From a virus, in the IMG/VR virus record IMGVR_UViG_3300006923_000088, positions 1 to 30,528 of that record: DNA of 30,528 nucleotides; one strand, written 5' to 3'. Shown here one piece after another: positions 1 through 30,528 of this stretch (position 1 is its first letter; the number at the start of each line of letters is the position of its first letter). Position numbers and translations under genes: made by a program. A model generated the notes under the pieces. That model saw nothing but the letters and a program-made list of their open reading frames with translations. It was not told the origin of the DNA and searched no databases.

Positions 1-984
1 AGCGGGATCAAACTCACCTAAATATACTATACCTGAACCATAGAGATCAATAGAATCTTGAATTGTCTTACCACCAGCTGCAGACAAAGCTTTAGTAGAA
101 TCATCTGTTGTTGTACTATCAGTTAGATCTACATAGATTCCTGTAGAATCCGCAAGGAGTCCACCAGAGGACTTTAGTTTTATATCAAGCACATTACTAG
201 CAAACTCAAGATGATTGGAATTCAAGGTAATCGTTAGTTCACCACTAGTGAAACTTAGAGCCGTATCACTATGGAGATCTATGGATAACGTAATACTATC
301 ACTTAAGTTATCCCCACCTGTAAGTCCATCTCCTGTGTATACATATAGATCACTAAGATCAAAAGAGGTACTATCAACATATGAAGAAGGTATCTTACCT
401 GTAGAACCGAGAGGACAAATGCCATCAGCAGTTCCATAGAATGGGTTAAGATCTGTTGTCTTAAAGATTTTGTCGTGTATTTCTTGAGTTAGATTTAAGA
501 GTTGCTGTGTTTCATGGTTTAGTTGAGAGGATGTTAACCTAGAACCAGAGCTCCAGGAAACAAAAGGATTAACTCCATGTGTTTTTCTTACGATAATCAA
601 TGTATCATTGTCAGGATCAAATACAGGAAGATTGATTGATGTCCCTGATCTATCCCATACGTAATCTGAAGCTGTGGAAGACAGGGTAATTGTCTTGGCA
701 GTATCATCTATAGTATACATAGAACTACCAGAAGAAGAATCATTAGGTAATGACCACACTTCCCATTGTTCTGCTCCCGTAATCTTTGTTCCTCCGAGAC
801 CGTCAGGCGTGGAGGCGGCTTCGAATGTTGATGTTGGGGTATGCTGTCGTAAGATTACTAATTGGTCTTGGTCGCTCACTGAATTATTCAGGGTTAGACT
901 ACTATATGAATAAGTAAACTGACCAGTATTGCCAGTGTACTTTACGAATGAGCCATACTCATCGTTAGTATTAATGTTTGCCAC
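1..984 (-). CDS. Tail fibre protein, gp17-like N-terminus (partial, cut by left edge)
   Basis: An open frame of 328 codons runs off the left edge. It begins with GTG at 984, preceded by AAGGAG seven bases upstream, and reads MANINTNDEYGSFVKYTGN. The first ~160 residues look like the T7 gp17 N-terminal domain that anchors fibres to the tail: a beta-rich section, then a segment with VSWSSGSRLTSSQLNHETQQ, matching the family pattern in which a 'DGSxLTaxDLN' turn leads into a helix. After that comes Gly/Ser/Thr-rich beta sequence (GICPLGSTGKIPSSYVD), as in fibre shafts. The receptor-binding end lies outside the window. It follows tail tube B after only 11 bases, so gp14/15/16-type internal proteins are not between them. 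The fold assignment is by recognition of the docking segment; host receptor unknown. Confidence 0.85.
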   Translation of the reverse strand, partial: MANINTNDEYGSFVKYTGNTGQFTYSYSSLTLNNSVSDQDQLVILRQHTPTSTFEAASTPDGLGGTKITGAEQWEVWSLPNDSSSGSSMYTIDDTAKTITLSSTASDYVWDRSGTSINLPVFDPDNDTLIIVRKTHGVNPFVSWSSGSRLTSSQLNHETQQLLNLTQEIHDKIFKTTDLNPFYGTADGICPLGSTGKIPSSYVDSTSFDLSDLYVYTGDGLTGGDNLSDSITLSIDLHSDTALSFTSGELTITLNSNHLEFASNVLDIKLKSSGGLLADSTGIYVDLTDSTTTDDSTKALSAAGGKTIQDSIDLYGSGIVYLGEFDPA

Positions 985-995
985 GCTTTGTCTCC

Positions 996-3896
996 TTAGT
1001 CTAAGACTGAACTATAGGTTGGTTTGAAGAATCCCCTTAACTCTATGTTTGTTATATTACATGGAGTAGGAAAATCACTCTTGATAAAAATTTGAATCTC
1101 GGAAGCATATCCGTAGACTTTACTGGTAAACTCTCCGTGTTCTTCGTAGAGTTTGAAGTTTGATAAGGTAGTATTGAAACTATCTATTTGATTTACATTG
1201 AAGATACTAGAGAATGCTGAGCGTTCTCTTCTGTTTACATCTATGGTGTAGTTACCTGTGTTAAAATGACGTGTTGATAATGTTCTTAGGTTCAATACTC
1301 CGTTGACGACATTGTTTTCTTTGTCTCGATAGAAAAGAGGGGAAAGCTCTACATTCATCTCAAACATTCTACCGAAATATATTTTATTACCCACAGTACT
1401 ATAGTTACCTGATATGGTAATATCTGTTGTCTCTGCAACTGGATCGTCCGTTACAGATACTACTGCCTGTCTGGTGTATTCTTCTTCGCCCCACCCTACT
1501 TGGAAGATTACTTCATCAATAAGAGGATCTAGGTAAGGTACTGTATATGTCGTAGAATCAGAGACACTTGAGTAACTTGCATTACTCTCAGTGAGTGTTA
1601 ATAGGTATTTGTGATCTATTCTAGGTATATCATATTCCTCATCAGACATTGATGTCTTCTCTAGATATAAATAAGAGGTCCCAGCACTATCTTGTTGGGA
1701 GGTAATAGTATACAGATCATCATCAAAGAATGTTAATCCTAAAACTTCTGCAGTATCCTTTAGTATCCACCTAGAGAATGAGTTTTGTATAACACGATCT
1801 CCTGAGAATCTATTAGTATAGAAATACATCTTACTTTTATCATCGTTGTCTACAAAGATAATAGTATCTCGAGACGCTGCTACACCAACGGCAGCATAAT
1901 CACTTGGTATATAATTAGGACAATGTGAGCTAACCTCTACTGCGGTATTAAGATTAGATGCCTCGGATGAAAAGTATAGATACATTCTATTGGGTGAGAA
2001 GAAGTATATCTGAGATCCCATAAGTACTGGATCAACCATCGGTGATGTACTATAGAATGCCGTAGGTGCTAACTCAGCTGTGAACGGTGTGATCTGGTTC
2101 TCAGATCCCAAGAGCTCAAACTGAGTATCACTATCGGTGTTAATGAAGAGATAATCCGAGAATGGTATCATCGAATTAATTCTTGAGTATTTGTTTGATG
2201 AGGCTTGAAGATCTAGAGGATCGCCTGATGTAATATTCGCTGGATCATTAAGCCATAGATTATCAAAGTCTCCAATTCTAGAGGAGAATAATGTATCTGC
2301 CGCACTTAAGAATAATCTACCTCTATAAAAAGCCATTGAGTTAATCTCAATATGTCGTAGGGTTCCGTCTCTATTTGTAAATACAGAGGGTCCTGGATTG
2401 GAGTCAATGCTTCCCGTTGTTCTTGTATCCCAAGAGACAGGCTCGAGTTTAAAGGAATCTGTATCAACTAAGGATAATAACACGGGCATTCTGTTTATAT
2501 CTAAGTAGCTATGTTTGTCAGGAGTCCTAACACGTTGGGTATAAGGTCGTCCTTTTCCTCCATCTTCTGGAGTCTTAGAAATAATTCTATAATATCCCGG
2601 CAGTGTAGATAGGTATGTACCACTAACGAAGTAAACTTTACCACGTCCCTCTGAATCTCCAGTGTCTGGATAAAGAGCTGCTAATACAGCCTCTGTTCTA
2701 TCGCCTGTTCCTGTTCGGGAAGCACCATTATTTGCTGTCATGTCTGTAGATAGTGGAGGAAACTTAATTTCACTAAAGTCAGATAACGCTTGTCCTAGGT
2801 CTAGATTCTCTACGTCGGGGTATACCCAGTCTTCTACTAATAGTAACTGTGCATCCCTCTGTTCGTCCCATTCAGTAGTAGCTGTAACAGGATTGTCTGC
2901 TCCACCTGTACCAGTGATGTCTTGGTTTGCTTCATAGATCTTACGATCACTACCGCCTGAACCATACACTACAAGATCACCAGCTAAGTAATCTTCGTAT
3001 GTATTCCATTCTGTGGCTTTTGCTTGTGGGTCTTGAGTAGCTGATGTATAGTATCCAATAGGTTTTCCCTTACTGTCTACTGTAGTACTAGTAGAGCCGT
3101 CATAATTATAAAGATAATTCTGAGGATTCAAGAGTCTTACTGTAGCTCCTCCGCTTCCTATGGTTACTAACTCGTTTAACTGATAATCATTTCCTGCATT
3201 TATAATATCTAAGATACCATCTACAACACCAGCTGATTGAGAGACTTTGCAGATTAATCCAGACCCATTATCACTAGTTGTAGTGTATTCTGTAGTAGAA
3301 TCATATCCTGTACCGCCCTCAATTATATCATATTCCCAAGTACCTATAGTACCTGAGCTTCTAAACGCAGGACCACCATCGGTTGAACTAAATCCTGCTT
3401 TGACGTTTCGGTTCAAAAGAAGTACATCTTGTCCAACTGAGATACCCTTTAAAGATTGTCTAGCATTTGTGGTAGAGCCTACTGGTCTGTATGTTAGATA
3501 ACTCCTCAGAGCTGAAGATATAATACCATTATCAGGTGAGATATCTTTCCACCCACTAGCCAGAACCCTAAAGATCCATAGTAATCTATCAGAACTATTC
3601 TCAGCATTAAAATCTACAATAATAAGATACCTAGATTCTTCTGAAAGATCAAACCAAAAGAACCATAAGTCTTTACCTAAGATATCTGTAATACCTAGAT
3701 CAACTCTTGTCCCATCTATCTCGGATATAATCTGAGACCCTGCTCGTTTGGATATAGATCTCTCTAAAGTAACGAAAGCGTTATCAATGTTCTCGGCTTC
3801 TGTTGGTAGTCTCTTACTGGGGGCTTGTCTGCCCACACCACTAGAGAGAGTATTAATTGGTAATCTAACTTGTGAGTTCTTCTTTGATTTAGCCAT
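996..3896 (-). CDS. Tail tubular protein B (T7 gp12-like), enlarged
   Basis: 966 aa, against 794 in T7 gp12, so about 170 residues longer. In T7 this protein forms the hexameric nozzle of the tail. The start typical of the family is visible (LPINTLSSGVGRQAPSKRLP, then a 'NIDNAFVTLERSISKRAG' stretch: many phage tail-tube B proteins begin with this 'xGVSQQppxxRxpgqxexxxNxxxxxxxGxxkRp' pattern). Two probable insertions sit in the first third: a GGTGY/GSGG repeat-like beta region at about residues 195-260, and a CBM5/12-like module bounded by Trp297 and Trp343 (WNTYEDYLAGDLVVYGSGG ... KIYEANQ ... TTEWDEQ). The ATG at 3896 is preceded by AGGGG that overlaps the end of the tube A gene, and the genes are one base apart. 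Identity as tube B also rests on synteny. Confidence 0.88.
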   Translation of the reverse strand: MAKSKKNSQVRLPINTLSSGVGRQAPSKRLPTEAENIDNAFVTLERSISKRAGSQIISEIDGTRVDLGITDILGKDLWFFWFDLSEESRYLIIVDFNAENSSDRLLWIFRVLASGWKDISPDNGIISSALRSYLTYRPVGSTTNARQSLKGISVGQDVLLLNRNVKAGFSSTDGGPAFRSSGTIGTWEYDIIEGGTGYDSTTEYTTTSDNGSGLICKVSQSAGVVDGILDIINAGNDYQLNELVTIGSGGATVRLLNPQNYLYNYDGSTSTTVDSKGKPIGYYTSATQDPQAKATEWNTYEDYLAGDLVVYGSGGSDRKIYEANQDITGTGGADNPVTATTEWDEQRDAQLLLVEDWVYPDVENLDLGQALSDFSEIKFPPLSTDMTANNGASRTGTGDRTEAVLAALYPDTGDSEGRGKVYFVSGTYLSTLPGYYRIISKTPEDGGKGRPYTQRVRTPDKHSYLDINRMPVLLSLVDTDSFKLEPVSWDTRTTGSIDSNPGPSVFTNRDGTLRHIEINSMAFYRGRLFLSAADTLFSSRIGDFDNLWLNDPANITSGDPLDLQASSNKYSRINSMIPFSDYLFINTDSDTQFELLGSENQITPFTAELAPTAFYSTSPMVDPVLMGSQIYFFSPNRMYLYFSSEASNLNTAVEVSSHCPNYIPSDYAAVGVAASRDTIIFVDNDDKSKMYFYTNRFSGDRVIQNSFSRWILKDTAEVLGLTFFDDDLYTITSQQDSAGTSYLYLEKTSMSDEEYDIPRIDHKYLLTLTESNASYSSVSDSTTYTVPYLDPLIDEVIFQVGWGEEEYTRQAVVSVTDDPVAETTDITISGNYSTVGNKIYFGRMFEMNVELSPLFYRDKENNVVNGVLNLRTLSTRHFNTGNYTIDVNRRERSAFSSIFNVNQIDSFNTTLSNFKLYEEHGEFTSKVYGYASEIQIFIKSDFPTPCNITNIELRGFFKPTYSSVLD

Positions 3897-3897
3897 A

Positions 3898-4554
3898 TTA
3901 ACCCCTAAAATTCCAGAATCTAAATCTGGAGGGATCGTTAGAAGTCATTCTATCTCTGTTAATTAAACTATTATTCAAGATATTTCTTCTACGGTGTCGA
4001 ATATCCGATGCCCTTCCCTTAGCCATACTACGCATCTCTTTCTGTGCTAGGTATTGGTCAGCCTCTCCGTCACCTTGGGTAATCATTTGATACCAGCGTG
4101 TAGCCGAGGATATAATCCCCTGTTGTATTGCCGTATCCATATCTTCCCACCTGATTCTTTGCACTATCTCTATAGTATACTCAGTACCTGCATCCCAGTA
4201 TTCTGTTTGTTCTGTAACATTATAAAGGTAGCCATTAGGTTCTCCTCGTATGCCTGTTTCTATAACATAGCCGTCATAACCATCTGCACTGTTATCACTT
4301 ACATGATGGCTTAGTAAATCTACGGATAAACAATCAGATGGTAAGACTATTCTTAAATTAGTATCTGGTTTAAGTTTCTTAATATACTTATTACCAGCAA
4401 TGCCTCGCATTTGGAATTCGTTAGTTACTTTCTTGAGCATGAACTCAGCAACTTCCGTGTCGATACCAGAGGATTCCTCTAAGTCAGAGACTAGTGATTC
4501 ACCTGCTGCTAATAGCATTTCATTGACGGCATCTAATCTTGTGATATAGCCCAT
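3898..4554 (-). CDS. Tail tubular protein A (T7 gp11-like)
   Basis: 218 aa, close to T7 gp11 (196 aa), the ring that joins the portal to the tail nozzle. The N-terminal pattern is diagnostic: LDAVNEMLLAAGESLVSDLE followed by an alpha-helical 'EVAEFMLKKVTNEFQMRGIAGN' type segment, equivalent to the gp11 '[20 protein letters not shown] ... RQIQSRGWTFN' region. A YLYNVTEQTEYW segment corresponds to the 'GYVYDRTSQSDRF' strand pair of gp11. The ATG at 4554 has a full AGGAGG six bases upstream. It lies between the capsid terminator and tail tube B, exactly the T7 order 10-11-12. The C-terminus is basic (ASDIRHRRRN). Confidence 0.93.
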   Translation of the reverse strand: MGYITRLDAVNEMLLAAGESLVSDLEESSGIDTEVAEFMLKKVTNEFQMRGIAGNKYIKKLKPDTNLRIVLPSDCLSVDLLSHHVSDNSADGYDGYVIETGIRGEPNGYLYNVTEQTEYWDAGTEYTIEIVQRIRWEDMDTAIQQGIISSATRWYQMITQGDGEADQYLAQKEMRSMAKGRASDIRHRRRNILNNSLINRDRMTSNDPSRFRFWNFRG

Positions 4555-4570
4555 GATATCCTCCTGTTAA

Positions 4571-4600
4571 ATAAAAGACCAATCCCCCCGAAGGGGGACC
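4571..4600 (-). terminator. UUCG-loop intrinsic terminator after the capsid gene (T-phi equivalent)
   Basis: On the minus strand the sequence reads GGTCCCCC-TTCG-GGGGGATT, then GGTCTTTTATTT. This is a perfect six-base stem (extendable by G-U pairs) with the very stable UUCG tetraloop and a U-rich tail. It lies between the capsid stop at 4628 and tail tube A, where T7 has its class III terminator T-phi, which lets capsid be made in excess over tail proteins. Confidence 0.85.
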
Positions 4601-4627
4601 AGCCCGAAGTACGTATAACTAAAGTTG

Positions 4628-5815
4628 TTATCCGTTATTTGCACCATATTCAGTAGCGAAATTACTACCGAGATCGGTCGCTAATGCAGCACGAGTAGTA
4701 GTACTAGCGTCACTTGTGATGACAGCGCAACATTCAGGACGTAGAACGCCTGTGCCACCCATCATACTAGCAACTGTAAACACAGTATTTCTACGTATGT
4801 CATCCACTGTATCAACCTTAAGACCTTGTAGTCTTAGGGAAGCTACACAACCTGTTTGCCAGATCAAAGCTTTAACACCAGCTGTTGAGAAGTCTAGGTT
4901 ATATCGTGCTTCACCGAGCGTAGGAGCATCGGTTGAAGGGATATGATTAGACTTAATAATCTTACAGCCCATGTATTCAAGTGAGTCTTGAAGAGCACCA
5001 AGTGGATTACTCCACGGAGCACCTAGACCACCAGCTTGTGCAACACCACCAAACATTGGTTGAGCATTGTAAACATTACTGATATCTGCAGCTCTTGCTA
5101 CACCAAGTGAACGAATGTCCATGAACGCTTGTGGCGTTACAGCACAATATACACCACCCACAGGGATGTTGTTTTCTTGGAGGTGAACACAGAAGTCTTC
5201 GATAGCTTGAAGTACCTTAAGAGCAGCTTCAATACGCTTTGAAGAGGATGCAGTTGAAAGCCCGAGATTTGCAAAGTCTGCATCTGAGTACAACGCATTG
5301 TCAAGACTCATGTCTGGACGTGGATCGTCGTCACTTGATGCGTTAGCATCGTCTCGTTGAGATTCAGCACCAGCACGTACTAGGTAAGCAGCAATTTGCT
5401 TATCCCGTGTATTCGCTAGAACCAAACCAGCTTGACGAGCGAGTTCTGCACGGTATTCCCATTGGGTTACCATGAGGTCTACGTTGTCAAGTTCAAAGTG
5501 AGCCGCCATTGGACGCTTATCCAATGTTACTTGGAATGTAGTAGCTGTTGAGTTTGTTCCACCCATTAGCTCTTCACCTGCATCCCATGCAGCTTCGAGA
5601 TCTACTGTTCCTGTGATTGGAAATTCCATTGATCGACCACTAGGGATCGTCTTTGAGTTTACCAAACCTTCGAACATATTATATTCATCATAAGCATGAA
5701 TTACTTCACCAGACCAAACTGGTAGCCACAGCTTACCTGGAGGGTTTGCCCCCGAAGTTGCTGCAGTTGTTGAGGATCTATACCCCATGTCAGTATTACC
5801 GAGTGAATCAGCCAT
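4628..5815 (-). CDS. Major capsid protein (T7 gp10-like, HK97 fold)
   Basis: 395 aa; T7 gp10A is 345 aa. Family features: an Ala/Thr/Gly-rich start, then LWLPVWSGEVIHAYDEYNMF (the 'fsgeVl.aF...n...' element of gp10), then a strand with IPSGRSMEFPITGTVDLEA, and a long helix RAELARQAGLVLANTRDKQ (gp10 'ra.~s.e.g.aLa...D'). The C-terminal half has a conserved GVYCAVTPQAF strand and CVASLRLQGLKVD, again matching the gp10 pattern. The ATG at 5815 has AAGGAG eight bases upstream, after a 172-base leader that gives this gene its own space for regulation. A terminator follows directly. No obvious frameshift site for a 10B-type longer form was seen at the 3' end. Confidence 0.95.
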   Translation of the reverse strand: MADSLGNTDMGYRSSTTAATSGANPPGKLWLPVWSGEVIHAYDEYNMFEGLVNSKTIPSGRSMEFPITGTVDLEAAWDAGEELMGGTNSTATTFQVTLDKRPMAAHFELDNVDLMVTQWEYRAELARQAGLVLANTRDKQIAAYLVRAGAESQRDDANASSDDDPRPDMSLDNALYSDADFANLGLSTASSSKRIEAALKVLQAIEDFCVHLQENNIPVGGVYCAVTPQAFMDIRSLGVARAADISNVYNAQPMFGGVAQAGGLGAPWSNPLGALQDSLEYMGCKIIKSNHIPSTDAPTLGEARYNLDFSTAGVKALIWQTGCVASLRLQGLKVDTVDDIRRNTVFTVASMMGGTGVLRPECCAVITSDASTTTRAALATDLGSNFATEYGANNG

Positions 5816-5987
5816 AATACTAAACTCCTTATATAAAGGTTAAAATATAGGACTATTACTAACACATATAGATTATTCCCTGCAGCGAGAGTCTAACTTG
5901 TGGTGGTCATAGAATTTATAAGTCATCCATTGCCCTTAGGGGGATTTACTTAAGGTATCTATTCCCGATGTATACCTGATCGTCCAA
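5816..5987 (-). other. Non-coding leader between scaffold and capsid
   Basis: The longest gene-free stretch in the window (172 bases). In T7 the strong promoter phi10 sits here. Two weak inverted repeats are visible: ACCTGA/TCAGGT (5974-5979 with 5992-5997, spanning the scaffold stop) and CCTTA/TAAGG near 5935-5955. Neither has a U-tract. A partial resemblance (minus strand GATACCTTAAG) to the 18-bp repeated element seen at 14317 and 26622 is too short to call a third copy. A capsid promoter is likely here on synteny, but no single sequence can be named. Confidence 0.4.
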
Positions 5988-6971
5988 TTATTCAGGTAAT
6001 GTATTCCAATTTGTACGCATCATGCGTTGTTCTACAGCCTCCCTAAACTTAGGTTCTACCTTAAATCTAGGGTTGTTCCTATCTTGTAAGAACTCACGTC
6101 TTGTAGTATAGGTGGTGTAGGTTTGTTTAGTAGCCGTTTGGTTTACTCTATTTTGAGTAGCCTCAGGCTCATTATTGATAGGTTTAGATTGTGCATCAGC
6201 ATCATACTTGGACGCTAGTCCTCTGAGGGTAATGTCCCTCATGTTTGGAGTAGCCATCCCAGCATTGATACTGTATTGCACATCTTCAGATAAATTCTCA
6301 GATGCCCATTGTAACATAGACTGTAGTCGTTCCATTCCACCGACGACACTCCCTGCCTGAGCATATGATTCTCTCATCTTTGCTTTCTGTCCCGTAAGAA
6401 AATCATCAATCATAGGACCATTAAGACCTGTACGATTCGTAATATCTTGTCGAGTTTCCTCAGATAGCGTACCTGTGGCAGCCACCTCATAGGACCAATT
6501 ATCCCAGTTACTTTGGTCTACACCTAGGATATTCTCTGAAGCCTCTGAGAGCTCCTCTACGGGTTCCTCTGTTTTAGGAGGGATCCGTAGCTCCCCTTCA
6601 GCTAAAGGTTCTGAGACAGCCTCTACGGGCTTCTCTGGCTCTGTAGCATTTGGGTTTATCGGACCTGTATCTGAGTATTGTTTCTTTAGTTCAGCAATCT
6701 CTTGCTGACCTTGAGTATAATTCTTCTGTGCTTCCTTGAGGGAATCAAACCATGAACCTGCGTCTGCAAAGTTCTCTGGTATAGTTTTTCCACCTTCTTG
6801 CACATAAGTTTCAAAAGCAGCACGTTCCCTAGCAGCGTTTACTTCATCTGCACTTGCTGTAATAGATTGTTCCGTATCACGGACTGTATCCATGATCTCA
6901 TTAGGAGTCTCCTGTTGGTATTCGAATACCTCAGGTGATTGTTCCTGTGGAGTCTGATTACTTTCTGTCAT
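5988..6971 (-). CDS. Scaffolding protein (T7 gp9-like)
   Basis: 327 aa, near T7 gp9 (307 aa), which templates procapsid assembly and is then expelled. The protein is acidic and rich in Glu/Gln/Pro at the N-terminus (MTESNQTPQEQSPEVFEYQQ), has a charged helical middle (SLKEAQKNYTQGQQEIAELK), another Pro/Glu linker, and a helix-rich C-terminus with basic residues (FKVEPKFREAVEQRMMRTNW), as scaffolds need to grip the capsid protein. A family-typical segment GSVVGGMERLQSMLQWASEN is present ('G...ya.ll.WA...l...'). It starts at ATG 6971 in a four-base ATGA overlap with the membrane protein upstream and precedes the capsid gene. Assigned by composition, that motif and position. Confidence 0.88.
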   Translation of the reverse strand: MTESNQTPQEQSPEVFEYQQETPNEIMDTVRDTEQSITASADEVNAARERAAFETYVQEGGKTIPENFADAGSWFDSLKEAQKNYTQGQQEIAELKKQYSDTGPINPNATEPEKPVEAVSEPLAEGELRIPPKTEEPVEELSEASENILGVDQSNWDNWSYEVAATGTLSEETRQDITNRTGLNGPMIDDFLTGQKAKMRESYAQAGSVVGGMERLQSMLQWASENLSEDVQYSINAGMATPNMRDITLRGLASKYDADAQSKPINNEPEATQNRVNQTATKQTYTTYTTRREFLQDRNNPRFKVEPKFREAVEQRMMRTNWNTLPE

Positions 6972-7150
6972 TTATTCTTTTCCCTTTCGATTGTCCTTAA
7001 GCGAGCTTCGTGGTCTTCCAACATATCGTGAAAGCTTTCGATAGCGTGTGTTAAGGATCCTATTTGTCGATTCATTTGCCATAGCATGCCGACTACGCCA
7101 GCTCCTATGATAATTTCTAATATAGGGATAGCCCCTGTCATATTTACCAT
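6968..7150 (-). CDS. Small membrane protein with coiled tail, holin-like
   Basis: 60 aa. Residues ~6-24 (GAIPILEIIIGAGVVGMLW) form one transmembrane segment; residues ~26-58 are a charged amphipathic helix (HAIESFHDMLEDHEARLRTI) ending in lysines. This plan, one membrane helix with a cytoplasmic coiled tail, resembles XhlA/class-III-like holin accessories, but with the order reversed relative to XhlA. AAGGG precedes the ATG at 7150. It is the last of three membrane proteins in a row and overlaps the scaffold gene by four bases. A role in lysis is inferred from topology and neighbours; there is no diagnostic motif, and a role in virion assembly is possible. Confidence 0.6.
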   Translation of the reverse strand: MVNMTGAIPILEIIIGAGVVGMLWQMNRQIGSLTHAIESFHDMLEDHEARLRTIEREKNK

Positions 7151-7170
7151 TTGCTTTCCCTTTCGGAGTA

Positions 7171-7284
7171 TTATTTATTCCACGGAAACATTTTTCGTAC
7201 CCATCCCCATAGCGGTGCGCCTACAAAGGCTCCTGCAATAAAGATCAATACACTATAAAACACTGTACCTAGAAAACTATCCAT
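7171..7284 (-). CDS. 37-aa single-span membrane protein
   Basis: A short gene: ATG at 7284, AAGGAG eight bases upstream, TAA at 7171. The product MDSFLGTVFYSVLIFIAGAF... continues to a C-terminus GWVRKMFPWNK. One membrane helix covers about residues 5-27, and the basic tail suggests the C-terminus is cytoplasmic. It overlaps the lipoprotein gene by eight bases and lies between two other membrane proteins. Such mini-proteins occur in phage lysis cassettes as holins or antiholins, but nothing beyond topology and context supports that here. Confidence 0.72.
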   Translation of the reverse strand: MDSFLGTVFYSVLIFIAGAFVGAPLWGWVRKMFPWNK

Positions 7285-7684
7285 ATGTTTTCTCCTTCTT
7301 AAGTTTTAACATTTCTCGCACGTTACTGTATCCCCATGCGATACTAATAGCACCCGTAGCTCCTATGATTGGTAGGAAAATCCATGATGCATATATACTG
7401 ATGACATAATTTAAAATAATTAGAGCGATTCCTCCAATTATAGGTCGCCAGCCCATTGTCCCCCTTGAAATTGTAAGTAAAACAATACCAGATAACAAAC
7501 AGAATCCTCCTATTCCACTAAGGATAGTTAGATTCTCTAGTGCTGCTACTTTTTCTATGTTAGTTACTCCCCCGAAATCATCTATAAACCCTCGTTCTTG
7601 GTTAACAGGAGGAAACATTCCTTTAAACATCGAGCATCCTGATAGTAACAATATACTACAGAGTAACAGGAAGCGGCTCATCAT
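7277..7684 (-). CDS. Lipoprotein with further membrane spans, possible lysis-cassette protein
   Basis: 135 aa. The N-terminus MMSRFLLLCSILLLSGCSMF is a textbook bacterial lipoprotein signal with lipobox LSGC (Cys17 would be acylated after cleavage), which implies a Gram-negative host with Lol-type processing. Unusually, the mature part is not soluble: hydrophobic spans follow at about 52-72, 78-97 and 99-119, with a short basic C-terminus (MLKLKKEKTYG). A lipoprotein with three further spans is odd; the first hydrophobic stretch could instead act simply as a membrane anchor. It overlaps the basic 38-aa gene (ATGATG/TGA) and the 37-aa membrane gene. Family not recognised; lysis or membrane modification during infection are both possible. 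Confidence 0.7.
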   Translation of the reverse strand: MMSRFLLLCSILLLSGCSMFKGMFPPVNQERGFIDDFGGVTNIEKVAALENLTILSGIGGFCLLSGIVLLTISRGTMGWRPIIGGIALIILNYVISIYASWIFLPIIGATGAISIAWGYSNVREMLKLKKEKTYG

Positions 7685-7797
7685 TTACCACCACTTGAGC
7701 CAGTTTTTTTAGCTTTTTTAGCTGCTCTGGCAGCAGTCCTACCCTTGACTCTAGAAGCACTGGGGGTGCTACCTTTCTTTTTCTTTTTCTTTGGCAT
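7681..7797 (-). CDS. 38-aa highly basic protein
   Basis: ATG at 7797 follows AAGGAGG seven bases upstream. The product begins MPKKKKKKGSTPSASRVKGR and continues with an AARAAKKAKK helix and a Gly/Ser end. Half of it is Lys/Arg/Ala, so it is expected to bind nucleic acid or an acidic partner (for example the acidic scaffold or packaged DNA). It ends in a TGATG overlap with the lipoprotein gene. Strong ribosome site and stop-start coupling support it as real in spite of its size. Function unknown; a low-complexity virion-associated peptide is one possibility. Confidence 0.7.
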   Translation of the reverse strand: MPKKKKKKGSTPSASRVKGRTAARAAKKAKKTGSSGGK

Positions 7798-7810
7798 GGT
7801 TGCCTCCTTC

Positions 7811-8797
7811 TTAAATTAAAGTTGTTCTTGGTGGCGCATTTTTATATGTATGTCCACTCTCTAAAACCGAAACTAAATTATATTTCCACGCTAAATATCC
7901 TGTAAGTTTCTCTACAAGATCATCATCAACAGTGGTTGTCTCTGATAACTCATCATTAACCATAATAATTTCATATACAGTACCCCTATACTCCTGGTTG
8001 TTGAGTACCATATCTGCTAACCATGGTTTGGAATTATGATCTAAATCTGTAGTATCTGCAGAAAGTGCTTCCATTTGACTCCCATTAGCATATACAAAAG
8101 CTTTACCATCCTTTCGCCCACATACGATAACGTGTTCATTAAGTTCAGCTCCATCTATTACTGTGTAGTCAGTACCATTCATAGTAAAGATGACATCCTC
8201 ATTTGTACTTGAGTAATCTACTTGAAGAGCGAAATAGCCCCCGTTCCTTTTAGCTACTATAGGAGCAGCAGCAGTCATAGCTTTATTAGGGTAGATAACC
8301 ACAGCTATAATAAAATCTGATGTATCAACCTTCCAATCCCCATTATCATTTCCCCGCATAACTTCCGTTGTACCATTGAATACCAAACCCTCATGATTTC
8401 TAAGATCAGTATTACGTTGCAATAATGGCATCTTGGTTATTGTGAGTTGCTCAAAAGCTACATCACCATTTACTCTATTGGTCATCTCAATACATCTTGT
8501 AGGGTTATTTGTTTCAGGTTTAAAATACTCTGGACATGCCCATGTTTCTAAGTTAGCTGAGATAGAATCAGGTGTCCAAATAGGACCCAGTTTATGGTTC
8601 CATTCATGGTCCCATATTTCTGGTATTCTATACCCTCTATTACTAAGCATCTCATTTCTAACAGATATAATATAATCAAGATTTCCTCTTCCGATTATTT
8701 CTGTTTGGTTTAATTTTAATATACAATTATCAGAAACAACGTCGTTCTTGGCACCAAGGATATCTAATGAAAGAAGAGTATCTCCATCTTCTTTCAT
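7811..8797 (-). CDS. Virion-associated protein with C-terminal concanavalin A/LamG-like domain
   Basis: 328 aa. From about residue 125 the sequence has the LamG jelly-roll pattern: HEGLVFNGTTEVMRGN, FIIAVVIYPNK ('t..~vfk..'), a GG-YFALQV strand, and the closing block VYEIIMVND followed by KLTGYLAWKYNL and SGHTYKNAPP near residues 295-322. That final block ('i~ylA~KWgL...lp~gHpYk') is very typical of environmental LamG proteins. LamG folds bind sugars or proteins. The first ~110 residues are of unknown fold. The ATG overlaps the portal stop by one base (TAATG) and has GGAGG upstream, so it is translated with the portal. A head decoration or side-fibre role is inferred; T7 has no counterpart here. 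Confidence 0.75.
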   Translation of the reverse strand: MKEDGDTLLSLDILGAKNDVVSDNCILKLNQTEIIGRGNLDYIISVRNEMLSNRGYRIPEIWDHEWNHKLGPIWTPDSISANLETWACPEYFKPETNNPTRCIEMTNRVNGDVAFEQLTITKMPLLQRNTDLRNHEGLVFNGTTEVMRGNDNGDWKVDTSDFIIAVVIYPNKAMTAAAPIVAKRNGGYFALQVDYSSTNEDVIFTMNGTDYTVIDGAELNEHVIVCGRKDGKAFVYANGSQMEALSADTTDLDHNSKPWLADMVLNNQEYRGTVYEIIMVNDELSETTTVDDDLVEKLTGYLAWKYNLVSVLESGHTYKNAPPRTTLI

Positions 8798-10422
8798 TAC
8801 GTACCTCCCATCATTTGTTGTACTTGTTGGGACATCTCTGGATTGGCATCAATAATCTCTTGAATACCTTCACCACCCGTAGCTTCCATATCCTGAGCAG
8901 CAGCTTGTCCCATAGCATTAGTAACCATCTGTCCCATACCCTGTTTCATCTGTCCTTGAGTAGCTATCTGTTGTTGAGCTTCTGCAAGTTCCATCTGTTG
9001 TTGTTTAGCTTCTTCTTCGGATTTAACCCAGTTATTGGCATCGAATCCTACCGAAGTAACTAAAGCACGAGCGTATGATTCCCATTTGAATAACGCAAGA
9101 GCAGGTTCAGGAAGATTCCTTACCATCTCTCCCATCTGCATTAGTTTTTGTAAGTCAGAATCTCTACTTAGAGCCTGTAGTCCTGTGACTATCTCTACAC
9201 TAAGGATACCATCAGAAGCAAACTGTTCCTCTAATCTAGGATCTATCTCACCATTTTGTAACATAAGAAAAGTAACTCTATTAACTACAGGTTCCATAAG
9301 ATCTCTAGATATAGCAGAGAATGCTCCACCAAGTACCGTCTCTAGTTCTGAGCCAATCATACGTACCGCTGTAGCAGTCACACGATCTCCACTAGGTATA
9401 GCGGATCCTGTTAATAGAAAAGCATTACCTATCTCTCGTCTCATAGTTTCAACACCTGACTGTGTAGCTTGAATCTGAGGTGACATAGTTCCGGAAGGAC
9501 TCAATGTAAATATATCTTGTTCTCTAGCTGAGACAAACTCACCGTTCTCTGCACCCGCAATATCATCTAGTTCTGTAATACCTGCGGGGTCTACTCCAAT
9601 CCAGAAGGCGGAGGCTGCTGCCACCCCTTCGGTAAGAGCTTCTGTAAAGGACTCTAAGGTTTGTATATCACCTATGATATCCTCACAATGTGATCGACCA
9701 TAGTTCTCACCTGTAATGGAAGCCCAACGTAAAGGAATAAACGGAGATACTTCATACTCTCCTTCATTTTTAAGATTTCCTTCGCCATCCTCAGCTACCA
9801 ATGCCCATGTATCATCTTCGTTACGTGTAACTCTAATGTATTGAACCTCGTATCCCTTGCGGCTGTCGGCTGTATAGTTGTATTGTCCAGATGTAAAGAT
9901 ATCTTCCTCGTTGTCGTCTGAGATAAACTCAAGGTAGATGATCTCTTGAACTTCTCCCTCGACATTTCTCCTGACAACGTATTGATCTAATCGAATGACT
10001 CTAAAGTTTAAAGAATCTTCTACGATTACTAGAGCGTCTCCTACTACAATCAAGTGCTGTAGTGTAGTATAGATAGTTTCTCTTAAGTTTCTACTCGATA
10101 GTTTATTATGTACTTGATATGAAAGAGATTCCAAGAAGTTCCAGATCTCTTGATTAGGTTCCATTCCTGATTGTAGTTCGAACCTAAAGAATGGTGTATC
10201 ATTTAAAGGTAGCATAGCCGATAGAATCCTACTAGCCATATTGGTTACACCTCTAGCTGGTACCGAGCTGTAAGGCTGAGATAGTTGTACCTCTTCGTTC
10301 CATCCCTCTGGTGGAAGTAGCGAAGGTATCGTAAGTGATGAACACTTCCTTGCTCTCTCTAGCTTCATTAGACGTTGTTCATTTAAGAACTTCCATCGTT
10401 CAGCGTTTGTTTCCTTAGACAT
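8797..10422 (-). CDS. Portal (head-tail connector) protein, T7 gp8-like
   Basis: 541 aa, almost the size of T7 gp8 (536 aa), the dodecameric channel for DNA entry. Typical gp8 features appear in order: the N-terminal R...LNEQRLMKLERARKCSSLTIP...LPPEG, the segment QPYSSVPARGVTNMASRILSA ('qp~qs~Ga~avn~LasklllaLfP'), LNDTPFFRF, the ALVIVEDSL strand, and SGDRVTATAVRMIGSELE ('eR~TAtEi~~~~~e~~~~lG~'), followed by MEPVVNRV. The C-terminal 80 residues are Gln/Met-rich and helical (QQQMELAEAQQQIATQGQ), which fits the barrel. Starts with ATG at 10422 after AAGGAG. Confidence 0.95.
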   Translation of the reverse strand: MSKETNAERWKFLNEQRLMKLERARKCSSLTIPSLLPPEGWNEEVQLSQPYSSVPARGVTNMASRILSAMLPLNDTPFFRFELQSGMEPNQEIWNFLESLSYQVHNKLSSRNLRETIYTTLQHLIVVGDALVIVEDSLNFRVIRLDQYVVRRNVEGEVQEIIYLEFISDDNEEDIFTSGQYNYTADSRKGYEVQYIRVTRNEDDTWALVAEDGEGNLKNEGEYEVSPFIPLRWASITGENYGRSHCEDIIGDIQTLESFTEALTEGVAAASAFWIGVDPAGITELDDIAGAENGEFVSAREQDIFTLSPSGTMSPQIQATQSGVETMRREIGNAFLLTGSAIPSGDRVTATAVRMIGSELETVLGGAFSAISRDLMEPVVNRVTFLMLQNGEIDPRLEEQFASDGILSVEIVTGLQALSRDSDLQKLMQMGEMVRNLPEPALALFKWESYARALVTSVGFDANNWVKSEEEAKQQQMELAEAQQQIATQGQMKQGMGQMVTNAMGQAAAQDMEATGGEGIQEIIDANPEMSQQVQQMMGGT

Positions 10423-10434
10423 GGTATATTCTCC

Positions 10435-10803
10435 TTAGGCGGGTGCTTCTTCCTCTGAGTCATCGTCTTCATAGTCATCCTCGTCTCCATAGAGACCATA
10501 GAATCCATAGACTAATTGATCTTCTTCGGATACATCTTCTACAACAACTTCCTCAGCTTCTAATTGAGCCTGACGTTCGGCTTCAGCTAGTGCTGCTTCC
10601 CTTTCACCCTCTACTCTTTCGATTCTCTGGCGTTCCGCCTTCTCATCCTGTATTCGTTGCTCTTCTTGGGCTCGTACTTCATCTTGGCGTTGTTGATACA
10701 TCTCTTCCTGAGCTGCTCTTTGTTCTCCCATCAGGGTAGCTAATACCTGAGCTTGTTCAGCCGCTGAGGGTAACTTAGGCATACTAATGCTTGGTGATTT
10801 CAT
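10435..10803 (-). CDS. Coiled-coil protein with acidic tail, head-module hypothetical
   Basis: 122 aa. Residues ~13-85 are one long charged helix rich in Gln, Glu and Arg (for example RAQEEQRIQDEKAERQRIER), a predicted coiled coil. It is followed by a strongly acidic tail with a Tyr-rich turn (LVYGFYGLYGDEDDYEDDD). No family recognised. It lies between a likely virion protein and the portal, with ATG at 10803 and AAGGAG upstream. The composition is like assembly factors or tail-assembly helpers such as T7 gp7.3, but no direct resemblance to gp7.3 was seen. Confidence 0.7.
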   Translation of the reverse strand: MKSPSISMPKLPSAAEQAQVLATLMGEQRAAQEEMYQQRQDEVRAQEEQRIQDEKAERQRIERVEGEREAALAEAERQAQLEAEEVVVEDVSEEDQLVYGFYGLYGDEDDYEDDDSEEEAPA

Positions 10804-10813
10804 AGCTTACTCC

Positions 10814-11632
10814 TTACTTGGGGCGTACCGAACTTGTTTTCGGAGCCTTTCTTTTAAATTTTGGCGAGGATTTCTTACTTCTCTTAGAACCGTAGAACTT
10901 GGGGGCTTTGAATTCTCTTGATGTCGCTGTATCTCCTACTGCTGCCGCTTCTTTAGAGGATCCAATAGCTCTACCTTGGATACCAAACAATGTCTTAGCA
11001 AAATTTCTCTTGTTTCGAATTGCCATTACCCTTGATTTCTCTTGATCTACAGCTATCTGTTGGTTAAATAACGCAGTATCTTCTGCTTGTTTTGCCATAA
11101 ACCTATCCATCTCACCTTTGAAATAAGCCTGTTGCTCTGCCATGAGCCTTCTAGATTCTTTCTTTGCTGCAGCTTCAGCTCTTGCGTACTCAGCCATTTG
11201 TTTCTTTGCTGCTTTCTCTTGGGCTCTCGCACCTGTTACATATCCTAAGGCTTTCTTAAAAGGCTTTGTTATTGAACTAAAGAAACCAAACTCAGGGTTG
11301 CCTGTCTCAGGGTTGATACTATTCATAGGGCTTCCTACTGTATATTGAGCCATGTCAATCTCAGCAGACATAAAGATTTCGTTTAAAGCTTCAGCAATCG
11401 CAGGATCACCAACCAATTCCGCAGGGATAACGACTTCTCCTGGTGTCATATGAGCTAATATGGTATCCCCCATACGCCCAGCCTCTTCGCCTTCTTCCAT
11501 AGTCATCTCTTGATCCATCATAGGATCACCTTCGGGCATACCACCACCAAGTCCCATCATTGAGGGATCACCCTCAGGCATACCGCCACCAAGTCCCATC
11601 TCCATCGCTTGTTGCATTGGATCCATTGCCAT
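10814..11632 (-). CDS. Putative virion structural protein with Met/Gly repeats
   Basis: 272 aa. It opens with a tandem repeat of the unit MGLGGGMPEGDP (residues ~12-38, two near-perfect copies). Residues ~58-72 carry DTILAHMTPGEVVIPAELV, the 'LTPGEvVip' motif that recurs in many phage structural and tape-measure-like proteins. The middle (residues ~135-205) is a long Ala/Lys/Glu helix, and the C-terminus is very basic (KSSPKFKRKAPKTSSVRPK). Basic tail plus helix suggest DNA or membrane contact in the virion, like internal core proteins, but no gp14-16 family motif is seen. ATG at 11632 follows the 58-aa gene by three bases. Confidence 0.75.
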   Translation of the reverse strand: MAMDPMQQAMEMGLGGGMPEGDPSMMGLGGGMPEGDPMMDQEMTMEEGEEAGRMGDTILAHMTPGEVVIPAELVGDPAIAEALNEIFMSAEIDMAQYTVGSPMNSINPETGNPEFGFFSSITKPFKKALGYVTGARAQEKAAKKQMAEYARAEAAAKKESRRLMAEQQAYFKGEMDRFMAKQAEDTALFNQQIAVDQEKSRVMAIRNKRNFAKTLFGIQGRAIGSSKEAAAVGDTATSREFKAPKFYGSKRSKKSSPKFKRKAPKTSSVRPK

Positions 11633-11635
11633 AAC

Positions 11636-11812
11636 TTAACCCCTTTCTTGTTGTTTAGTGATTTGAAATAGCTTCTTTATTAATTCTCTCTGACCTCCCC
11701 TAAATGCCCAGTCCTCTCTTGATACATCCTTAGAATAATCAAGAGGAGGATACATCTTCTCCAGAATCTTTACTAGATCTGGATCGACGTATGGTATTTT
11801 TTGATTCGGCAT
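11636..11812 (-). CDS. 58-aa conserved-looking small phage protein
   Basis: The start chosen is ATG at 11812, with GAGGA eight bases upstream; a TTG five codons earlier has no ribosome site. The product reads MPNQKIPYVDPDLVKILEKM and later FRGGQRELIKKLFQITKQQ. A small protein with this 'DPdLv.yLe..fP...fraGQrdvi..L' layout is common in T7-like phages before the head genes; its function is not known to me. It shares 74 bases with the preceding small gene in another frame. Confidence 0.7.
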   Translation of the reverse strand: MPNQKIPYVDPDLVKILEKMYPPLDYSKDVSREDWAFRGGQRELIKKLFQITKQQERG

Positions 11813-11927
11813 TGAGTTGTTCCTCAACCTTCTTGAGTCTGTTGTCTAACTCTTGAAGGAATTTATTTAGTTGTGTTGTATTCAAAGAATTACTTAAGCC
11901 CAGTTGTCGGGCGGGTGAAATATCCAT
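11739..11927 (-). CDS. 62-aa helical protein of unknown function
   Basis: ATG at 11927 overlaps the RNR stop by one base (TAATG), favouring this start over an upstream one inside RNR. The product begins MDISPARQLGLSNSLNTTQL and continues with a coiled coil, NKFLQELDNRLKKVEEQL, then a Ser/Arg-rich end. It overlaps the next gene by 74 bases, which is long even in this compact genome: the last ~24 codons may therefore be under little selection. Family not recognised. Confidence 0.6.
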   Translation of the reverse strand: MDISPARQLGLSNSLNTTQLNKFLQELDNRLKKVEEQLNAESKNTIRRSRSSKDSGEDVSSS

Positions 11928-13828
11928 TAGGTTGTCTCCACTAAGTCTACTACTTCGCAAGAACCCCCACTACATGCTAAGGTTTGTGTACCTTTAGTTG
12001 TATCCTCAGATTCATATTCTCTAAGTTTATTACAATCTACCTCTGGCATATTCTTACTTAATTTATTATAACATTCTTCAGATATCTCCTCAAAGGGAGC
12101 CTGTTCATAAACATGGTCAACCCTAGGTAGGAAAGATATACCTTGAATGTCATCAAAGTTTTCCAGAACCCATGCTCCTACTGGTAGGAACTCATCGTCT
12201 GTATAATGAATGGTGATAGACGGATTATGGTCACACCAATGATTCTTATATACTCGCCAAAGCTCTAGGTGTTCTAGGGCTGAGACATCCTGTGCCTCTC
12301 TACTATGTGTAGAGGAAGATAGAGGGAAACTAAAGACTCCTGTTGATTCAGGATTAAGTACACAGTCTTCTACAGGTATCCCTGCGTCTTTCATAAAGCT
12401 ATAGATAGGATCCTTCTTGTCTATACGTACTCTTCGTATGTAATGAGACGCATATCTCGGATGTATACCCGAAGATGTATTCGCTAGACATGATACTGTA
12501 CCGCTAGGTTTAACACAGGTTATAGCAGCTGACTTATTGATTCCAAGTTTGTCTGCCCATTCTGAATTAGTTTTCCTAGCATGCTCACGCCATCTACCCA
12601 GACGACCAGAGAGTTTCTCTAGTCCTTCCTTACCCCACATTAAGGGGTTGTCGTAGATACCAGTGAATGATACCCCAAGTAATCTCTCTTCTTCTACATT
12701 CCTTTCCCACTCTGTACTAAGGAATGGGAAGTATGTCATAGATGATTGACAAGTACCTAGGATGGTAGCATGCTCAATCTTTCTCTTGATATCTGCGATC
12801 TTATCGTCACTTCGGATGATGACCTCAGTTAAATTACAGAATTGTTTTGGTCTAAGAAGAATCTCAGCACAGGGATTCAGTCCATACTCTATAGTATTGT
12901 CCCGCCCTAACCAATCACATTGTTCTTGAGCACCTAATCTATTGTAGATACCACGCTCACCTGAATGGGAATCATATAAAGACTGCCACTCTGACATGAA
13001 CTCAGTCAACGCAGGTTTTCCTCGGTACACTGCTGAGTTGTTAGCCAACGCACGATGCCCCGAACCTTCCCACCATGCGCCACTCTTACATTTAGCCATT
13101 GGTCTGTCATTTAGATCTGATAAGGAAATCATAGCACTACGACGTACTCCGCCTACAATAATAGACTTAGCTATGACACAACATATATCATGACACTCTA
13201 ATGTAGTCAACTTTCGACCACGAGCATTATAAAATGTATTAGTGATGTACTTAAAGACAGCCTCAAGAGGCTCTGGTCCACTAGCACGACCACCAAAGGT
13301 TTCAAGCTTAGCTCCAGAGGGTCTAACAAGGGATGTATCCCATGTTGGGTGGATACCTTTATTCCAAAGATAATCCAATAGATTCCTTAGGGAATCTGCC
13401 CACCCTTCTTTAGAGTCTTCTACTCTAACCGTGAATCCACGATCCCTAACTATTGAACTAGGGACAGGCTTTAGTTTGTCAGTACACCTAGATTCTACGG
13501 AGTATCCTACTCCAGTACCATTCATTAGAATGTACATTAACTCTGAGAATGCTACTAGAGAATCAATCTCTAGATAGGAACAGTTGTAAACACAAGTGTT
13601 ATCCCTATCAGCAGCGGGTCCAGCGGTCATCAATGCTCTCATTGACGGCATAACCTCTAAGTTATAGATACTATCTTTAATCTCAGGGGTATTTTTAAGG
13701 TCAGGAAACTTATTGACCATCCAATCCCAGTATCTACTGACGGTCTCATACCACGTTTCTCTTCTATTTTCTTCTTTAAGCCATCTAGCATATCTAGATA
13801 TGGCAATAAACTGTTGGAATGAATCCAT
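11927..13828 (-). CDS. nrdJ: Class II (adenosylcobalamin-dependent) ribonucleoside-triphosphate reductase
   Basis: 633 aa; monomeric RTPR of the Lactobacillus leichmannii type. It reduces ribonucleotides to deoxynucleotides with a cobalamin-generated thiyl radical, needing neither oxygen nor a small subunit. Catalytic layout: NPCAEI with Asn318, radical Cys320 and Glu322; redox pair Cys83 (in YNCSY) and Cys331 (in FCNLTEV); C-terminal shuttle pair Cys619 and Cys624 (CSGGSC). Other family blocks: NGTGVGYSVE at ~104, VGGVRRSA, and KPSGTVSCLANTSSGIHPRY (phosphate-binding loop). RTPR is ~739 aa, so this phage form is trimmed by about 100 residues. ATG at 13828 overlaps the dUTPase stop. The host must supply B12. 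Pairs with dUTPase, kinase and polymerase to feed replication. Confidence 0.95.
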   Translation of the reverse strand: MDSFQQFIAISRYARWLKEENRRETWYETVSRYWDWMVNKFPDLKNTPEIKDSIYNLEVMPSMRALMTAGPAADRDNTCVYNCSYLEIDSLVAFSELMYILMNGTGVGYSVESRCTDKLKPVPSSIVRDRGFTVRVEDSKEGWADSLRNLLDYLWNKGIHPTWDTSLVRPSGAKLETFGGRASGPEPLEAVFKYITNTFYNARGRKLTTLECHDICCVIAKSIIVGGVRRSAMISLSDLNDRPMAKCKSGAWWEGSGHRALANNSAVYRGKPALTEFMSEWQSLYDSHSGERGIYNRLGAQEQCDWLGRDNTIEYGLNPCAEILLRPKQFCNLTEVIIRSDDKIADIKRKIEHATILGTCQSSMTYFPFLSTEWERNVEEERLLGVSFTGIYDNPLMWGKEGLEKLSGRLGRWREHARKTNSEWADKLGINKSAAITCVKPSGTVSCLANTSSGIHPRYASHYIRRVRIDKKDPIYSFMKDAGIPVEDCVLNPESTGVFSFPLSSSTHSREAQDVSALEHLELWRVYKNHWCDHNPSITIHYTDDEFLPVGAWVLENFDDIQGISFLPRVDHVYEQAPFEEISEECYNKLSKNMPEVDCNKLREYESEDTTKGTQTLACSGGSCEVVDLVETT

Positions 13829-14295
13829 TAACTAACTCCAGTACTCCCGAAACCTCCGCCTTGACGCTCAGTTGAGCAATCGTAATTAAAATCCGCATCA
13901 CTACAGTACTCAAATCCTGGAGTAAGTGTAGGGATAAACAATATCTGTGCAACCCGTAGCCCGTTGGTTACTTCGAATGAGGTATCCGATATATTCATGA
14001 GAGCCATCTTAATCTCTCCTCTATAATCACTATCTATAACCCCTATGGTATTCGCTAGTACTATACCACGCTTAGTACTCAAGCCAGATCTAGGTACAAG
14101 TAACCCACATATACCCTTAGGTATAACCATCTTCATCCCAGAAGAAATCATCTTGGTTTCTCCAGGTTTGATTGTTTCAGATCCTTTGACGACAGCACAT
14201 AAATCATAACCCGAAGCTCCATTAGAACCTCTTGTTGGTATTTTTACGTGTCCGTTTCTTGTATTTAATTTTACATGTTCAGTTGTTAAAATCAT
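13828..14295 (-). CDS. dut: dUTP diphosphatase
   Basis: 155 aa, the size of trimeric dUTPases, which convert dUTP to dUMP and pyrophosphate. All five motifs are present in order: I GASGYDL (26-32), II PRSGLSTKR (68-76), III GVIDSDYRGEI (85-95, with the catalytic Asp88), IV RVAQIL (114-119), V RQGGGFGSTG (144-153, with the Phe that stacks on uracil). Start ATG at 14295 with CGGAG six bases upstream. It is the first gene after the repeated 18-bp element at 14317, and its stop overlaps RNR (TAATG), so the two nucleotide-pool enzymes form one unit. It keeps uracil out of phage DNA and supplies dUMP; no thymidylate synthase is in the window. Confidence 0.97.
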   Translation of the reverse strand: MILTTEHVKLNTRNGHVKIPTRGSNGASGYDLCAVVKGSETIKPGETKMISSGMKMVIPKGICGLLVPRSGLSTKRGIVLANTIGVIDSDYRGEIKMALMNISDTSFEVTNGLRVAQILFIPTLTPGFEYCSDADFNYDCSTERQGGGFGSTGVS

Positions 14296-14316
14296 TGTAT
14301 TCTCCGTTATACTATA

Positions 14317-14334
14317 ATACCCGTTTCAAGGTAT
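14317..14334 (-). promoter_or_regulatory. Repeated 18-bp element upstream of dUTPase/RNR, candidate phage promoter
   Basis: Minus strand ATACCTTGAAACGGGTAT followed by TATAGTAT. The second copy lies before RNA polymerase (26622-26639). The shared core is ACC(T/C)T(T/A)GAAACGGGTAT followed by AT-rich sequence. The core can also fold as a short hairpin (ATACC/GGTAT). It begins inside the last codons of the exonuclease gene. Two copies in gene-boundary positions suggest a signal for the phage RNA polymerase; the start of transcription cannot be read from the sequence. Confidence 0.5.
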
Positions 14335-15042
14335 ATCCTTAGGCATATCCCATAATATAGGACACCTAGTTGTTTTATCAAAGTCATCAATACGAAGTAT
14401 TCTTACGCATCTAACTTGAGATAAGAAATATTCATAATCATATCCACGCTCTTCATAAGCCCACCAAATCTCTCTAAGCCAATCCTCAGGATCAAATGTA
14501 GCAATCTCTTTCTCAAAGAAACTCTTACCACACTTAGGTAATCCAGGTATACCATCTGTAGTATCTCCTGTGACTATCTGTTCAGCAAAGAAGCGGTCGG
14601 CTTCATCTGTAGATATCTCTCTAGGTTCTCTTTCTTTATCAGGATTCCAGTGCCATCCCGGTACACCTCTAAGGTCTTTATCTATTGTTACAGCAATCGC
14701 TGTACCAGACGATGCTCCCATACCCATGATATCATCAGCTTCTATTCGGTCGATCTTCTTGATACTCCCCATACCCTTGATCAACTCCATAGCATAGTTC
14801 AGACAATCAGGAGCTGAGCGAGTCTCCCTATTAGATTTATAATTAGCCCAGCAATCTCTTCTGTAATTTTCCTTACGATTGCACGATAATGCAATCACAG
14901 GTTTACATCCTTTCGGTGTCCATTCTTGTATGTCATATAGTAACCGATCCTCTAGTTCATCTATACCTTCAGTGTCTGCCCAGAATGCTGCCCTATATGC
15001 TATTATATCCCCATCTAGTATCGCTACATTAGGTCTCTTCAT
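14326..15042 (-). CDS. 5'-3' exonuclease (T7 gp6-like, FEN/PIN-like fold)
   Basis: 238 aa from the chosen start, ATG at 15042, which sits six bases after AAGGAG; two earlier in-frame ATGs lie on or before that site. T7 gp6 degrades host DNA and removes RNA primers. Metal-binding acidic motifs of the FEN family are visible: ILDGDIIAYRAA near the start, IEADDIMGMG in the middle, TIDKDLRGVPG, and VTGDTTDGIPGLPKCG (the helix-hairpin-helix-like GxxGxG region). An NYKSNR segment fits the helical arch. It overlaps the kinase gene by 14 bases and ends inside the repeated 18-bp element. T7 order (polymerase then exonuclease) is kept, with two genes in between. Confidence 0.93.
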   Translation of the reverse strand: MKRPNVAILDGDIIAYRAAFWADTEGIDELEDRLLYDIQEWTPKGCKPVIALSCNRKENYRRDCWANYKSNRETRSAPDCLNYAMELIKGMGSIKKIDRIEADDIMGMGASSGTAIAVTIDKDLRGVPGWHWNPDKEREPREISTDEADRFFAEQIVTGDTTDGIPGLPKCGKSFFEKEIATFDPEDWLREIWWAYEERGYDYEYFLSQVRCVRILRIDDFDKTTRCPILWDMPKDIP

Positions 15043-15772
15043 CTTCATCTCCTTCACTCGTTTCATCTAAATACTTTATCATTTCTTCATATATCTCCTT
15101 AAGGATACCTTCTAATGGTTGTCCATCTTTCATGGTCTTACAAAAAGCGCAATCACAATCAATCTCTCCACATGAATCAGCATCCATACCACACCAAACG
15201 GGAAGATACTCTTTAATTTTCTTCTCAAACTCTTCCCAAGTTTTATCATTCAATACTACCCATGAATAAAGATTCAAGTAATCCTTGTCGCCTTCCTCAA
15301 TTTTCATAGCTACTTCTTCCGATAAATCATTACGCCATTCACCATCATTGTCTCTTAGCTCTCTATCACCAGTACCAATAAAGATCTGTATGGCATTATT
15401 AAATCTACCATAGGCTATCTCATTCAAGTAACGACAATCATCTACTATCACCAAGGTTTCCCAGAACTGATTCCCTTGTTTTAAAAGATAACTTTCCTCA
15501 TCCCACAAACCCATAAAAGTATCATTAAACTTCTTGACAAAGTAGTCTGGATCCTCGGCTCTATGTTTCTTTCCCATAGATTGACAAAACTCTCTGTATT
15601 TTTCTGGTTCTTTATCCTTAGTAAAACCTGCGTTCTCTGCCTCTTGTTTGATACAGTCAGCAAAGGAAACTATATGTGGTCTCATTCCTTTATTAAAAGC
15701 ATACTTAGCTATATGTCTAGCTAAAAAGGTTTTCCCAACCCCAGCCTTTCCCCCTAACATTATGAATTGCAT
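15029..15772 (-). CDS. P-loop deoxynucleotide kinase with C-terminal cysteine cluster
   Basis: 247 aa. Residues 7-15 (GGKAGVGKT) are a Walker A loop; LVIVDDCRYLNEI (~residues 108-120) matches the 'vvi~DvRf~nE' block of phage/T4-type deoxynucleoside monophosphate kinases, and HRAEDPDYFVKKF fits the 'd~d~w~~~~' region that precedes it. Such enzymes phosphorylate dNMPs to dNDPs for replication. Near residues ~194-213 lies CGMDADSCGEIDCDCAFC, five Cys in under 20 residues, a probable metal-binding insertion I do not recognise from the family. Start ATG at 15772 with AAGGA nine bases upstream, overlapping the previous gene. An AAA-type adenylate-kinase relative with another substrate is the alternative. 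Confidence 0.8.
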   Translation of the reverse strand: MQFIMLGGKAGVGKTFLARHIAKYAFNKGMRPHIVSFADCIKQEAENAGFTKDKEPEKYREFCQSMGKKHRAEDPDYFVKKFNDTFMGLWDEESYLLKQGNQFWETLVIVDDCRYLNEIAYGRFNNAIQIFIGTGDRELRDNDGEWRNDLSEEVAMKIEEGDKDYLNLYSWVVLNDKTWEEFEKKIKEYLPVWCGMDADSCGEIDCDCAFCKTMKDGQPLEGILKEIYEEMIKYLDETSEGDEDEET

Positions 15773-16242
15773 TCTATTAATTCCTTATATAGTTCGGCAG
15801 GGGATACGCACTGTTTAATCTCGTATCCACAGCACCGAAGTATTTCACACACTAATGTAGCACAGGTCTTTGGTTTCTTAGCTCCAAACCATCTTGTTAC
15901 AAAGAACCATATGAGAACTTTCCTCACACTTCCTTGATACAAACCTGAGATAATCTTATCTATCCCTGTGATATCTACGTCTAACTCTCCTAAACAAATA
16001 TAAAGATCTGGACTCCCTAGAAATTTGTCTACAGTATCAGAAGATGCAAATGTAGCATTCTTTTTTACTAAGGCAACTAAAGAATTCTCTCCTATCTTTA
16101 TAGTACAATGGGTGTAACAACACTTAGTTATGTGTCGTATCATACTTACCCATACTTTCTCTATCTTAGTAGACTGCTTATTAAAGATGTCATACATACT
16201 ATGATCATATCTATAAAAACCTACCTCAACATTTAATGACAT
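15760..16242 (-). CDS. Putative permuted papain-fold (NlpC/P60-like) protein
   Basis: 160 aa from ATG 16242 (AAGGA ~11 bases upstream, overlapping the polymerase end); a TTG three codons earlier is less likely. Two blocks suggest a circularly permuted papain fold: YTHCTIKIGENS (residues ~42-54) with His in an 'sHv~i~~' strand, and later KTCATLVCEILRCCGYEI (~128-146) with a candidate nucleophile Cys in a 'tCs~lva~~L~' helix, followed by SPAELYKEL ('sP~dLy~~l'). His-before-Cys order is what permuted (YiiX-like) NlpC/P60 proteins show. A membrane-like stretch VLIWFFVTRW lies just before. It could be a peptidase, amidase or lipid hydrolase, for instance an endolysin substitute since no T7-type amidase is seen. 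Fold call is tentative. Confidence 0.5.
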   Translation of the reverse strand: MSLNVEVGFYRYDHSMYDIFNKQSTKIEKVWVSMIRHITKCCYTHCTIKIGENSLVALVKKNATFASSDTVDKFLGSPDLYICLGELDVDITGIDKIISGLYQGSVRKVLIWFFVTRWFGAKKPKTCATLVCEILRCCGYEIKQCVSPAELYKELIECNS

Positions 16243-17936
16243 TCCGACCAATCCTTTCCGATCCTATAGTCTCCTTCTAAAGCAATAGAACAACCCAGCC
16301 GTTCACCAGCTTCCGTTATGCTATCGCATCCCATCTGCCCCACCTCTTCAGCTAACTCAGGTACACATTCCATTTGCCATTCATCATGCACAGTAGCCAT
16401 GAATTTAACCCTGTCCTGATACTTCTTCTTCTTTATCTTACGATCAAAGATACATTGAGCAAGCTTCATCACGATAGCCCCATCACCCTGTAGTTGTACA
16501 TTCAAGGCAGCATGTGCTGACCTACATGGTACAAGTCTACCGTCGAGTAAGGATATCTTTCCAAGCTTCTTAACCTGAAACTTACAGTCATCTATAACCT
16601 TCTTCAAAGCAGGAAGACCATCTAAGAATTGTTTCTTAAGTTTTCTACCCATGTAAGAAGACTTACCAACAATCTCACCAATCCTAGCATCTCCAGCTCC
16701 ATAGATAAAACCATAGAAAAATGTCTTAGCATCATTCCTGTTAGATAATCCAGCTAACCTCTGGTTCTCTGAGTGGATATCCTTCTCGGTAATGATCTTA
16801 CCATATGCTCCCTTATCAAAGGGATACATACGATTCCCAAGCATCCTTGCCTCTAGTCCTTTAGCATCTATCCCTACCTGTAGCCATCCCTCTCTAGGAA
16901 CAAATAACCGCCTAGCTCTAGGGTCTCCTGATACCTGTTGTAGGTTTGGTTGGTTAGCGGTCATTCTTCCTGTGACCGTACCCTGTGGGTTTATAGACCC
17001 ATGTATCCTACCATCTCTAGAGTTAGATGCCCTAGTTATCCAGTCGGTAACCTGCCCCATTAACTTTATAATATTAAAATATTCTACCAAGACCTTAGCT
17101 TCGGGGAAGTTAAGCTTCTTGAGTACAGACTCATCAACCTTAGGATTTCCTTTGTCTGTTAATGGTGGCTTCCAGTTATATTTATCACCAAGCCTCTCAG
17201 CTATCTGCTTACGAGATCCCGGATTGAATTTAATAACCTGATCCTTTAGTTTCTTCCCTGTCTTATCAGAATATCTTTCAATAATCTTAGTAGGAAAGAC
17301 TCTTTTGAATCCGTTCTCGATCACCGTCTTCCTCTTTTGTAAAGTATGGTCTAGTTCTATGGCTGCTTTCAGATCGAAGCCAAAACCATTTCCAGTTTGT
17401 GTAGCAATGATCTTAGATAAGATATGCTCTAGAGATATTATCTTTTCATGTGTCATAATATACTCTAGTTGTTCTAGATATATAGCCTTATTAACCTGAG
17501 TATCTTGTACACAGTATTCTAACATCTCTTCACTGAATACTTCCCATCCTCCAGCATACTCTTCCTTATATACCCCAAGTGCCCTGCCCCACATCTCTAA
17601 AGAGTTTCCTCCAAGAGGGTGTTGATTGCGGTCGGGATACATTAGTTTACTTATTATTAAAGTATCTATAGTATCTGTGGGTATCTTACCGTACAATCTC
17701 TCCAATAAAGGGATGTCATACATGGTAATATTATGACCAACCAATAGGTCAGCCTCTCGTAACATTTGTACACCTTCCTCGATCTCAGATGGACCAAAGG
17801 TTTTAACAGTGTCGCTGTCTAAATCTAAGCACACCATACAATGCACTGTATCTCCTTCTGGGACAGAGACTCCCTTCTTCCCGAGTACTAACTCAGAAAG
17901 ACCATTCCCCTCAATATCAAATACGATACGGTTCAT
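16233..17936 (-). CDS. DNA polymerase, family A, T7 gp5-like with proofreading exonuclease
   Basis: 567 aa (T7 gp5 is 704), so the thumb and thioredoxin-binding part is shorter. Exonuclease: Asp7/Glu9 in DIEG, LVGHNITMYDIPLL (Exo II), and YCVQD (Exo III), so proofreading should be active. Polymerase: motif A VGIDAKGLEARML (Asp357), motif B RNDAKTFFYGFIYGAGD (Arg400, Lys404, Tyr408), motif C VHDE (His517, Asp518). The residue matching T7 Tyr526/E. coli Pol I Phe762 is Tyr408. MTANQPNLQQVSG is the usual template-contact block. No clear thioredoxin-binding insertion is visible, so the processivity factor is unclear. ATG at 17936 has AGGAG six bases upstream. Works with the primase-helicase, SSB and exonuclease nearby. 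Confidence 0.97.
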   Translation of the reverse strand: MNRIVFDIEGNGLSELVLGKKGVSVPEGDTVHCMVCLDLDSDTVKTFGPSEIEEGVQMLREADLLVGHNITMYDIPLLERLYGKIPTDTIDTLIISKLMYPDRNQHPLGGNSLEMWGRALGVYKEEYAGGWEVFSEEMLEYCVQDTQVNKAIYLEQLEYIMTHEKIISLEHILSKIIATQTGNGFGFDLKAAIELDHTLQKRKTVIENGFKRVFPTKIIERYSDKTGKKLKDQVIKFNPGSRKQIAERLGDKYNWKPPLTDKGNPKVDESVLKKLNFPEAKVLVEYFNIIKLMGQVTDWITRASNSRDGRIHGSINPQGTVTGRMTANQPNLQQVSGDPRARRLFVPREGWLQVGIDAKGLEARMLGNRMYPFDKGAYGKIITEKDIHSENQRLAGLSNRNDAKTFFYGFIYGAGDARIGEIVGKSSYMGRKLKKQFLDGLPALKKVIDDCKFQVKKLGKISLLDGRLVPCRSAHAALNVQLQGDGAIVMKLAQCIFDRKIKKKKYQDRVKFMATVHDEWQMECVPELAEEVGQMGCDSITEAGERLGCSIALEGDYRIGKDWSECH

Positions 17937-17945
17937 AAGTATCTC

Positions 17946-18263
17946 CTAAAAATATCTCCACATTCCCTTCTGTTGCCATTCCTTAGGTGGTGTTGAATCA
18001 TCACCATGAAATTTAATCGACGAATACATCAGCCCCTGTGGAGTTATGACATGTATGTACGTGTGATTATTATGTTCATATGTTACTTGTACCTTACCGA
18101 GATCTCTCTCTACATTCACAGGTACATTTGCAGAACCATTCCCAAAGTTCATGGGAATCGAATGTTCCCCTGAAACCATAGAGGTAAGGTCTGCTCCTAG
18201 TGTTACACCTTCTCCGCCGATGGTGTCACTTACGAATTCCATTATATTATTTTCTTCAGTCAT
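17946..18263 (-). CDS. 105-aa hypothetical protein in replication module
   Basis: ATG at 18263 lies in an eight-base overlap with the ParB-like gene; it ends nine bases before the polymerase. The product is acidic at the start (MTEENNIMEFVSDTIGGEGV), then beta-rich with VQVTYEHNNHTYIHVITPQG near residues 58-77, and ends WQQKGMWRYF. No motif or family recognised. Position between a ParB-like protein and DNA polymerase suggests a replication or DNA-handling accessory, for example a polymerase partner, but this is inference from place alone. Confidence 0.75.
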   Translation of the reverse strand: MTEENNIMEFVSDTIGGEGVTLGADLTSMVSGEHSIPMNFGNGSANVPVNVERDLGKVQVTYEHNNHTYIHVITPQGLMYSSIKFHGDDSTPPKEWQQKGMWRYF

Positions 18264-18735
18264 CTAAACCAAACTCCTTATAACTAGCCAACATCTTTCC
18301 TAAATTATGCATGTGCTCCACATTAAAACTTCTTAACACTATACAGTCTATATGAGTAGCACCCATCTTCTTTGCTGCTCCTAATCTACAGTTACCGTAT
18401 CCTACGATATACTGTGGACCATCTGAGTAAGGGATGTTCTGAAACTTATTGCCCCAATATCCCGAACCAGTTAAATGCCTAGGAAATATATATTCTCCTT
18501 GGTCATCTCTATCTCTATAATTCCTAAAGAACTGATGCGTAACTAGGGGGTTAACTAGCCCCTCCTCTGGTAGATTTATTAATAACTTCTCTACCAACTT
18601 AGGATTACCACCTAAGTTTTTAGGATGGTATAAACACTCTATCGGTATTCTCTCAACTACAAAATCAGGGACTGCCCAATTCTTAGAGAAGGTACCATAG
18701 TCTGCTAAACATTGATTCTTAGATTCTAATATCAT
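18256..18735 (-). CDS. ParB-like (ParB/Srx-fold) protein, copy 1
   Basis: 159 aa. The ParB/sulfiredoxin-type domain is seen in VERIPIECLYHPKN, LLINLPEEGLVNPLVTHQF ('~~i~~~G~~~Pi~V'), and the signature YIVGYGNCRLGAAKKMGATH ('~~~~GnhRl~Aakklg~~~ipv~v'). ParB-fold proteins can be CTPases, nucleases or binding factors; the nucleotide/DNA-contact box GNCRLGAAKKMG is intact. No helix-turn-helix follows, so it is not a classic partition ParB. The start overlaps the primase-helicase stop by one base. A second ParB-like gene lies at 23172-23657. Both may share a job in replication or host-DNA handling; the target is unknown. Confidence 0.78.
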   Translation of the reverse strand: MILESKNQCLADYGTFSKNWAVPDFVVERIPIECLYHPKNLGGNPKLVEKLLINLPEEGLVNPLVTHQFFRNYRDRDDQGEYIFPRHLTGSGYWGNKFQNIPYSDGPQYIVGYGNCRLGAAKKMGATHIDCIVLRSFNVEHMHNLGKMLASYKEFGLDD

Positions 18736-20459
18736 TAGTTATCTCCAACGGGTCTAAACTCTGCCGAACCATCATCACCAATAACTATATCTACCTCATC
18801 TAATCTACCTGTTTTCCTATTGAAATACAAAGCACTAGCAACACCTGCTCTACCTGTGAGCCTATTCTTTAGAACTCTAACAGTGGTGGTATTAGCTAGG
18901 TTGTCGTCAGGATTCTGTCTATCCCTCTCTAAACCTACGACCACATTAGGTACACTTGCTAGCGAGCCAGAGCCACGAAGATCTTGTAAGGTAATCCTAT
19001 CTCCCTCTTCGTATGCTTTATTTGTTTTCTTTAGTTGAGATACAACATCAATACGTACACCAGTACGAGAGACCAACCCACGTAACTCTTTCATTATGTT
19101 ATCAATGAGTAAACGCTCTGAAGAACCTCCATCAAAATCACTTGACGATCCCATTAATCCAGCAGCTGCCGCAGTAATATGATCTAGTACAATAACATCT
19201 ACCTTAAGAGATACCGCCATGTATTCCATTCTAGCACAAAGATTCTTAAGTCCATTGTTTCCTAGGTGATCATACACATAGAAGGATGTTTGTCCTAGTT
19301 TAGTTCTAGCATTAGCATACTCTTCATCCGTTAGATCATCAATGTAATCCATGAATACAGGATCTCTCCCCATCTTCTCATTAAGATCATTCATTAGCTT
19401 CGCAGCTTTGATAGCCCTAACAGGTTTATTAATCATCAAGGAAATCATATCATCCATAGTTTCCTTTGGTGCTTCCTCTAACATTATAGCACCCACACTA
19501 CGCCCCTCTTCAAGGTGGTGGTGCATCAACTCTCTAAGGATTGTTGTCTTGCCTGATCCAGTACCACTAGCCCACAATGTAATCTCTCCAGACCTTTGTC
19601 CAATAAGGAACTCAGTCAAAGTGTTAAAGGGAAAGGGATACACTCTTGTTTCTGATAAATCTTGAGTATCTATAACCCTAGAGATATGTAAGATCTCATC
19701 TGGTGCGAATGGTTGGGCTTCCCATAACGCAGACACAGCATCATCAGCCATACCCTTCTTAAGACATTCGTTACCATCCTTACAAGGTAGCGTAGCAATC
19801 TTACACTTACCCGGAGGTAATATCTCTGCCACCTTAACCATCGCCTCCTTGCCAGGATCGTCTTGATCGAAGCATAATACTACTTCATCATAAGATACTA
19901 CCCATTCAAGGTTATCTTTGATTGCTTTCACAGCACCCGCTGCTCCGTTAGGTAAAGATACTACACCCCACCTACCACCAAGCATCTGGTTAATAGCCAT
20001 GCAATCATACTCTCCTTCGGTAATGATGATTCTCTTACCTCCCTTACGCCATAGGTGTTGACCCCATAGTGTGGGATGTGAGTTGTCTCCATTCCAAAAG
20101 AACTTCTTATTTGAACCACGTAAATGTTGAGCAACTAAAGTTCCATCCTTATAGTAGTTAGCAATCTCTAACTTCTCATCCATGTTACACTGATAATTAT
20201 ATTTCTTTGCGGTCTCCTTAGTGATACCACGCTTAAGATTGCCAACACAATCTCCAGTATACTTAGTAAACTCCAAAGATTTGTTCACTGGTTTCACTGA
20301 TACTTCTCCTTTGGCTGAATTATAGTAACCACAACTAAAGCAATAGCTATGTCCGTCATCATAATTAGCTAAGTTATCTCCAGATCTATCATGACCTTTC
20401 GATGCACACGAAGGACATCTGCCTCTACTTGTAACTACACTTTCTTCTTCTATTTTCAT
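18735..20459 (-). CDS. Primase-helicase, T7 gp4-like
   Basis: 574 aa (T7 gp4A 566). Three parts in order: a zinc-binding domain with Cys15, Cys18, Cys40, Cys43; a TOPRIM primase core with IIITEGEYDCMAI (~residue 140), and VVLCFDQDDPGKEA with the acidic DxD; and a hexameric helicase with Walker A WASGTGSGKTT (Lys304), Walker B VDVIVLDHI, VSQLKK (H3), and LRGSGSLASVPNVVVGLERD with an arginine-rich H4 region. It synthesises primers and unwinds the fork. Having the zinc domain, it matches full-length gp4A. ATG 20459 overlaps the stop of a 22-codon ORF (AATGA), so translation is likely coupled to it. Ends in a TAATG overlap with ParB-like 1. Confidence 0.97.
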   Translation of the reverse strand: MKIEEESVVTSRGRCPSCASKGHDRSGDNLANYDDGHSYCFSCGYYNSAKGEVSVKPVNKSLEFTKYTGDCVGNLKRGITKETAKKYNYQCNMDEKLEIANYYKDGTLVAQHLRGSNKKFFWNGDNSHPTLWGQHLWRKGGKRIIITEGEYDCMAINQMLGGRWGVVSLPNGAAGAVKAIKDNLEWVVSYDEVVLCFDQDDPGKEAMVKVAEILPPGKCKIATLPCKDGNECLKKGMADDAVSALWEAQPFAPDEILHISRVIDTQDLSETRVYPFPFNTLTEFLIGQRSGEITLWASGTGSGKTTILRELMHHHLEEGRSVGAIMLEEAPKETMDDMISLMINKPVRAIKAAKLMNDLNEKMGRDPVFMDYIDDLTDEEYANARTKLGQTSFYVYDHLGNNGLKNLCARMEYMAVSLKVDVIVLDHITAAAAGLMGSSSDFDGGSSERLLIDNIMKELRGLVSRTGVRIDVVSQLKKTNKAYEEGDRITLQDLRGSGSLASVPNVVVGLERDRQNPDDNLANTTTVRVLKNRLTGRAGVASALYFNRKTGRLDEVDIVIGDDGSAEFRPVGDN

Positions 20460-20524
20460 TCTCCATCTCCATTATCTATTTGCACCCCACCATTTTTTTC
20501 TTCTTCTAAAATTTTCCAGGTCAT
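20456..20524 (-). CDS. 22-aa ORF coupled to the primase-helicase start
   Basis: ATG at 20524 has an excellent site (AAAGGAGAGAGTT before it). It reads MTWKILEEEKNGGVQIDNGD and two more residues, stopping at TGA 20456-20458, which overlaps the primase-helicase ATG by the four-base ATGA arrangement. It fills the only gap in this part. It may be a real micro-protein or a leader whose translation sets how often the primase start is used. The weaker purine run of its own at the primase start supports coupling. Confidence 0.5.
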   Translation of the reverse strand: MTWKILEEEKNGGVQIDNGDGE

Positions 20525-20539
20525 AACTCTCTCCTTTAA

Positions 20540-21085
20540 TCATATCCATTCTCCTGTTAGATACTTACCATTGAATTTTAAGTTTACACAGTACTGCTTA
20601 AGCTTATCCATCCACCACTCCATTGGTTCTACTGTTGGGTGTAGGTTTTTTCCTAGTGATAATATACTACTAGGTCTATGAGATATACTATATATAAATA
20701 TACCACAAGGCTTACTGATTCTAGACATCTCTTTCAGTACCTCGTCCACCTCTTCAGGCAACAGGTGCTCTAGAGCATCAAAGGAAGTCACAACATCAGC
20801 ATACCCATCAGGTAATGATACCTTATGCATCGGCTCTATCAAGTCTGCTTTAGGGTTAACAAAATCTACCCCTACTCCAGATATGTTGGAATTACTAATG
20901 GATTTAATAAAAGAATTATCACCGCATCCAAAATCAACTACAGTTCCTCCGTCTTTATCAATCAGAAAAGCATGTACTAAGGGTTTCGCACTCTTACCAT
21001 GATTCGAAGCACCATAATTTGGTCTTGTGGATAATAATTCTACATACTTATTCCTCTCTAGTATCCTTTGTTCGTCTAATCCCAC
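20540..21085 (-). CDS. SAM-dependent methyltransferase, class I
   Basis: 181 aa from GTG 21085, with AAGGAG seven bases upstream. Motif I TVVDFGCGDNSFIKSI (~residues 48-63) binds SAM; the acidic end of strand 2 is GVGVDFVNPKADLI; motif IV region is ADVVTSFDALEHLLPEEVDE ('D~v~~~~vleHl~d~~~~l~e'), followed by LKEMSRISKPCGIFIYSI. This is the ubiquitous 'type 11' fold. Substrate not evident; there is no DNA-methylase catalytic motif (DPPY or PCQ), so base methylation is not indicated. Sits between RusA and primase genes, so a nucleic-acid or nucleotide-related target is possible. Confidence 0.85.
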   Translation of the reverse strand: MGLDEQRILERNKYVELLSTRPNYGASNHGKSAKPLVHAFLIDKDGGTVVDFGCGDNSFIKSISNSNISGVGVDFVNPKADLIEPMHKVSLPDGYADVVTSFDALEHLLPEEVDEVLKEMSRISKPCGIFIYSISHRPSSILSLGKNLHPTVEPMEWWMDKLKQYCVNLKFNGKYLTGEWI

Positions 21086-21089
21086 AACC

Positions 21090-21467
21090 TTACTCCTTAG
21101 AATTTATACCTAATGTAAAATAACCAGGCTCTCCCTTGGGAGCCCACTGTTTAGTCACATACATCGAACGAATCTGTTTATCATCAACCCATAGTTTGCC
21201 GTTCATTACATCAAAGATAGCCTTTGTAAAGTTATCTATGTCAGCATTAGGACAATCGAGTTTAGTACTCTTAGGTCGTGTGATATACAGTTCAAGATCT
21301 ACGTGCAGTGGGCTCTCAATCAAGGGGTAGTCGGTTCCAATAATATCATACACACATTCAGCCGCTTCCTCCCTGAATCTCTTGTATGGTCCTGTAAAGT
21401 AGGCACCATACCGAGAGACCCTAGGGCGGCTAGCGGCGATAGGTGATATTGGGAATGTCCAATCCAT
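21090..21467 (-). CDS. RusA-family Holliday junction resolvase
   Basis: 125 aa, the size of RusA (120 aa). The N-terminal block SRPRVSRYGAYFTGPYKRFR matches 'p~~~~RpR~~~~g~~y~p~~~~~~r', and the catalytic region PNADIDNFTKAIFDVMNGKLW then VDDKQI carries the conserved Asp residues (P-x-x-D-x-DN-x-x-K-x-x-x-D, then DD). RusA cuts four-way junctions symmetrically and would resolve branched concatemers before packaging. T7 uses gp3 endonuclease I for this; the replacement by RusA is a module swap. Its ATG overlaps the SSB stop (TGATG), so the two are co-translated. Confidence 0.92.
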   Translation of the reverse strand: MDWTFPISPIAASRPRVSRYGAYFTGPYKRFREEAAECVYDIIGTDYPLIESPLHVDLELYITRPKSTKLDCPNADIDNFTKAIFDVMNGKLWVDDKQIRSMYVTKQWAPKGEPGYFTLGINSKE

Positions 21468-22015
21468 CAGAAGGGAAGATCATCTGCACCACCATCGGAG
21501 TCAGCTGGTATAGCATCCTCAGGTGGAGTGCGGTCAGGTTGCTCTGCTTCAAACGTAGAACCATCGAAACCATCAGTAGCTTCGAAGCCACCGCCATCAT
21601 AATCTCTTTCATTCTTCTCAATGATTTGGATACCATTAAGGAATAGACTTAGTGAGTTATCTCTACTAATTACAATAGGAAACAACTTAAGTTTAACCTT
21701 ATCCCCATTAAAGGGTAGGGCTGTTGTGGTATTAGCATTAGCATCTACACAAGGGAATGTTTTTACATTCTTCTTTACATAGAGTTTAGTCTTAGCTTTA
21801 AGGGTCATACCTTCTTCTACTTCTTTCATACCGTTTATCTTATCACAACCTAATTCTCGTTGAAGATCCTCAAGCTTCTGCTCTAGTTCTTTATCCAAGA
21901 TGATAGTGATATTATGATTCGAAGCATCAGCACCAAACTTATCGTCTGGTTTATGTAAGTGTGACCACTTTACTTCTACGGTTTCTGTTACAAATGATTC
22001 AGTCTTGTTCTTCAT
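21467..22015 (-). CDS. Single-stranded DNA-binding protein, T7 gp2.5-like
   Basis: 182 aa (T7 gp2.5 232 aa). It coats single-stranded DNA and couples the replisome through its tail. Family-like N-terminal sequence FGADASNHNITIILDKELEQ resembles the 'F~~d~~~y~~~l~~d~~~~~~l' OB-fold strands of phage gp2.5 types, and GDKVKLKLFPIVISRDNSLS forms later strands. The C-terminus is long, acidic and ends ...DSDGGADDLPF with a terminal Phe, close to the DDDIPF tip of bacterial SSB. Start ATG 22015 has AAGGAG seven bases upstream and overlaps the previous gene by 17 bases. Followed directly by RusA. Confidence 0.9.
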   Translation of the reverse strand: MKNKTESFVTETVEVKWSHLHKPDDKFGADASNHNITIILDKELEQKLEDLQRELGCDKINGMKEVEEGMTLKAKTKLYVKKNVKTFPCVDANANTTTALPFNGDKVKLKLFPIVISRDNSLSLFLNGIQIIEKNERDYDGGGFEATDGFDGSTFEAEQPDRTPPEDAIPADSDGGADDLPF

Positions 22016-22220
22016 TAGTTTCTCCTTCTTCTTCCATTGGCTTTGTACCTTCGGTTATAATAGTAGTAATCGTTTGATTAATACCATTAGAAATCTCTGT
22101 CAAAGCCTGACTTATATTACCCAGAAATGACAATACTACTTCCGTCTTAATTCCAGGTGGCAATTGAACATCTTGTTCTTCCATATTCTCAGTTACTACT
22201 TGTTCTTCTACACTTTCCAT
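21999..22220 (-). CDS. 73-aa acidic hypothetical protein
   Basis: The ATG at 22220 overlaps the metallophosphoesterase stop by one base. N- and C-termini are acidic (MESVEEQVVTENMEEQ, KPMEEEGETNEEQD); the centre VVLSFLGNISQALTEISNGI is an amphipathic helix that could oligomerise. No family recognised. Gene spacing places it in the metallophosphoesterase-SSB-RusA unit, so a helper of replication or recombination is the natural guess. Confidence 0.7.
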   Translation of the reverse strand: MESVEEQVVTENMEEQDVQLPPGIKTEVVLSFLGNISQALTEISNGINQTITTIITEGTKPMEEEGETNEEQD

Positions 22221-22891
22221 TAACTATTCTCCTTGTCCATTACCTCTAAGTAAGGGACTCCATCAATAACTACTCCAGCGGAGCAGATAACTTTCTTCAC
22301 ATGATTCTTAGCGTAGTTCATTGCTAGGTGATTAACGTCTACACCACAGCCTACGTTCATGCCGAAGATTCTAAAATTGTCCTGTCCCTCAAACCAATTC
22401 ACGTTGGCTATACTATGAGTATGTCCCGATACTGCGGAACAGGCACGACTTTTGGCTAAATTAAACGCAGGGTATTGGGAAGATAACCCAGTACCATGTG
22501 TATATAATACACCATCAATCATATGTGTGTACTCCCAATCCCAGTTGGGTGTACCATACACTTCATTATATTCTTTAAGATACATAGAAGGGATTCCTGA
22601 ATCAGACGCAAGCCTATGTACTCTTTCGTCGTGATTACCAATGCATACCTTTGCATTAGGAAACGCCTTGTGCCAGATCTTCATTGCTTCTTGAGTTTGT
22701 TTATACTCCTCAATAGCTGCCTGAGCTTCAGGGTGTTTCTTATGAAAAGAGATAGCATTATGGTCAATGATATCACCAATAAATACTGTCTCATTTGTTT
22801 TATATTTCCTTCTCACCTTCCTTATAAAAGAAAGATATTGAGGGTGAACAGCAGGTAAATGCAGGTCACCAATTACTAATACTCTACTCAC
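22220..22891 (-). CDS. Calcineurin-like metallophosphoesterase
   Basis: 223 aa from GTG 22891, which gives a four-base GTGA overlap with the preceding gene and has GGAG about nine bases upstream. An ATG at 22924 lacks a ribosome site. All metal-binding motifs are present: VIGDLHLPAVHP (Asp9, His11), FIGDIIDHNA, CIGNHDERV, YTHG, and SGHTHS. These bind two metals and hydrolyse phosphoesters: protein phosphatases, nucleases (SbcD/Mre11-like) and cyclic-nucleotide enzymes share the fold. It is too small for SbcD, and no SbcC partner is near. In lytic phages such enzymes are common but mostly uncharacterised. Substrate unknown. Confidence 0.9.
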   Translation of the reverse strand: MSRVLVIGDLHLPAVHPQYLSFIRKVRRKYKTNETVFIGDIIDHNAISFHKKHPEAQAAIEEYKQTQEAMKIWHKAFPNAKVCIGNHDERVHRLASDSGIPSMYLKEYNEVYGTPNWDWEYTHMIDGVLYTHGTGLSSQYPAFNLAKSRACSAVSGHTHSIANVNWFEGQDNFRIFGMNVGCGVDVNHLAMNYAKNHVKKVICSAGVVIDGVPYLEVMDKENS

Positions 22892-23178
22892 TTTACATGT
22901 CTCCGCTTGAACGCTTGTTTCCATTGAACAGATACAGAGGGTAAATCCATCCTCTTACTAGTTTCTTCCAAGGGATACGCTTCCTTGAACTGTCCTTTGT
23001 TATCCATTTTATGTACCCACTTAATTTTATAGCTCTCAGTAGGCTCGTAAAGATCAATCTCTCCTCGTATATGAGCCCTTTGAAGTTCATTAAGAGTATC
23101 ATAATCCTTACCACGGCAGTCAAACCTACGTCCATTAAGTTGACTACCTGGATTCTTCTTATACCATTCTTCTAACAC
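22888..23178 (-). CDS. 96-aa basic hypothetical protein next to ParB-like 2
   Basis: Starts with GTG at 23178, AAGGAG eight bases upstream, overlapping the ParB-like gene by seven bases. The product begins MLEEWYKKNPGSQLNGRRFD, has LNELQRAHIRGEIDLYEP in the middle and ends basic (WKQAFKRRHVK). A conserved-looking Trp pair and basic tail hint at nucleic-acid binding. No family known to me. Context: sandwiched between ParB-like 2 and the metallophosphoesterase with stop-start overlaps on both sides, so all three are probably made together. Confidence 0.7.
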   Translation of the reverse strand: MLEEWYKKNPGSQLNGRRFDCRGKDYDTLNELQRAHIRGEIDLYEPTESYKIKWVHKMDNKGQFKEAYPLEETSKRMDLPSVSVQWKQAFKRRHVK

Positions 23179-23657
23179 TGATTCTTCTCCTTATATTCTC
23201 TTGTTGAGTTAATAGGATCCTGTATCCTAGCAGCAGATACCATGTCATTCTCTTTAAGTATGACACAATCAATACTCGTATACCCAAGCTGCTCAGCCAC
23301 ATGATATCTATTGTTGCCTGTAAAGACAGCCATCTGTACATCCTTTGACTCCCAGTCAATGGGATGTCGATACAACCACATAGCAAAGTTCCCTTCCCAA
23401 CGGTCAGTTAATTCTTTAGTTATAGGTATGACAACCACAGGATTAATCATACCTTTCTCTTTAATATCATTCTTTAATGGATCAAAGAAGTCCTCTCCTT
23501 CGACTCCATACTTTTCATTCTTTGTTTTCTCAACCAGAGGAAAGAAAGTCCACAGATCTTTAAGATCTAGTTGAACAACCTTTAGGTCATTCCACACCTC
23601 ATACTCACTGTAGAGATTTCCTTCTTCTTTTGGTAGGATTCTTCTTCTTAAGAACAT
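23172..23657 (-). CDS. ParB-like (ParB/Srx-fold) protein, copy 2
   Basis: 161 aa. ATG 23657 with GGAGG eight bases upstream. The fold signature is LKNDIKEKGMINPVVVIPIT (~residues 60-80), and FTGNNRYHVAEQLGYTSIDC (~113-132), matching 'G~~R~~~a~~lg~~~i~~~v~' of ParB domains. The same 'IDC-V/I-L' ending occurs in ParB-like 1 (HIDCIVL versus SIDCVIL), so the two may be diverged paralogues or a shared subfamily. The N-terminal 50 residues differ. No helix-turn-helix domain. Grouped with the small unknown gene and the metallophosphoesterase. Confidence 0.75.
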   Translation of the reverse strand: MFLRRRILPKEEGNLYSEYEVWNDLKVVQLDLKDLWTFFPLVEKTKNEKYGVEGEDFFDPLKNDIKEKGMINPVVVIPITKELTDRWEGNFAMWLYRHPIDWESKDVQMAVFTGNNRYHVAEQLGYTSIDCVILKENDMVSAARIQDPINSTREYKEKNQC

Positions 23658-23881
23658 TAAGTTTCCTCCGGTATAAATACATTGATCTCTAATCCTGATA
23701 GAGGAGACAATCGGTTATCATGAAACGTCTCGGCAAGGTTGTTTAGAAATATCTTAGACAACGCCCTGCTTGGAAACGAAAAGGATAACACCTTCTCTCC
23801 TTGTAGATTCTTAACCAATTCTGTAGTATATTCTATAGCGTTTTCCATATCATGTTCACTATCTATCATTAACATAGTCAT
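23657..23881 (-). CDS. 74-aa hypothetical protein
   Basis: ATG at 23881 forms an ATGA overlap with the previous gene; the ATG two codons later (23875) has AAGGA six bases upstream and is the alternative start. Product: helix ENAIEYTTELVKNLQGEKVL, then FSFPSRALSKIFLNNLAETF and a beta end. It looks like a compact alpha/beta domain, but no family is recognised. Its stop overlaps the ParB-like 2 start. Confidence 0.7.
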   Translation of the reverse strand: MTMLMIDSEHDMENAIEYTTELVKNLQGEKVLSFSFPSRALSKIFLNNLAETFHDNRLSPLSGLEINVFIPEET

Positions 23882-24126
23882 TCCTTTTCCCCCTTAGTTA
23901 AACACTCCATAGATATAATCATACCTAAAGGAATGTTATGCACAGTACCAGTCATATTATTACAGACGGTATCTGTTATTGAAATATAATCTTCTGACTC
24001 AAGTAACACGTAGCCGATTTGTTCTACTATAGGTAGTTTTGTATGGCAATACTCATATGCTTCTTCTGCGGATACCCACTCAGGACCTCCTTGAGATAGA
24101 GCATCCCTCCATACTATCCTTCTCAT
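23878..24126 (-). CDS. 82-aa hypothetical protein after RNA polymerase
   Basis: The start chosen is ATG 24126, two bases past the RNA polymerase stop. A longer frame reaching 24267 would lie 140 bases inside the polymerase gene and its extra N-terminus (Cys/Ser-rich) looks like an out-of-frame reading. Product begins MRRIVWRDALSQGGPEWVSA and contains a beta-rich section with YVLLESEDYISITDTV. No strong ribosome site is visible, suggesting re-initiation after the polymerase. Family unknown. Confidence 0.65.
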   Translation of the reverse strand: MRRIVWRDALSQGGPEWVSAEEAYEYCHTKLPIVEQIGYVLLESEDYISITDTVCNNMTGTVHNIPLGMIISMECLTKGEKE

Positions 24127-24127
24127 A

Positions 24128-26581
24128 TCAGGTGAATAAATAATCCGACTCAAGAACTCCTCTGATATCGAGTCCCCCTCTGGTTGGCAGCTTTGGCAAC
24201 TGCAACCCGAGGTCTGTTTCGACATCCTCGCAGAACTTCTCGAGCAAGTTTTCCTTGTGCATTTCATAAAATTCTTCTCTAATAAACTCTCTTAACATTC
24301 CCATGTCTGGAGCAGGACACCCAAAGGAATCGTGCACCATTGAGAACTGATATAACCCATTAGTTAGGGCTCTATATAAAGTACAAAACATATGACTAGC
24401 ATCTAAACTATGAATCCAATTAGGAGATATAGCTTGCTCTACTGCCTTAGGGTCTATGTCTGTACTACTATGAGAAGCAAAGATTAATTCCTTACGATTA
24501 AACAAGGTAGCAAAGCTTCTTCTTTTGGTAGGTTTCTGATAAGCATGGACAACAGTAAACCCTGAGGGTACCGTGTATTTTATATGCTCGTTAAGGTTAC
24601 TGACGATGTTGGCTACCTTCTTAAGATAAGCCTTACCTGCATTGGGCAACTCTAGAGATTCCTCTAGCCCTGCCTTAATTGCACGGGATAGTTCTGTTAT
24701 CCCCCCACCCTGTCTATCCTTATCTAGCCAATCAAGATGCCCCTCTATCTTCACATACTTTTGTATACCATAGAAAGTAAGACCGTATGCATCACACATT
24801 GTAGATCTCTTAGTAACATCTCTATTTATATTACCATCCCAGTGGTCTAACATCTCTCCTAATATAGGTAGATCATCTTTATTTAATTCACAATACTTAG
24901 TAACCCTATTAGCGATGTGCCCATATAAATCTTTTGGTATATCATTAGGTGATACATTGGTTAAAGACCCTATCACCTCATCTCTCATGACTGCTGACCA
25001 ATGTTGTGAGCCATTACATGCTCCATCTAATTGGACACCAACCTGTGTCATACCATCTGTACGACAGAGATCAAAGATAGCCGCAAGTCTTTGGAACGAG
25101 GGATTCTTTTTCTTCTTATCGCTTACCCATTCCTTATTATCATAGGGGTTATCATTAATTCTTTGTAGCATCTCCATATTATCCTCAGTCCACTTGACCC
25201 TATCATCTAAAGATACTTTATCTTGGTCAAATAGATTAGCAACATGGATCTTTGACCACCGTAATCCTTCTTCTGTTTGTACCCTTGGTTCTGCAAACAT
25301 GATGAGACTCTTATCGAAGTCAGACCCTTGACATGACAGTAATTCACACGTACTGTATGCCCTACCTCTAAAGTCTAGGGTATAAGGCATGTACCAGAAG
25401 TCATGCTTCGCCATATCCTTAGCTAACATAAGCCTAATAAGTAGTCTGCATCTCTTCTGTTCTCCTTTGAACCATTCAGCCCACTCTTGTTCTCTCCGTA
25501 CACACCACTTAGCCTTCTCTTCTTTAGTACCCTTACTCGGATACTCTTCATTAAAATCAAAAGAGTCGGACGAGTATGCGGGTAGGTTGGCTAACTGGGT
25601 GTTGTTATAGAACAGAGTCTCCATAACTTCCAAGACCTTAGTGTTAACTGCCCACTCGGTATTCATCATAGCATTCAGACCATCTAACACTAACTGACTA
25701 GGCTTAGACCATTGTTGTTTATGGCGGAAGCCAGTAAAGTAATCCGAAGAATACTTCTGTACCACTTCCTTCCGTATCCAATGGTTGTAGTAGCCCCCAC
25801 TACGTTCTATAGTGTGATCTACTGGTGGTACAATCATAGGTCTATATAGTAATACCGTAGTCTCTAATAACTTATGCTTATTATGGAGATCTTTTAGTAT
25901 CTCAGGATTTAATGTAATGAATAACTTTTGTTTCCATATCTTACCCATTAAATGCCTCTGATTTATAGACTGTAAGATGTCTGAAGCCTCTGCTATCCTT
26001 ATCATATGATGTCCAAAGTCTTGTCGTCTCTTTAAGGTAAAGAACTTCATGTTCCCTACCTTCTTAGCAAACGCATTACATCTCTTTGGTGTCCAGTTCT
26101 TAATAAACTTAGACTGTCTTCTCCAATCATCCTTAAACTCTTCCTTGGATTGTTGGTACGCCACTATGTTTAAGACCTCTGTTGATATAACATTGGCTAA
26201 TCTCTGTGCAGTGGGCAAAGGATATGCTGAGTTCATGTATCCTATGAACTCTTCTTCGAACATTGATGACCTCAGCCACTCCCTTAAGAAACATCTGATA
26301 GTTAAATCAGCCATCTTAGAAGCACCTATGGATAACAGGGGAATCACCCATTCAGGTGTCCTGAGTCCACTACACATTTTATCTATCCACTCTTGATAGA
26401 ATGGGGTAAGATGTATTACAACAGAATCTAACAACTGTTGCTCTGGTATCCCCTCATCCGGAGCACGTTCGTACTCTCTCCAGTATTTAGTGATACCACT
26501 AGACATCATGCCCTCTTCTAGGACATTCTGCTCTAGTATTCTTTTCTGCTGTTCTTCGGGTGTTAACCTATTCCAAAGCAT
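24128..26581 (-). CDS. Single-subunit DNA-directed RNA polymerase, T7 gp1-like
   Basis: 817 aa (T7 883), shorter mainly in the N-terminal domain. Catalytic residues equivalent to T7 Asp537, Lys631, Tyr639 and Asp812 are all present: QLDGACNGSQHWSAVMRDE (Asp519), VTKRSTMCDAYG (Lys591, Tyr599), MVHDSFG (Asp751). The C-terminal end LESDYLFT corresponds to the T7 'ESDFAFA' foot. The specificity-loop region lies between QKPTKRRSFATLFN and SPNWIHSLDASHM; its core (NRKELIFASHSSTDID) differs fully from T7, so promoters will not be T7-like. ATG 26581 has GGAG seven bases upstream. The repeated 18-bp element lies just upstream of the gene, suggesting self-transcription. It defines this phage as Autographivirus-type. 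Confidence 0.98.
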   Translation of the reverse strand: MLWNRLTPEEQQKRILEQNVLEEGMMSSGITKYWREYERAPDEGIPEQQLLDSVVIHLTPFYQEWIDKMCSGLRTPEWVIPLLSIGASKMADLTIRCFLREWLRSSMFEEEFIGYMNSAYPLPTAQRLANVISTEVLNIVAYQQSKEEFKDDWRRQSKFIKNWTPKRCNAFAKKVGNMKFFTLKRRQDFGHHMIRIAEASDILQSINQRHLMGKIWKQKLFITLNPEILKDLHNKHKLLETTVLLYRPMIVPPVDHTIERSGGYYNHWIRKEVVQKYSSDYFTGFRHKQQWSKPSQLVLDGLNAMMNTEWAVNTKVLEVMETLFYNNTQLANLPAYSSDSFDFNEEYPSKGTKEEKAKWCVRREQEWAEWFKGEQKRCRLLIRLMLAKDMAKHDFWYMPYTLDFRGRAYSTCELLSCQGSDFDKSLIMFAEPRVQTEEGLRWSKIHVANLFDQDKVSLDDRVKWTEDNMEMLQRINDNPYDNKEWVSDKKKKNPSFQRLAAIFDLCRTDGMTQVGVQLDGACNGSQHWSAVMRDEVIGSLTNVSPNDIPKDLYGHIANRVTKYCELNKDDLPILGEMLDHWDGNINRDVTKRSTMCDAYGLTFYGIQKYVKIEGHLDWLDKDRQGGGITELSRAIKAGLEESLELPNAGKAYLKKVANIVSNLNEHIKYTVPSGFTVVHAYQKPTKRRSFATLFNRKELIFASHSSTDIDPKAVEQAISPNWIHSLDASHMFCTLYRALTNGLYQFSMVHDSFGCPAPDMGMLREFIREEFYEMHKENLLEKFCEDVETDLGLQLPKLPTRGGLDIRGVLESDYLFT

Positions 26582-26607
26582 ACGCGGTCTCCTAAGTTAA
26601 AGTGATA

Positions 26608-26621
26608 AGTAGTATACTACT
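26608..26621. repeat. 14-bp perfect palindrome AGTAGTATACTACT
   Basis: Perfectly self-complementary sequence in the 59-bp gap before RNA polymerase, directly abutting the repeated 18-bp element (26622-26639). Could be an operator or part of the promoter's melting region. Not found elsewhere by eye. Confidence 0.6.
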
Positions 26622-26639
26622 ATACCCGTTTCTAGGGTA
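26622..26639 (-). promoter_or_regulatory. Repeated 18-bp element upstream of RNA polymerase, candidate phage promoter
   Basis: Minus strand CTACCCTAGAAACGGGTAT, followed by AGTAGTATACT. It shares GAAACGGGTAT and the flanking ACC-T with the copy at 14317-14334. It begins one base after the DUF932 stop region and ends ~40 bases before the polymerase ATG. A TACCC/GGGTA stem with a 7-base loop can form; the one stem difference between the copies (C-G here, U-G there) keeps pairing. Confidence 0.5.
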
Positions 26640-26640
26640 G

Positions 26641-27660
26641 TTAACAGTATTCTAACGCTCTCTTCATAACAGTGATAGAATTAGATGCGTTCTTACCAAA
26701 CAGGTTGTTATCAACCCTAGAATCAGAGCTAGTCTTACGACCCTTCTTGCTTTCATTAAACTGCAGGTAATTAGTTACAGCGTTCGCTGCAATCCAAGCA
26801 TTAGGTCTATTAACATTCAACTCTTGCATCTCATTATCAAATGTAGTACTCCATGTACTAATAGACGCTACTGCTCTCTTGTAAATCTTCTCATCCTCAT
26901 CAGACTTAAAGTTACTAGGTAAGACAACAGTTTCTTTATTCAAATCTTGGTATACATCTAACCAGAATCTTTGGATTTGTTCTTTATCCCAATCAGTAGC
27001 CACTAGTCGGCTAACATTATCCTTAAAGAATCTTCCTGTTTCTCTAAAGAAACTCAATGCTTCTGTTGCCTGAGATAGTTTATCTTGCATATCTCCTTGG
27101 TGTGTAAACCTAAACATATTCTTTGATCCATTAGCCATAGCCATATGTAAGGTGTTAGCACAGACAACCCGTATGCTAGTAGGCAATCCAGATAGAGTCA
27201 TTGAACCATCGTGTCCGTTACACAATAACATATACTGGTCAACCATATCATTTGATTGAGCCATGAATGAATCACACTTAACTAAACAATAGATTCTTCC
27301 ACCATTCCTTAGTGAACCAAACGATTCAACTACGGTATCCTCTCCGCCCAAACTGTAAGCCAACTCTGCCAACTCAGCATTCTGTACTACATTATAACTA
27401 GGACTAACCCAGCCAACAACATCTCCAGTATCTTGGCGGATGTTAGCAACCTTCTTACTTGTATACGTAACATCTACTAAACCCTCAGCAGTCTTATAGG
27501 TACAGCCGATCTCACTACTAGGTACTACATTCCAATCAAGGTGTGCTTCACGCAACGCCTGTCTAGGATTGCAATCCTCATTTACTACGACACCTAAACC
27601 GTGCCACGCTTTTTCTTTTCGATACATTGCTGTATCATTTTCAAACATTTCTGAACTCAT
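26641..27660 (-). CDS. DUF932 / phage-plasmid-like protein (TIGR03299 type)
   Basis: 339 aa. Opening pattern MYRKEKAWHGLGVVV is the family hallmark ('~~~~~aWh~lG~~v'), followed by VGWVSPSYNVVQNAELAEL ('lg~V~~~Y~~vqn~eaf~f'), and then SLRNGGRIYCLVKCD and DGSMTLSGLPTSIRVVCANT ('hDGs~a~~~~~t~iRVVCaNTl'). The family is common on plasmids, phages and mobile elements; biochemical function is unclear to me. ATG 27660 overlaps the previous stop by four bases with AAGGAG upstream. It is the last gene before the polymerase and so likely expressed early from a host-recognised promoter. Confidence 0.88.
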   Translation of the reverse strand: MSSEMFENDTAMYRKEKAWHGLGVVVNEDCNPRQALREAHLDWNVVPSSEIGCTYKTAEGLVDVTYTSKKVANIRQDTGDVVGWVSPSYNVVQNAELAELAYSLGGEDTVVESFGSLRNGGRIYCLVKCDSFMAQSNDMVDQYMLLCNGHDGSMTLSGLPTSIRVVCANTLHMAMANGSKNMFRFTHQGDMQDKLSQATEALSFFRETGRFFKDNVSRLVATDWDKEQIQRFWLDVYQDLNKETVVLPSNFKSDEDEKIYKRAVASISTWSTTFDNEMQELNVNRPNAWIAANAVTNYLQFNESKKGRKTSSDSRVDNNLFGKNASNSITVMKRALEYC

Positions 27661-27932
27661 TTGTTCTCCTTAATTTTTTCTATCATTTTTCTAACTTCTA
27701 TCTTTTCATCCTCAGTAAGATTACCCAAGGCTAAGTCCCACCTTAAATCATACTCTTCCTTAGAGATATCACTAGTTCTCCTAGTGTCTCCTTTACCCGC
27801 TTGGTTATTTTTGTTATGATTAAATGGTGTCCATTTATCCTTATTAGTTTTCCACCTACCAGAAGATACGCCATCTCCCTTGTTTTTATTCAAATGTCTT
27901 TGCATATCTCTATTGATTTCTGCTTCTTCCAT
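27657..27932 (-). CDS. 91-aa basic hypothetical protein with GKGD motif
   Basis: ATG at 27932, AAGGA six to seven bases upstream, ending in an ATGA overlap with DUF932. The product is hydrophilic and basic in its first half (HLNKNKGDGVSSGRWKTNKD), then carries QAGKGDTRRTSDISKEEYDL followed by RWDLALG. This 'GKGDx-R ... Yd-~W~~i~g' block recurs in small phage proteins of unknown role. It is the first gene after a 77-bp intergenic gap with a direct repeat, so it may head the DUF932 transcript. Confidence 0.75.
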   Translation of the reverse strand: MEEAEINRDMQRHLNKNKGDGVSSGRWKTNKDKWTPFNHNKNNQAGKGDTRRTSDISKEEYDLRWDLALGNLTEDEKIEVRKMIEKIKENK

Positions 27933-27970
27933 ATTTTTTCCTTAACATATAGCTGTCAATAACGCAGCCT

Positions 27971-28007
27971 TTCCAAATATAACATAAAGTCTATTCCAAT
28001 ATAACAT
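27971..28007 (-). repeat. Direct repeat, two units 23 bp apart, in the early-region gap
   Basis: Plus strand TTCCAAATATAACAT (27971-27985) and TTCCAATATAACAT (27994-28007), differing by one A. The 23-bp start-to-start spacing is about two helical turns, as for tandem protein-binding sites. They lie in the 77-bp gap between the 112-aa and 91-aa genes, the largest gap in the early region. Confidence 0.55.
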
Positions 28008-28009
28008 TC

Positions 28010-28348
28010 TCATACTTCATTTACCTCATAGGTTGCTTCGAAGCAACCATATCCACGATGATCGTATTCAATGTGTGATAGTTCTGCCATCCAATCACAT
28101 TCATACTCTCCATAATCATCGTCTTGTCTGTAACATCCTTGTACTCTTGTAAATATCACACTCTCAATATCTACAGGATATTTCACCACAATTTCTTGAG
28201 TTGTTAAGGATAATCTTAGATCTTTATCAGTATATTTTCCATCGCCCCACTCATAGTACCCTATACCCTGATCTTCTACCTGAAACTCACACTCTGTCTC
28301 TACTATATCACGGATATCATCTTCATCTACGTATTGTATGTCTATCAT
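28010..28348 (-). CDS. 112-aa acidic early hypothetical protein
   Basis: ATG 28348 lies in an ATGA overlap with the upstream gene, with GAGGAG upstream. Very acidic and Tyr-rich, no lysine-rich part: MIDIQYVDEDDIRDIVETEC, QDDDYGEYECDWMAELSHIE. Strand-rich layout with FEATYEVNEV at the end. Small acidic early proteins of T7-like phages often inhibit host enzymes (for example by mimicking DNA), which is possible here but not shown by any motif. It ends just before the gap with direct repeats. Confidence 0.7.
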   Translation of the reverse strand: MIDIQYVDEDDIRDIVETECEFQVEDQGIGYYEWGDGKYTDKDLRLSLTTQEIVVKYPVDIESVIFTRVQGCYRQDDDYGEYECDWMAELSHIEYDHRGYGCFEATYEVNEV

Positions 28349-28689
28349 CCTTCACTCCTCTCAGACTTATTAAGGTTAGAACCGTACTGCTCCGCCATAG
28401 CACGTTCCTTACCTTCACGTCCCTCACCAGACTCAAGGTAACAATCTACTGGGAACGAAGGTACGTCTAGTATTACCTTAAGATTAGATAACTGCTTCGT
28501 TACTGCCTTGTCTACAAGAGTATCTATCTTCTCATTCACATGCCGAAGAATCACACCTTCGAGTTCCTTTTGGATTGTCTCGAACTGTTTAGTTATCTCG
28601 GCATCGGATGCCAAGCGTACTATCTCCTCTATCTCCTGCTCCATCTCACTAATTACTTCACTGGTGTCTACATCTACTGATATATACAT
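28345..28689 (-). CDS. 114-aa coiled-coil early hypothetical protein
   Basis: ATG 28689 overlaps the previous stop (TAATG). Residues ~10-70 are one long helical region (EMEQEIEEIVRLASDAEITK, FETIQKELEGVILRHVNEKI), likely a coiled coil that oligomerises. The remainder contains PVDCYLESGEGREGKERAM. No family recognised. Confidence 0.7.
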   Translation of the reverse strand: MYISVDVDTSEVISEMEQEIEEIVRLASDAEITKQFETIQKELEGVILRHVNEKIDTLVDKAVTKQLSNLKVILDVPSFPVDCYLESGEGREGKERAMAEQYGSNLNKSERSEG

Positions 28690-28865
28690 TACTTATATTC
28701 CTTTACTTGGTAGGGTGTATCACCCTTTTTCCTCATTGAGTTAAAGTCATCAGCATCTTGCTGTGCTTGTCGTTTGAATTGGTAAATACTAGGCTTACCA
28801 TCTTCTTCGATCCACCACTTACCATCAATTATGATGCCCCATTGCTTTGGTTTATCCTTCTTCAT
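28689..28865 (-). CDS. 58-aa basic early protein
   Basis: ATG at 28865 in an ATGA overlap with the gene before it and stop in a TAATG overlap with the gene after it; this double coupling supports a gene of only 58 codons. Product: MKKDKPKQWGIIIDGKWWIE, then a helix FKRQAQQDADDFNSMRKKGD and basic end. Lys-rich and Trp-rich, beta-hairpin then helix; function unknown. Confidence 0.7.
   Translation of the reverse strand: MKKDKPKQWGIIIDGKWWIEEDGKPSIYQFKRQAQQDADDFNSMRKKGDTPYQVKEYK
28712..28726 (+). terminator. Possible antisense (plus-strand) terminator inside a minus-strand gene
   Basis: Plus strand AGGGTG-TAT-CACCCT followed at once by TTTTCC: a six-base stem, three-base loop and short T run. 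It lies within the 58-aa gene. It would stop plus-strand (antisense) transcripts. Since it also encodes conserved amino acids, chance is plausible. Confidence 0.25.
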
Positions 28866-29074
28866 TTTCCCATCTCCATCAATATAGCAGAGAGTGTACC
28901 TATATTAGCATTCACCATCTCTATATGGTATCGTTCGCCCCATACTTCACCACCATGAAAGCATCGGATGCAATCATGGATAGCATTCTTAAGTCTACGA
29001 TCCCGCATGTCTGCAGGTTTTGACATCAGTAACTCTAGTGCTGTGTCTATTATGTGTAAGTCTTGGCTTGTCAT
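28862..29074 (-). CDS. 70-aa early hypothetical protein
   Basis: ATG 29074 with GGAG eight bases upstream, overlapping the previous gene by four bases. Helical protein: MTSQDLHIIDTALELLMSKP, then RLKNAIHDCIRCFHGGEVWG, and a C-terminal helix. The His/Cys cluster HDCIRCFH could bind a metal but lacks a clear zinc-finger spacing. No family recognised. Confidence 0.7.
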   Translation of the reverse strand: MTSQDLHIIDTALELLMSKPADMRDRRLKNAIHDCIRCFHGGEVWGERYHIEMVNANIGTLSAILMEMGK

Positions 29075-29337
29075 GTCTTTCTCTCCTTAAATACATCATC
29101 ACAAATCTCTCGGAATTGTTCTGATACCCACTGCCAGTCCAAATCATTGAACCGACCAGCAATCTCAGCCCACTCATCATCAGTAACCTGTAAGTCAGGT
29201 GTTTCTGGATCATCAGTATAATCATTGATAGCCCAGTTAGCCTCATCACGTCCAAACCATATAACAGCAAGTTCGTTATGGGGGTTCTCCTTCAAGAACT
29301 TTACCATCTGATCATACATCCAGTTGTTTGTAGTCAT
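29071..29337 (-). CDS. 88-aa acidic, Trp-rich early hypothetical protein
   Basis: Start chosen at ATG 29337 (AAGGAG seven bases upstream); a longer reading to 29412 would be out of frame through the CxxC gene. Product starts MTTNNWMYDQMVKFLKENPH and carries DLQVTDDEWAEIAGRFNDLD ('lt~eEW~~i~~~~~~~d'), followed by WQWVSEQFREICDDV. Strongly acidic. A host-takeover role is typical for this location, without specific evidence. Confidence 0.72.
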   Translation of the reverse strand: MTTNNWMYDQMVKFLKENPHNELAVIWFGRDEANWAINDYTDDPETPDLQVTDDEWAEIAGRFNDLDWQWVSEQFREICDDVFKERKT

Positions 29338-29455
29338 CTTCAATCTCCTTTTCCATTTCCTCATCGCATTCGGTACAGTAATAATCATCGTCAAGGCGAA
29401 CCATGAAATCAACCGACTCCATCTCTCCGCACCTGTCGCATAGTTTATGTATCAT
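29312..29455 (-). CDS. 47-aa zinc-ribbon-like early protein
   Basis: Start at ATG 29455, which reads MIHKLCDRCGEMESVDFMVR and on through a second pair, YYCTECDEEME. Cys6/Cys9 and Cys27/Cys30 form a CxxC-x17-CxxC zinc ribbon of the rubredoxin-knuckle type. An upstream reading to 29527 is out-of-frame through the previous gene. Such mini zinc ribbons bind proteins or nucleic acid. Acidic C-terminus. Overlaps neighbours on both sides. Confidence 0.72.
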   Translation of the reverse strand: MIHKLCDRCGEMESVDFMVRLDDDYYCTECDEEMEKEIEDDYKQLDV

Positions 29456-29579
29456 CTTCAACAATCTCCCAATGCTGGAGAACCACATCAAGTGCTTCTT
29501 GCTCTGCTTCTTCAAATGTTTCTGCATCTATTGTAAACTCCATCACAGATGGGTCAATAATTATTTTATAAATCATCAT
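29445..29579 (-). CDS. 44-aa acidic early protein
   Basis: ATG 29579 (next codon is also ATG) has AAGGA upstream and an ATGA overlap with the preceding gene. Product MMIYKIIIDPSVMEFTIDAE, then TFEEAEQEALDVVLQHWEI. The strand-then-'a~t~eEAe~~A~~~' layout is that of small DpnD/PcfM-like domains that phages and plasmids encode often; the match is by layout only. Confidence 0.65.
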   Translation of the reverse strand: MMIYKIIIDPSVMEFTIDAETFEEAEQEALDVVLQHWEIVEDDT

Positions 29580-29719
29580 CCAGTTCCTTGTACTTGCATC
29601 ATAGTATTAAGTTTTCTTTCGATCTCTTGTAGTTGAGTACTAAACTCACGGTTCAGTATACCCCTAGCATACATATCAAGAGCCTCACGTAGTATGATTA
29701 GTTCTTCAATCGTTAGCAT
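29576..29719 (-). CDS. 47-aa helical early protein
   Basis: ATG 29719, AGGAGG seven to eight bases upstream, inside the end of the previous gene (14-base overlap). Product MLTIEELIILREALDMYARG, then a second helix FSTQLQEIERKLNTMMQVQ: a two-helix hairpin. Stop overlaps the next start. No family recognised. Confidence 0.68.
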   Translation of the reverse strand: MLTIEELIILREALDMYARGILNREFSTQLQEIERKLNTMMQVQGTG

Positions 29720-30032
29720 CCTTTGCCTCCTGTTCACGTTTCAGTAGCCATTGTATATCAGCCCGTTCATTCTCTATTAGTTCAACGTCTTGATGATCAT
29801 CTAGTTCATCGTACCTATACTCTTGGTCTTGCCATCCAGTATAGTCTATGTCATAGGGCACAGTGGTATCGTCAAGATACTTCTCTAATGCGTCTTCAGG
29901 TGAGTCAGCCTCATAGATATGCATACCTGATTCCCATATGGTACTTGTTATAGTAACAGGTACACCATAGAACTTTCTATCACTCTTAATTATTTCCTCA
30001 GGGATTACATTCCCATTCATATCATGTCGCAT
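29706..30032 (-). CDS. 108-aa acidic early hypothetical protein
   Basis: ATG 30032 with AGGAG six bases upstream. The middle EADSPEDALEKYLDD is again an 'eA~s~eeAl~~~' helix after a strand (VPVTITSTIWESGMHIYE), and the C-terminal half is very acidic and aromatic (YTGWQDQEYRYDELDD). It shares the strand-helix plan with the 44-aa protein. No catalytic motif. Confidence 0.72.
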   Translation of the reverse strand: MRHDMNGNVIPEEIIKSDRKFYGVPVTITSTIWESGMHIYEADSPEDALEKYLDDTTVPYDIDYTGWQDQEYRYDELDDHQDVELIENERADIQWLLKREQEAKDAND

Positions 30033-30387
30033 TGGATTCTCCTAGTCTGTTGATCCAGTATTTCTTTTCGTCAGCATGTGTCCATATGTGTCCAGCAACT
30101 CGTATTTCCCAGTACTCGTCATCTTCGGGTGGTATCCAGTAGTTAGGTGTACCATAAGCATTACCCCAAGGGTCATCAGGTGGCTCGACTTCATCAAGTG
30201 ATGTCTCACCTTCACAGGTACAACACCAATCCATACTAAAGTCTTCCACACAATCCACAAACGCTAAGTCATTGTTAGGATCGAACCAAGCAGATGCCAT
30301 AGATTGTACATCACTGCTACCACACTCACTACATACCCACTGTGGTTTATAGTTACTGTAAGGGTTCATTGGATTCTGATTATTCAT
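30022..30387 (-). CDS. 121-aa zinc-binding early hypothetical protein
   Basis: Start chosen at ATG 30387 (six bases after AGGAG); an ATG two codons earlier abuts the ribosome site. Product: MNNQNPMNPYSNYKPQWVCS, with two Cys pairs, CSEC and CCTC about 36 residues apart, a probable zinc ribbon. Later: EVEPPDDPWGNAYGTPNYW, Trp- and Pro-rich. Acidic overall. Function unknown; zinc ribbons plus acidic character suggest protein or nucleic-acid binding. Confidence 0.72.
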   Translation of the reverse strand: MNNQNPMNPYSNYKPQWVCSECGSSDVQSMASAWFDPNNDLAFVDCVEDFSMDWCCTCEGETSLDEVEPPDDPWGNAYGTPNYWIPPEDDEYWEIRVAGHIWTHADEKKYWINRLGESNAT

Positions 30388-30528
30388 CTTCATCTCCTAT
30401 AAAAGTTATAGTTACCTTCGCTACCCTTCCCCCAGAGTATTCGATATCAACAGGGTAACAGCCATCTCCATAGCCACTATTGATAAGCATACCTATACCC
30501 TCACCTAAGGGTGTTTGTACTGTCGCAT
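30380..30528 (-). CDS. C-terminal fragment of an early protein with GDGxYPV motif (cut by right edge)
   Basis: Only the last 48 residues are in the window, ending at TAA 30380-30382 with an eight-base overlap onto the next start. It reads TPLGEGIGMLINSGYGDGCY then PVDIEYSGGRVAKVTITFIG. The 'SGyGDG-YPV~~~~~~g~v~~~~i~F' ending is seen in DUF4241-like and similar small beta proteins. Too little remains for a firm call. Confidence 0.6.
   Translation of the reverse strand, partial: ATVQTPLGEGIGMLINSGYGDGCYPVDIEYSGGRVAKVTITFIGDEDE

Follow-up and report, generated by a model that had tools for sequence, protein, structure and literature searches.

A chain of small overlapping genes next to an RNA polymerase gene, a probable accessory island in a marine-type phage with two single-subunit RNA polymerases

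Results

The window, which is the whole 30,528-base virus record, contains a cassette of 11 open reading frames (ORFs), g1 to g11, on its minus strand between positions 28010 and 30528. Ten of them start in the window with an ATG and a ribosome site, and g11 runs off the end of the record. All ten junctions overlap, by 1 to 26 nt (g1/g2, 4 nt; g2/g3, 1; g3/g4, 4; g4/g5, 4; g5/g6, 26; g6/g7, 11; g7/g8, 4; g8/g9, 14; g9/g10, 11; g10/g11, 14).

The most downstream gene, g1 (28010..28348), encodes 112 amino acid residues (aa) with a net charge of -22 and a DxGIGxYE motif. It is followed upstream by g2 (28345..28689; 114 aa, coiled-coil-like), g3 (28689..28865; 58 aa, basic), g4 (28862..29074; 70 aa), g5 (29071..29337; 88 aa, acidic), g6 (29312..29455; 47 aa, acidic, with CxxC-x17-CxxC), g7 (29445..29579; 44 aa, acidic), and g8 (29576..29719; 47 aa), which starts at an inner ATG with a strong ribosome site and overlaps its neighbors on both sides. 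The remaining genes are g9 (29706..30032; 108 aa, acidic), g10 (30022..30393; 123 aa, acidic, with CxxC...CxxC), and g11 (30380..30528), of which the C-terminal 48 aa are present.

To judge the small ORFs, we counted those that start with ATG, have a ribosome site, and encode 43 aa or more, and compared the result with 500 dinucleotide shuffles. The real minus strand gave ten ORFs in a single chain and the opposite strand gave one ORF, as against a mean of 0.32 ORFs (maximum 3) and a longest chain of 2 in the shuffles. An independent caller that used codon usage and ribosome sites picked the identical cassette genes, in agreement with the preliminary description of eleven overlapping small genes. 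In g1, g2, and g10, whose relatives were close enough for the calculation, dN/dS was 0.16, 0.25 (with dS saturated), and 0.35, respectively; purifying selection acts on these three genes. In the case of g3 to g9, the support consists of the layout, ribosome sites, and codon use, and in the collections searched they are confined to this phage, a point in favor of the 44- to 58-aa ORFs not being genes. That they are not genes is nevertheless very improbable, given a ribosome-site chain of ten against at most 2 in the shuffles and the choice of every one of these ORFs by the codon-based caller. The 44-, 47-, 47-, and 58-aa genes were thus rightly described as real. They had also been said to be missed by common length cut-offs. 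This is true of coarse filters at 60 to 100 aa and not of standard phage gene callers, since the latter take ORFs from about 30 aa.

The products of the cassette are mostly acidic, as had been claimed: 8 of the 11 proteins (g11 taken at full length) have a net charge below -0.1 per residue, compared with a median of -0.031 and a minimum of -0.085 among the 31 proteins of at least 150 aa from the same genome. The corresponding cassettes of relatives are less acidic, and acidity is therefore not a general property of the slot. Two zinc-ribbon-like members were also found as described, g6 and g10, both with paired CxxC. In the only relative of g10, which belongs to phage G002 and is about 83-84% identical, the four paired Cys are kept. 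The Cys spacing of g6 fits the CxxC-x17-CxxC domain TIGR04272, with a score of 19.4 bits, which is below the NCBIfam cut-off of 36.

Ten of the 11 genes lack a significant family match, the exception being g11, which belongs to PHROG 5209, a family of unknown function (E = 1e-9 for the fragment and 1e-23 for the full gene). For g1 to g10, nothing in Pfam rose above the curated cut-off, and no match in PHROG was significant. Searches with g1, g2, g4, g5, g6, g9, and g10 gave no NCBIfam match above the cut-off and no convincing PADLOC match. No cassette protein matched a known anti-host or anti-defence family above the cut-off in Pfam, NCBIfam, and PADLOC, libraries that hold part of the anti-defence families. 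We judged several weak matches to be due to chance: those of g2 to coiled-coil models and Tus, those of g5 to RNase H (E = 0.07) and SspC, and that of g9 to DUF6573. In DNA searches of 50,697 phage records, neither the cassette nor 25 kb of the window gave a match, and tblastn with g10, g1, and a g1 relative was equally negative. Among 2.9 million viral contigs, no relative of g5 was found beyond the present phage.

The window is matched at 100% identity by a second record (G001; 68,335 bases), the two ends of which share a 55-base overlap; thus, the genome closes at 68.28 kb. G001 completes g11 (G001 23676-23404; 90-93 aa) and adds four small overlapping genes upstream, encoding 59, 74, 69, and 115 aa. 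Of the further genes of the operon, gene 13 (g13; G001 24059-23835) lies outside the window and has CxxC pairs. It resembles the restriction-alleviation protein Lar (PF14354) in these pairs and in a weak match of 17.8 bits, which is below the Pfam cut-off of 28.6, and its relative in phage G002 did not match Lar. A leader of about 0.9 kb (G001 24.6-25.55 kb), which yielded no gene calls, precedes the upstream small genes. The leader holds AATCTAAG repeats, which were not matched to a known element. A Pistol ribozyme, of which relatives have one, was sought in the present phage and was not found.

Downstream of g1, a gap of 77 bases is followed by a 91-aa gene (27657..27932), a DUF932/TIGR03299 gene (26641..27660; 339 aa), and the gene for an 817-aa single-subunit RNA polymerase, RNAP-B (24128..26581; PHROG 414, E = 2e-148), all on the minus strand. 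The 91-aa and DUF932 genes form a conserved core that adjoins the cassette. Relatives of the former, at 40% identity, occur in the L020 and L023 groups of loci. The DUF932 protein matches its families with E = 1e-33 (Pfam) and 9e-48 (TIGR03299), and no informative fold match came from its structural model (pLDDT 76). With the 11 cassette genes, the four upstream genes, and the 91-aa gene, the run of small genes is about 16 genes long.

The slot was then compared among related phages. Over 15.27 kb that include RNAP-B, DUF932, and the 91-aa gene, G003 and G001 share 99.73% identity. Past this shared flank, the identity is 95% within g1 and 27-67% in g2, a sharp exchange boundary between the two genes. 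At the protein level, the G003 relatives of g1 and g2 are 91% and 42% identical, respectively. G002 belongs to a different phage, with only 70-74% DNA identity in the matching terminase and capsid regions. It nevertheless carries g14 (97% protein identity), g13 (58%), and g10 (83%), and g11 and g12 are absent between the shared genes. DUF932 lies upstream of RNAP-B, whole or as a fragment, at all 21 loci of relatives that hold this stretch, and a g1-like gene with the DxGIGxYE motif is near DUF932 in many relatives. In relatives, small genes occupy the slot upstream of DUF932/RNAP-B in all cases and are mostly different ones; apart from the g1-like gene, they differ or come and go individually, with their order partly conserved. 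The cassette is therefore an exchange zone in which genes are swapped singly between related phages.

The sister group L020/L022/L024/L037 has a g1 relative of about 30% identity in the same slot. Judging from the E value (about 1e-4) and this shared position, the link of g1 to the nearest sister group is fair, and a link to a farther group is suggested. A pattern scan was not productive, as the g1 family is too divergent. DNA-mimic proteins of the Ocr or ArdA type have an acidic surface that copies the layout of B-DNA. The product of g1, the most acidic conserved gene, is strongly acidic, and its structural model, built from nine sequences, was poor (pLDDT 53). Single linkage placed g2 in one family with a coiled-coil gene of distant relatives; we rejected this family because there is no direct match and the gene order is reversed.

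A second complete single-subunit RNA polymerase gene, RNAP-A (G001 28180-26078; 700 aa), lies upstream of the leader. Its product matches PF00940 (E = 3e-49) and PHROG 414 (E = 3e-98) and is 26% identical to RNAP-B. In the alignment, it retains the family's catalytic Asp, Lys, Tyr, and His-Asp, which we take to be those of the T7 enzyme. RNAP-A recurs in the contigs G005/G006/G015 and G016, and G007 and G013 have copies that are cut or more divergent; it was not found in G002, G009, and G011 and is therefore itself accessory. When the two polymerases were searched by tblastn against the 50,697 phage records, they gave 2,601 places in 2,583 records and 2,552 places in 2,544 records. As this is about one match per record, two polymerases per phage look rare among these records.

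A 17-mer, AGAATCCTACCAAAAGA, is found on the sense strand at G001 29203 and 29149, upstream of RNAP-A, and at G001 25877, between RNAP-A and the cassette. Another exact copy lies about 0.5 kb after RNAP-B (23626..23642, minus strand; G001 16666), and a copy with one mismatch lies inside the RNAP-B gene (24521..24537, minus strand; G001 17561). The chance expectation for AGAATCCTACCAAAAGA with up to three mismatches is about 0.2 per strand. The sister locus L037 has a different version, CTAGTTCTACCAAAGGG, in exactly three copies at the three corresponding upstream places. In L023, a similar version occurs just after an RNAP-A fragment and 502 bases after RNAP-B. A more distant clade has an unrelated version, GTTGGGGCTACTGATAGG, with one copy inside the cassette and another after RNAP-B. 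No copy in antisense orientation was found in L037, L023, or the distant clade. We regard the repeat as promoter-like because its fixed places and lineage-changing versions fit the promoters of a co-evolving phage polymerase. Being strand-specific and lineage-specific and flanking the block of cassette and polymerase, it is a candidate phage promoter. We do not count a 69-aa ORF at G001 29227-29018 as a gene, since it spans two tandem copies of the repeat. Sigma-70-like sites are at chance level.

Discussion

We suggest that the operon of about 16 genes in this marine-type phage is probably an accessory island for host takeover or counter-defence. The eleven ORFs would be the window's share of a polycistronic operon that leads into the conserved DUF932/RNAP-B block, and single genes of the island are gained, lost, and swapped between related phages. 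The genes would most likely be transcribed as one message, from the leader and/or a phage-type promoter, and their products would most likely affect the host during the first part of infection, with early or early-middle expression. Most products would probably inhibit or redirect host enzymes or block defence, like their T7-like counterparts, and the acidic and zinc-ribbon-like members would be the best candidates for binding host proteins.

We infer the host-directed function from position, size, and turnover: the exchange pattern, the gene size, and the position match the takeover regions of T7-like phages, which carry hypothetical takeover genes in the corresponding region (PMC10134795). 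The ten-gene chain, the exchange, the variable slot, and the acidity relative to the genome speak for this reading. Against it are the lack of a match to a known anti-host family, the lower acidity of the cassettes in relatives, and the chance level of sigma-70-like sites. The preliminary description of an anti-host cassette therefore holds in part: the genes are real, mostly acidic, and swapped between close relatives, and no known inhibitor or anti-defence protein was matched.

Two other readings of the small genes were weighed. The conserved members (g1, the 91-aa protein, and DUF932) may be cofactors or regulators of the phage polymerases or of replication, much like gp1 and gp2 of N4, which assist the second polymerase of that phage, so that only the variable remainder, if any, would be directed at the host. 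In many relatives they remain beside RNAP-B despite turnover of the other small genes, the block is flanked by a lineage-specific promoter-like repeat, and the middle polymerase of N4 requires phage cofactors from early genes (PMC4496689). We consider this rather unlikely, however, as neither sequence nor fold connects them to a known cofactor and the variable g3 to g10 are left unexplained. It is more unlikely still that the small genes are mostly passengers of recombination drift, with no important target, kept as phage DNA space allows. Their presence or absence gene by gene and the lack of detectable relatives of g3 to g9 would suit passengers, but the genes overlap, are efficiently packed, and are purged of pseudogenes; moreover, dN/dS is low in all three testable genes, and the zinc-ribbon Cys are kept in the relative of g10.

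A search for new inhibitors of host enzymes and defences can well begin with small genes that near-identical phages exchange. The comparison narrows the candidates: g1 keeps its slot, and g10, g13, and g14 move yet keep their sequence or Cys pairs. The remaining cassette genes are private to the present phage.

The two-polymerase setting is the more unusual discovery. It bears on how transcription is divided in a phage with two full T7-type polymerases and on whether its takeover genes need the host polymerase. A cascade can be proposed, tentatively and as a less likely case, in which RNAP-A would be made first and, from the 17-mers upstream of itself and of the cassette, would transcribe the cassette and RNAP-B, which would then transcribe the rest. 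If this were true, the phage would itself transcribe its takeover operon, the cassette, which would work even after the shut-off of the host polymerase. In the literature on phages with two single-subunit polymerases, we found only N4-like cases and no closer description.

T7-like phages have a genome of about 40 kb and one phage polymerase, and their early region is the first to be transcribed, by the host polymerase from sigma-70-type promoters. The preliminary description had likened the place of the cassette to that in T7-like phages which holds inhibitors of host RNA polymerase, restriction enzymes, and defence systems. This is apt insofar as small genes lie directly upstream of a T7-type, single-subunit RNA polymerase gene on the same strand. 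The present phage differs in its closed genome of 68.28 kb, in its two polymerase genes, and in the phage-promoter-like repeat between the RNAP-A gene and the cassette. The early region of T7 (genes 0.3-0.7) and that of LUZ100 are also alike in their small unassigned genes on one strand and their variable content (PMC10134795).

The second polymerase of N4 is a heterodimer, the gp15/gp16 pair. RNAP-A of the present phage differs from this pair in being a single chain of 700 aa with aligned catalytic residues. What it shares with N4-like phages (Schitoviridae) is a genome of about 70 kb, more than one T7-type polymerase with small genes near them, and a giant protein, which has 3,804 aa here; two overlapping pieces of this protein gave no RNA polymerase PHROG match that would point to a giant virion RNA polymerase. 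The known analogue is found in N4-like phages, which possess several polymerases (PMC4496689; PMC11705849). The cassette is thus of a kind already known, and its two-polymerase setting is unusual.

A second RNA polymerase gene in the same genome

We found a second complete single-subunit RNA polymerase (RNAP-A, 700 amino acid residues) encoded outside the window, on the minus strand of G001, the 68,335-base record that contains the window (G001 28180-26078, corresponding to 5045-7147 of L011, a locus that covers part of G001). RNAP-A shares 26% identity with RNAP-B, the 817-residue polymerase encoded within the window, and its catalytic residues are conserved. Its distribution among the relatives is patchy, some having the gene and others lacking it.

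Promoter-like repeats and the cassette leader

Repeats of 13-18 bases, both strand-specific and lineage-specific, surround the cassette and RNAP-B in fixed positions. They lie at 29203, 29149, 25877, 17561, and 16666 on the minus strand of G001, and in the loci of relatives at 2624, 2682, and 6381 (L037), at 850 and 8478 (L023), and at 6860 and 13956 (L027), among other sites. These repeats are probably phage promoters. In the start region of the gene for a 161-residue ParB-like protein (window 23172-23657), the promoter-like 17-mer occurs without mismatch.

The cassette leader (G001 about 24809-25206, minus strand) contains four AATCTAAG elements within about 400 bases, with matching arms, GGGG(T/A)G...CTACTGC(C/T)CCC; outside the leader, only one extra copy of AATCTAAG was observed on that strand of G001. 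The region upstream of RNAP-A (L011 about 9618-10060; G001 about 30651-31093) contains a pair of direct repeats, each 55 bases long and 85% identical to the other; both include a long hairpin with arms of 28-29 bases.

Other proteins of the genome

The DUF932/TIGR03299 protein (window 26641-27660) is conserved 5' of RNAP-B throughout the lineage; a search of the PDB with its AlphaFold model (pLDDT 76) gave no informative match. A giant protein of 3,804 residues (G001 44042-32628, minus strand), of which the single PHROG match was weak and to a PHROG of unknown function, is, judging from its position, probably a virion protein.

RNA elements in the cassette regions of relatives

This phage has no tRNA genes, and a search of it for the Pistol ribozyme found none. 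In the more distant relatives (L027, L031, L038, L043, L032, and L028), tRNA genes (Lys, Ile, Arg, Leu, and Glu) are interspersed among the small genes of the cassette. Three relatives carry Pistol self-cleaving ribozymes in non-coding stretches 5' of the cassette, all scoring above the gathering score: L037:6601-6662 (42.9 bits), L027:2677-2753 (60.0 bits), and L040:6409-6485 (51.7 bits).
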